64,000 bases of DNA from Phycisphaerales bacterium (GTDB taxonomy: Bacteria > Planctomycetota > Phycisphaerae > Phycisphaerales > SM1A02). Numbering within the stretch: the first letter of the stretch is position 1; the number at the start of each line of letters is the position of its first letter. Shown in pieces: positions 1 to 64,000 of the stretch. The position numbers were made by a program, and so were the translations under genes. The notes below the pieces were generated by a model. That model had not been told where the DNA came from, ran no database searches, and saw nothing but the letters and a program-made list of their open reading frames with translations. The stretch lies in the NCBI GenBank assembly GCA_009691915.1, contig SIAD01000003.1, positions 1 through 64,000 on the forward strand, given 5' to 3'.

Positions 1-442
<442 letters not shown>

Positions 443-563
443 TGGAAACTAATTAGACGCACCTGAAGAGCGATCTTCGGGGCGAATTCGTCAACGCAAT
501 CTCGTCCGCCGCAAGGCGGGAACTGATCTGGTGACAGGTCAGAACGGCACCAACTGCTTATTG

Positions 564-601
564 AACCAGGCGCTCTCCACAGGGCGCCTGGTTGTTTTTT
601 T
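564..601 (+). terminator. Rho-independent terminator of the 16S unit
   Basis: A perfect 10-bp stem (AACCAGGCGC with GCGCCTGGTT) and a short loop are followed by a run of seven T at 595-601. It closes the 16S transcript about 125 bases after the rRNA 3' end, leaving no room for other rRNA or tRNA genes. Confidence 0.92.
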
Positions 602-678
602 GCACTCCGCCTCCGACACCGGTCGCCTGCTGAGGGGCACCCCTTGAATTTGCTGATCTACGCGGCATACTTGGAGAG

Positions 679-2058
679 ATGTTGCGACTCTTCGCCACTG
701 GTGTGCTGGTTATGACAGCAGCCATTCCCGCGTCTGCCCAGACTCTCACTACCTCCATAGTCGCGACTGGGCTTACCAAGCCGATGGAGGTGGCGAGTCC
801 ACCGGGGGATGCCGCGCGCCTCTTTGTCCTTGAGCAGCGAGGGATCGTCAAGCTCATCAAGAATGGCGTACTGCAAGCGACTGCCTTCTTGAACATCGAC
901 TCCACGGTTCCCGAGCAGACCTACAGCGGGCTCTTCGGGATTGCGTTTCACCCCGACTACGCAAGCAACGGAAAGTTCTATCTCCATCACACGACGGGAA
1001 CGACGAGCGCGATCATCGTCTGGATTGTCGAGTACACCCGAAACGCCACGAATCAAGACATCGCCGACACGGCAAGCCGGCGGGTCATCATGCGCATCGC
1101 TTCGCCATCGACCCAGGGGTACCACCTCGGGGGGACGCTCATCTTCGGCGGTGACGGCTACCTCTACATTCCGCTGGGTGACGGCGGGTACACCGGCGAC
1201 CCTCAGGGCGGCACACGCAGCCAGTCGATGACCTCGCTGTGGGGGAAGATCCTGCGCGTTGATGTCAATGGCGACGACTTCCCGGCGGACGCGAGCGCGA
1301 ACTACGCGATTCCGCCGACGAATCCGTATGTCGGCGGCATGAGCACGGTCGACGACCCGATCTACGCGAAGGGGCTTCGGAATCCATTCCGGTGCTCGCG
1401 GGATCCCCTCACTGGCACGCTGTGGATCGGCGATGTTGGCGGAACGGTTCGGGAGGAGGTCGATGTCTTCGACCCGACCACCGAGGCCGGCGCCAACTTC
1501 GCATGGAACTGTGTCGAGGGAACGCTGTGCACATCGAATGCGAATTGCTCGTGCCCTTCGGCGTCGCTGAAGGCGCCGGTTTACGAGTACACCCACTCGG
1601 TCGGGCTCTCCATCACGGGTGGAACGGTCTATCGGGGGTGCGCCATTCCCGCGCTCGAGGGGCAGTACCTGTTCGCCGACTACCAGAACTCAAAGGCGTG
1701 GCGGATGAATCTTTCGACGGGCTCGCCGGTTGTGACCGACATCACAGCGCAGCTCGCACCAGTGAGCGGACCAGTGTGCATCGGCGCGGACGCCAGTGGT
1801 GAACTATTCATCGTCAACCACACCGCGGGAACAGTGCGCCGCATTACCTCGAACCCTGCGCCGCCGGACAGTGATGCGGACGGGATTCCTGACTCGTGCG
1901 AAGTACGACCAGGGGATGTCAACGGCGATGGCGTTGTCTCCGCCGCGGATCTCTCACTGATCCTCGCTGGCTGGGGCGCGTCCGGACCAACCGACCTCAA
2001 CGGCGACGGCACGACCGACTCGCTCGACATCGGGATCGTTCTGGCCGACTGGGGTTGA
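679..2058 (+). CDS. Secreted PQQ-type sugar dehydrogenase (GSDH beta-propeller) with dockerin-like C-terminus
   Basis: A 459-residue protein with a Sec signal peptide (residues 1 to about 21, ending ASA). Most of it is a glucose/sorbosone-dehydrogenase six-blade propeller. The blade motif GLRNPFRCSRD begins near residue 232 and is followed by GTLWIGDVGG, both typical of soluble aldose sugar dehydrogenases that use PQQ and calcium. The last 50 residues are two calcium-loop repeats (DVNGDGVVSAADL and DLNGDGTTDSLD), each ending in a W. The ATG has GGAG four bases upstream. A paralogue of identical length and layout lies at 43931-45310. It probably oxidises aldoses or their oligomers outside the cytoplasm; the actual substrate cannot be read from the sequence. 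Confidence 0.88.
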   Translation: MLRLFATGVLVMTAAIPASAQTLTTSIVATGLTKPMEVASPPGDAARLFVLEQRGIVKLIKNGVLQATAFLNIDSTVPEQTYSGLFGIAFHPDYASNGKFYLHHTTGTTSAIIVWIVEYTRNATNQDIADTASRRVIMRIASPSTQGYHLGGTLIFGGDGYLYIPLGDGGYTGDPQGGTRSQSMTSLWGKILRVDVNGDDFPADASANYAIPPTNPYVGGMSTVDDPIYAKGLRNPFRCSRDPLTGTLWIGDVGGTVREEVDVFDPTTEAGANFAWNCVEGTLCTSNANCSCPSASLKAPVYEYTHSVGLSITGGTVYRGCAIPALEGQYLFADYQNSKAWRMNLSTGSPVVTDITAQLAPVSGPVCIGADASGELFIVNHTAGTVRRITSNPAPPDSDADGIPDSCEVRPGDVNGDGVVSAADLSLILAGWGASGPTDLNGDGTTDSLDIGIVLADWG

Positions 2059-2160
2059 TGACGCGCCGGGCCCTCGTGCAGGGAGGCCGGTCGGCGAACG
2101 CTCTTTCAGGCAGAAGATCGTGGCTTGCAGGGGTTCGGTCATTTGAAGTCGTTCATTCAA

Positions 2161-2642
2161 TGGACATCGCTGGTGCGCCTCGCGATGTGATTGTGGCACT
2201 CGTGGACTCGGACATTTATCCCGAAACAGTGGTCGTAAATGCCAATGGGCAGATGGTTCTCTCTGGATGTGACCTCTACGGAGCGCCCGCTTCTATTCTG
2301 TCGTCCATGTAGGTGCTTCGGCCGACGGAGATTGATCCAAGTGGAGTCAACGCCATTGCGATCACCGCGGCCCGGCTGAACGGGCAGAGATTGAGTGACA
2401 TTTACATGGTTCGCAAGAATCCTCCTGGACTACTCGGCCCCGAATTTGATGGCACGGGACTCGGTGGAACCGGCGGAGGCAACTATGCAGCAGCCGACCT
2501 CAATCTGGATGGCGTCGTCGATGGCTTGGACATGGGGGCTCTGTTGTCCGGCTGGAGCACCTCTGGAGACTCAGACATCAATGGCGACGGCTTCACCGAC
2601 GGACTCGACCTGGGTGCCTTGCTGAGCGGTTGGACGGGGTGA
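2161..2642 (+). pseudogene. Remnant of a dockerin-tailed secreted protein, split by an in-frame TAG
   Basis: One reading frame runs from ATG 2161 through coding-looking sequence (DVIVALVDSD, TVVVNANGQMVLSG), meets a TAG at 2310-2312, and continues in the same frame (GVNAIAITAARLNGQRLSDI) to a dockerin tail. That tail has the loops DLNLDGVVDGLD and DINGDGFTDGLD, each followed by LLSGW, and stops at 2642. No signal peptide or full domain remains at the 5' end. The simplest reading is a truncated and nonsense-mutated copy. Alternatively, a GTG at 2313 directly after the TAG could start a 109-residue protein made mostly of the tail. No promoter or ribosome site is evident for it. Confidence 0.5.
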
Positions 2643-2688
2643 GGGCGGTTGGTGCTGGCGCAGGCAGCAGAAGTGAAGCGCAAATCTA

Positions 2689-2694
2689 TACCCT
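2689..2694 (+). promoter_or_regulatory. -10-like TACCCT for the isomerase gene at 2701
   Basis: TACCCT lies six bases before the ATG with no purine-rich ribosome site between, so the mRNA would start at or next to the start codon. I see no matching -35. Confidence 0.35.
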
Positions 2695-2700
2695 GACACC

Positions 2701-3600
<900 letters not shown>

Positions 3601-3696
3601 CCGAAGAAGATTATTAGCGCGTTCTCTTGCAGCGGCGGAAAGCCGGAGTAGGTTGCCCCATCAGGTCCTCGGTTCACGGGTCCTTGATGAACACTG

Positions 3697-3747
3697 GGCG
3701 CTGGGCAGGCTCCTTCGTGGGGAGGCCTTCCCAGCGCCTTTCTTGTT
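3697..3747 (+). terminator. Hairpin terminator after the isomerase gene
   Basis: GGCGCTGGG (3697-3705) pairs with CCCAGCGCC (3730-3738). An inner imperfect stem (AGGCTCC with GGAGGCCT, one bulged G) closes on a small loop. TTTCTTGTTT follows at 3738-3747. The T-run is on the + side, so it serves the upstream + gene. The rest of 3601-3777 holds one more imperfect hairpin (CATCAGG with CCTTGATG, 3659-3690) and no reading frame I trust. Confidence 0.6.
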
Positions 3748-3777
3748 TCCTGGGCAGACCGGATTGGACTGAGCGTG

Positions 3778-4395
3778 TCAGTCAAACCCGCCGAGTACAC
3801 CCCAATTGAAGCCCGAGATGGTTCCAGTGCCGCCATTGGCCATCGGGTACCAATCGCCGACACCTTGCCCGGTGTTAGTGCCACCCAGCGCATGCCCGAC
3901 ATAATAATTGGTGCTGCCCACATTGATATTGCCACCGGTGTTAGTCGCCAGCCCCTGACCCTCCGCCATGTCGTTCCTTCCCGCAACAAGGTGCCACGAT
4001 GCGCTGCGTGTCTGGTTCGCTATCGGTGTGACAAAGGTCGGCTGTGCGAAGCCTGACGCAGTGTTGGTGGTGTCATCGACTGGTGCAGGATCCGGTGCGA
4101 GTGTTGTCGCAGCGGGCGAGAAGTAGTGGTAGTGGACTGTTGGCGTTCCCAGCGCAGCCTGCTCGAGCGCGGTCGCACTCAACTCGCCGCCCTTCTGGTT
4201 GAAGCCGATCCCGAAGGGAACTCCTGTCGCGCTGTCAGAGTCCTTCTGCGCCGGTGGCGGACCGGCGAAACTTATGTTGGAGTCCTGCCGCAGGGTCGGA
4301 GCCGACGCCGCCAGTAAAAATGAGCCAGCACCCAGCGCGCTGATTCGCAGACCAAGCGCGAAGTTCGGGAAGGCTCGACTAGTCGGAATCGTCAT
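3778..4395 (-). CDS. Secreted protein of unknown function, Gly/Asn/Thr-rich C-terminus
   Basis: A 205-residue protein I do not recognise. An N-terminal hydrophobic segment (residues about 12-31, LGLRISALGAGSFLLAASA) looks like a signal peptide. The mature part is poor in charge and rich in Gly, Asn, Thr and Pro. Its C-terminal third has short glycine-asparagine phrases (NTGGNINVGSTN, NGGTGTISG) reminiscent of tail-fibre-collar or beta-rich surface proteins. I chose ATG 4395 because TACTCT sits seven bases upstream, the start pattern used by many genes here, and because an upstream extension would precede that element. It is divergent from transketolase. Coding status is likely but not certain; no enzymatic motif is visible. 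Confidence 0.6.
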   Translation of the reverse strand: MTIPTSRAFPNFALGLRISALGAGSFLLAASAPTLRQDSNISFAGPPPAQKDSDSATGVPFGIGFNQKGGELSATALEQAALGTPTVHYHYFSPAATTLAPDPAPVDDTTNTASGFAQPTFVTPIANQTRSASWHLVAGRNDMAEGQGLATNTGGNINVGSTNYYVGHALGGTNTGQGVGDWYPMANGGTGTISGFNWGVLGGFD

Positions 4396-4402
4396 GGGGC
4401 AA

Positions 4403-4412
4403 AGAGTATGCT
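4403..4412. promoter_or_regulatory. Overlapping divergent -10 elements between 4395 (-) and transketolase (+)
   Basis: Read on the minus strand, 4408-4403 is TACTCT, seven bases before the minus ATG. Read on the plus strand, 4407-4412 is TATGCT, leaving a leader of about 60 bases for transketolase. The two hexamers share two bases. Confidence 0.4.
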
Positions 4413-4476
4413 CGCACTGGCGCACGCGAAAGTGCGGCATCCGCGCGCGGCGAGTACCAAGAGACCTGGAGAGAGC

Positions 4477-6630
4477 ATGACCGTGACTTCGACCAATCCA
4501 CCGACCTCTGCCCGCGCGGCATCTCCGACACCGTTTCCCCTGAGCGGGGTTCCCGGAGATGTGGCGGAGATCGACGCACTCTGTATCAACACGATCCGCA
4601 CGCTTGCGATGGATGCGGTGCAGGCAGCGAAGTCAGGCCATCCCGGAACTCCGATGTCGCTGGCCCCGGTGGCGTACACGCTCTGGCAGGAGTTTCTGCG
4701 ATTCGACCCCGCAAACCCGTTGTGCCCGGGGCGCGACCGGTTCGTTCTCTCGAATGGGCACGCGTCGATGCTCCTCTATTCACTCCTGCACCTGAGTAAG
4801 ACGCAGGCCCTGGATGAGTCGCGCAAGGTGACCGGCCAGCCAAGCGTTCCGCTTGACGAAATCCGGGCGTTTCGCCAGCTCGACTCGCGCTGCCCCGGCC
4901 ACCCCGAGTATCACTGGACCGCAGGGGTTGAGGCGACGACAGGGCCGCTGGGGCAGGGGCTTGCCAACAGCGTCGGGTTTGCGATGGCCGAGCGATGGCT
5001 CGCCGCGCGCTACAACCGACCGGCTCACGAGTTGTTCGGATACCGGGCGTGGGCGATCTGCGGCGACGGCTGCATGATGGAGGGGATTTCTCACGAGGCC
5101 GCGAGCCTCGCGGGTCACCTGAAGCTCGGCAACCTCTGCTGGATCTACGACAACAACCATATCACCATAGAGGGTCGGACAACGCTTGCCTATAGCGACG
5201 ACGCGTCGACGCGGTTTCTTGGCTACGGATGGAATGTGCTGCGCGTCGCCGACGCCAATGACATCGATCAGCTGCGCCGGGCATTCCATGCCGCTACGGC
5301 GACCACGGATCGCCCGACACTCATTGTCGTCGACAGTCGGATCGGGTGGGGGGCGCCAACACGCGAGGACACCTCCGCAGCGCACGGAGAGCCACTGGGC
5401 GAAGAGGAGATTCGCAGGACCAAGCAGTTCTATCGATGGCCCGAGGACGCGAAGTTTCTCGTGCCCGAAGGGGTGTATGAGCGCTTCGCGCAGGGGGTTG
5501 GCGCACGCGGCGCCGCGCTCACCGCAGACTGGAACACGCGCTTCAGCGAGTACTCGAAGGCGTATCCGAAGGAAGCGGCAGAGGTCCGGCAGATGCAATC
5601 GCGGGAACTCCCTGCGGACTGGGCGGCCGAGCTGCCGGTGTTTCCTGCAGACGCCAAGGGGATGGCGACGCGCATCAGCAATGGGAAAGTGATCAACGCG
5701 GTAGCCAAGCGCATTCCGTGGTTCATCGGCGGTTCCGCCGACCTTGCGCCGAGCACCAAGACGCTGATGACCTTTGACGGCGCGGGATCCTTCGAAGCCG
5801 AGACGCCCTCGGGGCGAAACCTCCACTTCGGGATCCGCGAGCACGCCATGGGAGCTGTGTGCAACGCTCTTGCGCTGAGCGGACTGCGTCCGTTCGGCGC
5901 GGGATTCCTCATCTTCAGCGACTACATGAAGGGGTCGATCCGACTCTCGGCGATCATGGATCTGCCGGTCATCTATGTGTTCACACATGACTCCATCGGT
6001 GTCGGCGAGGATGGTCCGACGCACCAGCCGATTGAACAGCTCGCCGCACTGCGGGCGATGCCGCAGGTGTGCATCTTCCGCCCCTGTGACGCGAACGAAG
6101 TCACCGAGTGCTGGCGGACGATCCTTCCCATGACTCATCACCCGGTGGTACTTGCGCTCTCCCGACAGGATCTGCCGACGCTCGACCGAACCAAGTACGG
6201 CGCGGCATCGGGGGTAGCGCGCGGGGCATATGTGCTGGCAGACGCTGTCGGCGGCGCGCCGGAACTCATCCTGATTGGTACGGGGAGTGAAGTCGCGCTC
6301 TGCTTAGCTGTTCATCAGACACTCGAGAAGGAAGGCGTCAAGGTCCGCACGGTGAGCATGCCTTGCTGTGAGCTCTTCAACAGACAGGATCAGGCCTATC
6401 GGGACTCGGTGCTACCTCCATTGGTCCGTGCACGAGTCTCGGTCGAAGCCCTCTCGACCCTTGGATGGGAGCGCTATGTCGGCCTCGACGGTGAGGCAAT
6501 CGGCATGACGACATTCGGCGCCTCGGCTCCGTTGTCAGCACTCCTGCGCCGATTCGGGTTCGAACCGGAGACTGTCGCCGCGCGTGCGCGCGCGGTACTC
6601 GCGCGCGTTCGGGCCGGAGCGTCGCGGTGA
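4477..6630 (+). CDS. tkt: Transketolase
   Basis: A 717-residue thiamine-diphosphate enzyme that moves two-carbon ketol units between sugar phosphates in the non-oxidative pentose phosphate pathway. Visible signatures are SGHPGTPMS near residue 52, the ThDP/Mg motif GDGCMMEGISHEAA from residue 196 with YDNNHITIEG after it, and the pyrimidine-domain motif HDSIGVGEDGPTHQPIEQ from about residue 503. The length is normal for the family. The start at 4477 has GGAGAG a few bases upstream and removes an unconserved Arg-rich extension. The stop overlaps the rpiB GTG (GTGA), so the two pentose-phosphate genes are translationally coupled. Confidence 0.97.
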   Translation: MTVTSTNPPTSARAASPTPFPLSGVPGDVAEIDALCINTIRTLAMDAVQAAKSGHPGTPMSLAPVAYTLWQEFLRFDPANPLCPGRDRFVLSNGHASMLLYSLLHLSKTQALDESRKVTGQPSVPLDEIRAFRQLDSRCPGHPEYHWTAGVEATTGPLGQGLANSVGFAMAERWLAARYNRPAHELFGYRAWAICGDGCMMEGISHEAASLAGHLKLGNLCWIYDNNHITIEGRTTLAYSDDASTRFLGYGWNVLRVADANDIDQLRRAFHAATATTDRPTLIVVDSRIGWGAPTREDTSAAHGEPLGEEEIRRTKQFYRWPEDAKFLVPEGVYERFAQGVGARGAALTADWNTRFSEYSKAYPKEAAEVRQMQSRELPADWAAELPVFPADAKGMATRISNGKVINAVAKRIPWFIGGSADLAPSTKTLMTFDGAGSFEAETPSGRNLHFGIREHAMGAVCNALALSGLRPFGAGFLIFSDYMKGSIRLSAIMDLPVIYVFTHDSIGVGEDGPTHQPIEQLAALRAMPQVCIFRPCDANEVTECWRTILPMTHHPVVLALSRQDLPTLDRTKYGAASGVARGAYVLADAVGGAPELILIGTGSEVALCLAVHQTLEKEGVKVRTVSMPCCELFNRQDQAYRDSVLPPLVRARVSVEALSTLGWERYVGLDGEAIGMTTFGASAPLSALLRRFGFEPETVAARARAVLARVRAGASR

Positions 6631-7085
6631 AGGTTGCGCTGGCATCGGATCATGCTGGGTTCGCGCTCAAGCAGGAACTTCTCTCGTTTGTGAAGGGGCT
6701 CGGTCACGAGGTCACTGACCTCGGCACGCACACCACCGATCCATGCGACTATCCCGACTTCGCCGAGAAGATCGCCGATGAAGTCCTTCATGGCCGCGCC
6801 GAACGGGGAATCCTGCTCTGCGGATCGGGTGTCGGCGCCAGCGTCGCCGCCAACAAGATTCCCGGGATCCGCGCGGGAAACTGCGGCGACTACTACTCGG
6901 CCCACCAAGGGGTCGAACACGACGCGATGAATGTCCTCGTGCTCGGCGGACGAATCGTCGGTGGCTCGGTGGCGCGAGACATGGTTCGTGCATTCCTGGA
7001 GGCGAGATATTCACACGAGGAGCGGCACGAGCGGCGTCTTGCCAAGGTGAAGGCGATCGAGGCGCGCTACTGCCTGTCGGTGTGA
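6627..7085 (+). CDS. rpiB: Ribose 5-phosphate isomerase B
   Basis: A 152-residue RpiB/LacAB-family isomerase that interconverts ribose 5-phosphate and ribulose 5-phosphate. The substrate loop DHAGF is at residues 8-12 and the catalytic Cys65 lies in LLCGSGVGASVAANK. The conserved phosphate- and base-binding stretches GIRAGNCGDYYSA and HDAMNVLVLGGRIVG follow. The GTG start overlaps the transketolase stop by four bases, so both pentose-phosphate steps are made from one message. Confidence 0.96.
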   Translation: MKVALASDHAGFALKQELLSFVKGLGHEVTDLGTHTTDPCDYPDFAEKIADEVLHGRAERGILLCGSGVGASVAANKIPGIRAGNCGDYYSAHQGVEHDAMNVLVLGGRIVGGSVARDMVRAFLEARYSHEERHERRLAKVKAIEARYCLSV

Positions 7086-7090
7086 TCTTG

Positions 7091-7096
7091 TAGTCT
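7091..7096 (+). promoter_or_regulatory. -10-like TAGTCT for the FKBP gene at 7106
   Basis: TAGTCT lies nine bases before the ATG, only six bases after the rpiB stop, which suggests a separate start for the FKBP gene rather than read-through alone. Confidence 0.35.
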
Positions 7097-7105
7097 CCCG
7101 AGATC

Positions 7106-8023
7106 ATGATGATCACGATCGCTTCCGTCGCGCTGTGCGCCGCGCTCACAATGCCCGCCCTCAGCCAGAGTGCAGAGCCCGACTACGAAACCTTGCCGCC
7201 CGATCCTGCCGAAACGGCACAGAAGCTCGCCGCCGCGCCCGTGAACATGGCCAAGGCGATCGAGTTGGCCACTGCGGCGACGGGTGGTCGCATCATCGAG
7301 GTCTCAACCAGCACCGAGGGTGACCATGTGACCTACGACTTCTTCTGCAGCGTGGGCGGTGTCCCGCAGCACGCGCTCGTGGATGGGAGTTCCGGCGAAG
7401 TGAAGACCATCAAGCTCACCATGGCCGACGCCATTGCTGCTGCGACCAAGAAGGTCGACGGGATCGTGCAGAAGGCGTCCGCCGAGTTCGAGGCCGCGGT
7501 GCCTTCGTACTCGGTCGTGGTGCTCACTGGCGGCAAGTTTCACACCGTGGGAATCGATGCCGCGACTGGTGCGGTTCTCAGCGAGGCAATCAGAGGACAG
7601 TTTCCCGGGATGGATGTCACGGGCGAACTGACGACGCTCTCCGACGGGCTTCAGTACTTCGACTTCGAAGAGGGGGGTGGCCTGGTCCCGTCCGGCCCAG
7701 CCGCTGTCGTCGAAGTTCACTACACCGGATACCTGGTCGATGGATCGAAGTTCGACTCTTCCGTCGATCGCGGTCAGCCCGCGTCGTTCCCGCTTGCCAA
7801 TGTCATCAAGGGATGGACCGAGGGTGTGGGCTCGATGAAGGTCGGCGGCAAGCGGAAGCTCGTCATTCCGTACGCGCTGGCGTACGGTCCCGGCGGTCGT
7901 CCGCCCGTTATTCCCGCGAAGGCGACGCTTATCTTTGATGTCGAGTTGCTGCGCATAGTCAGCGATCCCGCCGTTCCGACCGCCCCCAAAGATCCCACCG
8001 AGAATCCGCCGACGACGAAGTGA
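7106..8023 (+). CDS. Exported FKBP-type peptidyl-prolyl isomerase with PepSY-like N-terminal region
   Basis: A 305-residue protein. A signal peptide covers about residues 1-22 (ending ALS). Two PepSY-like repeats follow (about residues 40-100 and 105-165; phrases ALVDGSSGEVKTI and VGIDAATGAVLSEA). An FKBP domain occupies about 185-285, with VEVHYTGYLVDGSKFDSSVDRG, VIKGWTEGVGSMKVGGKR and LAYGPGGRPPVIPAKATLIF carrying the usual Tyr, Phe, Asp and Trp of the active site. It should catalyse prolyl cis-trans isomerisation during folding of exported proteins. The tail is Pro/Thr-rich. An FKBP joined to PepSY repeats is unusual; the PepSY part may bind a protein or protease. ATG 7109 is an equally possible start. 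Confidence 0.88.
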   Translation: MMITIASVALCAALTMPALSQSAEPDYETLPPDPAETAQKLAAAPVNMAKAIELATAATGGRIIEVSTSTEGDHVTYDFFCSVGGVPQHALVDGSSGEVKTIKLTMADAIAAATKKVDGIVQKASAEFEAAVPSYSVVVLTGGKFHTVGIDAATGAVLSEAIRGQFPGMDVTGELTTLSDGLQYFDFEEGGGLVPSGPAAVVEVHYTGYLVDGSKFDSSVDRGQPASFPLANVIKGWTEGVGSMKVGGKRKLVIPYALAYGPGGRPPVIPAKATLIFDVELLRIVSDPAVPTAPKDPTENPPTTK

Positions 8024-8035
8024 CGCTCGGCGGGA

Positions 8036-8299
8036 TTACTTCTTGAAGATGTCGTCGGCCATCTTGCCGATCTCGGCGTCGCGGGCCTCGATCTTGTCGC
8101 GCGTACGCACGGCGGCATCACGGGCCTTGCCGAGCGTCGACTTGCTTCCACCATCGGGAATGGTGTCGAATTTCGCCTGAGATTGAGGGGCCGGAGGCGG
8201 ATCGGGTTTCTTCGCCTGCCCGCGGTCAACTGAGGATTCGCAGCCGAGCGCGATGCCCAGAATGAGTCCGACGATGATGGTCGAGCGCGCTCTGCTCAT
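8036..8299 (-). CDS. Small lipoprotein of unknown function
   Basis: An 87-residue protein with a type II signal: a short basic start, a hydrophobic stretch, then the lipobox LGIALGC with lipidated Cys near residue 20. The mature part has a Pro-rich spacer (KKPDPPPAPQS) and a charged, probably helical C-terminus (ARDAAVRTRDKIEARDAEIG). ATG 8299 was chosen because a longer reading would place 20 extra residues before the signal. TACGAT (minus strand 8311-8306) lies six bases upstream of this ATG. It sits just downstream of the aminopeptidase but has its own promoter-like element inside that gene's last codons. Confidence 0.68.
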   Translation of the reverse strand: MSRARSTIIVGLILGIALGCESSVDRGQAKKPDPPPAPQSQAKFDTIPDGGSKSTLGKARDAAVRTRDKIEARDAEIGKMADDIFKK

Positions 8300-8305
8300 C
8301 GGATC

Positions 8306-8311
8306 ATCGTA
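8306..8311 (-). promoter_or_regulatory. -10-like TACGAT for the lipoprotein at 8299
   Basis: On the minus strand TACGAT is six bases before the ATG, in the 16-base gap after the aminopeptidase stop. No ribosome site intervenes. Confidence 0.35.
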
Positions 8312-8315
8312 GCCG

Positions 8316-9443
8316 TCATGTGGCGCTGAGCGCGTCCGGATTGAGCCCCTTGAGATCATCGACGACGAATAGGCCGTCGCGGCGGATCACCTCGCCGTCG
8401 AAGGAGATGGTTCCGCCACCATAGTCCGATCGCTGGATGCACACGATGTCCCAGTGAACCTGGCTGCGGTTTCCGTTTTCCGCCTCTTCGTAGCACTGGC
8501 CGGGGGTGAAGTGGAAGCTGCCTGCGATCTTCTCGTCGAACAGGGTGTCGAGGATCGGATGAAGGATCGTCGGATTGAAGCCGAGGCTGAACTCCCCGAT
8601 GTAGCGCGCACCCTCGTCCGAATCGAGCATCGCGTTGAGTTTTTCGATGTCGCCATCGCAGGTTGCCTTGACGATCCTGCCCTTGCTGAACTCGAAGCGG
8701 ACATTGGAGTAGGTGGTGCCCTGATAGAGCGTTCCCGTGTTGTATTGCAGGATTCCCTCGACGCTTTCGCGGACCGGCGCGCTGAAGCACTCGCCGTCGG
8801 GAATGTTGCGATCCCCCGAGCAGGCAACCGCCCCGATATTGCGGATGGAGAACCGGAGGTCGGTCGGGCCAGGTCCCTTGATATGAACTGTGTCCGCGCT
8901 CTTCATTCGCGTGACCAGCGGTTGCACGGCGTGGTCCATCTTCGCGTAGTCGACGCAACACACACGGAAGTAGTACTCCTCGAACTCGCGCGTCGACATC
9001 TTGGCGAGTTGCGCCATGCTCGGGCTCGGCCAGCGCAATACCACCCATTTGGTGTGCTTGACGCGCTGCTGGGAGTGAACCGGTGTGCTGTAGAACTTGC
9101 CGACCATCTGGAGCTGCGCGGATGGCACACCCGCCATCTCGCTGGCGTTGTCCGCGCCGCGCAAGCCGACATACGCCTGCATCTGCTTCATTCGGTGAAG
9201 ATCGCAGTCGGCCCAGGTGACGAGATTCTCCTGGGTCGATCCCTCCTGCAGCGCGCGCATGATGCGCGTCGATCGCTCCGCGACATGCGCGTTGCCGCCG
9301 ACTCGGCGCGCCTCGTCGATCAGGGCGATCACCATCTCCTCAGGGATGTCGAACGCCTCGATGAGAATGTTCTCGGCAGGACCGAGGCGGCAGGAGTGAT
9401 TGATGATGACCGAGGCGAGCGTCTGAAATCGTGGGTCGTTCAT
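8316..9443 (-). CDS. M29-family metallo-aminopeptidase
   Basis: A 375-residue protein of the thermophilic aminopeptidase family (AmpS/PepS/AmpT type), which removes N-terminal residues from peptides using a two-metal centre. The family landmarks are in order: NIPDGECFSAPVRES (first Glu ligand), the later GEFSLGFNP (second Glu), FHFTPGQCYEEA (His and Tyr) and SQVHWDIVC (His-x-Asp). No signal peptide is seen, so it should be cytoplasmic and recycle peptides. The ATG has no obvious Shine-Dalgarno; upstream lies GCTCCAATCCCTGATCT, which fits neither of the start patterns seen elsewhere. Confidence 0.88.
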   Translation of the reverse strand: MNDPRFQTLASVIINHSCRLGPAENILIEAFDIPEEMVIALIDEARRVGGNAHVAERSTRIMRALQEGSTQENLVTWADCDLHRMKQMQAYVGLRGADNASEMAGVPSAQLQMVGKFYSTPVHSQQRVKHTKWVVLRWPSPSMAQLAKMSTREFEEYYFRVCCVDYAKMDHAVQPLVTRMKSADTVHIKGPGPTDLRFSIRNIGAVACSGDRNIPDGECFSAPVRESVEGILQYNTGTLYQGTTYSNVRFEFSKGRIVKATCDGDIEKLNAMLDSDEGARYIGEFSLGFNPTILHPILDTLFDEKIAGSFHFTPGQCYEEAENGNRSQVHWDIVCIQRSDYGGGTISFDGEVIRRDGLFVVDDLKGLNPDALSAT

Positions 9444-9509
9444 GGGAGATCAGGGATTGGAGCAGCGTGGGAGTGAGTGCGTCAAGGCGATTGACTGGGA
9501 GATCCTGTT

Positions 9510-10556
9510 TCAGTGGCGCGCGGCTAGGGCAGTCGCGATCGCCGTCGCGGCGCGCTCGACGACATCCGAGGGCACATCAAGGTGCATGACCGCCCGTATG
9601 CGGTGCGGACCCATCGGGATCATGTCGACACCGAGCGCGCGCAGGCGCTGGCAGAGTGAGCGTGCGTCTCCCGCGGCCTGAGCTACGGTGAAAAAGACCA
9701 TGTTCGACTCGATCGCGTTGGCGGGGGGCTCGACCGTCACATGGGGAATTGTGGCGATCGCGGCACCAAGTGCGCGGGCGCGGGCGTGGTCCTCGCTGAG
9801 CCGTTGGACATGATGATCGAGCGCGTAGATCGCCGCCGCCGCCAAGAGCCCGCTCTGGCGCATCCCGCCGCCGAGCATCTTGCGGAATCGCCGCGCGCGG
9901 GCGATGAGGTCTGCCGGTCCTGCGAGGGCGCTTCCCACCGGCGCACCGAGCCCCTTCGAGAAGCACACGCTGACCGTGTCCGCTGGAGCGGCAAAGTCGT
10001 GCGGCGAGTACCCCGCCGCAACCGAGGCATTCCACAGTCGCGCTCCGTCGAGATGGACGCTGAGCTGGTTCGCGCGTGCCGCGTCGGCTACCTGTCGGAA
10101 CTGGGCCAGCGGCCAGACCGATCCACCGCCGCGATTGTGCGTGTTCTCGACGACGACGAGTCGGGACTTGGGTGAGTGGATGTCGCGATTGCGCACCGCG
10201 GTGTTGACGGCCTCGGCGTCGAATCGCCCGAACGGCCCGTCGAGAGGCTGGATCATGCATCCCGAGACCGCTGCCGGCGCACCAGTTTCATAGTGGATGA
10301 TGTGGCTCTCGCGGTGCGCGATGATCTCGTCGCCGCCCTCGCAGTGGCAGCGGATTGCGAGCTGGTTGGCCATCGTGCCGCTGGGGACGAACAGCGCGGC
10401 CTCCTTGCCGAGGAGTGTTGCGACCTTCGCCTCAAGAGCCTGCACCGTGGGTTCGTCGCCAAGCACATCGTCGCCAAGCGGGGCCGCGCGCATCGCCTCC
10501 CACATGGCCGCGGTTGGGCGAGTCACGGTGTCGCTGCGTAGATCAATCACGGACAT
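9510..10556 (-). CDS. ltaE: Low-specificity L-threonine aldolase
   Basis: A 348-residue PLP fold-type I enzyme of the beta-eliminating lyase family. It cleaves threonine or allo-threonine to glycine and acetaldehyde. SDTVTRPT at the start, [40 protein letters not shown] and the lysine motif [15 protein letters not shown] (Schiff-base Lys near residue 200) all match the family. TAGGAT lies seven bases before its ATG. It is divergent from queC with only 40 bases between start codons. Confidence 0.93.
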
Positions 10557-10563
10557 GAAGCCG

Positions 10564-10590
10564 ATCCTATCGCGACTCGCGGACTACTCT
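10564..10590. promoter_or_regulatory. Divergent -10 elements between ltaE (-) and queC (+)
   Basis: TAGGAT on the minus strand (10569-10564) is seven bases from the ltaE ATG. TACTCT on the plus strand (10585-10590) is six bases from the queC ATG. The whole intergenic region is 40 bases. Confidence 0.4.
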
Positions 10591-10596
10591 CTGGCC

Positions 10597-11259
10597 ATGC
10601 CCCGCACGGCGGTCGTTCTTCTCTCCGGCGGCATGGACTCCGCGGTAGTTCTCGCGTGGATGCAGCGAGAGGGGTTCGACTGCATCGCGCTCTCGATCGA
10701 CTATGGCCAGCGGCATCGAATCGAGCTGGACTGCGCGCGCCGGGTCGCTGCGCGCGCACGGGTCCGCGAGCACATCGTGCAGTCGATCGACCTGCGCATA
10801 GTCGGTGCGAGCGCGCTCACCTCCGACATCCCGGTGCCGAAGAGGGGGGCATCGCGTGGCGAGATCCCCATTACCTATGTGCCCGCGCGCAATCTGCTCT
10901 TTCTCAGTTGCGCGCTCGGACTGGCCGAGGCACGCTCCGCACGGGACATCGCCATAGGAGTGAATTCACTCGACTATTCCGGATACCCCGACTGCAGGCC
11001 GCAGTTCATCGAGAGTTTCGAGCGCACAGCGAACTTGGCGACCAGGGCCGGTGTCGAAGCACTCAAGGGACAGTCGTGGTTCAAGGTGCACGCGCCGCTC
11101 GGGTCGCTCTCCAAGCGGGGGATCGTCGAACTGGGTCGCACGCTCGGCGTCGACTTCGACCTGACGATCAGCTGCTACGACCCATCACCCGACGGACTGG
11201 CGTGCTTAGAGTGCGACGCATGCCGACTTCGAGCCCTCGGCTTCTCCTCAACCCCCTGA
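10597..11259 (+). CDS. queC: 7-cyano-7-deazaguanine synthase QueC
   Basis: A 220-residue PP-loop ATPase that turns 7-carboxy-7-deazaguanine into preQ0, a step towards queuosine in tRNA. The PP-loop is [16 protein letters not shown] near residues 7-22. [11 protein letters not shown] and [18 protein letters not shown] follow. The C-terminal zinc site is [21 protein letters not shown] longer upstream reading would run through the ltaE promoter and lacks conservation, so ATG 10597 is preferred. No other queuosine gene is in the window. It converges with gyrB at 11267. Confidence 0.95.
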
Positions 11260-11266
11260 CCGCATG

Positions 11267-13771
11267 TCAGATGTCCAGGTTCTTCACTTCAAGGGCGTGC
11301 TTCTCGATGTAGGTGCGCCGCTGAGGCACATCCTCTCCCATGAGGATCGCGAACAACTTGCTCGCCTCGGCGGCTGCGTCGACGGTCACGCGCAAGAGCG
11401 TCCGCCGCGCCGGATCCATCGTCGTCTCCCAGAGCTGTTCCGGTTCCATCTCACCAAGACCCTTGAACCGCTTGATTTCGATGCCGCGACGGCCACACTC
11501 GTAAAGCGTCGCAAGGATCGCGGGCACATTGCTCGCCTCGACGAGTTCGGGATCGCCCTTCTCCGGCGCGACGAGCCAGCCATACTTGGCCGGCAGCCGT
11601 TCCCCGGTAACCGTCTCTTCCTGGACGAGCGAGTAGTCGTCGATATCGATCCCCAGACCCTGTAGTTGCGCGAAGATCCTGACCAGTTCCCCGACTTCGT
11701 GCATCTGACGAAGCGTGGCCACAGTAGACCCCGCCGCGACCGGACCGCTGGCGAGTTCATCGAGCACCATGCCGCGTTCGCTCACAGCCGCGTGTGCATC
11801 TTCTTCACTCCAGCGCAGGAGGTCGCCTCCGCTCCAGACGACATGATGGGTCGGCATCCGGGCCTGTTGTGCGGGATCATCACCGCGGGCACTGAGGAGT
11901 TTGGCGAAGGGGATACCGCGGCGCTTGACAACTCCCGCAAGCTCATCAAGGCGATGGAGCAGTCGCAGCGCCCGTGTCAGCTCATCGCCGGCAAGCGTCC
12001 GCACCGTGACTCCCTCGATGTCGCGAACGACCAGCGAGGCACTGCGCAGCGCCAGCTCAGCAAGCGTGTCATTCATCTGCCGGTCATTGAGCACATACTT
12101 GCTGACCTTGCCTCGGGCGACCTGATACAGCGGCGGCTGCGCGATGAAGATCCGTCCCTGCCGCACGAGTTCGTACATCTGGCGGAAGAGGAAGGTGAGC
12201 AGCAGGGTGCGGATGTGACTGCCATCAACATCGGCATCGGTCATGATGATGACCCGCCCGTATCGCAACTTTGCGATGTCCAAGTCGCTTCCGATGCCGC
12301 ACTGCAGCGCCTGCACCAGTGTCTGGATCTCCTCGAAGGCAAGCACCTTGTCGAGGCGGCACTTCTCTACATTGAGGAGTTTTCCCCGCAACGGCAGGAT
12401 CGCCTGGTGGACATGATCGCGCCCGCCCTTGGCGCTGCCACCGGCGCTGTCGCCCTCGACAATGAATATCTCGGTCGACTCGACATCGTCGCTCGAGCAA
12501 TCGGAAAGCTTCTGAGGCAGAGCACTATCGCCCAGCGCACCCTTGCGCTTGATCAGTTCGCGCGCCTTCTTCGCCGCCTCGCGCGCCTCTGCGGCAAGGA
12601 TGGCGCGCAGACAGATGTTCTTCGCCTCCTTGGGGTGCTTGTCGAGCCACGCAGCGAGTTCTTCGCCGACCGACGCGCTCACGAAGCTCTCGACTTCCTC
12701 GTTGAGCAGCTTCTCCTTGGTCTGGTTGTTGAACTGCGGGTTGGAAAGCTTGACGCTCACCACCGCCGTCAGCCCTTCGCGCAGGTCGTCGCCGGTCGGC
12801 ACGAGATCCTTCAGAATCCCTTCGCGCTTGGCGTATCCGTTGATGACGCGGGTTAGTGAAACCTTGAACCCCTGCACATGGGTGCCGCCGTCGGGATTCC
12901 AGATGTTGTTGCCGAACGCGAGCAAGTTCTCGGCGGTGGCGTCTGTGTACTGCATGGCGATGTCGCAACGAAGACCCCGCTCCGCGTCCTCTCGCTGGAT
13001 GGCAATGCACGGGCTCTGGATGGTCTTCCCCTCATTGAGCCACTTGACATATCCGGCGATCCCCTCGGTGTCGCAGAAGACCACATCCCGCGGCTTTCCG
13101 TCACTGCCGACATGCTCGTCGATGAGACGAATGCTGACCCCGGAGTTGAGATAACTCAGCTCTCGGAGCCGCGACTCCAGGACATCGGCGCGGAACTGTG
13201 TATCGGGAAAAATATCGGAGTCGGGGAGGAAGGTCATGCGCGTGCCGTTGCCGACGACACCAGCCTCCTTGATCTGGTGCAGGGGCTTCACCAGCAGCCC
13301 GCGCTCGAAGGAGATTCCCCAGGACCTGCCGCCCTTGTGAACTTCGATCTCGGTCCATGCACTGAGTGCATTCACGCACTTGACCCCGACGCCGTGGAGT
13401 CCGCCCGAGACCTTGTAGGCGTTGTTGTCGAACTTGCCGCCTGCGTGGAGCTCAGTCAGGATCACCTCGATCGCGGGCCGACCGTCGATTTTCGGATTGT
13501 CGCTCTTCATGAGATCGACGGGCATTCCTCGGCCGTCGTCGACGACGGTGCACGATCCATCGACCCCAAGCCGAACCAGCACGGTCGTCGCAAATCCAGC
13601 CATCGCCTCGTCGATCGAATTGTCGACGCACTCATACACAAGGTGGTGGAGCGCATTGAGTCCGGTGCCCCCGACATACATGCCCGGACGCTTGCGGATT
13701 GCCTCGAGACCCTCGAGAACCTGGATGTCTTCAGCGGTGTAGCGAGGAGCCTGTTCGGTCGGTGTACTCAT
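11267..13771 (-). CDS. gyrB: DNA gyrase subunit B
   Basis: An 834-residue type IIA topoisomerase ATPase subunit that introduces negative supercoils with GyrA. The GHKL ATPase region is clear (RKRPGMYVGGTG, ECVDNSIDEAMAGF, VVDDGRGMPVD, GGLHGVGVKCVNALS). The Toprim region has EGDSAGGSAKGGRDHV, LRGKLLNVEK and DADVDGSHIRTLLLTFLFR. The C-terminal RFKGLGEMEPEQLWETTMDP motif is typical. About 150 residues between Toprim and the tail are poorly conserved, as in many long GyrB proteins. ATG 13771 is preferred to an upstream start because the domain begins soon after it. TAGGAT lies about 30 bases upstream, leaving a short leader. gyrA and dnaA are not in the window. Confidence 0.95.
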   Translation of the reverse strand: MSTPTEQAPRYTAEDIQVLEGLEAIRKRPGMYVGGTGLNALHHLVYECVDNSIDEAMAGFATTVLVRLGVDGSCTVVDDGRGMPVDLMKSDNPKIDGRPAIEVILTELHAGGKFDNNAYKVSGGLHGVGVKCVNALSAWTEIEVHKGGRSWGISFERGLLVKPLHQIKEAGVVGNGTRMTFLPDSDIFPDTQFRADVLESRLRELSYLNSGVSIRLIDEHVGSDGKPRDVVFCDTEGIAGYVKWLNEGKTIQSPCIAIQREDAERGLRCDIAMQYTDATAENLLAFGNNIWNPDGGTHVQGFKVSLTRVINGYAKREGILKDLVPTGDDLREGLTAVVSVKLSNPQFNNQTKEKLLNEEVESFVSASVGEELAAWLDKHPKEAKNICLRAILAAEAREAAKKARELIKRKGALGDSALPQKLSDCSSDDVESTEIFIVEGDSAGGSAKGGRDHVHQAILPLRGKLLNVEKCRLDKVLAFEEIQTLVQALQCGIGSDLDIAKLRYGRVIIMTDADVDGSHIRTLLLTFLFRQMYELVRQGRIFIAQPPLYQVARGKVSKYVLNDRQMNDTLAELALRSASLVVRDIEGVTVRTLAGDELTRALRLLHRLDELAGVVKRRGIPFAKLLSARGDDPAQQARMPTHHVVWSGGDLLRWSEEDAHAAVSERGMVLDELASGPVAAGSTVATLRQMHEVGELVRIFAQLQGLGIDIDDYSLVQEETVTGERLPAKYGWLVAPEKGDPELVEASNVPAILATLYECGRRGIEIKRFKGLGEMEPEQLWETTMDPARRTLLRVTVDAAAEASKLFAILMGEDVPQRRTYIEKHALEVKNLDI

Positions 13772-13879
13772 GGTTTTCTGCGGTGGAACTGAGCCTTTTG
13801 ATCCTACCCGAACCGCCTCCACCGGGGCGTCGTAATCTGCACTTCAAGGAGACAATGGGTCGATACAACGGCTCTGGGC

Positions 13880-14629
13880 ATGGCGACTCAAGGTCTCAAT
13901 TCAGCGGCTGGAGACGATCCACTTTCTTCGCGCGTTTTCAATCGGCGGCAGGTTCTGCTTGCCGGTCTTGGCGTGGGTGCAGGGCTCATCGCCGGATGTT
14001 CTTCCACTCCGACGAAGGCCGCCAGAATGCCGAGTCCGCTCTGGCCCGCTGACTCCCTGCTACAGCCTCCCGTTCCTATCGCTGTCGCTCAAGCACCAGC
14101 GGCTCTGCCGCGGTCGCCACTGATGGCGAGTGTCATTCCGCGCAACGCATGGACGCGCGGTGGTCCCGACAAGGGCGAAATCAACCCGATGCTTCCGGTT
14201 CACTGGATCACCATCCACCACGATGGGATGGATTCGTTCATTGCCACCGACTACGCATCGTGCGCGTCGCGTATCGAACTGATCAGAATGGGTCACCGGG
14301 GAAAGGGGTGGGCGGACATCGGCTACCACTTCGTGATCGACCGCTCAGGACGGGTCTGGGAGGGTCGCGAACTCTGTTGGCAGGGGGCCCATGTCAAGAA
14401 TCACAACGAGGGCAACATTGGGATCCTCTGTCTTGGCAACTTTGACCTGCAGAAGCCCAGCGCGGCGCAACTCGCCATGCTTGAGAGGCACACGCGCCTA
14501 GTGATGAAGCAGTACAGACTCTCGCCCGCGAGCGTTCGCAGCCACCGCGAGTGGCCAGCCGCAGCAACTGCATGTCCGGGTCGCCATCTTCAGGCAAAGG
14601 TTGGCACGATCCGCCGCCATCTGGCGTGA
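13880..14629 (+). CDS. PGRP-type N-acetylmuramoyl-L-alanine amidase, exported
   Basis: A 249-residue amidase_2 / peptidoglycan-recognition-protein domain enzyme expected to cleave the bond between muramic acid and the stem peptide. The N-terminus combines a twin-arginine start (FNRRQVLLAG near residue 20) with a lipobox-like LIAGC near residue 40, so it is exported and probably lipid-anchored. The zinc-binding core is visible: WITIHHDGMD (first His), GKGWADIGYHFVIDRSG, GAHVKNHNEGNIGI (second His) and CPG near the end, replacing the usual Cys/His region ligand. It could recycle or remodel the wall, which planctomycetes do make. Only ten bases separate it from the convergent gene at 14640. Confidence 0.87.
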   Translation: MATQGLNSAAGDDPLSSRVFNRRQVLLAGLGVGAGLIAGCSSTPTKAARMPSPLWPADSLLQPPVPIAVAQAPAALPRSPLMASVIPRNAWTRGGPDKGEINPMLPVHWITIHHDGMDSFIATDYASCASRIELIRMGHRGKGWADIGYHFVIDRSGRVWEGRELCWQGAHVKNHNEGNIGILCLGNFDLQKPSAAQLAMLERHTRLVMKQYRLSPASVRSHREWPAAATACPGRHLQAKVGTIRRHLA

Positions 14630-14639
14630 TCCGGGCGAT

Positions 14640-14810
14640 CTAGGAGATTCCCGAACGCTCACGGCCCTTGCGGGCCCGCTCGTCGTCAGCGTCGAGTTTC
14701 GCGCGGAACTTCGGGTCGCCGGATTCCTGCCGTCCGACGAGTTTCCATGCGATGAAGGCGATGGCCGCCATGCCCACCAAGGCCAGGATGATGTTGAGGG
14801 GGTCGGTCAT
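14640..14810 (-). CDS. Small single-pass membrane protein
   Basis: A 56-residue protein with one hydrophobic helix (about residues 5-23, NIILALVGMAAIAFIAWKLV) and then a charged tail (DPKFRAKLDADDERARKGRE). Its ATG overlaps the xylulokinase stop as ATGA, so it is translated as the third cistron of the redoxin-xylB operon. A longer reading starting at 14858 would lie inside xylB and is less likely. I know of no function; the size and topology suit a small accessory or anchoring protein. Confidence 0.6.
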   Translation of the reverse strand: MTDPLNIILALVGMAAIAFIAWKLVGRQESGDPKFRAKLDADDERARKGRERSGIS

Positions 14811-16336
14811 TGCTGGCATGCCGAGTGTGTGAACCAGTGCGCGAGCGAGTTCGCGCACAGAGAGTAACGGGATGCGATCGCGCCAAACTTGTGAGCGCCG
14901 GGGCCGGGATCTGCGTGGTTGACCTCAGCGATCAACGCTGTCGCCTCGTCGATGTCCCGCCAGATACCCGTGCCGACGCCGCCAAGAAGGGCAGCTCCGT
15001 ACGCAGCGCCTGCCGTTTGACCGACGCACACTGTCGGGCAGGCGAATGCGTCCGCCAGCATCTGTCTCCACCAGGCGCTGCGAGCGCCGCCACCCGAGAG
15101 CCGCACCCGATCTACCGTTACGGAGCATCGGCGGGCCAACACAAGCGTCTCTCGCAACGAACAGGTCACTCCCTCGACGACCGCGCGGATCATGTGCGCG
15201 CGCGATGACCGCATGGAGAGGCCCGCGAACACGCCCCGCGCATCCGGGTCGGATCTCGGCGTTCGTTCGCCGCTGAGGTACGGAAGGAAGACAAGTCCCT
15301 CGCATCCCTCAGGTGCCGAGGCGGCATCGATGAGCATTCGCTCGTAGGGATCCTGTCCTCGGGCCTCTGCCTCGCGCACGAGGTCGGCGCAGAGCGTGTC
15401 GCGCATCCATCGCAGGCTGCCCCCCGCGGAGAGGGTGACGCCCATGAGGTGCCAACGCGAGGGCGCAGCGTGGCAGAAGGCGTGGAGCGCACCCTCGGGG
15501 GCGCTTCGCCATGCATCAAGTGCGGCGAAGATCACGCCGCTTGTCCCAATGGTGCAGGACACGGCTCCCTCGCGCACGATGCCCGTTCCAACGGCCTGCG
15601 CTGCTTGGTCGCCCGCACCGGCGATTACCGGAGTGCCCTGGGGAAGGCCAGTGGCGCGGGATCCATCAGCGGAGACGCGCGCCGACACCGTGGCAGACTC
15701 GAACACCTCAGGTAGGAGCGTTTCGGGGAGCCGAATCGCTCGGCACATCTCGGAAGACCACTTCCGCTGCTCACAATTGAAGAACAGAGTGCCAGACGCG
15801 TCGGAGACATCGGTGTGCGCGGCGCCAGTGAGCCTGAGCCGCAGATAGTCCTTGGGAAGCATGATCCGCCGCGTTCGACGGATCGACTCGGGCTCATGGC
15901 GCGCAAGCCACATCCACTTCGGAGCCGTGAATCCCGTGAGCATTCGATTGCCCGTCAGTGTCAGGATTGTTTCGCGCGAGATCACACGCTCTGCCTCCTC
16001 GACCTCGCTTGCGGTGCGCTGGTCGTTCCACATTATCGCGGGGCGCACGACTTCGGAGTCGCCATCGACGAGGACGAGTCCGTGCATCTGGCCTGTGAGT
16101 CCGACCGACGCGATAGCCCGGTCCGTCACGGCGGGATGGGACATCACTCTGCGCAGCGCGTCACACGACGCACGCCACCACACCTCGGGGTCAGCCTCGG
16201 CCCAGCCGGGCTGAGGCGACTCGAACGAACACTCGATGGACTCACTGGCGACGACTTGTCCCGACGCGTCGATGGCAATCGCCTTCGCCGAACCGGTCCC
16301 CGCATCGACCCCGATGCACAGGGGAGACGGGGTCAC
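14807..16336 (-). CDS. xylB: Xylulokinase (FGGY family)
   Basis: A 509-residue FGGY carbohydrate kinase most like xylulokinase, which phosphorylates D-xylulose to feed the pentose phosphate pathway (transketolase and rpiB lie at 4477-7085). The ATP-binding start is CIGVDAGTGSAKAIAID. GLTGQMHGLVLVD near residue 80 is the xylulokinase signature (MHG). GAGDQAAQAVGTGIV and LSGGGARSAWWRQMLADAF follow as expected. The GTG at 16336 overlaps the upstream gene's stop (GTGA). The downstream small gene overlaps its own stop. The exact substrate could be another ketose. Confidence 0.87.
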   Translation of the reverse strand: MTPSPLCIGVDAGTGSAKAIAIDASGQVVASESIECSFESPQPGWAEADPEVWWRASCDALRRVMSHPAVTDRAIASVGLTGQMHGLVLVDGDSEVVRPAIMWNDQRTASEVEEAERVISRETILTLTGNRMLTGFTAPKWMWLARHEPESIRRTRRIMLPKDYLRLRLTGAAHTDVSDASGTLFFNCEQRKWSSEMCRAIRLPETLLPEVFESATVSARVSADGSRATGLPQGTPVIAGAGDQAAQAVGTGIVREGAVSCTIGTSGVIFAALDAWRSAPEGALHAFCHAAPSRWHLMGVTLSAGGSLRWMRDTLCADLVREAEARGQDPYERMLIDAASAPEGCEGLVFLPYLSGERTPRSDPDARGVFAGLSMRSSRAHMIRAVVEGVTCSLRETLVLARRCSVTVDRVRLSGGGARSAWWRQMLADAFACPTVCVGQTAGAAYGAALLGGVGTGIWRDIDEATALIAEVNHADPGPGAHKFGAIASRYSLCANSLAHWFTHSACQQ

Positions 16337-16956
16337 CTCGCTGCGGTTCCGCACGGTGGGAGGACGCACCCAACCGCGGTCGTCGAACGCGGCTCCACCG
16401 GAGTGCCCACGGCAATCGCGTTGGTGACTTCGTCGAGGTCGCTCCTGGTCGGCGGTCCGTAGGTGGTTCCGAGCCCCTTGTACCGATTGTCGATCCGTCC
16501 GCGATAGACGAGGATTCCGTTCGATTCAACGACCGCGACGGACGGGATCGTGGCGACCCCGAGTGTGCAGCCAAGATCAGCTGATCCTTCGATGAGTGCC
16601 GGCAGAGGAAGCGAGTAGTCGCGGCGGAACTCGCGGACCATCTTGGGAGTGATCCCCTCCTCGGGGAAGACCATGATCCATGTGATTCCGCGCGTGGCGT
16701 CGCGCTCAGCCGCGCGCGCAACGACCGGTGAGTACGACCGGGCAATCGGGCACTCCGGACCGGCGAAGTACCAGACCGTCGCTCTGGTTCCGCGCACCAG
16801 TGGTTCGCCATCCACCCCCGTGGTCGGGAGCAAGGCGAGGTTCACCGTGCCTCCCAGAGGCAGCGAGCGGACTCCGCCGGGCGCGCATGCCACGATCCAC
16901 GCGAGCAAGAGCACGCACACGAATGCGAAGGCATTGCGCAGCGCGGTGTAGACCAT
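16333..16956 (-). CDS. Thioredoxin-like (redoxin) lipoprotein
   Basis: A 207-residue protein with an N-terminal hydrophobic segment ending in a lipobox-like WIVAC (Cys near residue 24). It then has a thioredoxin-fold redoxin domain. The motif GPECPIARSYSPVV resembles the single-cysteine CPIA...Y.P motif of planctomycete redoxins. IPSVAVVESNGILVYRGRIDN is the cis-proline strand region. With only one active-site cysteine it is not a classical thioredoxin; a peroxidase-like or cytochrome-maturation-like role is possible. It is the first gene of an operon whose second gene is xylB, an odd pairing. ATG 16956 is preferred over TTG 16965. Confidence 0.75.
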   Translation of the reverse strand: MVYTALRNAFAFVCVLLLAWIVACAPGGVRSLPLGGTVNLALLPTTGVDGEPLVRGTRATVWYFAGPECPIARSYSPVVARAAERDATRGITWIMVFPEEGITPKMVREFRRDYSLPLPALIEGSADLGCTLGVATIPSVAVVESNGILVYRGRIDNRYKGLGTTYGPPTRSDLDEVTNAIAVGTPVEPRSTTAVGCVLPPCGTAAR

Positions 16957-16964
16957 CGTTGCCA

Positions 16965-16998
16965 AGCGTACTCGCCACCGAGATCAAACCTCTATCGT
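16965..16998. promoter_or_regulatory. Divergent -10 elements between the redoxin-xylB operon and the symporter operon
   Basis: Minus-strand TACGCT (16970-16965) is eight bases from the redoxin ATG. Plus-strand TATCGT (16993-16998) is six bases from the symporter GTG. The 48-base gap would let the two sugar operons be controlled together. Confidence 0.4.
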
Positions 16999-17004
16999 GC
17001 GCGG

Positions 17005-19026
17005 GTGACACCATCGGCGCTCGACTGGTCCATCGTGGCGCTCTTCGTCGCACTGCTGATCGCGACAGCGTGGTTCGCAAACTCTCTTGGTCGCGGGGTC
17101 GCCGGGTTCCTCAGCGCTGACCGCTGCGCGGGCCGCTACCTCGTCAGCGTGGCCTACAACATGGCGCAGGTCGGGGTGATCACCCTCGTCTGGTACTTCC
17201 AGCTCGGCTACGATGTTGGATTCACGCAGATCTGGTGGGGATACATGGAAGGACCCTCGCTGATTCTCCTGGCGATCACAGGATGGGTCATCTACCGGTT
17301 CCGCGAAACGCGCGCCATGACGCTCGCGCAGTTCTTTGAGTTGCGCTATTCGAAGCGCTTCAGGATTCTTTCGGGGATCGTCGCATTCATTTCGGGAATC
17401 ATCAACTACGGAATCTTCCCCGGCGTGACGGCCCGCTTCTTCATCGCCCTCTGCGGGCTACCCGATGAGTTCCCACTGCTGGGCGCGTCGATACCGACCT
17501 TCCCGACGGTGATGGTCTTCCTTCTCGCACTCGGAATCTTCATGATCTTTGCCGGCGGAATGGTCTCGATCATTCTGACCGACTTCCTTCAGGGTGTGTT
17601 CTGTTTCGGAACTTTCGTCTTCATATGCTTCTGGCTGCTCGCGCAGTTTCCTTGGCCGGTGCTGGAGCGCGCGATGCTCGCCATGCCCGAGGGAACCTCG
17701 TGCCTCGATCCGCTGGGACTCAAGGACGAGAAGAACTTCGGCATCATCTACTGGGCGATCTCGGCGTTCATCCTGTTCTACGCCGCGCGCGCTTGGCAGG
17801 GGGATCAGGGATACAACTCGGCGCCGCTCAATGCGCACGAGGCGCGGATGGCGCAGATTCTCAATGGGTGGCGTTACCGCGTGCTGATGCTGGTGACGAT
17901 CATCGTTCCACTGGCCGTGCGGGCATTTCTCACACAGCCGGAGTATGCCGATGCGGCCGCGCCCGTGAATGACGCGCTCGCGCAGATCAGCAACGAGTCC
18001 CTCCGCTCCGAACTTCGTACGCCGCTTGCGCTCTCCCTCATGCTTCCGGCGGGGATCATGGGGCTCTTCATCGCGGCCATGCTCGGCGCGGCAGTATCCA
18101 CCGACGAGGCGTACCTGCACTCGTGGGGATCAATTTTCATTCAGGATGTCATTCTTCCGTTTCGCAAGAGGCACTTCGAGCCCAGGACTCACATCAGACT
18201 GCTGAAGCTCTCCGCGCTGGGTGTGGCGATCTTCGCGTTCATGTTCTCTCTGCTCTACAAGCCGAATCAGTACATCGCCATGTTCGCATCGATCACGGCG
18301 ACTGTCTTCGTGGGGGGCGCAGGGGCGGCGATCATCGGCGGCTTGTACTGGCGGCGTGGGTCGACGCAGGCGGCGTGGGGAGCGATGCTGACGGGCATAG
18401 TGCTTGCTGCGCTCGGGGTCATCGTCTACCAACTGGATGAAGAGGCCATGGCGCGCGAGTCGGCTGGGTCGGGCCTCTTGGCAGCGACGGCCGCGACGGC
18501 ACTCTGGCTGCGCACGACTTTCACTGGGCAGGAGATGAGCTTCATCGGCATGATGAGCGCGTGCATCGTTTATGTCGGTGTCAGCCTCCTGGGGCCGCGC
18601 ACCGACTTCGACCTGGACCGGATGCTGCATCGGCGCCGATGGCGCGTCGAGGGGGACCCGGAGATTGACAAGGTGCCGACGACGATTGCGGAGAAACTCG
18701 GGATCGACTGTCAGTTCAAGGGGTGGGACAAGGTCGTGACGCTGGTCACGCTTGCCTGGCCGCTTGTGTTCACCGGCGTATTCCTAGTGGGAACCGGGTA
18801 CGCGATCTGGCGTCGGAGCACGGGAGATCCGATCTCCAGTCAGTCGTGGAGCACCTGGTGGTTCTGGTGGATGTGGCTCATCCTCGGAACGAGCGTGGTG
18901 ATCGTCGTCTGGTTCACCATCGGTGGCATCCGCGATGTCATCCGCATGATCCGCATTCTTCGTTCGCGTGCCATCGACAACAGGGATGACGGGATGGTCG
19001 TCGCGGACGAGCCGCGCCGCCAGTGA
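17005..19026 (+). CDS. Sodium:solute symporter family (SSF) transporter
   Basis: A 673-residue membrane protein with about 13 hydrophobic helices, longer than the roughly 500-residue core SSF fold. It opens LDWSIVALFVALLIATAWFA. SSF-like features include RFRETRAMTLAQFFELRYSKRFRILSG-type sequence near residues 92-118 (the Na/proline signature region), AFILFYAARAWQGDQGY near residue 255, and MLGAAVSTDEAYLHSWGSIF near residue 362. The C-terminus adds helices. The gene's stop overlaps the beta-mannosidase start (GTGA). The substrate is therefore probably a sugar, such as a mannoside or mannose, taken up with sodium. Confidence 0.85.
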   Translation: MTPSALDWSIVALFVALLIATAWFANSLGRGVAGFLSADRCAGRYLVSVAYNMAQVGVITLVWYFQLGYDVGFTQIWWGYMEGPSLILLAITGWVIYRFRETRAMTLAQFFELRYSKRFRILSGIVAFISGIINYGIFPGVTARFFIALCGLPDEFPLLGASIPTFPTVMVFLLALGIFMIFAGGMVSIILTDFLQGVFCFGTFVFICFWLLAQFPWPVLERAMLAMPEGTSCLDPLGLKDEKNFGIIYWAISAFILFYAARAWQGDQGYNSAPLNAHEARMAQILNGWRYRVLMLVTIIVPLAVRAFLTQPEYADAAAPVNDALAQISNESLRSELRTPLALSLMLPAGIMGLFIAAMLGAAVSTDEAYLHSWGSIFIQDVILPFRKRHFEPRTHIRLLKLSALGVAIFAFMFSLLYKPNQYIAMFASITATVFVGGAGAAIIGGLYWRRGSTQAAWGAMLTGIVLAALGVIVYQLDEEAMARESAGSGLLAATAATALWLRTTFTGQEMSFIGMMSACIVYVGVSLLGPRTDFDLDRMLHRRRWRVEGDPEIDKVPTTIAEKLGIDCQFKGWDKVVTLVTLAWPLVFTGVFLVGTGYAIWRRSTGDPISSQSWSTWWFWWMWLILGTSVVIVVWFTIGGIRDVIRMIRILRSRAIDNRDDGMVVADEPRRQ

Positions 19027-21587
19027 GCAAGTCAATGGCGCACGGAATTGAGCAAAGCCTCTGCGGCGACTCGTGGCGCATGACCGCCGCCGACGGCCGT
19101 TCATGGAAGGCCACGGTCCCTGGGTGTGCGCATCTAGATCTGATGAGGGAGGGGGATCTCCCGCACCCAGACTCTCCCGGAGGCGAGGAGGCGCAGAGCT
19201 GGGTGGGACGGACGCGATTCTCCTGGTCACGACGATTCAAGGTCGATCCGGAGGTGGCGGTGCACACTCACATCGATCTGGTTTGTGAGCGAGTCGACAC
19301 GGTGGCGAGTGTGCGTGTCGACGGCATGACCGTGCTCGCCACGGCGAACGAGTTTCACCCGCATAGGGTCGATCTGCGGGGAGTGCTGCCGGATGACCCA
19401 GAGCGCGAGCACACCATCGAAATCGTGTGCGAGGGTCCGGTCGCCGAGGTCGAACGGCTCGAGCGCGAACTCGGATCGCGGCCGGTCAATGGCGACTGGA
19501 CCCCGTATCCGTTCATGCGCAAGACGGCCTGTGAGTTCGGTTGGGACTTTGGTCCGCGCGTGCCATCAAGCGGGATCCGCGGGATCATCGCATTGCATGG
19601 ATGGTCCTCCGCGCGACTCGTCGGCGTTCGTCCCCTGGTGACGCAGTGCACCGCGGAGCGCGCACGCGTCGAGGTCGCCGTTGACGCGATCGTCGATCCG
19701 TGGTCGCCGTCACTCGATGTGAAATGCGAGATGGTCGCGCCCGACGGGACTCGCCTGCGTGCATCGGGAACGATTGGAACCAGCGGCTCCACAAGCACGC
19801 GGGTGACCTTCGAGATTCCGCGCCCCATGCGCTGGTTTCCCCGGGGATTTGGTGCGCAGCATCTCTACAAACTGGATGTCGCGATTGTGACCGGTGGGGA
19901 GACCATCGACCGTACCTCATGCATGATCGGGCTCAGAAGTGTCGAACTCGATTCGGCGGCTGATGGCATTGGCGAGCGGTTCGTCATCAAGGTGAACGGG
20001 GAACCGATCTGGTGCACGGGTGCCAACTGGATCCCCGACGGGCTCTTTGATCAATGCTCCGATCGCGCCCGACTTGATGCCAGGCTCAATCAGGCGTGCG
20101 AGGCGAATCTCGTCATGCTGCGTGTCTGGGGTGGCGGGGGATACGAGTCCGACGCGTTCTACTCTCTGTGCGACGAGCGGGGAATCCTTGTCTGGCAGGA
20201 CTTCGCTTTCGCCTGCGCGACCTATCCCGAGGACGACCCGTTCCCCGCGCGCATCGAAGCGGAGGCGCGCTGGCAGGTGAGTCGTTTGTCGAAGCACCCA
20301 TCGGTTGCCATCTGGTGTGGCGGGAACGAGGACATTCTCGCGTGGGCTGCGTGGGGCTTCCGCGAGCGATTGCGCGAGGGGCAGTCGTGGGGACGGCGCT
20401 ATTGGTTGGAGATCCTTCCCCGCATCTGCGCGGAACTCGATCCGACTCGTCCCTACTGGCCGGAGAGCCCGTGGTCAGGTTCGCTGGAGACGCATCCCAA
20501 TGACCCATCTTGTGGTGACCGGCACACTTGGGATCAGGAGGCGAAGGTCGAGGGGCTGCGCTCGGTCACCCCGCGGTTCTGCAGCGAGTTCGGCCATCAG
20601 TCTTCGCCGTCGCTTAGGTCGCTCGCCGAGGCACTCGGAATCGACGAACGAGAACTCGGCGCGCTGAGTGCAAGCGAGGGCTGCACCCTAATCGCGTCGC
20701 GCCAACGGGCAACTGGCGGCGATCATCCCCAGTACCGATTCCTCCAGGAGCGATTTCCCCCGGCGACCGACTTCGCATCATGGATCGTGCAGGCCCAAGT
20801 CGTGCAGGCCAAGGCGATGCGCATCGCTTTCACCTGGCTGCGAGCGAACCGACCCCGCTCGATGGGTGCACTCGTCTGGCAACTCAATGATGCGTGGACC
20901 GGTCATGCGTGGTCGCTGATCGATGTCCGTGGCCGCGCCAAGCCCGCGTGGCATGCGGTGCGCGACGCATGCGCACCCCGCATCATTGTGATCCAACCGC
21001 GCGACGGTGAGCTGGTTGTCGATGCGATCAACGAGAGCCGAGACCCGTGGCGATCGCAGGTACTTCTCACGCGCCTCCCGCTGTCTTCCGATTCTCTGGG
21101 CGAGGAGGCGCCACGCCATGTTGAGCGGTTCGAAGTTGCGCCCCGGAGCGTCGCGCGAGTCTGTGTCGTCCCGATAGCGCTGTGCCCGGATGACACCGCA
21201 ATTCTTTTCGCCGAGGCGACCACTGGTCTTGAGCGGCCGCCGCTGTCTTCCTCATGGCACTCCGCGGTTCACGAGAACGCGCTGCGAAGCGGTGGCCGAG
21301 CCTTCGTTCCCAAGGCTGAGCTGCGCTGGGCTGAGTCTCCGGTCACTTCCAAGGAGGGCGAAGTCTCGGCGCAATTGGAGGTGCGCGCAACGACCCCACT
21401 CATGGATGCGGTGATCGTGCCGACTGGCCCATGGGTGTCAGTCGAACCGATGTTCCTCTCGATGGCGGGTGGGGAGAGCACGCTCGCGCGGATTTCGTGG
21501 CGGATTGAGTACACAGCGACTCTCGACCGCCGAGCTATCGGTGCAGAGCTCTACTGCTGCGGGGTGCGTGTGGCAGCAGTGGGCTGA
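19023..21587 (+). CDS. GH2 beta-mannosidase-like glycoside hydrolase
   Basis: An 854-residue family 2 glycosidase without a signal peptide, so cytoplasmic. It should cleave beta-mannosyl residues imported by the coupled symporter. Early strands match beta-mannosidase (WKATVPGCAHLDL, GWDFGPRVPSSGIRG, RVWGGGGYESDAFYSLCDE, LVWQDFAFACATYP). The acid/base Glu436 lies in WCGGNED and the nucleophile Glu522 in FCSEFGHQS. The C-terminal Ig-like domains are present but divergent. The GTG start overlaps the symporter stop. A beta-glucosaminidase or other GH2 activity cannot be excluded. Confidence 0.86.
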   Translation: MSKSMAHGIEQSLCGDSWRMTAADGRSWKATVPGCAHLDLMREGDLPHPDSPGGEEAQSWVGRTRFSWSRRFKVDPEVAVHTHIDLVCERVDTVASVRVDGMTVLATANEFHPHRVDLRGVLPDDPEREHTIEIVCEGPVAEVERLERELGSRPVNGDWTPYPFMRKTACEFGWDFGPRVPSSGIRGIIALHGWSSARLVGVRPLVTQCTAERARVEVAVDAIVDPWSPSLDVKCEMVAPDGTRLRASGTIGTSGSTSTRVTFEIPRPMRWFPRGFGAQHLYKLDVAIVTGGETIDRTSCMIGLRSVELDSAADGIGERFVIKVNGEPIWCTGANWIPDGLFDQCSDRARLDARLNQACEANLVMLRVWGGGGYESDAFYSLCDERGILVWQDFAFACATYPEDDPFPARIEAEARWQVSRLSKHPSVAIWCGGNEDILAWAAWGFRERLREGQSWGRRYWLEILPRICAELDPTRPYWPESPWSGSLETHPNDPSCGDRHTWDQEAKVEGLRSVTPRFCSEFGHQSSPSLRSLAEALGIDERELGALSASEGCTLIASRQRATGGDHPQYRFLQERFPPATDFASWIVQAQVVQAKAMRIAFTWLRANRPRSMGALVWQLNDAWTGHAWSLIDVRGRAKPAWHAVRDACAPRIIVIQPRDGELVVDAINESRDPWRSQVLLTRLPLSSDSLGEEAPRHVERFEVAPRSVARVCVVPIALCPDDTAILFAEATTGLERPPLSSSWHSAVHENALRSGGRAFVPKAELRWAESPVTSKEGEVSAQLEVRATTPLMDAVIVPTGPWVSVEPMFLSMAGGESTLARISWRIEYTATLDRRAIGAELYCCGVRVAAVG

Positions 21588-21663
21588 AAACCCATCGAGG
21601 AAATAGGGGACGACTTTCGGCAGTCGCTCGGCGAGTCCATAGGTTGCCGCCTCGGAGGCACCA

Positions 21664-22236
21664 ATGCGCGACGACCTGCGAGCGAAGAAGAAACGACCCG
21701 TACATCTAGATGAACTGTGGGAGGCCAAGCGGAGGGTCAGAACAGCAGCGATAGACCGGATGATCGAAGACGCGTCAGACCGAGGCGACTGCACGAACCG
21801 CCTCTATTGGACGCTTCTATACGACTTCGATCATGCGCCCATGACCACCAATCTTGCCCAGTTGGAGGAGGCTGGCGTGAGGCTTCCCGCCTTGTCAGAA
21901 CTTCCAGACTCCGAGGTCGGGCTCTGGCTGTGGGAGGCGGTCGAGGGGCTCGCGGATCTTTGCATCTACCTCGTTCACACCAATCATCTCAGCGACCGCG
22001 CGCTCTACCAACGGCTCGTCGAAAAGATCCTGATCGAACCCGTGCGGGACCTCCCACCCGACGCGGGGGTGAACGAGTTCGTGGACCTTGTTGGGGGCGA
22101 GGGAGTCGACCAATGCGAACTTCACGAGTTCCATGACCGCCAGAATTGTGACCGAGACCGCCATCTCCCGCGGCCTAGGTCAGTCGAATCGGATCATGAC
22201 ACAAAAATGGAGGATGGCCGACTCCCGCTGAAGTAA
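21664..22236 (+). CDS. Protein of unknown function
   Basis: A 190-residue soluble protein I do not recognise. The first 130 residues look like real coding sequence (RVRTAAIDRMIEDASDRGDC, LYWTLLYDFDHAPMTTNLAQLEEAG, LCIYLVHTNHLSDRALYQRLVEK), mostly helical and acidic. The last 45 residues are His/Arg/Asp-rich with a different character (HEFHDRQNCDRDRHLPRPR), which may mean a frameshift near 22090 or an unconserved tail. A GGAGG lies just before the ATG, so this is a leadered gene. It has no operon partner: the next gene starts 128 bases later with its own -10-like element. Confidence 0.55.
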   Translation: MRDDLRAKKKRPVHLDELWEAKRRVRTAAIDRMIEDASDRGDCTNRLYWTLLYDFDHAPMTTNLAQLEEAGVRLPALSELPDSEVGLWLWEAVEGLADLCIYLVHTNHLSDRALYQRLVEKILIEPVRDLPPDAGVNEFVDLVGGEGVDQCELHEFHDRQNCDRDRHLPRPRSVESDHDTKMEDGRLPLK

Positions 22237-22352
22237 GCCGGCCAACCTGCCATGCCGTCGGATTGTGTGTGCGAAACCTCTCCGCGCCGAAGGTCTTAGA
22301 GAGACGATTGGTTTCAGCGACAGGGATGCAAGCGATTCATGGCGCGTTTCCG

Positions 22353-22358
22353 TATGAT
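22353..22358 (+). promoter_or_regulatory. -10-like TATGAT for the lipoprotein gene at 22365
   Basis: TATGAT is six bases before GTG 22365 and decides that start over the ATG at 22326, which lies upstream of the element. Confidence 0.4.
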
Positions 22359-22364
22359 TTTTCT

Positions 22365-22745
22365 GTGAGTACCGCCACGATCGCCAGTGCCTGCGCACTA
22401 AGTGCGCTGTCGGTGTGGGCTTGCATCTCCACGCCGGTCGCCCCGATTCCATCTGGCCTCCTGGGAAGTTGGCGAGGCGACTCGACTGGCGACCTCTTGG
22501 AGTTTGCACCGGGGGGCATCGTCGTCATCGAGCTCAAGGATGGGGCAACCTTTGTCGGTCGCTGTGTGGTCGATGATGAACAGTTGACAATTCGCTACCA
22601 GCTTGGCGCGTCGATCTGCCCCGAAGAGCCCGGTCGCTACACGCTGACGCTTGAGAGCGGGTCGCTCGCGCTCGCCAGCGGGGTCGATACATGCGCCGAT
22701 CGGGAGAGGGTGCTCAGTCAACGCTGGACGAGAGAGTCACAGTGA
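22365..22745 (+). CDS. Small exported (probable lipo-) protein of unknown function
   Basis: A 126-residue protein. The N-terminus is a hydrophobic signal (ATIASACALSALSVWAC) with a plausible but imperfect lipobox at Cys19. The mature part reads as a small beta-barrel-like domain (GLLGSWRGDSTGDLLEFAPGG, TIRYQLGASICPEEPGRYTL), similar in feel to short lipocalin or copper-resistance-type lipoproteins that begin GxWxG. That resemblance is weak. Its stop overlaps the GTG of the transglutaminase-like gene, so the two exported proteins are made together and probably act together. Confidence 0.6.
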   Translation: MSTATIASACALSALSVWACISTPVAPIPSGLLGSWRGDSTGDLLEFAPGGIVVIELKDGATFVGRCVVDDEQLTIRYQLGASICPEEPGRYTLTLESGSLALASGVDTCADRERVLSQRWTRESQ

Positions 22746-24679
22746 GAGTTCTACGCTCTGCAGCTTGCTCGGTCACATTGCTTGCGTTGGCGGTAGCCGT
22801 TGACGCCTCGGCGCGGTCGCCGGCATCTGGGCAGACGGCACCTCGAGCGACGAAGGAGGCTGTGGACGAACCGGTCAGACTCCTCGGCGCGAATGGTCTC
22901 TCGACCATGCGCGGTGTGGCTGACGGATCAATCACGGGAACCGCTGCACTCGGGTCTCTCTCCAAGGCATTTTCAGACTCGACCAACGAACTGCTCGGCG
23001 CGCTCTCGGGGCCGACGCCGGCGACTGGGGCCAAGCACACCAAGCCCGCGCCTCGCTCATCGCGGACGGCAAAGGCTGCCAAGCAGCGCGAGTTCTCCCT
23101 CAGGCTCCGCGAGTCATTCGACCGCGTGGTTCCTGATGCCGCGGCCTGGCAGCTCTGCCGACTGGTGACATCGGCGGTTCCCGCAGAGCAGGGGGCGGTG
23201 GCGGGAGAGTTCCTCGCGCATCCGGAATTCGCGAGGACGCTGGCACTGGTTGCCGAGCCCGATGCCGAGGAAGCGGCGAAGGTGGTGCGGATCGCCCGCG
23301 CACTGATGGCGCAGCGCTCCGAGGCCGTCGAACGGTTTCCGGAACTTGCTGCGGCGGTTTCGGTAGTCCTCGATGTGCCGGTCGTGATGGCCGTCAATGA
23401 AAATGTCGCGCGCGGATGCGATCCGATCGTGGTCTTCGACCACTTCGTCGCCAGCGAATGGCGGATGTTCTTCGGCCTTCGAGGGATCGCTCCGGAACTG
23501 CTCATCTACCTCGTGGATGTCGCCGCCACACCCGACGAACTTGCCTGGGCGCTCAGTCAGTTCGCCGGGCATCCCGCGGTCGGCGAACTGTATGACAAGG
23601 TCGAGTATGACTTCGACCACCTCGAGAAGGGTCAACCCAAGAAGGTCAACGAAGCAGGGTGGAACCTGAGGAACATTCTCAAGTTCGGCGGAATCTGTGC
23701 GGATCAGGCGTATTTCGCGACGACAGTGGGCAAGGCGATCGGCGTTCCGTGCGCCTACACCGCCGCGACCGATGGTGTCCTCTCCCATGCATGGATCGGC
23801 TTCGTCGCCAAGTCGGGGAGACATCCACAGTGGACCGAGACCGGAAGGTTCGGCGCCTATCAGGGGGTCGAGGGACTCACGCGCGACCCGCAGACGCAGC
23901 GCCAGGTGTCGAACACGCAGATGCCGATGCTCGTGCAGTACGGGATCGAGCCCAGCGGCGATCGTGCGTACGCCGCGGCACTTCGCATCGCAGCACGGAA
24001 GCTGTGCGGCGACCCCAAAGCCAAGACTCCACCCGCGCCACAGGCGATCGCCCAGGCACTTGAACTGGCCGGTCTTGCCGTGCGCGCGTGCATCACCGAT
24101 CCCCGATCGTGGTCGGTTGTGGCGCTGGCCGCGCAGAGCGGAGCGATGACGACCGAACAGAAGCAGTTGTGGGCTACCGACATCGTCGACCTCTGCGGCG
24201 AGTCATATCCGGAGTACGCGCTCCGAACCATCGCGCCGATGATCGAGTCGATCACTGATCCTGGGGAGCGACACCAGGCACTCGACGGCGCGTTCAAACT
24301 CTTCCAGTCGCGTGGGGACCTTGCTGGGCAGATTCTCATGCAACAGGCGGCACTGTTCGAGGCCGAGACCAATCTCGCGGCCGCGGGCCGTTGCTACGAG
24401 ACGGTCCTCGAGCGCTACCCCAATGACGGTCCGTTCGCCATCTCCGCGCTGAAGGCTGCATCCGCGATTCTGGGGACCACCAACAATGTCATGGCCAACG
24501 TGACGCTCCACGACCGCGCGTTTCGCTCGATGGAGGTTCCTGAGGGCATTTCCCCGCAGTTCGCCCGTCAGAGCAACTGGTTTCGTTCAGGGGTGATGCT
24601 TGCTGCCGCCCTGCGGCTCGCGGGCCGCGATCGCGACGCGTTGCTTCTTGAACAGCGGATGGCGACCCAGATGCGTTGA
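22742..24679 (+). CDS. Exported protein with transglutaminase-like domain
   Basis: A 645-residue exported protein. The signal peptide covers about residues 1-24. A Pro/Ser/Lys-rich linker (KHTKPAPRSSRTAKAAKQ) follows, then a long helical region. The recognisable part is a transglutaminase/papain-like core: Cys319 in GGICADQAYF and His349 in LSHAWIGFV, 30 residues apart with the usual flanking pattern. The C-terminal 250 residues are helical and TPR-like (AGRCYETVLERYPND). Such domains act as amidases, proteases or cross-linkers of surface proteins. The GTG start overlaps the lipoprotein stop. Its last 112 bases are overlapped antisense by the SprT-like gene. Confidence 0.74.
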   Translation: MRVLRSAACSVTLLALAVAVDASARSPASGQTAPRATKEAVDEPVRLLGANGLSTMRGVADGSITGTAALGSLSKAFSDSTNELLGALSGPTPATGAKHTKPAPRSSRTAKAAKQREFSLRLRESFDRVVPDAAAWQLCRLVTSAVPAEQGAVAGEFLAHPEFARTLALVAEPDAEEAAKVVRIARALMAQRSEAVERFPELAAAVSVVLDVPVVMAVNENVARGCDPIVVFDHFVASEWRMFFGLRGIAPELLIYLVDVAATPDELAWALSQFAGHPAVGELYDKVEYDFDHLEKGQPKKVNEAGWNLRNILKFGGICADQAYFATTVGKAIGVPCAYTAATDGVLSHAWIGFVAKSGRHPQWTETGRFGAYQGVEGLTRDPQTQRQVSNTQMPMLVQYGIEPSGDRAYAAALRIAARKLCGDPKAKTPPAPQAIAQALELAGLAVRACITDPRSWSVVALAAQSGAMTTEQKQLWATDIVDLCGESYPEYALRTIAPMIESITDPGERHQALDGAFKLFQSRGDLAGQILMQQAALFEAETNLAAAGRCYETVLERYPNDGPFAISALKAASAILGTTNNVMANVTLHDRAFRSMEVPEGISPQFARQSNWFRSGVMLAAALRLAGRDRDALLLEQRMATQMR

Positions 24680-25074
24680 AGACACGACTGCCGCGCCCGA
24701 GGCACTCGCGCCGCGATCAACTCTCGAATGCTCGGTGGGAGGGCTTCTCGTCGATAGGTCGCTGCAGGGACATACCCGGCACACTCGACAAGCGACCGCC
24801 ACTCCCGACCATGCGGACGGATCCTTGCGCCATGGAGTGAGACCGCCGCGAGATGGGCCAGTTCATGACAGAGGACTTCACGCAGCAGGTCATGGGCGTC
24901 AGGATGGATCAGTGCGCGGTTGAGTCGCACAACCGACCGGGAGTAGATCGCGCGGCCCAGGCAAGTTCGCATCCGAGAACTCAGCGTGATCGTGACGCGG
25001 CCCGAGAGCCCCGGGGTGTTCCAGCCGTCGCACCACTCACGCATCGCCACACGCAGCGCGGGAGTCGGTTGCAC
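24568..25074 (-). CDS. SprT-like zinc metalloprotease domain protein
   Basis: A 168-residue protein. The metal motif is HELAH at residues 70-74, with a further His88 in RIRPHGREWRSLVECAGY, the layout of the SprT/Spartan-like domain. In other bacteria and eukaryotes such domains act on DNA-bound or DNA-crosslinked proteins, though the bacterial role is poorly known. The start is GTG 25074, supported by TAGACT seven bases upstream. The C-terminal 35 residues are Arg/Ser-rich and lie opposite the end of the transglutaminase-like gene, so they may be unconserved overhang after an ancestral stop was lost. Confidence 0.74.
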   Translation of the reverse strand: MQPTPALRVAMREWCDGWNTPGLSGRVTITLSSRMRTCLGRAIYSRSVVRLNRALIHPDAHDLLREVLCHELAHLAAVSLHGARIRPHGREWRSLVECAGYVPAATYRREALPPSIRELIAARVPRARQSCLQRIWVAIRCSRSNASRSRPASRRAAASITPERNQLL

Positions 25075-25081
25075 GGCGGTG

Positions 25082-25113
25082 AGTCTAGCGGTGTCTCAAC
25101 GCGTGACTATGAT
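25082..25113. promoter_or_regulatory. Divergent -10 elements between the SprT-like gene (-) and malic enzyme (+)
   Basis: Minus-strand TAGACT (25087-25082) is seven bases from GTG 25074. Plus-strand TATGAT (25108-25113) is seven bases from ATG 25121. The intergenic gap is 46 bases. Confidence 0.42.
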
Positions 25114-25120
25114 CTAGGCG

Positions 25121-26791
25121 ATGGGCACTGCACTGATCGGCGATCCCGGGGGACCAAGTCTCCTTCTTGACGCACGGCGCAATCTCGATGCCGCGTTTAC
25201 CGAGCGCGAGCGGGAAGACCACGGGCTGATCGGACTCCTTCCCGACGGAATCGAGTCGATGGAAGTCCAGCTCGACCGTGCGCGCGCACAGTTTGCCGAC
25301 CAGCCGAGCGATCTCGCGAAGTACCAGTTCCTGTCGGCGCTGCAGGATCGGCAGGAGCGGCTCTTCTACGCCCTGCTGCGAAGTGACTTTCAGCGGTTCA
25401 TGCCCATCGTGTACACGCCGACGGTCGGTGAAGCGTGCCAGCGGTTCGGACACATGATGCGCCGACCAAAGGGGATGTACATCTCCACTCGCCGCCGCGG
25501 GCACATCGCGAAAGTGCTTCGCAACTGGCCGGTAAAGGATGTCCGCTTCATCGTCGTGACCGATGGCGAACGGATCCTCGGTCTGGGCGATCAGGGTGTC
25601 TGCGGGATGGGAATTCCACTGGGGAAACTGGCGCTGTACACCGCGTGTGCGGGAGTTCCTCCCGAAGTGACGCTTCCGATCGTCATCGATGTGGGGACCA
25701 ACAACGAGGCCTTCCTCATTGATCCTCTCTATCCAGGTATCCGCCAGAGACGCATCGAGGGCGAGGAGTACCTGTCGCTCATTGACGAATTCGTAGACGC
25801 GGTGCAGGCAACCTTCCCGGACTGCTGCATTCAGTTTGAGGACTTCACCAACAGGAACGCGATCCCCCTCCTGAACCGGTACCGTGAGAGAGTCTGCTGC
25901 TTCAACGATGACATTCAAGGGACCGCGTCTGTTGCGGTCGCGGGGCTCTTCGGTGCCTGCCGCCTAGCCGGGACGACCCTCAGCCAGCAAACGATCCTCT
26001 TCCAGGGCGCAGGGAACGCGGCCGTCGGTATCGCGGATCTCTTCGTGAAGGAGTTGGTGGCCCGCGGAATGGCCTTCAAGGACGCGCTCGACCGCTGCTG
26101 GTTCGTCAACTCGCGTGGGCTGGTCTGCGCCGGAATGCCGAGGCTTCCGGAGTATCTCACGCGCTACGCGCACTCGTTGGACGCCGTGTCCATCCCCGAG
26201 GGGGCGGTCGCGGGTCCAGACTCTCCGATGACCAGCCTCGCCGACTGCATCGAGGCGATCCGACCAACAGTGATCGTCGGAGTCTCTGCCGTAGCGCACG
26301 CGTTCTCGGAGACGGTCGTGCGGGCGATGGCGCGGCTCAACGACCGACCGATCATATTTCCGCTCTCGAATCCGACCAACAAGTCCGAGTGCACGGCGGA
26401 GGAGGCGATCAAGTGGTCGGGCGGACGCGCAATCGTCGCGACCGGCAGCCCATTTGCGCCGCTGCACTTTGGGGGGAGACTCTTCGTGCCTGGGCAGGGG
26501 AACAATGTCTACATCTACCCGGCGGTGGGGATGGCGGTGTACGCCTCGCGCGCGAGGAGGGTCACCGACGAAATGTTCCTGTGCGCGGCCGAATCGCTGG
26601 CGCGGCAGACGACCGATCATGACCTCTCGGTGGGACTGATCTATCCGCCCGTCGGCTCGATATTCGAGACGAGTGTGCAGGTGGCAGTCGATGTGGCGCG
26701 GCTCATCTTCGAGTCTGGCCTCGCGCGCGAAGAGCACCCGGTCGACATCGCCGAGTTCGTGCGGGCGAAGGTCTACTTTCCGGAGTTCTGA
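25121..26791 (+). CDS. maeA: NAD-dependent malic enzyme (oxaloacetate-decarboxylating)
   Basis: A 556-residue enzyme that converts malate to pyruvate and CO2, linking the TCA cycle to the pyruvate/PEP node served also by PPDK at 59393. It belongs to the large (about 560-residue) malic enzyme class. PIVYTPTVGEACQRFG carries the catalytic Tyr, VTDGERILGLGDQG follows, and FEDFTNRNA plus FNDDIQGTASVAVAGL give the metal-binding acids. FQGAGNAAVGIADLF is the dinucleotide loop, and PLSNPTNKSECTAEEA follows. Its 3' end overlaps the convergent DUF1573 gene by 19 bases. Confidence 0.95.
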   Translation: MGTALIGDPGGPSLLLDARRNLDAAFTEREREDHGLIGLLPDGIESMEVQLDRARAQFADQPSDLAKYQFLSALQDRQERLFYALLRSDFQRFMPIVYTPTVGEACQRFGHMMRRPKGMYISTRRRGHIAKVLRNWPVKDVRFIVVTDGERILGLGDQGVCGMGIPLGKLALYTACAGVPPEVTLPIVIDVGTNNEAFLIDPLYPGIRQRRIEGEEYLSLIDEFVDAVQATFPDCCIQFEDFTNRNAIPLLNRYRERVCCFNDDIQGTASVAVAGLFGACRLAGTTLSQQTILFQGAGNAAVGIADLFVKELVARGMAFKDALDRCWFVNSRGLVCAGMPRLPEYLTRYAHSLDAVSIPEGAVAGPDSPMTSLADCIEAIRPTVIVGVSAVAHAFSETVVRAMARLNDRPIIFPLSNPTNKSECTAEEAIKWSGGRAIVATGSPFAPLHFGGRLFVPGQGNNVYIYPAVGMAVYASRARRVTDEMFLCAAESLARQTTDHDLSVGLIYPPVGSIFETSVQVAVDVARLIFESGLAREEHPVDIAEFVRAKVYFPEF

Positions 26792-27846
26792 ACCGGAGTC
26801 GAAGCCACGACTCTCGGCGCCGCATCGAAGTAAATCCAGAAGTCGCTCGACTTCGTGGCGCCTGCGGGATCGGTTGCGGTCATCGAAACCGGGGCGAGAA
26901 TGATGCCCGTCGCGTTGGGCGCGGCCGTGGCCGCGAGTGAGATCATCGCGTGATCGGTGTCCGATTGTTGCGCCATGAACTCGACCAGAACGCGCGGATC
27001 TCGCGACGCGACTCCGGTCACTCGCCATCCCTGCGACTTCTTCAGCTCGAACTCGAACGCGGTGCGAACGCCAGGCTCAAGCGCTCCGAGATTGGCGCGA
27101 TACTCGGCGAATGGGAGTTGCGGCGAAATCTTTGTGCACTTGTGCCGAATACGAAGGTCGATGATCGGCGCCTTCGGATGGTCAGTCGCAATGACGAGGT
27201 ACGGCGGAACTCGGTCGCAGGGAATCCCGGCAAGCGAGTACTTCACCTGGTACGACGGGCGCGGCGCGTCCGATGAGGGGACGAATCCGACAAACTGGGC
27301 TGGAGCACCCATGACGCTGGTGACTCGGAACACCGTAGAGTCGATCGACGCGACCGTCACAATCCCGTCAAGCGGCGCAGAGGCGGATCCCTGTGGCAGC
27401 GCTGGATCCCCGAAGGCGTTGATGTACGGGACGGTGGCACCACTCATGAAGTCGATGGCGGTCGCGCGCACTGGGTAGGCAATCTCCCCCTTCATCTCGA
27501 CCGTTACGGGCGGGATCCCCGGACCAAAGGTGAATGTGATGCCCGCAACCTTTATCCCCGTCGCGGCCGAGACCTTCATCGTCATCGGCAGTTCGAGCGC
27601 CGCGCCAGGCTGGATCACCTTTCCCTGGGCATCGACCGATGTGCAGGTGCAGCTCGGAATGGCGGATGCAATAGTGACGGTCTGCGCCCCTGTGTTCACG
27701 AGGCGGAAACTCCGTGTGATGGTCGCGCGAGGCTCGATGAACCCAAGCGGGATGACCGGAGGATCGGCGATGACCTGAGCGGTGGCCACCCACGCCAAGG
27801 AGAGCGCACCAAGGGCGGAGGCGGCGAGACAACCGATCGTGCTCAT
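26773..27846 (-). CDS. Exported DUF1573-domain protein
   Basis: A 357-residue exported protein with a signal peptide (about residues 1-23, ending TAQ). A DUF1573 Ig-like domain follows, with FRLVNTGAQTVTIASAIPSC and the Cys-x-Cys of the family at residues 66-68 (PSCTCTS). This domain is abundant in Planctomycetes and Bacteroidetes exported proteins; its function is not established. The rest contains further beta-sandwich-like stretches (DLRIRHKCTK, FEFELKKSQGW). A paralogue lies at 46095-47156, and both genes start next to a shared divergent -10 element. Confidence 0.8.
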   Translation of the reverse strand: MSTIGCLAASALGALSLAWVATAQVIADPPVIPLGFIEPRATITRSFRLVNTGAQTVTIASAIPSCTCTSVDAQGKVIQPGAALELPMTMKVSAATGIKVAGITFTFGPGIPPVTVEMKGEIAYPVRATAIDFMSGATVPYINAFGDPALPQGSASAPLDGIVTVASIDSTVFRVTSVMGAPAQFVGFVPSSDAPRPSYQVKYSLAGIPCDRVPPYLVIATDHPKAPIIDLRIRHKCTKISPQLPFAEYRANLGALEPGVRTAFEFELKKSQGWRVTGVASRDPRVLVEFMAQQSDTDHAMISLAATAAPNATGIILAPVSMTATDPAGATKSSDFWIYFDAAPRVVASTPVQNSGK

Positions 27847-27851
27847 CGACC

Positions 27852-27858
27852 TAGTATA
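27852..27858. promoter_or_regulatory. Symmetrical bidirectional -10 element
   Basis: Plus-strand TAGTAT (27852-27857, 12 bases from ATG 27870) overlaps minus-strand TATACT (27858-27853, six bases from ATG 27846). Only 23 bases separate the two start codons, so both messages must be nearly leaderless and share one polymerase site. Confidence 0.5.
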
Positions 27859-27869
27859 GATGCCTACCC

Positions 27870-28928
27870 ATGAAGGCCATCGTCGTACTGAGGCGGGGGA
27901 ATCCCGTGGCGCCGAACATCGGCTGTGTCAACGATCTCGCGACACCGACGCCTGGTGCTGGTGAGCTGCTCGTACGCACCGAGGCGTCCGCCCTCAACAG
28001 TCTGGATCTCTGGGTGGGCCGAGGCCTTCCCGGAATCGACACGAAGTACCCGTTCTGCGGTGGATCCGACGGAGTAGGCCGGGTGACCACCGTGGGTGAT
28101 CTCGTCGACAAATCGTGGGTTGGCCGTCGCGTCATGCTCAATGCTGCGGTCGTGCAACCGCAGGGCGCGCTTCCCGAGTCTTTGAGATCCGGTGAAGACA
28201 TCCGGATGATCGGCGAGCACACCGAGGGGACCCATGCCGAGTGGTTTGTCGCTCCAGCGTGCAATGTGCTTGACATCGGCGACGCCGATCCGATTCAGGC
28301 GGCGGCATTTGGTCTGACCCATCTGACTGCATGGCGGATGCTCGTGACTCGGGCGCGGCTGCACGCGGGAATGACCGTCCTCGTCACCGGGATAGGCGGC
28401 GGCGTGGCGGTGGCGCTCCTCAACATCGCCCGCCACTTCGGCTGTCGGGTCATCGTGACAAGCCGACACCGGGCAAAGCTTGCTCGCGCACTCGAACTGG
28501 GCGCGTCCGACGCGATTCTCGACGATGGCAGCGACTGGTCGAAGTCGGTGCGCGCCGCCACCTTCAAGCGTGGCGTGGACATCGTGGCCGACTCGATAGG
28601 GAAGGCCGTCCACCCTCAGTGCATCAAGTCGATGGCCCGAGGCGGAGTGTTTGTGACCTGCGGGGCGACGACGGGGGGGGAGGCGACGACCGATCTCGCA
28701 CGGATCTTCTGGAATCAGCTCACGATCATTGGGTCCACGATGGGAGACATGGTGGAGTTCCAGGAAGTAACCAGCCTCTTCCGCGGCGGTTCGCTCAAAC
28801 CACAGGTAGACGCGGTGTTCGCTCCCGAGCGCGGAGTCGACGCCTACTCACGGCTCGAGGCCGCGGAGCAGTTCGGCAAGATCGTCATCGACTGGCGATC
28901 GGCCAATAACACTGGAGGGAATCGTTGA
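27870..28928 (+). CDS. Zinc-type/MDR alcohol dehydrogenase or quinone reductase-like protein
   Basis: A 352-residue medium-chain dehydrogenase/reductase. The GroES-like N-half has EASALNSLDLWVGRGLPG and PFCGGSDGVGRV. The Rossmann half has TVLVTGIGGGVAVALLNIARHFG and VIVTSRHRAKLARALELGASDAI, with an NADPH-type Ser-Arg after the second strand. The usual catalytic-zinc Cys/His set is incomplete and no structural-zinc four-Cys lobe is seen, so it is closer to quinone-oxidoreductase or crotonyl-CoA-reductase-like members than to zinc alcohol dehydrogenases. The substrate is unknown. Confidence 0.82.
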   Translation: MKAIVVLRRGNPVAPNIGCVNDLATPTPGAGELLVRTEASALNSLDLWVGRGLPGIDTKYPFCGGSDGVGRVTTVGDLVDKSWVGRRVMLNAAVVQPQGALPESLRSGEDIRMIGEHTEGTHAEWFVAPACNVLDIGDADPIQAAAFGLTHLTAWRMLVTRARLHAGMTVLVTGIGGGVAVALLNIARHFGCRVIVTSRHRAKLARALELGASDAILDDGSDWSKSVRAATFKRGVDIVADSIGKAVHPQCIKSMARGGVFVTCGATTGGEATTDLARIFWNQLTIIGSTMGDMVEFQEVTSLFRGGSLKPQVDAVFAPERGVDAYSRLEAAEQFGKIVIDWRSANNTGGNR

Positions 28929-28946
28929 TTGTGGACTCTAAATATT

Positions 28947-28974
28947 TTGGATTCTCTCGAATCGGTGCTACTTT
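28947..28974 (+). promoter_or_regulatory. Candidate sigma70-type promoter of the first large dockerin gene
   Basis: TTGGAT (28947-28952), a 16-base spacer, then TACTTT (28969-28974). It would give a leader of about 90 bases before ATG 29068. The spacing and hexamers resemble those before 31470. Confidence 0.4.
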
Positions 28975-29067
28975 CAGAGCGTAAAGGCCCAGCCTGAGTT
29001 GTTCTGGTCGGGTATCGCCGCGTCGCCCATTCCCGCTGGTTCACCCGCCTGCACAGGAGTCAGAAAG

Positions 29068-31149
29068 ATGAAGAACTGCGATCGATTCGCAATCACAGCC
29101 TCAATCGTTGTCGTTGGTTCGGCACTTGCCTGCGCGGAGATCGCCGCTGCCCAATGCTCGGTGACACCTCCGCCTGGCGCGATTGTCTCACCGGACGGAT
29201 GCGCCCATACGACTGGAGGTCCCGTCGACTCCAACGGCGGCTGCAATCAGATCCCAGCCACATTCACCGACCTTGGATCGATTCCTTCGGGCGGCGCGAT
29301 CAATGTCAGTGGCCAGTTTGGAACCTACAACCCCGCGGGAACTGGCGCATCCACAACGCGCGATCTCGACTGGTATCTCGTTGCTACCGATGGCGGGACG
29401 CTCACCGTGACTCTCCAGACGCGGAACTCCGTCGGCACCGGCCAGATGGCCAATAGTGTGATCTTCATCAAGGGGAATGTCGGCTCAGACCCCTGCGTCG
29501 GCAACTTCAATGTCGGAATCCAGAGCACTGTGTGCCCCCATGTCCAGACTTACATCGGCGGGGCTGGCACGCATCTCGTGGTCGTCACGACTCCCTTCGA
29601 GACCACAGGGGCGGCCGAGATTTACAACTGCGGTCAGTACCTGCTGACGCTCTCGCACACACCTCTCAACTACCCGGTGTGCGGGACCTCGACGGCGGAT
29701 TGCACGGCACCGCACACGATCGGCGGATGCAATCTCCCCGCGTGCTGCGACAGCGTTTGCGGTTTCAACCCAATCTGCTGCGATGTCGGCTGGGATCAGA
29801 GTTGCGTCGACCAAGCCGTCACCAGCTGCGGACTCTTCATCTACAACTGCGCGCCTCCGACGGGAGCTCCGGCCAATGACTGCGCGATCTCTTCGCAGTT
29901 GATCTCGGTCGGTCAGCCCAATGTCGTCGTGAACAACGCCGCAGCGGGAACCGACGGGCCGGTCGGCCCGGCGGCAACCTGTGCCGCCAAGATGGGGCGC
30001 GACCTCTGGTACACGATCAAGGCTCCAACTGATGGCGCTCTGGGTCTTACCACCTGCCCAACTGGCGATGCCACAACTGACACCGTGATCGAGCTCTATG
30101 GGCTCGGCACCGATCCGGTCGTCACTGCTGCGCGTGCGTCGACGCTTCCTGACCTCTACATCGGGTGCATCGACGACTCCTGCCCAGACGCGTCAGGAAC
30201 GGTGATCGTGGGCGGCCCAACAGCGGTCACACTCATCGACGCGGTCGGCGGCGACTATTACCTCATCCGAATCGGTGGCTGGTACGACGACACCACATCC
30301 GGGCCGGACGCGGCTGACACATTCTCAGTCACGCTGGAGACAGACTTCCAGTATGTCGTTTACACGACCGGTTCGCAGCACTCGATCAACTCGAGCGGCG
30401 TGCTGACCAACGTGGGTCTTAGCTCAGGCTGCACGGCGGCAACGACTCCCCAGCGCTGGCTGGCACAACCATTCAGTGTTCCAGCCTCCTCGTCCGAGTG
30501 GAATGTCGAAAGGATGACGGTCAAGGGCTTCGCTCCAACCGGTGTCACCAATACGACCATGAATTATGTCGTGTGGAATCGCCTCGCAGGGAACCCGGCG
30601 CCGACAGCCGCCAACCAGCGGATCACCGGTTCCGTACCGTACCCCGTCGGATACGACAACGCCGCCGACGATGCGGCGAATGCGTCTCATGACATCGGCG
30701 TCGCGTTCGCGCTCCCGCCGGGCAACTACTACCTGACGGCGTACGCGACCAACGCGAGTTGCGCGACAATCTTCTCGAACTTTGCGTGGTTTGTCAGCGC
30801 GTACGACGGGATCAACCTCATTGACGGTGCTGGGTCATTCTGCTGGCGCTCCTCGACTTTCCCGACACCCGGCTTCGTCCGCTTCACGCTCCCAGCGACC
30901 TTCACGCAGCCCACGGGCGTGGATCCTGCCGACATCTACAACACGGCGTTCGACATTTTCGGAACGCCGACTACCACGACCCCTCCATGCCCGGCCGACT
31001 TCAACGGCGACCAGGTCCGTGACGGCTTGGACATGACCGTCATTCTCTCAAACTGGGGGATGGCTGGCGGCGATGTGAATGGAGATGGGACGACGGATGG
31101 CCTCGACATGACAGTGCTCCTGTCAGGTTGGGGCGCCTGCCCGAACTGA
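29068..31149 (+). CDS. Large secreted Cys-rich protein with dockerin-like C-terminus
   Basis: A 693-residue exported protein (signal peptide about residues 1-27, ending AAA). It contains two beta-sandwich regions resembling pre-peptidase C-terminal domains (DLDWYLVATDGGTLTVTL; GRDLWYTIKAPTDGALGL with YYLIRIGGWYDD). Between them is a 50-residue 10-cysteine module (29680-29829). It ends in two calcium loops (DFNGDQVRDGLD, DVNGDGTTDGLD), each followed by LSxWG. Cys residues flank the tail on both sides (PPCPAD at the start, GACPN at the end). No catalytic motif is seen, so it is likely a surface or matrix protein. ATG 29068 is preceded by GGAGTCAGAAAG. It lies in tandem with a related gene at 31470. 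Confidence 0.82.
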   Translation: MKNCDRFAITASIVVVGSALACAEIAAAQCSVTPPPGAIVSPDGCAHTTGGPVDSNGGCNQIPATFTDLGSIPSGGAINVSGQFGTYNPAGTGASTTRDLDWYLVATDGGTLTVTLQTRNSVGTGQMANSVIFIKGNVGSDPCVGNFNVGIQSTVCPHVQTYIGGAGTHLVVVTTPFETTGAAEIYNCGQYLLTLSHTPLNYPVCGTSTADCTAPHTIGGCNLPACCDSVCGFNPICCDVGWDQSCVDQAVTSCGLFIYNCAPPTGAPANDCAISSQLISVGQPNVVVNNAAAGTDGPVGPAATCAAKMGRDLWYTIKAPTDGALGLTTCPTGDATTDTVIELYGLGTDPVVTAARASTLPDLYIGCIDDSCPDASGTVIVGGPTAVTLIDAVGGDYYLIRIGGWYDDTTSGPDAADTFSVTLETDFQYVVYTTGSQHSINSSGVLTNVGLSSGCTAATTPQRWLAQPFSVPASSSEWNVERMTVKGFAPTGVTNTTMNYVVWNRLAGNPAPTAANQRITGSVPYPVGYDNAADDAANASHDIGVAFALPPGNYYLTAYATNASCATIFSNFAWFVSAYDGINLIDGAGSFCWRSSTFPTPGFVRFTLPATFTQPTGVDPADIYNTAFDIFGTPTTTTPPCPADFNGDQVRDGLDMTVILSNWGMAGGDVNGDGTTDGLDMTVLLSGWGACPN
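29680..29829 (+). repeat. 10-cysteine module, copy 1
   Basis: Encodes ten cysteines with gaps of 6, 8, 4, 0, 3, 5, 0, 7 and 7 residues, including GGCNLPACC and NPICCDVGWDQSC. Copy 2 at 31980-32129 has exactly the same gaps although over half of the other residues differ. Confidence 0.75.
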
Positions 31150-31178
31150 GTCTGACCTTAGTAGTTATTAGCAATATC

Positions 31179-31209
31179 GCCCGTCAGTCGAGAGACTGGC
31201 GGGCTTTTT
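31179..31209 (+). terminator. Rho-independent terminator of the first large dockerin gene
   Basis: An 11-bp stem (GCCCGTCAGTC at 31179-31189 with GACTGGCGGGC at 31194-31204, one G-U pair) closes on a GAGA tetraloop (GNRA type). TTTTTATT follows. Confidence 0.92.
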
Positions 31210-31328
31210 ATTGAATATTCAGTAACAAGCATCGATTGGGGCCGGTCAGAGTGGAATGTCGCAGTCGCGCAACAGACACCCCCTCCGTGGGCACCCGAAT
31301 GTTTTTTGGTGGGTTTTGCACGGCAAAA

Positions 31329-31357
31329 TTGGAACGGCCGTGATCAGGGGCTAGTTT
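31329..31357 (+). promoter_or_regulatory. Candidate sigma70-type promoter of the second large dockerin gene
   Basis: TTGGAA (31329-31334), a 17-base spacer, then TAGTTT (31352-31357), giving a leader of about 105 bases. The gap 31150-31469 otherwise holds the terminator above, a short CACGGC/GCCGTG inverted repeat around the -35, and an imperfect hairpin (CTTCG with CGAAG) in the leader. Confidence 0.45.
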
Positions 31358-31469
31358 CTGATCGAGAACCTCTCGTGCTGCTTCGTTGCGGCAGGGCGGG
31401 ACTCGCTTGCGAACCCCGCGAAGCAGTGTTGTGTGTCTCATCAAGACCCGTGAAGAAAGGCTTACTCCA

Positions 31470-33947
31470 ATGAAGATTCGTTGTACCACCTCGACGATCC
31501 TCACCGCGACGGCTGCTGCCCTCGCGATGACGGCCGTCAACTGTTCCTACGGACAGGACGAGTGTGCAGGCGCTCCTCCAATCGCCGCGAATACCCCGAC
31601 GGCGTACTCAACAGTTTCGGCAACCCCAAGCGCCAACATCCCAACCGATGCTTTGTGCGCGGGAACCTACCTCAACTGGCTAGACACTCAGAACGATGTC
31701 TGGTTCACCTTCACGGCCAGTGAGCCCGGCCTCGCCGAGTTCACGACCTGCGATCCCGCGTCGTATGACACTTCGCTGGCGCTCTACAAGGGCACCTGCG
31801 GCAACCTGATCGCCTGCAACGGCGACGGAACCGGCGGTTCCGGCTGTCAGGTCTACTACTCGCGCATCGCTGATGTCGCCTGCCAGGCTGGCGATCTCTT
31901 CTTCATCCGCATCGGCGGATACAACGCGGCTGTCGGCGCGGGCAACATGACCGTGAACTTCACGGCATCGTCGGCCTCATGCGTCGGCGCGACCGGAGCA
32001 TGCAATGTGGCGCACGGCGGACTCGGATGCGACAACCCGACCTGCTGCACGAACATCTGCACACTCAACCCACTGTGCTGCGAAATCGGGTGGGACGGGG
32101 ACTGCGTTACCCTCGCCATTCAGCAGTGCGGCTACTACTTCTGTGCACCGGTTGGCGGAGCCCCCGCCAACAATTGCGCCACCAGCGCTACGGCGATCTC
32201 GAGTACTGACAGCACGGTGAACTTCAACTCTGCTGGCGCAACCATGGACGGGCCGAGTCAGCCCGGCCAGTGCGCGTCGGGTAATGAGTTCTTCTACAAC
32301 GACATTTGGTACAAGGTCTCACCGATCGCCAACGGAACCATGGGGCTGTCCACCTGCGGTGCAGTCGGCTACGACAACAAGCTCGCCGTCTACGACATGG
32401 GAACCAATCCCGCGTCCTTTAACTTCAACGCGATCGCCGCGAGCCTCGTCGGCTGCATCGATGACGGTGCGAGCGGGACCTGCTTCCTCACGGATGGCAC
32501 GACCCCGTACGCCGCTGAGATGGAGGCCGGAGTTGAGCTCGGCCACACCTACCTCATCCGCATCGGTTCGTACGAAGAGATCGGTATGGGTCCTGGCACG
32601 ATGATCGTCAACATGCCGGAGGCCTGCACACTTCCGACGCCAACCGGCAGCGAGGGTGAAGATTGCGGTCTGGCAATCAACGATGGCTGCAACGGCGATG
32701 GTGGGTCGATCTCGGTTGGACCTAGCTCGATCACGTCCGGCACCTTCTGGGCCGAGGCGGACACTTCCGGCAACGGCAACCGCGACACTGACTTCTATAC
32801 AGTCAGCGTTGGATCGGACACCTCGCTCACCGCGTCTGTCCATGCGGGCCGTCTGGTCACGGTACTCGTGCTCACTGGCGATCTCAGCATCGCTGACTGC
32901 ACCGGCGTGACGGTTGTTGCCGAAGCCACGGGGACCTGCCCGTCGGTGGCGACCTACTGCATGAACGCGGGCTCGTACCACATCTTTGTCGCGGACGCCG
33001 ACTTCGCAGGAAACCCCTGCGGAAGCGGAATCTTCAACGACTACACCCTCTCGGTGACAACGGCTGCTGCAAGCTGCCCGATCACCGTCTCGGGTGGTGG
33101 CGCGACCGCCGGAACCTGCGACGCTGCTGGCCCGAATTCGTTCTCGATCAACACCAACCCCGATACGGTCACAGGCGGAGTCGTCGCGTGTGCCTATGGC
33201 AATGGCGCCTTCCCGAACTGCGCGTCGGGCGGTACCACGGTCAACAGCTACGCCCGCGTCTTCCCGGCTGGCCAGCTCACCGGCGACATCAGTTGCATCA
33301 ACTTCGGCGCGTACTGCGTCGTTCGTGCAACCAACACGGCGGGTACGGCTTGCGGTCTTTACTACAGCGATGTCCCGCTGCCGGCGCAATTGGGTATCTA
33401 CCGCGACCTCGATGGTGGAGCACCCCGCCGCACGACTGTCGACGGCGGCGTTGACGGTGGCGATCTCGAAGCCATCGTCGTTCAGGAAGTCCGAGTGCCA
33501 GGCGGTGTCTACCGCGCGACGCTCAACTTCTCAGAGCCGGTGTGCGTCATGGATGACACGGCGAACAACCTCGTCGTTGTCATCGAATTCCCGCTGGTCG
33601 GCGGCACGGGATACAGCATCCGCGCCGGTAGTAACACCTTCGGGCCAGGTATGAACACCTACTGCCGCCTCAGCTGCGCCGACGCCGCTGGGCAGTTTGT
33701 CCTCACCGAGTCTCTCGGCGCGACATTCACGGCTCAGTGGGTCTGCCAGCTCAATGGCACCAATGGTGTCAACTGTGGCGCTCCCTCGTGCCCCGCCGAC
33801 TTCAACGGCGACGGCCTCCGCGACGGTCTCGACATGACTGTGATCCTGTCGAACTGGGGCGGTGCGGGCGGCGATGTCAACAGCGACGGCACGACCGACG
33901 GTCTTGATATGACTGTCCTTCTGTCGGGCTGGGGCATCTGCCCGTAA
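31470..33947 (+). CDS. Large secreted Cys-rich protein with dockerin-like C-terminus, tandem relative of the preceding gene
   Basis: An 825-residue exported protein (signal peptide about residues 1-28, ending SYG). Three successive PPC-like beta-sandwich regions are seen (NDVWFTFTASEPGLAEFTTC; NDIWYKVSPIANGTMGLSTC with TYLIRIGSYEE; DTDFYTVSVGSDTSLTASV). The 10-cysteine module lies after the first of these. The C-terminus is the dockerin-like pair DFNGDGLRDGLD and DVNSDGTTDGLD, each followed by L-S-x-W-G, with Cys on both sides. AAAGG lies about ten bases before the ATG. It is homologous to 29068-31149 over the module, one sandwich domain and the tail, suggesting duplication and domain gain. 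Confidence 0.83.
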   Translation: MKIRCTTSTILTATAAALAMTAVNCSYGQDECAGAPPIAANTPTAYSTVSATPSANIPTDALCAGTYLNWLDTQNDVWFTFTASEPGLAEFTTCDPASYDTSLALYKGTCGNLIACNGDGTGGSGCQVYYSRIADVACQAGDLFFIRIGGYNAAVGAGNMTVNFTASSASCVGATGACNVAHGGLGCDNPTCCTNICTLNPLCCEIGWDGDCVTLAIQQCGYYFCAPVGGAPANNCATSATAISSTDSTVNFNSAGATMDGPSQPGQCASGNEFFYNDIWYKVSPIANGTMGLSTCGAVGYDNKLAVYDMGTNPASFNFNAIAASLVGCIDDGASGTCFLTDGTTPYAAEMEAGVELGHTYLIRIGSYEEIGMGPGTMIVNMPEACTLPTPTGSEGEDCGLAINDGCNGDGGSISVGPSSITSGTFWAEADTSGNGNRDTDFYTVSVGSDTSLTASVHAGRLVTVLVLTGDLSIADCTGVTVVAEATGTCPSVATYCMNAGSYHIFVADADFAGNPCGSGIFNDYTLSVTTAAASCPITVSGGGATAGTCDAAGPNSFSINTNPDTVTGGVVACAYGNGAFPNCASGGTTVNSYARVFPAGQLTGDISCINFGAYCVVRATNTAGTACGLYYSDVPLPAQLGIYRDLDGGAPRRTTVDGGVDGGDLEAIVVQEVRVPGGVYRATLNFSEPVCVMDDTANNLVVVIEFPLVGGTGYSIRAGSNTFGPGMNTYCRLSCADAAGQFVLTESLGATFTAQWVCQLNGTNGVNCGAPSCPADFNGDGLRDGLDMTVILSNWGGAGGDVNSDGTTDGLDMTVLLSGWGICP
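31980..32129 (+). repeat. 10-cysteine module, copy 2
   Basis: Same ten-cysteine spacing as copy 1, with LGCDNPTCC and NPLCCEIGWDGDC. The shared non-Cys positions include a His after the second Cys, NP before the CC pair, and GWD. Confidence 0.75.
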
Positions 33948-33985
33948 GTCGATTCGGTAATCACAACACTGCTTCTGCTACAACA

Positions 33986-34018
33986 AGCCCCTCTGGTCGT
34001 AGGACCAGGGGGGCTTTC
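33986..34018 (+). terminator. Hairpin terminator of the second large dockerin gene
   Basis: A 13-bp stem (AGCCCCTCTGGTC with GACCAGGGGGGCT, one G-U pair) and a GTAG loop are followed by a short TTC tract. The T-run is weak, so efficiency is uncertain. Confidence 0.75.
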
Positions 34019-34073
34019 GCGCTTACCCCTGTGATGTAGCCTCTCTGGTTCCCCCTGCGGTTGAGGAGCCCCC

Positions 34074-35426
34074 GTGTCGAAACCAATGAAGTACGGAGTC
34101 ATCTCGTCGATCGTCGTCGTTGTCGTGGCGATCATGTTCGGGAAAGAGATGTGGGGTGTCCTGATGGACATCCAGGCCGAGGGCGGGCTTGAGGCTCGGA
34201 TCGCGCTCGTGGCGGAGGGGTCCTTGCGCGAGAGCGTCTCCGCCCCCGGCTATGTCGAACCGGTCTCAAAGGTGGACATTTCGGCGCAGATTTCGGCACG
34301 AATCGTGGCGTTGGCATTCCGCGAGGGGGATCCGGTCAAGAAGGGTGATGTCGTCGTGCAGTTGGACGATCGGAACCTAAAGGCACAGTTGGCGTCAACG
34401 ACAGCAAGACGCGATGGAGAACGGGCGAGGCTGGAAGCGGAGAAGGCCCGTTCGGCCGGCCCTAGGCAATCCCTCGAGAATGCTCTGCGAAACCTTGAGC
34501 GGCAGCGAAAGCTCTTCGAGACCGGGGATGTGTCGAGGCAGGCGCTCGACGACGCGCTTGTACGGAGCGAGGAACTTCAGGCGACTGTCGCGGCGACCGC
34601 TAAGACGCTCGGCGCGCTGGAGAGCTCGCTCGCCGCCAGCGAGGCGGAGATCGAACGCGTTAGGGAAGAAGTCGCCTACGCCACGATGCGCGCGCCGATC
34701 GATGGGACGATCACGCGGCTCAATGCGGAGGTTGGTGAGCTGGTGGTGGTCGGGACGATGAACAACGCCGGCACGGTCATCATGACGGTTGCTGATCTTG
34801 GGCGCATGCGCGTTCGCGTGCAGGTCGCCGAGGCCGACATCGTCAAAGTGCAGGAAGGGCAGCCGGCCGAGATCCACATCAACGCCTTTCCTGAGCGGGT
34901 GTTTTCCGGGGTCGTGGAGGAAGTGGCCCTTCAGCGGACCTTGACGGCAGGTGGCGGGTCTCAGGCCCAGTCCGCTGGAACTTTCAAGGTCGACATCTCC
35001 CTCGACACCGAGGGGCTCAAGGTGTATTCCGGGCTCGCCGCCAATGCGGACATCACCATCAAGGAGCACCATGGCTTGGTGGTGCCGACGCAGGCGATTG
35101 TTGAGCGCAAGCGGGATGACCTTGAGGCGGATCTCGCAGATTCGCCTCACTTCAAGGACGCGCAGCGAGTCGTCCCGATCATCTATCGGGACAACGATGG
35201 TGTGGCGCTCCCGACCGCCGTGAAACTTGGTGCCAGCAGCCTGACCGAGACGATTATCGAGGCCGGGCTTGAGGCTGGCCAGAGCGTGGTGATCGGCCCC
35301 TACAAGACACTTGAGAAGCTCACTAACGGCGAGACTCTTCGCAAGGATGCAACCATGATCGGTGGGCCAGGAAGACCCGGCGGACGGCGGTCTCGTTCTG
35401 GAATGTCCGTCAGGATCGGCATGTGA
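34074..35426 (+). CDS. MacA/HlyD-type periplasmic adaptor of an efflux system
   Basis: A 450-residue membrane-fusion protein. One N-terminal membrane helix is present (about residues 8-26). A biotinyl-lipoyl half-motif (ISAQISARIVALAFREGDPVKKGDVVVQLDD) follows, then a helical hairpin of about 100 residues (95-195, Glu/Arg/Ala-rich). The returning lipoyl half is MRAPIDGTITRLNAEVGELV, followed by beta-barrel regions. The C-terminus ends in a Gly/Arg-rich tail (GGPGRPGGRRSRSG). It is the first gene of a four-gene exporter operon, six bases before the ATPase. The GTG start is preceded by TTGAGGAG, a good ribosome site. Confidence 0.9.
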   Translation: MSKPMKYGVISSIVVVVVAIMFGKEMWGVLMDIQAEGGLEARIALVAEGSLRESVSAPGYVEPVSKVDISAQISARIVALAFREGDPVKKGDVVVQLDDRNLKAQLASTTARRDGERARLEAEKARSAGPRQSLENALRNLERQRKLFETGDVSRQALDDALVRSEELQATVAATAKTLGALESSLAASEAEIERVREEVAYATMRAPIDGTITRLNAEVGELVVVGTMNNAGTVIMTVADLGRMRVRVQVAEADIVKVQEGQPAEIHINAFPERVFSGVVEEVALQRTLTAGGGSQAQSAGTFKVDISLDTEGLKVYSGLAANADITIKEHHGLVVPTQAIVERKRDDLEADLADSPHFKDAQRVVPIIYRDNDGVALPTAVKLGASSLTETIIEAGLEAGQSVVIGPYKTLEKLTNGETLRKDATMIGGPGRPGGRRSRSGMSVRIGM

Positions 35427-35432
35427 CGCCAG

Positions 35433-36146
35433 ATGATCCGGATTAAAGGGCTGCGAAAGGTCTACCGGGTTGGGGAGGAACAGATTCACGCTCTGCGCGG
35501 ACTTGACCTGCAAATCGGAAGCAATGAAATGGTTGCGGTGATGGGGGTATCGGGTTCGGGCAAGAGCACACTAATGAACATCATCGGGTGCCTCGATCGG
35601 CCGTCCGCGGGGTCGTACGAACTCGACTCAAAGAGTGTGGCCAAGATGACCGCCAACCAACTCGCGCTTGTACGCAACGAGAAAGTCGGATTCGTCTTCC
35701 AGTCATTCGAGCTGTTGGCGCGGCAGACGGCGCTTGAAAATGTCGAACTTCCACTGATCTACTCGCTCGAGCGCGGACTCACATCCGCCGAGCGCAGGCG
35801 ACGAGCGCTCGAAGCACTCGACCGTGTGCGACTGACTGACCGGGTCACCCACCGCCCGAACCAACTGTCGGGAGGGCAGCGGCAACGAGTCGCAATCGCG
35901 CGGGCGATCCTCAATCGTCCGGCGATTCTGATGGCCGATGAGCCCACTGGGAACCTCGACTCAGTCACCAGCCACGAGATCATGGAGATCTTCCGGAAGC
36001 TCCATCAGGATGGGCAGACCGTGCTAATCGTCACGCACGAGAATGACATCGCGGCGTACTGCCAGCGAGTCGTCCGCTTGAAGGACGGTCAGATCCTCAG
36101 TGACCTTTCCATCGCCGAGGACACTGCGGGGAGGGCGGTGCGGTGA
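35433..36146 (+). CDS. ABC transporter ATP-binding protein (MacB/LolD type)
   Basis: A 237-residue ATPase of the MacB/LolD/FtsE group. Walker A is GVSGSGKST at residues 38-46. The Q-loop phrase is [23 protein letters not shown], the signature [14 protein letters not shown] begins near residue 145, and Walker B with the catalytic Glu is [13 protein letters not shown] near residue 165. The switch His is in IVTHEND. It powers the permease encoded next, whose GTG overlaps its stop (GTGA). Confidence 0.95.
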
Positions 36147-37387
36147 TTCTGACACCGTACTTCTATGCACAGGCAATCAAGCTCGCCCTCGGGCAGATCT
36201 GGGCCAATCGAAGGCGAAGCATTCTCACCTCGCTCGGGATCATTGTCGGAGTTGCGAGCACGACTGCGGTCATCGCCGCACTCACCGGTCTCAAGGCGAG
36301 TGTCCTGCAGGAGTTTGAATCCTTCGGGGCTAACCGCATTTTCGTCTTCCCGAGTCGGCCCGACAATGTGCCGCGCAACAAGGTTCCCTGGGACAAGATG
36401 CGCATCAAACCGTGGGAAGTCCGCGAGCTCCAGGCGGGGTGCCCGTCGCTGCGCGCGATCACGCCCGTGACAGAAATCGGAGTGACGGTATTGAGCGCCG
36501 ACCGCGAGCTTGAGGGGATCTCGGTGGTCGGCATCTGGCCGGACTGGCATGAGACGGAGAACCGGCGAGTCATAGAGGGGCGCCAGTTCAGCCAGATCGA
36601 CGAGGACCGCGAGCGCCAGGTGTGCCTGCTCAATGAGGCGGCGGTGGATGCTTTGCGCCTCCCGGACGATGGCGTTGAGAGCCACATCCTGATCGGAGGT
36701 CGGAGGTTCCTCGTTGTCGGACTCGTTGAGACAATTCAGTCAAGGATGTTCGGAATGGGCGCGGACACTGGAGAGGTGTTCATCCCGTTCTCAATGGCCG
36801 TCAAGCTGCAGCCTCCCGAGTATTTTCTCCGCGTTGCGGCACTGGCAAGAAACGCCGAGGTCTCCGAGGAGGCGCAGATCGAGATTCAGCGGACGATGCG
36901 GAGGATTCGTGGCATCCAGCCGGGAGACCCCGACACCTTTCGCGTAGAGGCGATCGACCGCTATATCGAGCAGTTCAAGACGATGGCCACGGGGATCACC
37001 GCCGTGGCGGCGGGGATCGTGGGGATCAGCCTCCTCGTCGGTGGTATCGGGATCATGAACATCATGCTGGTCTCGGTTTCAGAACGGACGCGGGAGATCG
37101 GGCTGCGCAAGGCGGTCGGCGCAACCCCAGCGGCGATCCTGATGCAGTTCCTTCTGGAGGCAGTAGTGCTATGCCTCTTCGGCGGGTTGATCGGTGTGCT
37201 CTGTGGGAAGCTGACTGCCATCGGACTGACATTTATCCCCGGAGCACCGCTCAAGCACGCGGATGTGCCGATGTGGGCGGTCGGGGTGAGCTTTGCCTTC
37301 AGCGCCGCGGTCGGCGTCGCGTTCGGATTCTTCCCCGCCCTCAAGGCCTCGCGCCTTGACCCCATCGAGGCTCTGCGCCATGAGTGA
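36143..37387 (+). CDS. MacB-like FtsX-type permease
   Basis: A 414-residue permease with the MacB_PCD plus FtsX architecture. It has one N-terminal helix ([23 protein letters not shown]-like sequence near residues 30-50), a large periplasmic domain (about 60-285), then three C-terminal helices (from [21 protein letters not shown], residue about 292). The conserved cytoplasmic loop [18 protein letters not shown] follows. In this organism ATPase and permease are separate chains instead of the single MacB chain. It exports a substrate, possibly a peptide, lipopeptide or macrolide-like compound, through the adaptor and the TolC-like protein. Confidence 0.93.
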
Positions 37388-39047
37388 TTCGCTGAGACGG
37401 TCGATTCGTGGCCTGATCGTCGGTGTGGCGGCGTGCGCCGGAATGGGCTCGTTGCACGGATGCCAGAACGACCTCTTCGCCAAGGACGAAGAAATCTGGG
37501 GACCACTGACGAGTACGCAGTCGATCGGGGCGTTTGATCCATCAAAGAAGTCGGAGATCAAACCGCAGTCTCTGGAGGATGCGGTCGAGGCCGCGACCGA
37601 AAGGGGATTCACACCTCCGTCCTACCCAGTGAAGTCCGATGTCACAGTCAGCGAAGTTCGCGTCAGCGCGCTCGCCAACAACCTCGAGATCGGTGTCACC
37701 CGGTTTGATCCGGCGGTCGGCGTCACTCGGATCAATCAGGAACTGGCGAAGTTCGAGGCGATCCTCAACGCCTCGTACGTACGCAATACGACAGGATTCC
37801 TCACGCAGCTCGAGGATGGGGTGTCGGCCGACACGAGCAATGCAAACCTGAATGTCAGCGTCCCCCTGGTGACCGGCGCAACCATCACTGCCGGGACTCT
37901 CTTAAATCAGGCGGACGAGAACGCGTCGATCATTCCCGGGTACGAGCCGTATGAGGCGGGAATGCAGTTCTCGATCTCGCAGCCGCTGCTCAGGGGGGCA
38001 GGAATCCGCACGAATACCGCGTCGATCCGCATTGCGAAGTACCAGGGGCGCATCATCGACGCCCGGACGAAGCTGCAGGCCATCCGCATCCTCGCCGACG
38101 CGGAGAAGGCGTACTGGAATCTCTACCGGGCATCGAGGCAGCTAGATGTCCGCGTGCGCCAGTATGAGGTCGCCATGAAGCAGCTCACGAGCGCCAAGCG
38201 GCGGGTTGAGCAGGGGGTCGCGGCCGAAATCGAGGTCATGCGTGCGGAGAGCGGCATGGGATCAACGGTCGAACAGGTGATCGTCGCAGACAACATCCTG
38301 CGCCTTCGACAGCGAGATCTCAAGCGGTTGATGAACGATCCGCGCTTGCCGTTGGAGAGTACGACCGCGATCCGGCCGGTCACAGACGCGGTACCCGTCA
38401 GTCTGCGCTTCGACGACGACAAGCTACTCGCCGACGCGATGGATGGGCGAATGGAACTGTTGGAATTGGAACTCCAGCTGCTCGTCGACTCCGAGCAGAT
38501 CGATCTTGCACGCAATGCCGCGCTGCCGAACTTCGTTGTCTCCTACCAGTACCAATACCTCGGCGATGACACTTCTCTCGGAAGTGCGTACGCCGCCGTC
38601 GGCAACGCGGATGGTTACACGGTGACCGCGACGGCGAACATCCCGATCGGGAACGAAGCAGCGAAGTCAGCAGTCAGCCGCGCAATTCTGACGCGTCTTC
38701 AGCGGCTGTCCTCGGTGGAAGCGCGCAAGCAGGCCATTGTGCAGGAGGTGCTCAATGCTGCGGACACCGTAGAGAACACCTGGCGGCGCATTCTCGCAGC
38801 GCGGCTCGAATCCGTCCTCGCGGGGCGGACATTCGAGGGAGAGCAGCGGCAGTTCGATGTCGGACTGCGCACCAGCACGGATGTGCTCGATGCCGCCGCA
38901 CGGCTCGCCGACGCGCAGAGCCGCGAGGTTGATGCTCTCGCCGGATACGAGATCGCGCTCATCGATCTTGCGTTCGCGACCGGCACGACTCTCGGCAGTG
39001 CCGGCATCGTGCTGCCGGATCCCGTCGATCCAACTTCACTTCAATGA
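37380..39047 (+). CDS. TolC-family outer-membrane efflux lipoprotein
   Basis: A 555-residue outer-membrane factor. The type II signal ends near GSLHGC (Cys about residue 26). Two OEP-like repeats of long helices follow (QAIRILADAEKAYWNLYRA near residue 240; VRQYEVAMKQLTSAKRRVEQGVAAEIEV; the second half ends RTSTDVLDAAARLADAQSREVDAL). The start ATG overlaps the permease stop by eight bases, so adaptor, ATPase, permease and outer-membrane channel form one operon and a complete tripartite exporter. A longer upstream reading in this frame is Ser/Arg-rich noise inside the permease gene. Confidence 0.88.
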   Translation: MSDSLRRSIRGLIVGVAACAGMGSLHGCQNDLFAKDEEIWGPLTSTQSIGAFDPSKKSEIKPQSLEDAVEAATERGFTPPSYPVKSDVTVSEVRVSALANNLEIGVTRFDPAVGVTRINQELAKFEAILNASYVRNTTGFLTQLEDGVSADTSNANLNVSVPLVTGATITAGTLLNQADENASIIPGYEPYEAGMQFSISQPLLRGAGIRTNTASIRIAKYQGRIIDARTKLQAIRILADAEKAYWNLYRASRQLDVRVRQYEVAMKQLTSAKRRVEQGVAAEIEVMRAESGMGSTVEQVIVADNILRLRQRDLKRLMNDPRLPLESTTAIRPVTDAVPVSLRFDDDKLLADAMDGRMELLELELQLLVDSEQIDLARNAALPNFVVSYQYQYLGDDTSLGSAYAAVGNADGYTVTATANIPIGNEAAKSAVSRAILTRLQRLSSVEARKQAIVQEVLNAADTVENTWRRILAARLESVLAGRTFEGEQRQFDVGLRTSTDVLDAAARLADAQSREVDALAGYEIALIDLAFATGTTLGSAGIVLPDPVDPTSLQ

Positions 39048-39063
39048 CGGTTCGGCCACACCT

Positions 39064-39078
39064 GTCAGAACTTCTGAC
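39064..39078. repeat. 15-bp palindrome between convergent genes
   Basis: GTCAGAA-C-TTCTGAC, a perfect inverted repeat with a one-base centre, lies between the exporter operon and the convergent sigma-factor operon. No T-run follows on either strand, so it may be a protein site rather than a terminator. Confidence 0.35.
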
Positions 39079-39506
39079 TAGTCAGCCGTGGCCTCGAGCC
39101 CCATGCGAAGTGTGAAGAACGCTCGCCAGGCGATGTCGCGAAGGCGCAGATCCGCGCTCTCATCGATCCATATGTTTCGGAACGCATGCTCGAGGGCGTG
39201 GCTCGACTGGCGAGTGATCCGCGTCCGATGATTCGCCATGGCGGCTGCGATCGACGCAGCGTAATACACCGCGCCAAGCGTCCGATCATCGACGGTCTCG
39301 CCGTCGAGCGTGAGATGTTTGAACGCGTCCTTGCAGGCCAGCAGCGTTGCGCACGGCGTCTTGGGGTCTACCATCAGATCGATGGCGCTCACTGCGCTTG
39401 GCTCGATTTCCTTGGCGATCCAGGTGGTGAGTGTGATGGCGGGCGATGACCCTGATTGCAGAACCCACTCGAGGATCGGCACCGCGGTGCGTTCGGGATC
39501 GGTCAT
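39078..39506 (-). CDS. Unknown protein coupled to an ECF-like sigma factor
   Basis: A 142-residue soluble, helical protein I cannot name. It has phrases CATLLACKDAFKHLTLDGE, LGAVYYAASIAAAMANHRTRITRQS and RDIAWRAFFTLRMGL. There is no membrane helix and no zinc-binding anti-sigma motif. The ATG overlaps the stop of the sigma-factor gene (ATGA), so the two are made together. Position and coupling suggest a regulator or effector of that sigma factor, but it does not look like a classical anti-sigma factor. Confidence 0.7.
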   Translation of the reverse strand: MTDPERTAVPILEWVLQSGSSPAITLTTWIAKEIEPSAVSAIDLMVDPKTPCATLLACKDAFKHLTLDGETVDDRTLGAVYYAASIAAAMANHRTRITRQSSHALEHAFRNIWIDESADLRLRDIAWRAFFTLRMGLEATAD

Positions 39507-40270
39507 CGGCGCCCACCACCGATTTCCACAAGAAGCGCGCTCACCTCTGCGACAACGCTTTCGCTGTCCTCATCAAACTGGCCAAGTTGCGCCATGAGCG
39601 CGGCAGTGAACCGGCGCTTCATGCGTGCCACGATGTTGGCGACCTGTACTGCCGACGAGAGCGACCACTGCCGCATGAACGCCTCGGTGCTGACCGGCAC
39701 CGCGCCCGTCATGCATGGTTGCAGGAGGCGGCGGTCAAGGATGTCCCAGTGCATTTCCTGGCCGCTGCGGAGTGCGTGTTCCCGGACTTCGTTGGATGCC
39801 CGGTCGATGATCATCACCACCCACGCCGAGAGAAAGGCACGCTCAGGGTCACCGTCAACTGCGACACTGCCCGTGTCATCTTCCAATTGGACCACCCAGC
39901 CCGCTTCGGGCTTGCGGGATGCCGCCATGCGCTTTCGGAGTTGATCGATCGTGTAGTTCCTCACCGAGGCCATCAGGAGTGCGCGGAACTTCCCGCGCTC
40001 GGGTGTCGCCGATGCCAGGAGGTTTCTCCCAAGCAGCACATCGGCGATGAATCCCTGTGTGACATCGTCAGCTTCTGCGGTGTTCACTCCGCTGCGTTTC
40101 ACGAATGCGTTGATGACGGGCCAGTACCGCTGCGCGACCGCCTCGCGGCTCTGATCTGAAGTGACCGAACTGGAGGCGGCATCCACGATGGCCTTCCAAT
40201 TGGTGTGGCTTGACCCGCCGGTCGAGTCGCCAGGGCTGATCGAGAGGGGTTTTTCGCGGGCCGTAGTCAT
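39503..40270 (-). CDS. ECF-like RNA polymerase sigma factor, planctomycete type
   Basis: A 255-residue protein. The sigma region 2 signature is readable (YWPVINAFVKRSGVNTAEADDVTQGFIADVLL-like sequence near residues 40-75, then RGKFRALLMASVRNYTIDQLRKR). The C-terminal half has helices compatible with a divergent region 4 (VQVANIVARMKRRFTAALMAQL), but the linker is long (about 90 residues). DDVTQGFF-type sigma proteins are numerous in Planctomycetes. The ATG at 40270 is chosen; GTG 40285 is possible. The gene begins about 50 bases after the tmRNA 3' end on the same strand and may be partly read through from it. Confidence 0.75.
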   Translation of the reverse strand: MTTAREKPLSISPGDSTGGSSHTNWKAIVDAASSSVTSDQSREAVAQRYWPVINAFVKRSGVNTAEADDVTQGFIADVLLGRNLLASATPERGKFRALLMASVRNYTIDQLRKRMAASRKPEAGWVVQLEDDTGSVAVDGDPERAFLSAWVVMIIDRASNEVREHALRSGQEMHWDILDRRLLQPCMTGAVPVSTEAFMRQWSLSSAVQVANIVARMKRRFTAALMAQLGQFDEDSESVVAEVSALLVEIGGGRR

Positions 40271-40318
40271 GTCGTCATGGAGCACTTAGAGCAATTGAAG
40301 GCGCTACGAACAAAATAG

Positions 40319-40668
40319 TGGAGCCGAGGGGAGTCGAACCCCTGTGCCGATCCCGATGTCAAGCCGCTTCTACGCGTGTAGCCGCCCCTTCAATCTCGGT
40401 CCGCGCTCTGTTGGGCAGCGACATGCAGCAGACCTTGGCACGCAATTGTCTCGTTCCTCCGCGGCGTGCCAGCCCATTGGAACCAGCCCGATTTGTGTCG
40501 GTCCCCCGCCCCATCGGGCGTCAGGCGGAGTGACCGCGCAGCCTAATTAGGCCGCGAGTGCGTACTGCGTGTTGGCAGACGTGTTTTTGCATCCTTTTTG
40601 CGTGGCCTGGATGCTCCACGACGCGCGACGACAAGCCATGCTGGGCCGGTCGAAGCCAGTTCGGCCCC
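40319..40668 (-). ncRNA. ssrA: tmRNA
   Basis: About 350 bases of transfer-messenger RNA, which rescues stalled ribosomes and tags the product for proteolysis. The 5' strand of the acceptor stem, GGGGCCG (40668-40662), pairs with CGGCTCC (40326-40320; one G-U pair). A T-arm AGGGG-TTCGACT-CCCCT lies just before the 3' end, then the discriminator A (40319). CCA is not encoded. The tag frame ends Q-Y-A-L-A-A with TAA at 40549-40547. The sequence before it reads K-N-T-S-A-N-T, but the resume codon is not certain. Pseudoknot stems lie downstream (40330-40540). Confidence 0.93.
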
Positions 40669-40732
40669 GATTGTCAAAGAACGCCACAATGATACGGGCA
40701 CCGAGAGCCAATGGTGCGCATGAAGCGCGCAG

Positions 40733-40738
40733 TATTCT
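40733..40738 (+). promoter_or_regulatory. -10-like TATTCT for the MsrB-MsrA gene at 40746
   Basis: TATTCT is seven bases before GTG 40746 and decides that start over in-frame upstream codons, which would put Arg-rich sequence before the lipoprotein signal and read back into tmRNA. Confidence 0.42.
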
Positions 40739-40745
40739 GGCCCCC

Positions 40746-41831
40746 GTGCCTCTGTTCGCCCTCGGATTGCTCGCCGCGATCATGTTGGGTTGCGGCGATC
40801 CTCACAATCACACCCAGGAGACCGCTCAGGTGCCCGCTCGTGAATCCACCAAAGAGGCGGGTCTCCCCGTGCGCGCCATCTCTCGCGCCGGCCACGATGT
40901 GACCCCTTTGTCGAAGGAACGCGTTGGAGAGCTGGCAAAGGCACTCGACCCCGAGTCGTACCGAGTCACACAGCGGTCCGGGACTGAGCCGGCGTTCTGT
41001 GGAAACTTGACGGACAACAAGAAGGCTGGCATCTACTGCTGTGTCGTGTGCGGACTGCCCCTCTTTGCATCATCTGCGAAGTTTCACTCGGGCACGGGAT
41101 GGCCAAGCTTCTTTGCCCCCTTCGATCCGGCGCATGTGACAACCAAGGGCGACTCTTCGCACGGCATGACTCGCCTCGAGATCAACTGCACGCGCTGCGG
41201 CGCGCACCTGGGCCATGTCTTTGATGACGGCCCGGAGCCCACCCAGCTGCGCTTCTGTCTCAACAGCGCGGCGCTCAAGTTCCTCGACGCCGGAGCCCCC
41301 ATTCCAACGGAGTCCCGTGGCGTTGAAGTTGAGACCGCGTACTTCGCAGGTGGCTGTTTCTGGGGGGTCGAGCACTCATTTCAGCAGGCGCCCGGAGTCA
41401 TCCATGCCGAGAGCGGCTACATGCAGGGGAGGGCACCGAATCCAACCTACAAGGATGTCTGTACCGACGAGTCGGGGCACGCTGAAGCGGTCAAGGTGAC
41501 CTATGACCCGAAGACGATCACCTATCGGCAACTCCTCGAGGGTTTCTTCCTGATGCATGATCCGACCGAGTTCAATCGGCAGGGTCCCGACGCGGGGACT
41601 CAGTACCGAAGCGGCGTCTACTGTGCGACCGAGGGACAACTTGGCGAGGCGAGAGCGTTTGTCGACGAGTTGAAGAGATCGGCGCGGTGGAAGAGCCCGG
41701 TCGTGACGGAGGTTGAGCTAGCTAAGACCTTCTATCCGGCCGAGGAGTATCACCAGGACTATGTAGAAAAGACTGGGCGGGTGTGCCACACCGGGAATCC
41801 ATGGCCGGAAGTCCTGGGTATGACGAAGTGA
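40746..41831 (+). CDS. msrAB: Bifunctional methionine sulfoxide reductase (MsrB-MsrA), lipoprotein
   Basis: A 361-residue fusion that reduces both R and S forms of methionine sulfoxide in proteins. A type II signal ends at Cys16 (AAIMLGC). The MsrB domain (about residues 52-180) has zinc pairs C99-x-x-C102 and C148-x-x-C151 and catalytic Cys171 (RFCLN). The MsrA domain (about 195-355) has catalytic Cys204 in GCFWG, with a probable resolving Cys near residue 347. Membrane anchoring outside the cytoplasm suits repair of exported proteins. The stop overlaps the GTG of the M28 peptidase gene (GTGA). Confidence 0.93.
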   Translation: MPLFALGLLAAIMLGCGDPHNHTQETAQVPARESTKEAGLPVRAISRAGHDVTPLSKERVGELAKALDPESYRVTQRSGTEPAFCGNLTDNKKAGIYCCVVCGLPLFASSAKFHSGTGWPSFFAPFDPAHVTTKGDSSHGMTRLEINCTRCGAHLGHVFDDGPEPTQLRFCLNSAALKFLDAGAPIPTESRGVEVETAYFAGGCFWGVEHSFQQAPGVIHAESGYMQGRAPNPTYKDVCTDESGHAEAVKVTYDPKTITYRQLLEGFFLMHDPTEFNRQGPDAGTQYRSGVYCATEGQLGEARAFVDELKRSARWKSPVVTEVELAKTFYPAEEYHQDYVEKTGRVCHTGNPWPEVLGMTK

Positions 41832-43834
41832 TTGCAGCCGCGCTGCTGTTGGCGCTGGCGTCTGCCGCGCCGGACGATTCCGCGGAGTTCGCGAAGAAGC
41901 TCGAGGCATGCATCGACCCCGCGAGCCTCCGTCAGTGGCACGATCTTCTGGGGAGCGAGCCCCATGTCGCTGGAACGGACGGCGACGCGCGTGAAATCCG
42001 TCGACTCGATATCGCGTTCAAGCAGATGGGTCTTGAGGTCGAGGTCGACGAATTCTGGGCGTACCTCGCGAGCCCCGTCTCGGCCCGCGTCGAGATCGTC
42101 GGGCCCGCTGACACCCAACCTGCGCGACGGGGCGTCCTCCCCATCATCGAGCGCAACCTCGCGGAAGATCCCGCGGCCGCGCATCCTGATCTCACTTGGG
42201 GATGGAATGCCTACAGCGGCTCGGGGGAAGTCGAGTCCGAAGTGATCTACGCGAACTACGGGACTCGAGCAGATTTTGCGCGGCTGAAGGAACTGGGCGT
42301 CTCGGTCACGGGAAAGATCGTGATCGCCCGCTACGGCGGCAACTTCCGCGGCTACAAAGCTCGCTTCGCCCAAGATGCCGGGGCTGCGGGGCTCCTCATG
42401 TACATCGATCCGGCGGACAGCGGGTTCACCAAGGGCGCGGTCTACCCACAGGGGACTTGGGCCAACGACACCTGCATCCAGCGCGGCGCGGTGGGAACTC
42501 TTCCGTATCCCGGAGATCCGCTGACTCCAATGATTCCGGCAACAGAGGACGCAGTGCGCGTTGATGAGTCGACCGTCGACCTGCCGAAGATTCCAGTGCA
42601 GCCGATTGGCTACGGCGCGGCGGCACAGATCCTGTCGAAGATGCGCGGGCGCGAGGTCCCCGATGCCTCATGGAAGGGAGGGCTCGAGCTCCCGTACCGC
42701 CTTGAGGGCGGAGCGGATCTTCGCGTCCGTATGAAGGTCGAACAGAAGCGGACGGTTCGCCGCAGTGCGAATGTCATTGCCACCCTCAAGGGAACGAGGC
42801 AGGACGGGTCGAGCGTGATCGTCGGATGCCATCATGATGCGTGGGGATTCGGCGCGGCGGATCCGCTGGCAGGGACGATTGTCCTGATGGAATGCGCGAA
42901 GGCCTTCTCGAAGTGCGCCGCTGCGGGCGTCCGGCCAGACTGCGACATCCTCTTCTGCGCGTGGGGGGCCGAGGAGTTCGGGATCATCGGATCGACCGAG
43001 TGGGTCGAGGCTCGGCGCGACAAACTTGGCGGTGTGCGGGGGTACTTGAATCTCGACATGGCGTCGATGGGGCCGAATCTCGGCGCGAGCGCATCTCCGA
43101 GCCTTCAGGCGGTCGTCGCGGCGGCAAGCGGGCTCGGTCGCGAGAAGGTCGGCGCGATCGGCGCGGGAAGCGACCACATCGGATTCATCTTTCACGCGGG
43201 GGTTCCGTCGGTGGGAGTGAGTGCATCAGGCGCTCCCGGAACGGCCTATCACTCGAACTACGACACGACGGCGTGGTATCGGAAGACTGTCGGGGAGGAC
43301 TACGCAAGTGCATCGATCGTTGCGCGGGCGACCTTGGCGATCATGGCAGCGCTCTCGCAGTTGCCGGTCACTCCGGTCTCGGCGAGTGACATGATTGATG
43401 ATGTCCGTAAGGCGTGCGCGGCGATCGAAGGGACCAGTGCGCCATCAGACGACTCTGTTCAGGCGGCCAAACAGGACGCGGCGCGGCGTGTCGCCGAGTG
43501 CTTTGCGAAATGCGTCGCGGCCGCGTCGGCGTTTGACCGGGACATCGCGGCGGCCAATGCGGTCGGAGGAGTCACAGAAGTGACCCCCGCCCTCGACCGC
43601 AGGGCGCGTGCCATCGACCGTGCCTTGCTTGACATGGACGGCATTCCTGGCAGGCCCTGGTATCGGAACCTGGCGTTGGCGAGCGATCGCGACTCCGGAT
43701 ACGCGGCAACAGCCCTGCCAGCCCTTGCCGAGGCTGCGACACCACAAGCGGCAAGTTTGGCCGCAGACCGCCTCTGCGCGAGCGCGGAGCGGTTTCTCGA
43801 GTTCCTGACGCCGCGGGCAGCCATAAAACCGTAA
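41828..43834 (+). CDS. Exported M28 peptidase of the glutamate carboxypeptidase II type
   Basis: A 668-residue exported zinc peptidase with the PSMA/NAALADase layout: signal peptide (VIAAALLLALASAAP), a protease-associated domain insert (about residues 105-235, GKIVIARYGGNFRGYKARFAQDAGAAGLLMY region), an M28 catalytic domain, and a C-terminal helical dimer domain. Metal ligands are visible: His336 in CHHDAW, bridging Asp346, the Glu pair near 382-383 (GAEEFG), an Asp in YLNLDMAS and His in AYHSNYDT. It should trim C-terminal or N-terminal residues from peptides. The GTG start overlaps the msrAB stop; starts at 41783 or 41801 would only lengthen the signal. Confidence 0.88.
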   Translation: MIAAALLLALASAAPDDSAEFAKKLEACIDPASLRQWHDLLGSEPHVAGTDGDAREIRRLDIAFKQMGLEVEVDEFWAYLASPVSARVEIVGPADTQPARRGVLPIIERNLAEDPAAAHPDLTWGWNAYSGSGEVESEVIYANYGTRADFARLKELGVSVTGKIVIARYGGNFRGYKARFAQDAGAAGLLMYIDPADSGFTKGAVYPQGTWANDTCIQRGAVGTLPYPGDPLTPMIPATEDAVRVDESTVDLPKIPVQPIGYGAAAQILSKMRGREVPDASWKGGLELPYRLEGGADLRVRMKVEQKRTVRRSANVIATLKGTRQDGSSVIVGCHHDAWGFGAADPLAGTIVLMECAKAFSKCAAAGVRPDCDILFCAWGAEEFGIIGSTEWVEARRDKLGGVRGYLNLDMASMGPNLGASASPSLQAVVAAASGLGREKVGAIGAGSDHIGFIFHAGVPSVGVSASGAPGTAYHSNYDTTAWYRKTVGEDYASASIVARATLAIMAALSQLPVTPVSASDMIDDVRKACAAIEGTSAPSDDSVQAAKQDAARRVAECFAKCVAAASAFDRDIAAANAVGGVTEVTPALDRRARAIDRALLDMDGIPGRPWYRNLALASDRDSGYAATALPALAEAATPQAASLAADRLCASAERFLEFLTPRAAIKP

Positions 43835-43862
43835 GAATGGTCCGGCAGCGGTCCCCAATTCC

Positions 43863-43890
43863 TTGTTTTTTGGCAATAGGGGTGTACAGT
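43863..43890 (+). promoter_or_regulatory. Candidate promoter of the second sugar dehydrogenase
   Basis: TTGTTT (43863-43868), a 16-base spacer, then TACAGT (43885-43890), leaving a leader of about 35 bases before ATG 43931. Confidence 0.4.
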
Positions 43891-43930
43891 GAGACCACTA
43901 CGCGCGTATAGGCGCACACCCGAGATCTCC

Positions 43931-45310
43931 ATGCGATTGACCACTCTCTCCACCGTCTGCCTCTCGTTCGCCGTTGCCTCAGGCGCCTTGGCTGGCACGA
44001 CGGCCATCAAGCCAAAACTGGTTCTTTCGACGGGGCTCACCTACCCGACTTTTCTCACGCACGCGCCCGGCGACACCGACCGGCTGTTCGTCATTGAGAA
44101 GCGGGGGCTGATCCGGATCATCGACATCTCCACAGCGACTCCGACGCTTCTGACAACGGCGTTCCTCAACATCGATGCGATCGTGACTGGAGGCGCCTCC
44201 ATCAGCGATGAGCAGGGGCTGCTCGGATTGGCCTTCGATCCGGACTACACAAACAACGGACAGTTCTTTGTGTACTACACGGGGTCTGGAACGAATGTGG
44301 TCGCCCGCTACACGCGCAGCGCTGCGAATCCCAATGTGGCCAATGCGACCGGCGTCATCATGTTGAGTTGGTCCGACCCATACACGAATCACAATGGCGG
44401 ATGGATGGACTTCAAGCCAGGGACACGCGATCTCTACATCGGTACCGGCGATGGCGGCAGCGCGGACGATCCGTCGGGCAACGCGCAAAACCTCACCAGC
44501 AAACTCGGGAAAATGCACCGCATCGCCCCGACTGTCGGCGGCGCTTCCCCGTACTACACGATCCCCGCGACCAACCCATACGCCGGTGGCGCAACCACCA
44601 TGGACGACGCGGTCTGGGCGTACGGCCTTCGTAACCCCTGGCGATGCAGCTTCGACCGCGAGAACGGCGACCTCTACATAGGCGATGTCGGTCAGAACGC
44701 CGTCGAGGAGATCGACTACCAGCCGTCGGGGGCAGCTGGCGGGCGCAACTACGGATGGCGCTGCACTGAGGGAAACAGCTGCACCGGTCTCACCGGCTGC
44801 ACCTGCAATGGTGCAACCCTCACCGCCCCCGTGCGAACACACACCCACTCGGCCACAGGCGGCTACTGCATCACCGGCGGATATGTCTATCGAGGGTGCG
44901 CGATGCCCGACATGCAGGGGGTCTACTTCTACGCTGACTACTCCGCGAACAACTCATGGTCGTTCCGGATGGTCAACAATGTGGTGACCGAGTTCGTGAC
45001 CCGCAACAGCGAGTTGCAGACGGCGCTCGGCGGACAGGCGGTCAACCAGATCGCGTCCTTCGGCGAGGACGGCAACGGCGAGCTCTACATCATCGACCAC
45101 GGCGGCGGCATTTACAAGGTCGTTCCAGCGTCCGGCGAGATTGCCTGCCCGGAGCCGAATCCCGCCGATCTCAATGGCGACGGGGTCGTCAACGGCGCCG
45201 ATCTCACCATCATCCTGTCGTGCTGGGCGAGCCCCTGCGCGGACATCAATGGCGATGCCACCACCGACGGCCAAGACCTGACGGTCGTCCTGAGCAGCTG
45301 GACTCCCTGA
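43931..45310 (+). CDS. Secreted PQQ-type sugar dehydrogenase (GSDH) with dockerin-like C-terminus, second copy
   Basis: A 459-residue paralogue of the product of 679-2058, with the same length and order: signal peptide (residues 1 to about 22, GALAG), GSDH six-blade propeller and a doubled calcium-loop tail. Propeller motifs are sharper here (GLRNPWRCSFDRENGDLYIGD and DVGQNAVEEIDYQP are the diagnostic stretch, plus YRGCAMPDMQGVYFYADY). The tail loops are DLNGDGVVNGADL and DINGDATTDGQDL. Two extra cysteines lie inside the tail (LSCWASPC), unlike the flanking cysteines of the large proteins. ATG 43931 begins a clean signal peptide. Confidence 0.88.
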   Translation: MRLTTLSTVCLSFAVASGALAGTTAIKPKLVLSTGLTYPTFLTHAPGDTDRLFVIEKRGLIRIIDISTATPTLLTTAFLNIDAIVTGGASISDEQGLLGLAFDPDYTNNGQFFVYYTGSGTNVVARYTRSAANPNVANATGVIMLSWSDPYTNHNGGWMDFKPGTRDLYIGTGDGGSADDPSGNAQNLTSKLGKMHRIAPTVGGASPYYTIPATNPYAGGATTMDDAVWAYGLRNPWRCSFDRENGDLYIGDVGQNAVEEIDYQPSGAAGGRNYGWRCTEGNSCTGLTGCTCNGATLTAPVRTHTHSATGGYCITGGYVYRGCAMPDMQGVYFYADYSANNSWSFRMVNNVVTEFVTRNSELQTALGGQAVNQIASFGEDGNGELYIIDHGGGIYKVVPASGEIACPEPNPADLNGDGVVNGADLTIILSCWASPCADINGDATTDGQDLTVVLSSWTP

Positions 45311-45337
45311 GCGAAGTTTCAGGCGCGGCGAGTGCCG

Positions 45338-46069
45338 CTACGTGCTCCGCGGGACGGTCTTGCGCCGCATGCGGATGTTGACCATCTCGACGACCAGCGA
45401 GAACGCCATCGTGAAGTAGATCGCCCCCTTGGGGAACGGAATGTGCACAGACTCCAAGACGAGCGCAGCGCCGATCAACACCAGGAACGAGAGCGCAAGT
45501 GTCTTGAGGGTCGGATGTCGTTCGATTACACGCGCGACCGCCCCGGAGCACAACATCATCACGCCGACAGAGAGGACGATGGCAGCGATCATGATGGTGA
45601 GGTTGTTCGCCATTCCGACGGCCGTGATCACAGAGTCGATGGAGAAGACGATGTCCATCAGTAATATCTGGGACAGGATCGCGGCAAATCCACGCCTGTT
45701 GGCTAGGGGGATTGTGTCCTCGTGCGGAGCCTCCACCTGATGGTGCATCTCCAAGACCGCCTTGATCATTAGAACTAGCCCGCCGACTCCGAGGACGAGA
45801 TCGCGCACACTGGGTTCAAGAGTGTGCCCAAGAAGCGAGAACGAGGCGAGGGGTGTCGTGAGTCTTGAGAGCCATCCCACCCCAAAGAGCAGCAGGATGC
45901 GGATTCCCATGGCGAGACCAAGCCCCCATCGGCGCGCCAATTCTCGCTGTGACTCGGGGAGCCGTCCGCAGAGGATCGAGATGTAGACGACATTGTCAAT
46001 TCCGAGAACGATCTCGAGGGCACTCAGTGTGACGAACGCCACCAGGTTGTCGATGGTGAGGAGCTCCAT
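45338..46069 (-). CDS. TerC-family integral membrane protein
   Basis: A 243-residue protein with seven predicted helices. The family signatures are ALEIVLGIDNVVYISIL near residues 18-34 and LLMDIVFSIDSVITAVG in the middle, each with the conserved Asp in the membrane. Relatives include TerC and the manganese exporters Alx/MeeF, so metal-ion export, perhaps during protein secretion, is the likeliest role. ATG 46069 is preferred. The shared element TATCGT/TACGAT sits upstream and the divergent DUF1573 gene starts 26 bases away. Confidence 0.9.
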   Translation of the reverse strand: MELLTIDNLVAFVTLSALEIVLGIDNVVYISILCGRLPESQRELARRWGLGLAMGIRILLLFGVGWLSRLTTPLASFSLLGHTLEPSVRDLVLGVGGLVLMIKAVLEMHHQVEAPHEDTIPLANRRGFAAILSQILLMDIVFSIDSVITAVGMANNLTIMIAAIVLSVGVMMLCSGAVARVIERHPTLKTLALSFLVLIGAALVLESVHIPFPKGAIYFTMAFSLVVEMVNIRMRRKTVPRST

Positions 46070-46079
46070 GGAGGGGAAG

Positions 46080-46086
46080 TACGATA
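46080..46086. promoter_or_regulatory. Overlapping divergent -10 elements, TerC (-) and DUF1573 (+)
   Basis: Plus-strand TACGAT (46080-46085) is nine bases from ATG 46095. Minus-strand TATCGT (46086-46081) is 11 bases from ATG 46069. The hexamers overlap by five bases in a 25-base gap. Confidence 0.45.
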
Positions 46087-46094
46087 GCAAACCA

Positions 46095-47156
46095 ATGATT
46101 CGAGTTTCCGCGCGTCGTTTCCAGTTAGGGGTTGCGTCAATCGTGGCGTGTGCCGGGTCGCTCGCCTACGGAGCGCCGCAGGCGCCACCGGTCGTCATCA
46201 CGCCGTCGATCATCGATTTCGGGAGGGTGGCTCCGGGCTCGCGCCATCGCGCGGCATTCGAGATTGTGAACACGGGGAGTGCGCCGGTGACCATCAAGTC
46301 AGTGGTTCCCAGTTGCAAGTGCACTGATGTGAACCAACTCGCGGGGACGATGATCGCGTCGGGCTCGAAGGCGATCCTTGAGGCGACACTGGATGTCCCA
46401 ACAACCCCCGGCGAAAAGGACGCCAAGGTCTTCCTGACCTTTGAGGGGTATGCGCAACCAATGATGGCGCTTATGAAGGCCGATGCCAGCCTTCCGATTC
46501 GAGCCACACCCGCATTTGTCGATGCCCTCAAGAAAGTGTCAGGCGGGACGATCCTCGTGACGAGTGAGGATCGGCAGCCATTCACGGTTGTGAGTGCGGG
46601 CGGGGTGGCGCCGGTGTTTGAGGGATTCAACCCAGCAACTGATGCGCCCCGCGCGTCCTACACACTCAAGTGGAACGCCCCCACGAGTCCCTGCGAGTCG
46701 ATGCCGCTCTGGTGGATCGTCGAGACCGATCGGCCGGACTGTCCGCTGATCGCCTTGCGAATCCGCCACGAGTGCACAGGATCCCGCGCCGATCCGACGA
46801 AGGCTGACCGATTCTGGTTCTTCCCCGAGCCGATCGTCGTGGCCGGGCGAGTACCAAGCGGTCAGTCGGTCTCAGTGCCCATTGTGATCGAGCACTACAA
46901 CTCGACGGGCCGAGGGGCGGTCGTGCGCCCCGACTGGTCGCAGGTGAAGTCGGTGAAGTCGCTCTCTCCGAGCCTAGTTGCAAGCCTCGAAGGAACCCGG
47001 CCCGGGAACCGGGAAGATGTCGCGGTGCTCCTAAAGGTTTCACCGGCCCCCGGAGTCGACGGATTGATCTACGCGCTCGTCGAGGTCGAGACAGCCAGCG
47101 GCACGGGGTCATTCGCAGTCGTCATGCAGGTTCCCAAGGTCGATGGTGCACGCTGA
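46095..47156 (+). CDS. Exported DUF1573-domain protein, second copy
   Basis: A 353-residue exported protein (signal peptide about residues 1-26, ending AYG). A DUF1573 Ig-like domain follows: DFGRVAPGSRHRAAFEIVNTG, then the family Cys-x-Cys at 74-76 in PSCKCTDV. The remaining 240 residues align in style with the paralogue at 26773-27846 (ALRIRHECTG corresponds to LRIRHKCTK; FEGFNPATDAPRASYTLKW to FVGFVPSSDAPRPSYQVKY). This shows that the whole length is homologous, not just the domain. It overlaps the phosphoesterase start by one base (TGATG), forming an operon. Confidence 0.82.
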   Translation: MIRVSARRFQLGVASIVACAGSLAYGAPQAPPVVITPSIIDFGRVAPGSRHRAAFEIVNTGSAPVTIKSVVPSCKCTDVNQLAGTMIASGSKAILEATLDVPTTPGEKDAKVFLTFEGYAQPMMALMKADASLPIRATPAFVDALKKVSGGTILVTSEDRQPFTVVSAGGVAPVFEGFNPATDAPRASYTLKWNAPTSPCESMPLWWIVETDRPDCPLIALRIRHECTGSRADPTKADRFWFFPEPIVVAGRVPSGQSVSVPIVIEHYNSTGRGAVVRPDWSQVKSVKSLSPSLVASLEGTRPGNREDVAVLLKVSPAPGVDGLIYALVEVETASGTGSFAVVMQVPKVDGAR

Positions 47157-48034
47157 TGTCCCTTCCGGAGGTCAACTTTCTCGACGCCGACGAAGTGATC
47201 TCGGTGTTGGAGGCTGGGGCCGACGCGATGGAAGATTCGCCGCTTCGACAGGGCGCTTCGGTGCGACTGCCGTTGCGAGGGACGCTCCTCTTCTCGGGGG
47301 ACATTCACGACTATCCCGGTCACCTTGAAGCAATCGTGCGCCTCGCGAACCTCGACGAGTCCCCTGACAACCATGTGATCCTCCACGAACTCATCCACGG
47401 CGAGAGGGTGTTCAACGGAATGGATATGTCGTACCGGAATCTGTCGGCGGTCGCGGCACTCGTGCAGCGCTACCCAAGGCAGGTCCATCCGATCCTCGCA
47501 AACCACGAACTCGCGCAGTGCTTTCGCATCGCCGTCAGCAAGGGTGGTGGCGATCAGGTGGCCATGTTTGATGCGGGGCTCGACTATGTTTTCTCTGATC
47601 GCGCCGAAGAGGTGGCCACCGCGATCCGCGACTTCATCCGAGCGATGCCGCTGGTAGTGAGAGCCGAGAACGGGGTGTGGTGCGGCCACTCGATCCCCGC
47701 ACAGGGCGACTTCGACCGCGCCATCTTCGATCGTCCGCTCGAGGACGCGGACTACCTCGGCCCCGATGGCGGCGCGTGGCGTCTCGTCTGGGGCCGATTG
47801 CAGGACCCCGCTCATGTGAAGGCGCTCCTGGCGAAGTTCGATGCCAAGGTGTTCCTCGTTGGCCACTGCCACGCCGAGATGGGGATCGAGAGTCCAGTCG
47901 ACGGGCTGGTCGTCGTCAACAGCGACCACGATCGTGGCGTCGTTGTCCAGATCGATCTCGCCGCCAAGGCTCCCAGTGCTCGTGACATTGAGCGCTCGGC
48001 GATTCCACTGGGCCTCTATCGCCCGCCCTCGTAA
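47156..48034 (+). CDS. Calcineurin-like metallophosphoesterase
   Basis: A 292-residue cytoplasmic protein with the two-metal phosphoesterase motifs in order: GDIHD at 48-52, ANHE at 115-118 (the family usually has GNHE) and GHCH at 236-239. A conserved-looking LHELIHGERVFNGMDMSYR lies between the first two, more specific than a generic phosphatase. The substrate is unknown: protein, nucleotide or phospholipid phosphatase are all possible. It sits between the DUF1573 gene and tsaB with one-base overlaps at both ends. Confidence 0.82.
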   Translation: MSLPEVNFLDADEVISVLEAGADAMEDSPLRQGASVRLPLRGTLLFSGDIHDYPGHLEAIVRLANLDESPDNHVILHELIHGERVFNGMDMSYRNLSAVAALVQRYPRQVHPILANHELAQCFRIAVSKGGGDQVAMFDAGLDYVFSDRAEEVATAIRDFIRAMPLVVRAENGVWCGHSIPAQGDFDRAIFDRPLEDADYLGPDGGAWRLVWGRLQDPAHVKALLAKFDAKVFLVGHCHAEMGIESPVDGLVVVNSDHDRGVVVQIDLAAKAPSARDIERSAIPLGLYRPPS

Positions 48035-48726
48035 TGGCCGTACTCCTCGCCATCGAGTCAAGCCAGCGGCAAGTAAGCGTCGCCGTCGAGGGGTTGGACG
48101 CAGTTGTGCACACGGAGGTCGCATCGGGCGATCCACGGGAGCGCGATCTGCTTCTGCCTGCCATCGACACTCTGTGCCGACGGGCGGGACTCGCGCCTGG
48201 AGACCTCCAAGCCATCGCCGTGTCGACGGGTCCCGGTGGTTTCACCGGACTTCGCGTTTCGATTGCCACGGCGAAAGGACTATGCGAGTCGCTCGGGATT
48301 CCCGCCATCGATGTGCCGTCGGCACTGGTCGCTGCCCAAGGCGCGCGCGAAGGCTGGATGGATGTGGGCAGATCCGTGATCGTGGCATTGGCGTCGAAAG
48401 GGGAGCAGTGCTGGGCGACGCTTGTTGACATGGACGAACGAGGTTCACTCGTGGTGGGGTGGGAGCGATCCGTGACCGCCGGAACACTCACGCTGCCGAT
48501 GTCGCGTGTCCTGCTGGGCGACGAACACATGCCGCAGTCGATCCGAACTTGGTGCGCCGAGGCGAAGATCGAGATCGTCGAACCAACCTTCCACGCAAGA
48601 GACTGCCTTGCAGTGGCACGGGACCTGCACGCTCGTGGCGAAGTCATTGATCCCATGCGCCTGTCGGCGCGGTATCCGCGCGAGCCGGAGGCAGTCACGC
48701 TCTGGCGGGCGCGGCAGGCGCGATAA
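48034..48726 (+). CDS. tsaB: tRNA threonylcarbamoyladenosine biosynthesis protein TsaB
   Basis: A 230-residue TsaB/YeaZ-family protein. It is the scaffold partner of TsaD and TsaE in making the t6A modification on tRNAs reading ANN codons. LLAIESSQRQVSVAV at the N-terminus and VSTGPGGFTGLRVSIATAKGL near residues 63-83 are diagnostic. The C-terminal half is variable, as in the family. The ATG overlaps the phosphoesterase stop (TAATG). tsaD, tsaC and tsaE are not in the window. Confidence 0.92.
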   Translation: MAVLLAIESSQRQVSVAVEGLDAVVHTEVASGDPRERDLLLPAIDTLCRRAGLAPGDLQAIAVSTGPGGFTGLRVSIATAKGLCESLGIPAIDVPSALVAAQGAREGWMDVGRSVIVALASKGEQCWATLVDMDERGSLVVGWERSVTAGTLTLPMSRVLLGDEHMPQSIRTWCAEAKIEIVEPTFHARDCLAVARDLHARGEVIDPMRLSARYPREPEAVTLWRARQAR

Positions 48727-48808
48727 GTCGAAGTTTGGGGCGAAAAGACGAGGAAGTCCGCTCAAGCATGGCTCCTGGGAGCCCGATGTGGGGTGTGGAG
48801 CAAACCCC

Positions 48809-49918
48809 ATGTCCCACTCCATCACCGATCCCCGAACACTTGGCCGCGCGCGCGTACTGCTGGTGGGTGCCGCGACTGAGTTAGGGAGCGCACCGCTTGA
48901 CGCAGTCTCATCCCGTGCGGGATGGAACCTGCGGGTCGAGCGATCCCGCGGACCGCGCGAGGCAATTCGCGCGCTGCGCGGCCAGCCGATCGATCTTGTG
49001 ATTCTTGATTACGACTCGATGGACCAACGGGCGCGCCGCGTCGCAGCCGCTGCCCGCAAGGCCCATCCGCACTCTTCAATTCTCATTCTCGGGCGATGGC
49101 CTGCAGGGTCGGTCGTCGCGGAGTTCCTGCGAGCCGGGATCGCGGACTGGATTGAGCCATCGCACTGGACCGCCGATGATCGAATCGTCGCCACGCTTGG
49201 ATCGCTCCTCGAGACCGCTGTGAACACGCGGGTGGGCGCGAATCGTATCGCGGTGCTCGAGAGCGCCTGTCGGCGCCTCTCGCAGGAGCGAACCGCGCTC
49301 GAAAGGCGTCTCGGAGGTGCATGCGCGAATCTCGCGGGTGTGGAGGAGCTCACGCGGGACCGAGAGGGGATCGCCGCGATGCAAGCCGAGTGCAGGACGC
49401 TCTTGGCGCAGGAGGCGGAGACCGAACCGATTGTCGAGATCGGGGCGAACTATCTGATCGCGCGGGCAGGGCTGTCGAATGCGGCGCTGTTCATCTGCGA
49501 GGGAGGGAAGTATCGGCTCGCGGCCTATGTGCGCGACGACCTGTCACGACGAAGCGCGGGGGGGTTGATCGAACACTTGGCGTCCCAATGGTGCGCGAAG
49601 ATCTCTGAGCGCGAAGGAATCGTCAGACTCACTGCGGGGGAACCCGCACCCGAAGGGTTGGAAGGTCTCGCCGGGGTGCTGCCAGGGCGGTCGACGCTCG
49701 CGTTCGCCTGTCGAAGTGCAGACTCCGCCCAGCCCGAGGCGGTCATTGTTCTCTTCCGTGATGGCCAGCGGCCGTTCAGTCCGGAGTCCGAGCGGGTTAC
49801 TCGCGCGGTCGGGGCGGCACTCGGTTCCGCGCTCGAGCGCGTCAATCGCATTCTCAATCGTGCGAAGCCTTCGTGGCCTCTTGAGACCCCGGATCCAGAC
49901 CCACGCTCCGACGAGTGA
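48809..49918 (+). CDS. Degenerate receiver plus GAF-domain regulatory protein
   Basis: A 369-residue cytoplasmic protein. Residues about 10-125 have a response-regulator-like fold: RARVLLVGAATELGS is strand 1, LVILDYDSMDQRARR carries an Asp at the phosphorylation place, and ILILGRWPAGS is strand 4. The acidic pair that normally binds Mg after strand 1 is missing, so phosphorylation is doubtful. A coiled helix (about 140-205) leads to a GAF-like domain (about 210-345, GANYLIARAGLSNAALFICEGGKYRLAAYVRDD). No output domain follows. GGAG lies eight bases before the ATG; a longer frame reading back into tsaB is noise. Confidence 0.7.
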   Translation: MSHSITDPRTLGRARVLLVGAATELGSAPLDAVSSRAGWNLRVERSRGPREAIRALRGQPIDLVILDYDSMDQRARRVAAAARKAHPHSSILILGRWPAGSVVAEFLRAGIADWIEPSHWTADDRIVATLGSLLETAVNTRVGANRIAVLESACRRLSQERTALERRLGGACANLAGVEELTRDREGIAAMQAECRTLLAQEAETEPIVEIGANYLIARAGLSNAALFICEGGKYRLAAYVRDDLSRRSAGGLIEHLASQWCAKISEREGIVRLTAGEPAPEGLEGLAGVLPGRSTLAFACRSADSAQPEAVIVLFRDGQRPFSPESERVTRAVGAALGSALERVNRILNRAKPSWPLETPDPDPRSDE

Positions 49919-49933
49919 CGAGTCGTGTGGGCT

Positions 49934-50587
49934 CTACACCGATGGCATCGAGGCCAGTACGGTCACGCCGCCAGTGACTCTCGCCCCCTTGGCGACACGA
50001 ATCGTGTTGGTCGCGCGAGTGGGGATGATGAGTTCGGTGGTCGATCCAAACTTGATCATGCCGAAGCGCTCACCGCGCGTGACGCGTGATCCCACCCCGA
50101 CCGCGCAGACGATTCGCCGGGCTATCGCGCCTGAGACCTGCCGCACACCAAGGCGCACCCCGGTGACCCCCTCGATGATGATGAGGTTTGACTCGTTGAC
50201 CTGCGCGCTCTCGGGAGTCCGTGCATCGAGGTAGCGGCCTGGCGAGTGCTGAACGGAAACGACCCGCGCCTCACATGGCATGCGATTGATGTGAACATCG
50301 AGCACGCTGAGGAACACCCGGACAATCGTCGCGGGCCCACCGACCGCCTCATGAAATGGGAGTTCGAGGACCGCCGATACCACGCCATCCGCTGGGCTCA
50401 CGAGATCGTCGGGATTCACCGTCGCCGGCCGGCGCCAGAGGGGATCGCGGAAAAACGCCACTATCAACATCCACAGGATTACGACAAGGAAGACCATCCA
50501 CTGACTGGGCCAGACGAGGATCAGCGCGGCGATTGCCGCGGCCGTCGCCATTCCCCATTCGCGGATCCCGTAGGGGGAGAGGGTCAC
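49934..50587 (-). CDS. psd: Phosphatidylserine decarboxylase proenzyme, short type
   Basis: A 217-residue Psd of the short (type II) family, which makes phosphatidylethanolamine. Two N-terminal hydrophobic helices are present (about residues 14-46). VSPADGVVSAVLE, FLSVLDVHINRMPCEARV and NESNLIIIEGVTGVRLGVRQV are the core. The self-cleavage site that generates the pyruvoyl group is Gly181-Ser182 in KFGST. The GTG start overlaps the stop of the upstream HTH/transmembrane gene (GTGA), so the two are coupled. No phosphatidylserine synthase gene is in the window. Confidence 0.92.
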   Translation of the reverse strand: MTLSPYGIREWGMATAAAIAALILVWPSQWMVFLVVILWMLIVAFFRDPLWRRPATVNPDDLVSPADGVVSAVLELPFHEAVGGPATIVRVFLSVLDVHINRMPCEARVVSVQHSPGRYLDARTPESAQVNESNLIIIEGVTGVRLGVRQVSGAIARRIVCAVGVGSRVTRGERFGMIKFGSTTELIIPTRATNTIRVAKGARVTGGVTVLASMPSV

Positions 50588-51807
50588 TCGATCGCGCGGC
50601 CGACGAAGAAGCCGATGCCGCCAGCGAGAACCGTGACGCCCGCCAGAGCACCCAGCCAGAGAACAAGGTCGCCCGTGATCATTCCTGCGAGTGCCGAACC
50701 GCCGCCCATGCGAGTGCCGATGACAACTACCGCACCAAGCACGATGGCCGCGAGCGCGCCAGCGAGAAGGCCGATGCTGAGTCCGCTCGACGCTGTGTCA
50801 ATAGTTGCAGTGGCGGCCTGCGTGAGCGTCATGGTGCCGCCAGCCATCGGGGATGATGCGGCCGCTGGAGAGTCCTCATACGACTGCTCATCCGACGGGC
50901 CTGCGAAGAGATCCTCCGCGCCGCCGAGCGCGGCTTCGGCGTCTTCTCCGTGGCCTGGGTCTTCCAGTAGCGCAGCCCCCATCGTCGACTGGTCCGAGTC
51001 CCCAGCGAGGTCGAGCATGCCACTACCAGATCCGACCGTCTCGAGGTTTAGTCCACCCGACTCAGAGGAAGTTCGTTCGGAGGATCCAGCGAGTCCCTCC
51101 TCCGCAGCCCGTCGAGCCGGGGACTCCGATCCGGTTCCGGACTTGGCAGCCACCGACCCGCTCTGGTCGGAGCCCTTGGGGGTCGTGGCCTGCTCAGCGC
51201 TATCGGCCAAGCCGAATCCGCCGCCCCCCGATCCGGTCCCAGTCGATGGGGAGTCAAGCCCCAGGTCGAGGTCCAGTCCGAGATCAAGACCGGATCCAGC
51301 GCCGCTATCGCTCGCCGGTGGAGCGTCAGATGGATTGATCGAGCTCTTGGCGGCAGAGTCGGCGAGTCCGAGCGCTTCGCTTGATCCGGAAGACTGGAAG
51401 TCGGCGACCGACGAACCATCGGGAGTGTTGCTAAGCGGCGCGTGGTCCGAGCCGCCACGCGATCCAGCGAGCGAGAGTGGATCGTCCATTCCGAGTCCGA
51501 GATCGATCCCGCCGGCACTTCCGCCAGACCCCAAGCCCGTGGGCTCGGCGAACTTGAGATCGGCGAACTCGCCGCTACCTGATGGAATCGAGCTGGCTAT
51601 GGCAGAGGATCCGCCGGGGACTGAGAGGTCTAGTAGATCGCCAAGATCGTCCATGACGAGCTGGTCGATGGCTGCCCGTTTGAAGTGGAGCACATCATGC
51701 ATCCGGAACTGCTCAAGCTGGCCTGAGGCCACCATCGACTCGAGCTCGTCGCTTGACTTGCCGAGTTTCGTCGCTGCCTCATCGATGGTGTAGAAGAGTT
51801 TGGCCAT
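50584..51807 (-). CDS. HTH-domain protein with long Gly/Ser/Asp-rich linker and C-terminal membrane helices
   Basis: A 407-residue protein of unusual layout. Residues 1-52 look like a MerR/excisionase-type helix-turn-helix (YTIDEAATKLGKSSDELESM, then FKRAAIDQLV). Residues about 60-330 are low-complexity, Gly/Ser/Asp/Leu-rich with LDLGLDLDLGLD-like runs. The C-terminus has two hydrophobic helices (SIGLLAGALAAIVLGAVVVIG near 345; LVLWLGALAGVTVLAGGIGFF near 380). It could be a membrane-tethered DNA- or protein-binding factor. Coupling to psd suggests a link to membrane lipid state. No family with known function comes to mind, although HTH-plus-membrane proteins of this style recur in Planctomycetes. 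Confidence 0.75.
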   Translation of the reverse strand: MAKLFYTIDEAATKLGKSSDELESMVASGQLEQFRMHDVLHFKRAAIDQLVMDDLGDLLDLSVPGGSSAIASSIPSGSGEFADLKFAEPTGLGSGGSAGGIDLGLGMDDPLSLAGSRGGSDHAPLSNTPDGSSVADFQSSGSSEALGLADSAAKSSINPSDAPPASDSGAGSGLDLGLDLDLGLDSPSTGTGSGGGGFGLADSAEQATTPKGSDQSGSVAAKSGTGSESPARRAAEEGLAGSSERTSSESGGLNLETVGSGSGMLDLAGDSDQSTMGAALLEDPGHGEDAEAALGGAEDLFAGPSDEQSYEDSPAAASSPMAGGTMTLTQAATATIDTASSGLSIGLLAGALAAIVLGAVVVIGTRMGGGSALAGMITGDLVLWLGALAGVTVLAGGIGFFVGRAIE

Positions 51808-51907
51808 GTTTGTGTGGGAAACGCCTACGCTATGGAGCCGATGGCGGTTGCGCAAGCCGAAAGTCGAGCCATAGTAGCAGACGCACAAACGCCCATCTCG
51901 ACGCAGG

Positions 51908-51913
51908 TAGTCT
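51908..51913 (+). promoter_or_regulatory. -10-like TAGTCT for the lipoprotein at 51924
   Basis: TAGTCT is ten bases before ATG 51924 and favours that start over far-upstream in-frame codons that lie inside the divergent gene. Confidence 0.38.
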
Positions 51914-51923
51914 GCCCGGATCG

Positions 51924-52454
51924 ATGGCGAAGCGTCACACTTGGGAGAGCCCGTCATGCGCGCGGCGTTTCGCGCTGGTTGTCGCGTGCATCGGCACGCT
52001 GGCAGGGTGCGAGCCGAAGGAGAATCCCATCCTGTCAAACGAGCGGTTTCCTGGTGACGTGTACCCGCCCAACATGCTGCTAAATAAAGCGCAGGAAGCG
52101 CAGGTGATCACGGCATTGCAGGCGACTGCGGCGGGCATGCCGACCTCGCCTCTTACCGATGCCACCGACGCGGTGCGATGGGGTGATGTGAGACAGGCGG
52201 CCGGTGTGGCGGCGACGCTCGCCGAGATGGGGATGCTGTCGTCCAAGTTGGAAGGCAGCACTTGGACCTTTCGCATCGAGACGCTCAGCGGCGCGCCCGT
52301 CACGCTGAGCGTTGAGGAGCGGCCACCGCCACTAATGTATCTAGCCACCGCGAAGGCAGGTTCCTTTGGCGAGGAGTTCGACAAGGCGGAGCGGCTCGTG
52401 CGCGAGTTCCGCATGGCGATGCGACGACTGGGAAAGATCAAGCGACCGTCGTAA
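51924..52454 (+). CDS. Lipoprotein of unknown function
   Basis: A 176-residue protein with a type II signal ending in ACIGTLAGC (Cys near residue 28). The mature part begins EPKENPILSNERFPGDVYPP and is followed by helices with an Ala-rich face (AQVITALQATAAGMP; DVRQAAGVAATLAEMGML). It then has a beta segment (GSTWTFRIETLSGAPVTLSVEE) and a Lys/Arg C-terminal helix. No domain is recognised. Its end overlaps convergent gatA by 17 bases. Confidence 0.68.
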   Translation: MAKRHTWESPSCARRFALVVACIGTLAGCEPKENPILSNERFPGDVYPPNMLLNKAQEAQVITALQATAAGMPTSPLTDATDAVRWGDVRQAAGVAATLAEMGMLSSKLEGSTWTFRIETLSGAPVTLSVEERPPPLMYLATAKAGSFGEEFDKAERLVREFRMAMRRLGKIKRPS

Positions 52455-53913
52455 GGGATGGTGGCGCGGCATCCAGTGGCCCGCTCGCGCGCTCAAGCGC
52501 ACGGGCAATCTTGAAGAGCATCGGCTCGTTGAACGCCTGCGCCTGTAGTTGCATCCCCACCGGCAGTGGTCGATCCGCGGAGTGGTCGAGCCCCGCCTGC
52601 AGGGAGATGCCGCAGATTCCCGCGATGTTGGTGTTCACTGTGTAGACATCGCACATGTACATCGCCAGAGGGTCGGTTACCCCACCGATCGGAAACGCCG
52701 CAGTGGGCGAGGTGGGGCCGAGGATCACATCGCACTGGGCCAGTACGGTGTCGAACTCCTGCTTGATGAGACGGCGGATCTGGAGCGCGCGCCGGTAGTA
52801 CGCGTCGTAGTAGCCGGCGCTGAGCACATAGGTGCCCAGCATGATGCGCCGCTGCACCTCAGCGCCGAATCCCTCGGCACGGCTGTTGGCATAGAGGTCG
52901 AAGAGGTCTTGCGAACCATGGGCGGTCGAGCGGTGGCCATAGCGGATTCCGTCGAAGCGGGCGAGGTTGCTCGACGCTTCGGCTGGGGCGATCACGTAGT
53001 AGGTTGAGATGCCGAGATCGGTCATGGGAAGGTCGACATCGACGATCGTCGCGCCAGCCTTCTGGAGGAGCAAGGCGGCGCGTTCGAGAGCCGTGTCGAC
53101 CGCGGGAGAATTTCCCTTGCGGTACTGGTGTGGGATGCCCACTCGAAAAGTGCGGGGGGTTTCGTCCAGCGTCGCGCTGACCGGCTCCACCGCGCGCGCG
53201 GCACAGGTTGAATCGCGCGGATCATCGCCGGCCATGACTTCATAGAGAAGCGCCGCGTCGCGCACGCTGTGGCAAATGGGTCCGATCTGGTCGAGGCTGC
53301 TGCCGAAGGCAACGAGCCCGTACCGCGAGACTCGCCCGTAGGTCGGCTTGAAGCCGACTACTCCGCAGAGAGCGGCGGGCTGGCGAATCGATCCTCCGGT
53401 GTCGGAGCCGAGCGCCGCGGCACAGAGATTGGCGGCGACGGCGGCGGCGCTCCCTCCGGAACTACCGCCTGGGACGCGTGAAGGATCCCACGGATTGCGG
53501 ACCGGTCCCCATGCACACCGCTCACAGGACGATCCCATTGCAAACTCGTCGAGGTTGGTCTTGCCGACGACGATCGCGTCTGCCGCCGCAAGCCGCTCGA
53601 TCACTGTGGCATCAAAGGGTGAGCGGTAGTTCTCGAGGATTCGAGACGAGCAGGTCGTGGTACCGAGTTTCGTCGCAATATTGTCTTTGACGGCGATGGG
53701 GACGCCCGCAAGGGGTCCAAGGCGATCGCCACGACTGATTGCCGCATCGACCGAGTCCGCAGCAGCGCGCGCCTCCTCAGCGAAGACCTCGTGGTATGCG
53801 TTCAGCACTCCATTGGCCGCATCGATGCGTGCGAGGTAGCCGTCGATGACTTCGCGCGCCGAGGTCGCGCGCTGCGCGATGGCATCTCGAACACCGACGA
53901 GGTCGCCATTCAC
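52438..53913 (-). CDS. gatA: Asp-tRNA(Asn)/Glu-tRNA(Gln) amidotransferase subunit A
   Basis: A 491-residue amidase-signature enzyme that releases ammonia from glutamine for tRNA-dependent Asn and Gln formation. The Ser-cisSer-Lys triad is Lys76 (IAVKDNI), Ser151 (GGSSGGSAAAVA) and Ser175 (GSDTGGSIRQPA), with the family's usual spacing. GVVGFKPTYGRVSRYGLVAFGSSLDQIGP-type sequence follows. The GTG start overlaps the gatC stop (GTGA). gatB is not in the window. Confidence 0.96.
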   Translation of the reverse strand: MNGDLVGVRDAIAQRATSAREVIDGYLARIDAANGVLNAYHEVFAEEARAAADSVDAAISRGDRLGPLAGVPIAVKDNIATKLGTTTCSSRILENYRSPFDATVIERLAAADAIVVGKTNLDEFAMGSSCERCAWGPVRNPWDPSRVPGGSSGGSAAAVAANLCAAALGSDTGGSIRQPAALCGVVGFKPTYGRVSRYGLVAFGSSLDQIGPICHSVRDAALLYEVMAGDDPRDSTCAARAVEPVSATLDETPRTFRVGIPHQYRKGNSPAVDTALERAALLLQKAGATIVDVDLPMTDLGISTYYVIAPAEASSNLARFDGIRYGHRSTAHGSQDLFDLYANSRAEGFGAEVQRRIMLGTYVLSAGYYDAYYRRALQIRRLIKQEFDTVLAQCDVILGPTSPTAAFPIGGVTDPLAMYMCDVYTVNTNIAGICGISLQAGLDHSADRPLPVGMQLQAQAFNEPMLFKIARALERASGPLDAAPPSLTTVA

Positions 53914-54224
53914 GACGACTCACCTCCGAGCACCTTGGGAACGGCGATGAAGTCACCATGTCTGGCAGGAGCGTTCCGCAGGGCGTCGCTGAGGGAAAGG
54001 CCCGGGCGCGATTCGTCCGCGCGCAAACGATTGGTCATCGGCAAGGGGTGGGCCATCGGCTCCAGCCCCTTCGTGTCGACCGCCTGCAGCTGCGCGATGT
54101 GTCCCAGAATGGCTACGAGTTCCTCCCGCATCGGGCCAAGGCGATCCTCGGGCACGGCAAGCCTCGCTAGCTTTGCGACATGCCGGACATCTTCGATCGA
54201 GAGTTGCGCGGGACCGTCGTCCAT
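53910..54224 (-). CDS. gatC: Asp-tRNA(Asn)/Glu-tRNA(Gln) amidotransferase subunit C
   Basis: A 104-residue GatC, the small subunit that wraps GatA and GatB. LSIEDVRHVAKLARLAVPED at residues 8-27 is the conserved helix. LGHIAQLQAVDTKGLEPMAHP follows, and ALRNAPARHGDFIAVPKVLG ends the protein as in other GatC chains. ATG 54224 is supported by TAGACT seven bases upstream. It is first in the gatC-gatA operon. Confidence 0.93.
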   Translation of the reverse strand: MDDGPAQLSIEDVRHVAKLARLAVPEDRLGPMREELVAILGHIAQLQAVDTKGLEPMAHPLPMTNRLRADESRPGLSLSDALRNAPARHGDFIAVPKVLGGESS

Positions 54225-54231
54225 CGATGCG

Positions 54232-54253
54232 AGTCTAGCGTTGAGGATATTCT
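54232..54253. promoter_or_regulatory. Divergent -10 elements between gatC (-) and the ROK kinase (+)
   Basis: Minus-strand TAGACT (54237-54232) is seven bases from the gatC ATG. Plus-strand TATTCT (54248-54253) is 21 bases from the kinase ATG, so only the kinase would have a short leader. Confidence 0.38.
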
Positions 54254-54274
54254 CGACTCGCACAGGCGCATCCG

Positions 54275-55258
54275 ATGAAGCGAAGCAAGCACTCCGACAA
54301 ACTGATTGCTGGCGTTGACCTCGGGGGCACGAACATGACAGTCGGCCTCGTCGATGGGCGCGGCAAGATCGTTCACTCCGAGAAACGGAAGACGAAGGCA
54401 TCCCTCGGGCAAGATGCGGTGATTGACCGCCTGGTGGAGACGATCGAGCGCGTGTGCGCCGTCGCGGCGGTGGAACCGAGAGACCTATCTGCAGTTGGGA
54501 TTGGCGCTCCCAGCGCTATCGACTTCGATCGGGGGGTGGTCATCAATGCAGGGAATCTGGGCTGGAAGGATGTGCCGCTCAGATCGATTCTGACAAAGCG
54601 GCTGAAAGTGCCGGTCGTTGTGGAGAATGATGTGAATGCCGCGGCATGGGGGGAGGCGACCATGGGGGCCGCGCATGATTGGAAGGACATGCTTGCAGTC
54701 TGGGTCGGTACCGGGATCGGTGGCGGGCTCATTCTCGACGGCACGATCTGGCGCGGCTCGTTCCACACGGCAGGCGAGATCGGCCAGATGATTCTCTTTC
54801 CCCGCGCGGCACTCGGTCGACGGACGCTGGAGGAAAACTGCGGGAGGCTTTCGATGGTGCGGGCGATGGAGACGATCTCCGGGTTCTACCCGCAGAGTCC
54901 CATGCGGGCCGCTCTCGCCGCGCGAGTTGATGGCGAGATGCTCGGTAGTTCCCCGATCGCGAAGGCGTATGCCGACGGCGACGAACTGTGCCGAAGGGTC
55001 GTCGATGACGCCGCCGAGCTCCTGGGGATCGGGATCGCCAATGTAGTCACGCTCCTCAGCGTCAATACGGTCGTGCTTGGCGGGGGAGTGACCGAGGCGC
55101 TTGGAGAGCGGTATGTCGATCGCGTGCGCGAGTCGTTCGAGTTCCATGTCTTTCCATCGACCTGCCGGAAGTGCAAGGTCGTCACGAGCGCGCTCGGCGC
55201 AGAGGCGGGAATCCTCGGAGCCGCAATGCTGGCGCAGGAGCACACGGAGGCGAAGTAA
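54275..55258 (+). CDS. ROK-family sugar kinase (glucokinase-like)
   Basis: A 327-residue ROK protein, probably a glucose or other hexose kinase. ATP loop AGVDLGGTNMTVGLVDGRGK begins at residue 12. The catalytic Asp119 is in VENDVNAAAWGEA, and WVGTGIGGGLILDG follows. The ROK zinc site is missing: the His after AGEIG (usually GEIGH) is Gln171, and the expected Cys cluster is reduced to one Cys189 (EENCGRLS). It has no HTH domain, so it is an enzyme rather than a repressor. The zinc-less active site may shift substrate choice. Confidence 0.85.
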   Translation: MKRSKHSDKLIAGVDLGGTNMTVGLVDGRGKIVHSEKRKTKASLGQDAVIDRLVETIERVCAVAAVEPRDLSAVGIGAPSAIDFDRGVVINAGNLGWKDVPLRSILTKRLKVPVVVENDVNAAAWGEATMGAAHDWKDMLAVWVGTGIGGGLILDGTIWRGSFHTAGEIGQMILFPRAALGRRTLEENCGRLSMVRAMETISGFYPQSPMRAALAARVDGEMLGSSPIAKAYADGDELCRRVVDDAAELLGIGIANVVTLLSVNTVVLGGGVTEALGERYVDRVRESFEFHVFPSTCRKCKVVTSALGAEAGILGAAMLAQEHTEAK

Positions 55259-55284
55259 GCCGCTGCGAGCGGGACGGCGCGTCG

Positions 55285-56418
55285 TCAGGCATCTGTCAGC
55301 GGGTGCGCGTCGAGCTTGGAAATCGTGAACGACATGCGTGGGGCCGCGCGAGCGAGCCGTTGAGCGAGCGTGGGGAGGTACCCGCGCTCGCTGACGGTGT
55401 GGCCCGATAGCAGCAGCGTGCAGCCGCGACGGGTGGCGGCGATCTGGTCGTGGTGCTTCGCCTCTCCAGTAAAGAAGAGTGTCGCTCCGAGATCGATGGC
55501 GGCGTCGCACATGGACATCCCTGAGCCCGCACATACGCCGATCACTTCGTGCTCGGAACGAGGGATTTCCGGCTGTGCGCACTCGATGCGGGCGGCGCCG
55601 AGGTGTTTGCGCAGGCGCCGGGCAATCTCCCGCGTCGATGCGGGGGCCGAAAGGTGCACCATGCGCCCCTGTCCCTGCCGTGCCGAGGGTTGCGGCGCGA
55701 GCGTGTGCACTTCCGTCGCGGGAGTTTCATAGGGATGCGCCTGCCTCAGTGCGGCGAGCGCGGCGGGGAGCGATCGTGGTCCGCAGACCATCTCGATGCG
55801 CGTCTCGGCGACTCGTTCGAACTTGCCTCGCCGCCCGGCGCGCGGATGGGTCGAGGAGCCCCCGAAGAAGGTTCCCTCCACCTGGGAGGACTGCGAACAC
55901 TGCGAGTAGTCGCCGATCCGTCCGGCTCCGGCGATGCTCATCGCACCACGGATCCGATCGACTGCCTCGTGTGGGGCCATCGTGACGATCTTGAAGCTCT
56001 CGGTGGCGGGCAGGGACGAGGCCGGCTCCAAGGGGCGTCTGGTCGAATCGCCCAACCCATCGGCGAGCCAGTCATTGACGCCGCCCGCGACCGCATCGAG
56101 CGCCGTGTGCGGCGAAAGGAGCGCGATCGAGTGCCTGATCGCCTCATGAACGACGCTTGATGACGGGTCCCCCTGCACGATGCGCCTGAGAGGAGCGAAG
56201 ATCGGCGGGTGGTAGGCGACGATGGCCTGGACCTGAAGTTCCCGGGCTTCCTCCAGGACGGCTTGCGTAAGGTCGATTGTCAGAAGAACACGGCTGCATG
56301 GTCCCGCTGGGTCGCCACAGAGAAGCCCGATATTGTCCCACTCTGCGGCAAGATTCGATGGGGCCACCGAGGCCAATGCTGCAGAGAGTTCGCGGATGCG
56401 CAGAAGTCGCTTGACCAT
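55285..56418 (-). CDS. Nif3-like dinuclear metal centre protein
   Basis: A 377-residue Nif3/YqfO-type protein with the PII/CutA-like insert (about residues 150-255, containing FKIVTMAPHEAVDRIR and HPYETPATEV). Metal-binding motifs are AEWDNIGLLCGDP, VAYHPPIF, PHTALDAVAGGVNDWLAD near 103-120, then FFTGEAKHHDQIAA and LSGHTVSERGYLP near the C-terminus. Proteins of this family form toroidal hexamers; proposed roles include GTP cyclohydrolase 1 type 2-like activity, but the function is unsettled. TAGCGT lies six bases upstream of its ATG. Confidence 0.9.
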   Translation of the reverse strand: MVKRLLRIRELSAALASVAPSNLAAEWDNIGLLCGDPAGPCSRVLLTIDLTQAVLEEARELQVQAIVAYHPPIFAPLRRIVQGDPSSSVVHEAIRHSIALLSPHTALDAVAGGVNDWLADGLGDSTRRPLEPASSLPATESFKIVTMAPHEAVDRIRGAMSIAGAGRIGDYSQCSQSSQVEGTFFGGSSTHPRAGRRGKFERVAETRIEMVCGPRSLPAALAALRQAHPYETPATEVHTLAPQPSARQGQGRMVHLSAPASTREIARRLRKHLGAARIECAQPEIPRSEHEVIGVCAGSGMSMCDAAIDLGATLFFTGEAKHHDQIAATRRGCTLLLSGHTVSERGYLPTLAQRLARAAPRMSFTISKLDAHPLTDA

Positions 56419-56424
56419 CCCTTC

Positions 56425-56486
56425 ACGCTACCTTCGTGGACAAATCCGGGGATCCGCTCGCCAAGCGGCTACGCGAATCCTAGAAT
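56425..56486. promoter_or_regulatory. Divergent -10 elements between the Nif3-like gene (-) and the PIN-PhoH gene (+)
   Basis: Minus-strand TAGCGT (56430-56425) is six bases from ATG 56418. Plus-strand TAGAAT (56481-56486) is ten bases from ATG 56497. Confidence 0.4.
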
Positions 56487-56496
56487 GAGTTCATCC

Positions 56497-57963
56497 ATGA
56501 TGAGCCGTCCAGTGTTGGGTGCGGGCTCCCACAAGATCGCGGCGAAGGCGTCGGCAGCATCGAGTGCGGAGCGAGTTCGGAAGCACTTCATCCTCGACAC
56601 GAATGTTCTCCTGCACAATCCGCAGGCGATCTTCAAGTTTGAGGAACATGAGGTTGTCATCCCGATCTCAGTACTTGAGGAACTCGACAACTTCAAGAAG
56701 AACAACGATGAGAAGGGGCGAAATGCGCGGCAGGTGATCCGGTCACTCGATCGCCTGCGCGGGATGGGGCACCTCTTCGAAGGGGTTGTCTGGAATGAGC
56801 AGGGAGGGACGGTTCGCGTCATGCGGGTGAAACCTGCCGCGAGTTTTGATCTGGACCTCGGGATCGTCGACAACAGAATCATTGCGGTGGCGCATGCGTT
56901 GAACGACGCGGGGCTGCGCACGATCTTCGTTTCCAAGGACATCAACGCGCGCGTCAAGTGCGACGCGATCGGCGTGGTCGCCGAGGACTTCGAGGCGGAC
57001 CGCGTCGATGCGGACTGGCTGTCAACCGGGTTCATCACCAGCCGCGTCCCACGGGAACTCATCGACGATCTCTATTCGGAGCGCCAACTGCCGATCTCGC
57101 GCATCGAGGCGGTGCCCGGCGCGATCCCGACTCCCGAGGGCGAGGTGGGCTCACCGAACGAACGCCCCGGGATCCTTCCCAACCAATTCATCTCGCTCAT
57201 CGATGAGGTCGACCCGTCTCACACCGGGCTCGCCCGCAGGCTCTCTGACACTGATCACATCATTCCCATCACCGGCCCGCGCAAGCCAATCTATGGAGTG
57301 ATTGCCCGCAATGTTCAGCAGACGATGGCACTCGACTTGCTGCTTGACGACGAGATCAAGCTGGTAACGCTGATCGGCCCGGCGGGAACCGGCAAGACGC
57401 TCCTGGCCATCGCGGCGGGAATGCACAAGGTCTTCAAGGAGGAGCGATTCGACAAGTTGCTCGTGGCGCGGCCGATCATGCCGCTGGGTCGTGACATCGG
57501 CTACCTCCCCGGCGACAAGGACGAGAAGCTCTCCATGTGGATGCAGCCGATCTTTGACAACATTGCCTACCTGCTCTCGACTCGTGGGGGCCACGGGTCA
57601 TCTGAGCCAGACAGCAAGTCGACCGAACAGCGCATCGACCAGCTAGTGGCCACGCGCAAGCTCGTGCTGGAGCCGATCACCTACATCCGAGGGCGCAGCA
57701 TCCCGCACCAGTTCATCGTCGTCGATGAGGCGCAAAACCTTTCGCCGCACGAAGTGAAGACGATTGTCTCGCGCGTTGGGGATGGCACGAAGATCGTCCT
57801 CTGCGGCGACATCGGGCAGATCGACAATCCGTACCTCGATGCCTCCAGCAATGGGCTCTCTCACCTGATTGAGCGAATGAAGGGGCACCGCATCGCCGGC
57901 CATGTGACTCTGTCAAAGACTGAGCGGAGCGAGCTCGCGTCGATCGCGGCCGAGATGCTCTAG
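56497..57963 (+). CDS. PIN-PhoH fusion (PhoH2-type) ribonuclease/ATPase
   Basis: A 488-residue protein joining an N-terminal PIN nuclease domain (about residues 28-165) to a PhoH ATPase domain (about 260-488). PIN acids are seen in FILDTNVLLH (Asp34), VLEELDNFK and IVDNRIIAVAHAL. PhoH has Walker A GPAGTGKTLLA (about 295-305), RPIMPLGRDIGYLPGD, Walker B IVVDEAQNLSPHEVKTI (Asp410-Glu411) and LCGDIGQID. PhoH2 proteins unwind and cleave RNA. In-frame ATGs at 56485 and 56500 are also possible. The 3' end overlaps convergent pabB by 51 bases. Confidence 0.93.
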   Translation: MMSRPVLGAGSHKIAAKASAASSAERVRKHFILDTNVLLHNPQAIFKFEEHEVVIPISVLEELDNFKKNNDEKGRNARQVIRSLDRLRGMGHLFEGVVWNEQGGTVRVMRVKPAASFDLDLGIVDNRIIAVAHALNDAGLRTIFVSKDINARVKCDAIGVVAEDFEADRVDADWLSTGFITSRVPRELIDDLYSERQLPISRIEAVPGAIPTPEGEVGSPNERPGILPNQFISLIDEVDPSHTGLARRLSDTDHIIPITGPRKPIYGVIARNVQQTMALDLLLDDEIKLVTLIGPAGTGKTLLAIAAGMHKVFKEERFDKLLVARPIMPLGRDIGYLPGDKDEKLSMWMQPIFDNIAYLLSTRGGHGSSEPDSKSTEQRIDQLVATRKLVLEPITYIRGRSIPHQFIVVDEAQNLSPHEVKTIVSRVGDGTKIVLCGDIGQIDNPYLDASSNGLSHLIERMKGHRIAGHVTLSKTERSELASIAAEML

Positions 57964-59316
57964 CGCATCGACGAGGATCCGGGTCTTGTCGAGGCACTCC
58001 CGCTCTTCGTCCTCCGGATCGCTCTCAGCGACGATCCCACACCCGGCGCGGTAATCGATCTCCCAAACCTCGGGACCCGAACGCGTCATCGCGGCGGTGC
58101 GGATCGCCACGCTGAACTGAGCGCTGCCACAGGAGCTCAACATGCCGACCGCCCCGCAGTACGGGCCGCGCGGACGCGATTCGAGCTCATCGATCACTTG
58201 CATGGCGCGCACCTTGGGGGCACCCGTTACAGAACCAGGAGGGAAGGATGCCGCTACGAGCGACGCGGCGTCATAGCCGCTGGCCAGCGTTCCCGAAACT
58301 TCCGCGACCGTCTGCAGGACGGTTGGGTGGTGCTCCACACTCCTCGGGTTTTCGACTATGACCGAGCCGGTCTCACACAGGCGGCCGAGGTCGTTGCGCA
58401 TGAGATCGACGATCATGGTGAGTTCTGCTGCGTCCTTGGTGCTGGCGAGTAACTGCGCGGGGTCACCGGATGCGGGTCGCGTCCCCTTCATCGGACGGGT
58501 GATCACGCGCCGTGTGTGGCTATCGAAGCAGAGGTAGAGCTCGGGGCTGAACGAGAGCAGCGAGCGGTCCGAGTCGAGTTCGAGGTAGGCACCGTAGCGG
58601 GGGCGGCTCGCACACAACGAGTCAATCGCGAAGGCGCGCGGACTCCCCTCGATGGACGCCGCGAACGGCTGCGTAATGTTCGCCTGATAGATGTCGCCGG
58701 AGCGAACGAATTCGACCGCGCGCGCGACCGACTGCGCGAACGCACCCGCAGAGTCGAGTGCGCGAAGCCGTTCGGGTCCACGCGAGCGCCACACGCCCGA
58801 GTCCTGTTTGGCCAGCGGAGACCCATCGATGCACCCAGAGACTTCAGCAGCGTCGGGATCCCCGACTTCAAACCAAGCGCGGTGTTGGTGTGAGTAGAGA
58901 AGTGCCCGAGGCACTCGACACAGCATCGCGTCGGGCCAGGCATCGGCTCGTTCAGGTGCCCGCTTGGCGGGGCGCGATGCAGCGACCCGTGGTTCGAAGA
59001 GCCGTCCACACTCGTAGCCGATGAAGCCGATCCAGCCACCCGAGAAGGGCAGGGGCGTTCCGTCGCTGAGGTGGAGCACCGGTCCCTGGCCTGCGCTTGT
59101 GCGCATGGCGTCGAGCAACTCGGCGGACCCCAGCAGTTCGTGCACCTTGATCGTGTGAATCTCTCGACGGGGTGCCATCACGCTCCATCGGCCGAAGCGA
59201 CCCTCGCGATCGCCGGAGACGAGTGCGAGGAGTGGTTCCTCGCCGCGCCATCGCCTGAGCGCCTCGTCGGGACCGAACCGCCAGTCGAGAGGTTGAATTC
59301 TGTCGCCGCGAGGCAT
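57913..59316 (-). CDS. pabB: Aminodeoxychorismate synthase component I
   Basis: A 467-residue chorismate-binding enzyme that aminates chorismate on the way to p-aminobenzoate and folate. PabB rather than TrpE is favoured by Met-Lys-Gly-Thr-Arg (Lys277), where anthranilate synthases have Ala in PIAGTR. SGDIYQANITQPF, LMRNDLGRLCETGSV, FPPGSVTGAPKVRAMQVIDELE and YCGAVGMLSSCGSAQFSVAIRTA are in place. ATG 59316 is chosen because TACGAT lies six bases upstream and the preceding 54 in-frame codons are unconserved. pabA and pabC are not in the window. Confidence 0.9.
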   Translation of the reverse strand: MPRGDRIQPLDWRFGPDEALRRWRGEEPLLALVSGDREGRFGRWSVMAPRREIHTIKVHELLGSAELLDAMRTSAGQGPVLHLSDGTPLPFSGGWIGFIGYECGRLFEPRVAASRPAKRAPERADAWPDAMLCRVPRALLYSHQHRAWFEVGDPDAAEVSGCIDGSPLAKQDSGVWRSRGPERLRALDSAGAFAQSVARAVEFVRSGDIYQANITQPFAASIEGSPRAFAIDSLCASRPRYGAYLELDSDRSLLSFSPELYLCFDSHTRRVITRPMKGTRPASGDPAQLLASTKDAAELTMIVDLMRNDLGRLCETGSVIVENPRSVEHHPTVLQTVAEVSGTLASGYDAASLVAASFPPGSVTGAPKVRAMQVIDELESRPRGPYCGAVGMLSSCGSAQFSVAIRTAAMTRSGPEVWEIDYRAGCGIVAESDPEDEERECLDKTRILVDALEHLGRDRRELAPLSL

Positions 59317-59322
59317 CGCGCC

Positions 59323-59328
59323 ATCGTA
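59323..59328 (-). promoter_or_regulatory. -10-like TACGAT for pabB
   Basis: Minus-strand TACGAT (59328-59323) is six bases from the pabB ATG. The divergent ppdK gene instead has TAGGAT near 59363-59368 and a Shine-Dalgarno (CCGGAG) before ATG 59393. Confidence 0.4.
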
Positions 59329-59392
59329 GTTCCCGCGTGTTTCGGAAGACTCCGCCTCACAGGTAGGATCTTGCGCTTTCCCCGGAGAATCC

Positions 59393-62101
59393 ATGCCCAG
59401 CGCAATAGCGAGTCGAAAATCACAGCGCCGCACATCGAAGTCAGCCACACCCGGCGCCAAGAAGCCGAAGCGAACCAAGATGGTTTACTTCTTCGGGCAG
59501 ACGATCACGGAGGGTCGCAGCGACCAGAAGCTGCTGCTGGGCGGGAAGGGGGCCAACCTTGCGGACATGACCTCGATCGGCCTTCCGGTTCCTCCCGGGT
59601 TCACGATCACGACTGAGGCGTGCGGGCTCTATAGCGCTGGGAAGCGCCGGATGCCCGACGGGCTGATCGACGATGTTGGACGGAATATCCGCATGCTTGA
59701 GCGCGAGCTTGGGAAGCGGTTCGGCAGCGGGAAGTATCCACTTCTTGTGTCGGTGCGATCCGGCGCCGCGGTCTCGATGCCCGGAATGATGGACACGATT
59801 CTCAATCTCGGTCTCAATGACGAGGTGGTGGAAGGGCTCGCCTCGGCGACCGGAAATCCCCGATTCGCCTACGACGCCTACCGGCGCCTCATCAACATGT
59901 TCGGCGATGTGGTGATGGGAGTTGATCACCACCTCTTTGAGCATGCGTTCGGTGTGATCAAGGCGAAGTACCAGACGACCGAGGACGCCGCGGTGCCCCT
60001 CGAGGGTCTGAGGGAATTGTGCGAGACATATCAGGCGATCTATCGGGACAGGGTCGGCAAGCGGTTCCCCCAGGACCCGATGAAGCAGCTTGAGGCGGCC
60101 ATCGGCGCTGTGTTCGAGAGCTGGAACGGCGCACGCGCGATCTCGTACCGCCAGATCAACAACATCAGGGGGCTGGTCGGGACTGCGGTGAATGTGCAGG
60201 CGATGGCCTATGGCAACATGGGAGATGACTCGGGTACGGGTGTGGCATTCACGCGCGATCCAGCGACGGGCGAGAACACCTTCTACGGAGAGTTCCTCGT
60301 CAACGCGCAGGGCGAGGATGTCGTGGCGGGTATCCGCACGCCACAACCGATCAGTCGAATGGAACAGTGGAATCCGAAGGTGTGGAAGCAGCTCCTCGCG
60401 GTGCGCAAGAAACTTGAGCGTCACTACCGCGACATGCAGGACATCGAGTTCACCATCGAGAAGGGGCGACTCTTCATGCTCCAGACCCGCAACGGCAAGC
60501 GCAACGGAGTAGCAGCGGTGCGAACGGCGGTCGAGATGGTGCGCGAGGGGCTCATCAATGAGCGAACCGCGCTGAAGCGCATTCCGGCGGGGGACCTCAT
60601 GCAACTGCTGCTGCCGTACTACCGCGCCGAGGACAAGCAGGGAATAGAAATCCTCACCAAGGGGATCGGTGCGAGTCCCGGCGCAGCCAGCGGGAAACTC
60701 GCCTTCACCGCCGCCGAGGCGGTCGAACGCGCCAGCGCGGGAGAACGGGTCCTGCTCATTCGCAAGGAGACATCTCCCGAGGATGTCGCGGGGATGCACA
60801 AGGCCGAGGGGATTCTGACCTCCACTGGAGGGAAGACGAGTCACGCTGCGGTTGTCGCCGTCGGCTGGGGCAAGTGCTGCGTGGTCGGCGCGGGTGAGCT
60901 CTCGATCGACATTGAGGCTGGAACGCTCAGTGTGTCGGGACGGACCTTCGGGCGCAACGATGTCCTCTCGATCGATGGATCGACTGGCGAAGTCATGCCC
61001 GGCGAAGTCGCGCGGACGACCCCCCAGGGAATATCCGGCGAATTCCTGCAGGTAATGAAGTGGGCGGATAAGCACGCTTCGATGGGAGTGCGTGCCAATG
61101 CTGACACGCCAGCAGATGCCTCGCTCGCCCGCAGTTACGGCGCGATCGGTATCGGTCTCTGCCGGACCGAGCACATGTTCTTCCAGGCCGACCGCATCAA
61201 GGCCGTGCGCAAGATGATCCTTGCCAAGACGACCTCCGAGCGAGAGCGGGCGTTGGCGACGCTGCTCCCGTACCAGCGAGGCGACTTCATCGGGATCTTC
61301 ACGGCGATGACGGGTCTGCCGGTCACGGTGCGGCTTCTTGATCCTCCGCTGCACGAGTTTGTCCCTCACGACGAGGCGCCGCAGCAGGAACTCGCCAATG
61401 AGGCAGGCGTGCCGCTGTCCGAGGTGCAGCGGCGCGTCGCGCAACTGCACGAGGCAAACCCGATGCTCGGCCACCGCGGATGTCGGCTCGCGGTGACTTA
61501 TCCCGAGATCCTCGTGATGCAGGTCCGGGCCATCACCGAGGCGGCCATTGAATGCCGCGCCGAGCGCATCGACGCCCGCCCCGAGGTCATGATTCCCCTC
61601 GTCGGCACGCTGAAGGAATTGGCGATGCTTCGCGTACTCACCGAGCAGACGATCGCGTCGGTTTTCGCTGAGCGGAAGGGACGGCGCTTCAACATCCCCA
61701 TCGGCACGATGATCGAGATCCCACGGGCTGCGATCACCGCGAACGAGATCGCCGAGGCCGCCGAATTCTTCTCCTTCGGCACCAACGACCTCACACAGAT
61801 GACCTTCGGCTTCAGCCGCGATGACATTGCCTCGTTCGTGCCTGCGTATCTGGACAAGGCCATTCTCGACATCGATCCATTCCAATCGATCGATGTCGGA
61901 GGTGTTGGCGCACTCGTGCGAATGGCGTGCGAGAAGGGTCGCTCGGTGAAGCCGAAGCTCAAGCTCGGGGTCTGCGGCGAGCATGGCGGCGATCCTGCGT
62001 CGATCAGGTTTTTCCAAGCGTGCGGACTCGACTATGTTTCATGCTCCTCGTTCCGCGTCCCTGTGGCCCGGCTTGCCGCAGCGCAGGCGGCGCTGGCGTG
62101 A
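59393..62101 (+). CDS. ppdK: Pyruvate, phosphate dikinase
   Basis: A 902-residue PPDK that interconverts pyruvate, ATP and phosphate with PEP, AMP and pyrophosphate. The N-terminal ATP-grasp part starts KMVYFFGQTITEGRSDQKLLLGG-like after a 29-residue basic tail. The phosphohistidine is His484 in GGKTSHAAVVA. The C-terminal PEP/pyruvate barrel has GIGLCRTEHMFF, LLDPPLHEFVPHD, SFGTNDLTQMTFGFSRDD and the catalytic Cys861 in VCGEHGGDP. With malic enzyme at 25121 it forms a PEP-pyruvate-malate branch. The ATG at 59393 has GGAG upstream; ATG 59480 would remove the basic tail. Confidence 0.96.
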   Translation: MPSAIASRKSQRRTSKSATPGAKKPKRTKMVYFFGQTITEGRSDQKLLLGGKGANLADMTSIGLPVPPGFTITTEACGLYSAGKRRMPDGLIDDVGRNIRMLERELGKRFGSGKYPLLVSVRSGAAVSMPGMMDTILNLGLNDEVVEGLASATGNPRFAYDAYRRLINMFGDVVMGVDHHLFEHAFGVIKAKYQTTEDAAVPLEGLRELCETYQAIYRDRVGKRFPQDPMKQLEAAIGAVFESWNGARAISYRQINNIRGLVGTAVNVQAMAYGNMGDDSGTGVAFTRDPATGENTFYGEFLVNAQGEDVVAGIRTPQPISRMEQWNPKVWKQLLAVRKKLERHYRDMQDIEFTIEKGRLFMLQTRNGKRNGVAAVRTAVEMVREGLINERTALKRIPAGDLMQLLLPYYRAEDKQGIEILTKGIGASPGAASGKLAFTAAEAVERASAGERVLLIRKETSPEDVAGMHKAEGILTSTGGKTSHAAVVAVGWGKCCVVGAGELSIDIEAGTLSVSGRTFGRNDVLSIDGSTGEVMPGEVARTTPQGISGEFLQVMKWADKHASMGVRANADTPADASLARSYGAIGIGLCRTEHMFFQADRIKAVRKMILAKTTSERERALATLLPYQRGDFIGIFTAMTGLPVTVRLLDPPLHEFVPHDEAPQQELANEAGVPLSEVQRRVAQLHEANPMLGHRGCRLAVTYPEILVMQVRAITEAAIECRAERIDARPEVMIPLVGTLKELAMLRVLTEQTIASVFAERKGRRFNIPIGTMIEIPRAAITANEIAEAAEFFSFGTNDLTQMTFGFSRDDIASFVPAYLDKAILDIDPFQSIDVGGVGALVRMACEKGRSVKPKLKLGVCGEHGGDPASIRFFQACGLDYVSCSSFRVPVARLAAAQAALA

Positions 62102-62985
62102 TGAAACGATCCCTCGCGTGCTTTGGGTACGCCGCGGTGGCATTGGCAGTGGTGGTTTCCGCGCTCGCAGGATGCGCGGCGAAACCCACGGAGATCGTCC
62201 GCGACGATTACACACCTCCGGAACCGGTCCCATCGACCGCACCGCTGAGTTCGCCACGGCAGTACAGCGCACCGTGGTTTGCGCTGCCACCGGCGATCGA
62301 CGGAAATGCCGACGCTGCGTGGGATCAGGCCGAGTGGACCGAGGACTTCGTCGACATCGAGGGACCAACCCGCGCCGTTCCGCGTCGGGGCACGCGCGTC
62401 AAGATGGGGTGGGACGCGACCAACCTGTACATCCTTGCGGAACTCGAGGAGCCCGACCTGTGGGCAACGCTCACCGAGCGCGATGCAATCGTCTTTCACG
62501 ACAACGACTTTGAAGTCTTCATCGACCCTGACGGTGACACGCGTGAGTACTACGAGATCGAAGTGAACGCCATCGGCACGGTGTTCGACCTGTTTCTGCC
62601 AAAGCCCTACCGCGCCGCGGGAAAGGCCGATCACTCATGGACCGCCGCGGGAATGCGCTGCGCCATCGGGCTGGAGGGAACGCTCAATGACTCGCGTGAC
62701 ACAGATCGAGGCTGGTGGGTTGAGATGGCCCTGCCGTGGACACTGTTCGAGCCTGTGGCCAGCGGCGGTCGCTCCTGGCAGCGCGCGGCGAGGCCGCCAC
62801 GGCAAGGAGATCAGTGGAGAATCAACTTCTCGCGGGTACAGTGGACGCTCGAGAAACAGGGGTCGGGATACGCCAAGGTGTCCGGGCACCCCGAGGACAA
62901 CTGGACTTGGACTCCGCAGTGGATCGTCGACATGCATGTCCCACAGCGGTGGGGATTGGTGAAGTTCGTGAAGGAGCAGGAATGA
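62101..62985 (+). CDS. Lipoprotein with CBM9-like carbohydrate-binding domain
   Basis: A 294-residue lipoprotein (lipobox VVSALAGC, Cys about residue 23) carrying a family 9-like carbohydrate-binding domain (about residues 55-270). Visible motifs are IDGNADAAWDQAEWTEDFVDIEG, VKMGWDATNLYILAELEEPDLWA, HDNDFEVFIDPDGD, YEIEVNAIGTVFDL and WWVEMALPWTLF. Such proteins bind sugars at the cell surface. The ATG overlaps the ppdK stop by one base, and its own stop overlaps the next gene as ATGA. The pairing of a surface lipoprotein with two metabolic enzymes is unexplained. Confidence 0.86.
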   Translation: MKRSLACFGYAAVALAVVVSALAGCAAKPTEIVRDDYTPPEPVPSTAPLSSPRQYSAPWFALPPAIDGNADAAWDQAEWTEDFVDIEGPTRAVPRRGTRVKMGWDATNLYILAELEEPDLWATLTERDAIVFHDNDFEVFIDPDGDTREYYEIEVNAIGTVFDLFLPKPYRAAGKADHSWTAAGMRCAIGLEGTLNDSRDTDRGWWVEMALPWTLFEPVASGGRSWQRAARPPRQGDQWRINFSRVQWTLEKQGSGYAKVSGHPEDNWTWTPQWIVDMHVPQRWGLVKFVKEQE

Positions 62986-64000
62986 CCAGCAGAGCCACAC
63001 CCGAAGATCCCGTCCGCCACCAGTCGGAGATTCTCGAAGCTCTGGGAGTCTCGCCGACGACGGGCGGGCTCTATTCGCAGGTTCTGCAGCGGATGCTGAG
63101 CGCGGCGGAGACTCTGGGAATGCCGCGCGAGCAGCAGCTCATCCTCGCCCGCGCGAAGAACTCGATCACCGTGAACTTCCCCGTTCTGATGGACGATGGT
63201 GAGTGCCAGATGTTCACGGGGATGCGGATCCAGCACAATGATGCGCTCGGTCCGTTCAAGGGTGGGCTGCGGTTCGCCCCGAGGATGACTCACAATGACC
63301 TCGCTGGTCTGGCCATTCTGATGATGCTGAAGTCGTCCCTCCTCCGACTCCCGTTCGGTGGGGCCGCGGGCGGGGTGATCTGCGACCCGACCCTCTTGTC
63401 GCGCGAAGAGTTGATGCGGGTCGTGCGGCGGTTCGCCGCGTCGATCGCCCATCACATCGGCCCCGACTACGATGTGCCCGGCCCGGATGTCGGCGCCGAC
63501 GCGCAGGTGATGGCGTGGTTCGCCGACACCACCGCACAGATGACCCCCGATCGCTCTCGTCAGGGGATGCGCGCGATCGTGACGGGCAAGCCGCCTGAAC
63601 TTGGCGGGGCAAGCGGACGCGAGATTGCCCTGGGCACTGGACTTCTGCACATACTGCGCGACATCCTTCCCGACTTCAACATGAAGGTTCAGGGGCTGCG
63701 CTTCTCGGTGTGCGGGTTCGGACGGATGGGTGCGCAGGTCGCGCGCATGCTCACCGGCGAGGGGGCGACACTGGTCGGCGCGCTCGACCGGCGAGGGGGA
63801 ATCCTCTCGGAGAAGGGGATCGAGAGCGAAGCAGTTGTCGAACGGCTCAAGTCCACCGGTGGAGTTGGGGGCGTACCGGGCACAACGGCCACCGATGAAG
63901 AACACTTCTACAGAGCGAAGCCGGACCTGCTCGTGATCGCTGCGGGCGAGAGCATCGTCAATGCCCGGATCGCCGAATGGATCGGTGCGCCGCTGGTTGC
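62982..64000 (+). CDS. Glu/Leu/Phe/Val dehydrogenase-like protein, 5' part, catalytic Lys missing
   Basis: The first 339 codons of a glutamate-dehydrogenase-family protein; the gene runs off the window. AAGGAGCAGGA before the ATG is a strong ribosome site, and the start overlaps the preceding stop (ATGA). The substrate Lys93 is present in GPFKGGLRF and Asp169 in PGPDVGADAQVMAWF. The Rossmann part is VCGFGRMGAQVARML. The catalytic lysine of the family motif GGAKGG is replaced: the codons at 63354-63374 read FGGAAGG (Ala129, GCG at 63366-63368). The later GRxxATG motif is also altered (GREIALGTG). It may be an inactive or repurposed member rather than a working dehydrogenase. Confidence 0.85.
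   Translation, partial: MTSRATPEDPVRHQSEILEALGVSPTTGGLYSQVLQRMLSAAETLGMPREQQLILARAKNSITVNFPVLMDDGECQMFTGMRIQHNDALGPFKGGLRFAPRMTHNDLAGLAILMMLKSSLLRLPFGGAAGGVICDPTLLSREELMRVVRRFAASIAHHIGPDYDVPGPDVGADAQVMAWFADTTAQMTPDRSRQGMRAIVTGKPPELGGASGREIALGTGLLHILRDILPDFNMKVQGLRFSVCGFGRMGAQVARMLTGEGATLVGALDRRGGILSEKGIESEAVVERLKSTGGVGGVPGTTATDEEHFYRAKPDLLVIAAGESIVNARIAEWIGAPLV

Follow-up and report, generated by a model that had tools for sequence, protein, structure and literature searches.

Modular extracellular proteins rich in disulfides are known above all from animals, in which EGF-like repeats form tandem disulfide-rich extracellular modules. The somatomedin B domain (PF01033) has eight cysteines, a C-x3-C-x5-CC-x6-C stretch and no long helices, and several known peptidase inhibitor families are likewise small, disulfide-rich and tandem. 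Here we analyze a ten-cysteine module encoded by two neighboring genes of a planctomycete. It resembles EGF-like repeats in being a disulfide-rich unit that occurs singly or abutting, beside beta-sandwich and lectin-like domains, and differs from them in that it is helical by prediction, bacterial and without a sequence match, and in that, within our samples, it is found in one planctomycete class and on two viral contigs. With somatomedin B it shares the character of a small extracellular disulfide-rich module and a C-x3-C-x5-CC-x6/7-C stretch, whereas it has ten cysteines instead of eight, longer predicted helices and another putative pairing. A bacterial lineage having its own module of this sort, in arrays of up to 19 copies, provides an independent case beside that of animals.

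Secreted proteins with dockerins have been described as the "planctosome" of freshwater Nemodlikiaceae, in a study of aquatic planctomycetes without cultured relatives (PMC6461901). Judging by the titles of related records, Nemodlikiaceae probably belong to the same class as the genome studied here, and P-domain and peptidase partners also join the module in relatives. The two systems differ in that cohesin was not detected in our genome: PF00963 had no match with E up to 1 to this 95.9%-complete assembly, a search that a divergent cohesin could escape. In the main text of the same paper the word "cysteine" does not appear. Through the module one can approach the secreted proteins of aquatic planctomycetes, about which little is known, and it may also serve protein design as a stable scaffold.

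While the kind of molecule, a disulfide-rich modular extracellular domain, is already known, the family, its helical build and its proposed pairing appear undescribed within the literature and databases searched. No description of the module was found among the paper titles and abstract openings listed, which scarcely cover subscription journals. The initial reading of the sequence alone had pointed to no named domain, and the module indeed lacks a match in Pfam, NCBIfam and PHROGs, no well-characterized domain having been found; in a Pfam-A scan none of 38 modules matched any family at E up to 10, with HMMER filters that discard most weak matches.

Two adjacent genes and the cysteine spacing of the module

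The window analyzed is a stretch of 64,000 nucleotides at the start of contig SIAD01000003.1 of a Phycisphaerales genome (GCA_009691915.1). Its genes P1 and P2 are adjacent, in tandem and both on the + strand; their features are collected in Table 1.

Table 1. Features of genes P1 and P2, with positions in the window and the basis of each assignment
Feature	Position	Strand	Basis
Gene P1, secreted protein of 693 aa, one module	29068..31149	+	ORF, translation
P1 N-terminus, signal-peptide-like	29068..29151	+	Translation judged by eye
P1 ten-Cys module	29680..29829	+	Match to profile A3, which includes this module among its own members, E 7.2e-18; AF2 pLDDT 94.7
P1 post-module domain, probably beta-sandwich	29830..30306	+	Homology to the P2 domain, itself beta-sandwich by prediction
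P1 dockerin-like C-terminal tail	30982..31146	+	89% identity to P2 tail; Dockerin_1 14 bits, cut-off 22.9
Gene P2, secreted protein of 825 aa, one module	31470..33947	+	ORF, translation
P2 N-terminus, signal-peptide-like	31470..31553	+	Translation judged by eye
P2 beta-sandwich domain 1 (predicted)	31554..31979	+	PF23759 (galactose-binding-like) E 1.9e-7; AF2 strands
P2 ten-Cys module	31980..32129	+	Profile match E 7.8e-17; three helices in AF2
P2 beta-sandwich domain 2 (predicted), after the module	32211..32612	+	AF2 strands, model residues 220-353
P2 dockerin-like C-terminal tail	33783..33944	+	Likeness to P1 tail; Dockerin_1 not among P2 matches

The sequence-only reading had placed one module in each protein, and the translations agree with both placements. 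When the two modules are aligned, their ten cysteines show the same gaps of 6, 8, 4, 0, 3, 5, 0, 7 and 7 residues that had been reported, and both share a His four residues past the second cysteine followed by GC(N/D)xPxCC, NPxCC and GWDxxCV. Counted on the alignment, only 11 of the 40 non-cysteine positions are identical, so that more than half of them differ, as had been stated. BLASTP aligns the module together with the following domain at E 6e-31 (38% over 216 aa), which makes the likeness of the modules a matter of homology and not of chance spacing. The tails of P1 and P2 are identical at 48 of 54 residues; both miss the Pfam cut-off for dockerin type I (Table 1) while a relative (L098) passes it at 30.2 bits, and we therefore term them "dockerin-like".

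The spacing had been described as invariant. This holds nearly unchanged for the gaps after the second cysteine; the first gap ranges from 3 to 12 in the family, among copies picked by a regular expression permitting a first gap of 2 to 12. In 145 copies so selected, the exact P1/P2 spacing is present in 59, and the same core is combined with a first gap of 7 in 37, of 5 in 21 and of 3 in six. The core of 8, 4, 0, 3, 5, 0, 7 and 7 from the second cysteine onward is retained in 126 of 148 regex-selected copies, a proportion biased upward by a selection that favors core spacing. Membership of the family was defined by the core gaps plus a Trp that follows the last CC and precedes the ninth cysteine, and both window copies have these. 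Conservation is dominated by the ten cysteines and this single Trp, which is present in all 126 regex-selected copies with core spacing; in the same copies the neighboring Asp occurs in 118 and a frequent His in 93. A profile-based set comprised 647 distinct copies, that is, 1027 profile hits minus copies clipped by frame ends, copies containing X and duplicates; in this set, a non-random sample since its loci were chosen from hit lists, 447 of the 647 have all ten cysteines in their columns.

Distribution, arrays and partner domains

The genome to which the window belongs, an assembly of 2.27 Mb in 34 contigs, has 26 module matches at E up to 0.01 to a profile built from the two window copies. 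The broader profile A3, made of 83 of 94 representatives, also gave 26, spread over seven open frames: P1, P2 and a 741-aa frame have one module each, a 586-aa frame three, a 921-aa frame two, a 1013-aa frame, which also holds a subtilase domain, one, and a 1334-aa frame 17. Counting this genome, the module occurs in 34 of 61 related genomes, all of them among the 37 sampled from its own family, and the profile search gave no match in the 24 genomes from other families of the same order. In a sample of the class, 26 of 198 genomes match, ten from the own family, 12 from family f19, three from f8 and one from f22, and an A3 search of 20 chosen genomes matched 13, including all ten picked from f19, f8 and f22. 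In a sample of the phylum nine of 392 genomes match, all from the own family, in a search limited to 16 scored candidates for each genome, which makes its zeros weak. Full A3 rescoring of 60 genomes of the phylum sample (every third of G237-G414; 59 from other classes and one from the same class) gave no match.

Among the genomes checked, all carriers of the module thus belong to a single class of the phylum, the profile searches of cellular genomes being confined to this phylum. A contig scan with two narrow patterns yielded 25 named loci, of which 20 are labeled as planctomycete, four as "uncultured bacterium" and one as archaeal, with Baikal or Erken mentioned in some titles; in two of the 25, L126 and the archaeal-labeled L127, the core motif is absent. 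Going by these labels, the class is probably Phycisphaerae. The earlier remark that similar cysteine patterns occur in other secreted planctomycete proteins is borne out by the many copies with the same core spacing that the profile searches returned.

Complete frames carrying the module number 149, of which 71 have a single copy and 18 have nine or more, and adjoining modules overlap, abut or sit at most six residues apart in 329 of 387 cases. By profile count, a dockerin-like C-terminal tail ends 89 of the 131 frames with few modules versus one of the 18 arrays; this count (90/149) was used in place of a regular-expression count of C-terminal tails (27/149), which had missed those of P1 and P2. 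The tail profile has 57 matches in the window's genome, sometimes two per frame. Besides P1 and P2 there are thus 55 further matches, three of which lie within the window itself (1909-2058, 2490-2636 and 45155-45304).

Partner domains were taken from a Pfam scan of 22 hand-picked carriers. A subtilase accompanies the module in L086, L181 and L230, a laminin-G-like domain in L186 and L191, a beta-helix in L224, FG-GAP in L099, and in L098 the dockerin above cut-off already mentioned; L101 combines it with a P-domain and PF23759, the latter being present also in P2 and in a frame of L083. The frame at L086:5593-8631 (+) contains the subtilase PF00082 (E 2e-12) together with a degenerate copy of the module.

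The 1334-aa frame, with its 17 abutting modules, is located at L085:7621-11622 (- strand) on contig C18 of the window's genome, and elsewhere the module builds abutting arrays of 16-19 copies, 19 being the maximum. Correspondence between arrays was assessed by reciprocal best matches plus colinearity. Nine complete arrays from the same genus match the 1334-aa frame module by module and in order (17/17 in eight of them, 16/17 in one), and in a truncated array of the genus 12 of 12 modules correspond. In arrays from outside the genus, the numbers of reciprocal best matches and of those in order are 10 and 10 (L203), 11 and 10 (L213), 10 and 9 (L179 and L208), 9 and 8 (L087), 8 and 8 (L089), 6 and 6 (L125), 7 and 6 (L097), 8 and 5 (L215) and 7 and 4 (L182); for the nine-module array L207 they are 5 and 3. 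Unusual cysteine patterns keep their position in the array, an example being a module without C2 and C3 that is seen in several arrays. These comparisons point to an old chain whose order is fixed within the genus and only partly retained outside it.

Predicted fold, disulfide map and function

Structure prediction had been proposed as a check of the module, and AlphaFold2, run on the P1 module stretch with 38 copies in the alignment, returned a confident and compact three-helix fold (pLDDT 94.7, pTM 0.78) whose helices span residues 23-32, 35-38 and 43-53. Module residues 22, 33 and 42 are often Asp or Asn; these sites lie one or two residues ahead of each predicted helix, as would be expected of helix caps, and in our reading this position accounts structurally for their frequency. 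A 377-residue model of P2 (pLDDT 83.4, pTM 0.56) places the three module helices between two beta-sandwiches. The Foldseek matches of this model include 5iku, at E 8.5e-10 and with an rmsd of 16.6 across the tandem, and 5sv5, at E 2.9e-5 and with a TM-score of 0.71 when scaled to target length, in a list that also contains SIDT1, neuropilin/CUB and other beta-sandwich chains. The likeness to these PPC/collagen-binding domains (5iku and 5sv5) belongs to the flanking domains of P2 and not to the module, and Pfam assigns PF23759 to P2 rather than PPC. For the module itself, a sequence profile search of the PDB gave a single weak match, teneurin-4 at E 0.97; Foldseek of the module model against the PDB returned only RuvA rows, none below E 5.5; VIA-align, applied to four chains, gave a best Z of 2.3; and a comparison with viral structures gave five rows, all at E 1.8 or higher. 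The missing Foldseek match does not by itself imply a new fold, because the model comprises only 56 residues.

Taking into account that paired cysteines should vanish together, we read joint loss as disulfide pairing in the set of 647 copies. C1 and C5 are lost jointly in 45 copies, with individual totals of 100 and 53 (P 4.7e-33); C2 and C3 in 20, with totals of 33 and 21 (P 2.3e-28); C6 and C8 in ten, with totals of 11 and 17 (P 6.4e-17); and C4 and C10 in 14, with totals of 16 and 68 (P 5.6e-13), all these P values being descriptive only, as rows from orthologues depend on one another. No cysteine belongs to more than one of the four pairs, and the next-best pair has P 6.7e-3. After thinning to 263 copies, in which those with a common loss pattern and a likeness of 40% or more were removed, the same four pairs lead, at P 8.5e-15 to 2.0e-8, followed by 0.013. 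The joint losses fall into 14 sequence clusters for C1-C5, seven for C2-C3, ten for C6-C8 and 11 for C4-C10, a few of the rows being degenerate and possibly misaligned. For C7 and C9 there is one loss each and no joint loss, and their pairing is therefore by elimination only. The likely map is thus C1-C5, C2-C3, C4-C10 and C6-C8, plus C7-C9, and it is directly testable by mass spectrometry.

Some copies speak against this map. C1 is gone with C5 kept in 55 copies, C10 with C4 kept in 54, and C2 with C3 kept in 13; both C1 and C10 lie beyond variable gaps. A control for nearby cysteines did not discriminate, with 47/55 and 50/54 among single-loss versus 36/45 and 11/14 among double-loss copies. 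Seven copies lack C1 and C10 and no other cysteine, a number equal to that for exactly C4 and C10, while over all copies the joint loss of C1 and C10 is at chance level (12 both, P 0.35). The module had been envisaged as a very rigid knot of five disulfides: the compact predicted fold is in keeping with the rigidity; as regards the knot, the joint losses suggest three stapled helices and two N-terminal disulfides. The domain, of about 50 residues, would thus consist of three short helices stapled by C4-C10, C6-C8 and C7-C9, with an N-terminal arm pinned by C1-C5 and C2-C3.

We consider it probable that the module is a rigid, stable, non-catalytic extracellular unit of structural and binding character, and that the arrays form a rod or scaffold. 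Its use as a modular unit would be comparable to that of the EGF-like domains of animals. As a single copy beside beta-sandwiches it would be a component of secreted proteins, mostly with a dockerin-like tail, and in the fixed-order arrays of 16-19 copies it would build a stiff cell-surface rod or scaffold; this role, the rod and its surface location are what we infer. Catalysis as the main role was set aside, no conserved catalytic set having been seen. Also dropped was the notion that P2 is best conserved in its module: in P2 orthologues the conservation of the module without the cysteines is 0.65 versus 0.652 in the flanks.

Laminin-G-like, beta-helix and beta-sandwich domains are kinds that often bind ligands, and their presence beside the module in single frames (the beta-sandwiches in P2) would suit a specific ligand-binding adhesin domain, for which rigidity is merely the means and in which each array position has its own partner, be it a glycan, a protein or a particle. 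That the identity of each of the 17 modules is preserved throughout the genus, and partly across genera, argues in the same direction. Set against this, a conserved surface of non-structural character cannot be recognized apart from the frequent His, and since conservation outside the cysteines equals that of the flanks in P2 orthologues, no specific binding surface stands out; we regard such a dedicated adhesin function as rather unlikely. The individual conservation of array positions within the genus tells in turn against a role in inhibiting peptidases, or in regulating secreted ones in the manner of a pro-domain, with the modules arranged in tandem as in multi-headed inhibitors. The small, disulfide-rich and tandem character recalls several known inhibitor families, and a subtilase domain is joined to the module in the three frames named above, but Pfam finds no peptidase domain in 19 of the 22 hand-picked carriers, and such a role seems to us very unlikely.

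The module could finally be a divergent member of a described small cysteine-rich domain that profile and fold searches overlooked, and somatomedin B is an example, given that the stretch C-x3-C-x5-CC-x7-C of the module recalls its C-x3-C-x5-CC-x6-C. We give this hardly any credence: the Pfam, PDB profile and Foldseek searches offered nothing better than the weak rows reported above, and the putative pairs C6-C8 and C7-C9 differ from the pairs of somatomedin B. Membership of that family itself was rejected, no Pfam-A family being matched by any of the 38 modules. Compared with these alternatives, a structural and binding unit remains the preferred reading.

Viral contigs and gene neighborhood

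The module was also found on two viral contigs, IMGVR_UViG_3300025168_000086 (61,750 bases, E about 5e-13) and IMGVR_UViG_3300030102_006261 (142,160 bases, E 1.8e-12), the genes concerned being L128:449-4603 and L248:12876-13520. When 85 viral loci were scanned with the profile, only two weak matches, at 0.6, lay below E 1 besides these two carriers. Searches of phage records with the array protein and the viral protein, and of plasmid records with the array protein, gave zero matches. A more far-reaching view, which we hold to be less likely than not, is that of an unnamed superfamily of helical, disulfide-stapled modules with a new five-disulfide arrangement; one planctomycete class would have made of it a conserved extracellular rod of 17 distinct domains with position-specific contacts, and large phages and these bacteria would have exchanged the module. 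By eye, both viral module genes contain further cysteine-rich repeats of a "GACC" type and are followed by similar genes downstream; repeats resembling these viral ones are seen, again by eye, in the planctomycete frame L101.

Around P1 and P2 (window positions 26773-35426) lie genes for a DUF1573 protein, a zinc-type dehydrogenase and an HlyD-type protein, and such neighbors recur near P1/P2 homologues. In 21 related loci (L103-L123), most of which are truncated by contig ends or roughly 4 kb into the flank, the DUF1573 gene is present in 13, the zinc-type dehydrogenase in 18 and the HlyD-type gene in ten; all three occur together in L114, L116 and L123. The order of the two module genes swaps between species, P1 coming first in the window and in L104, and P2 in L105, L106, L107, L108, L110 and L120.
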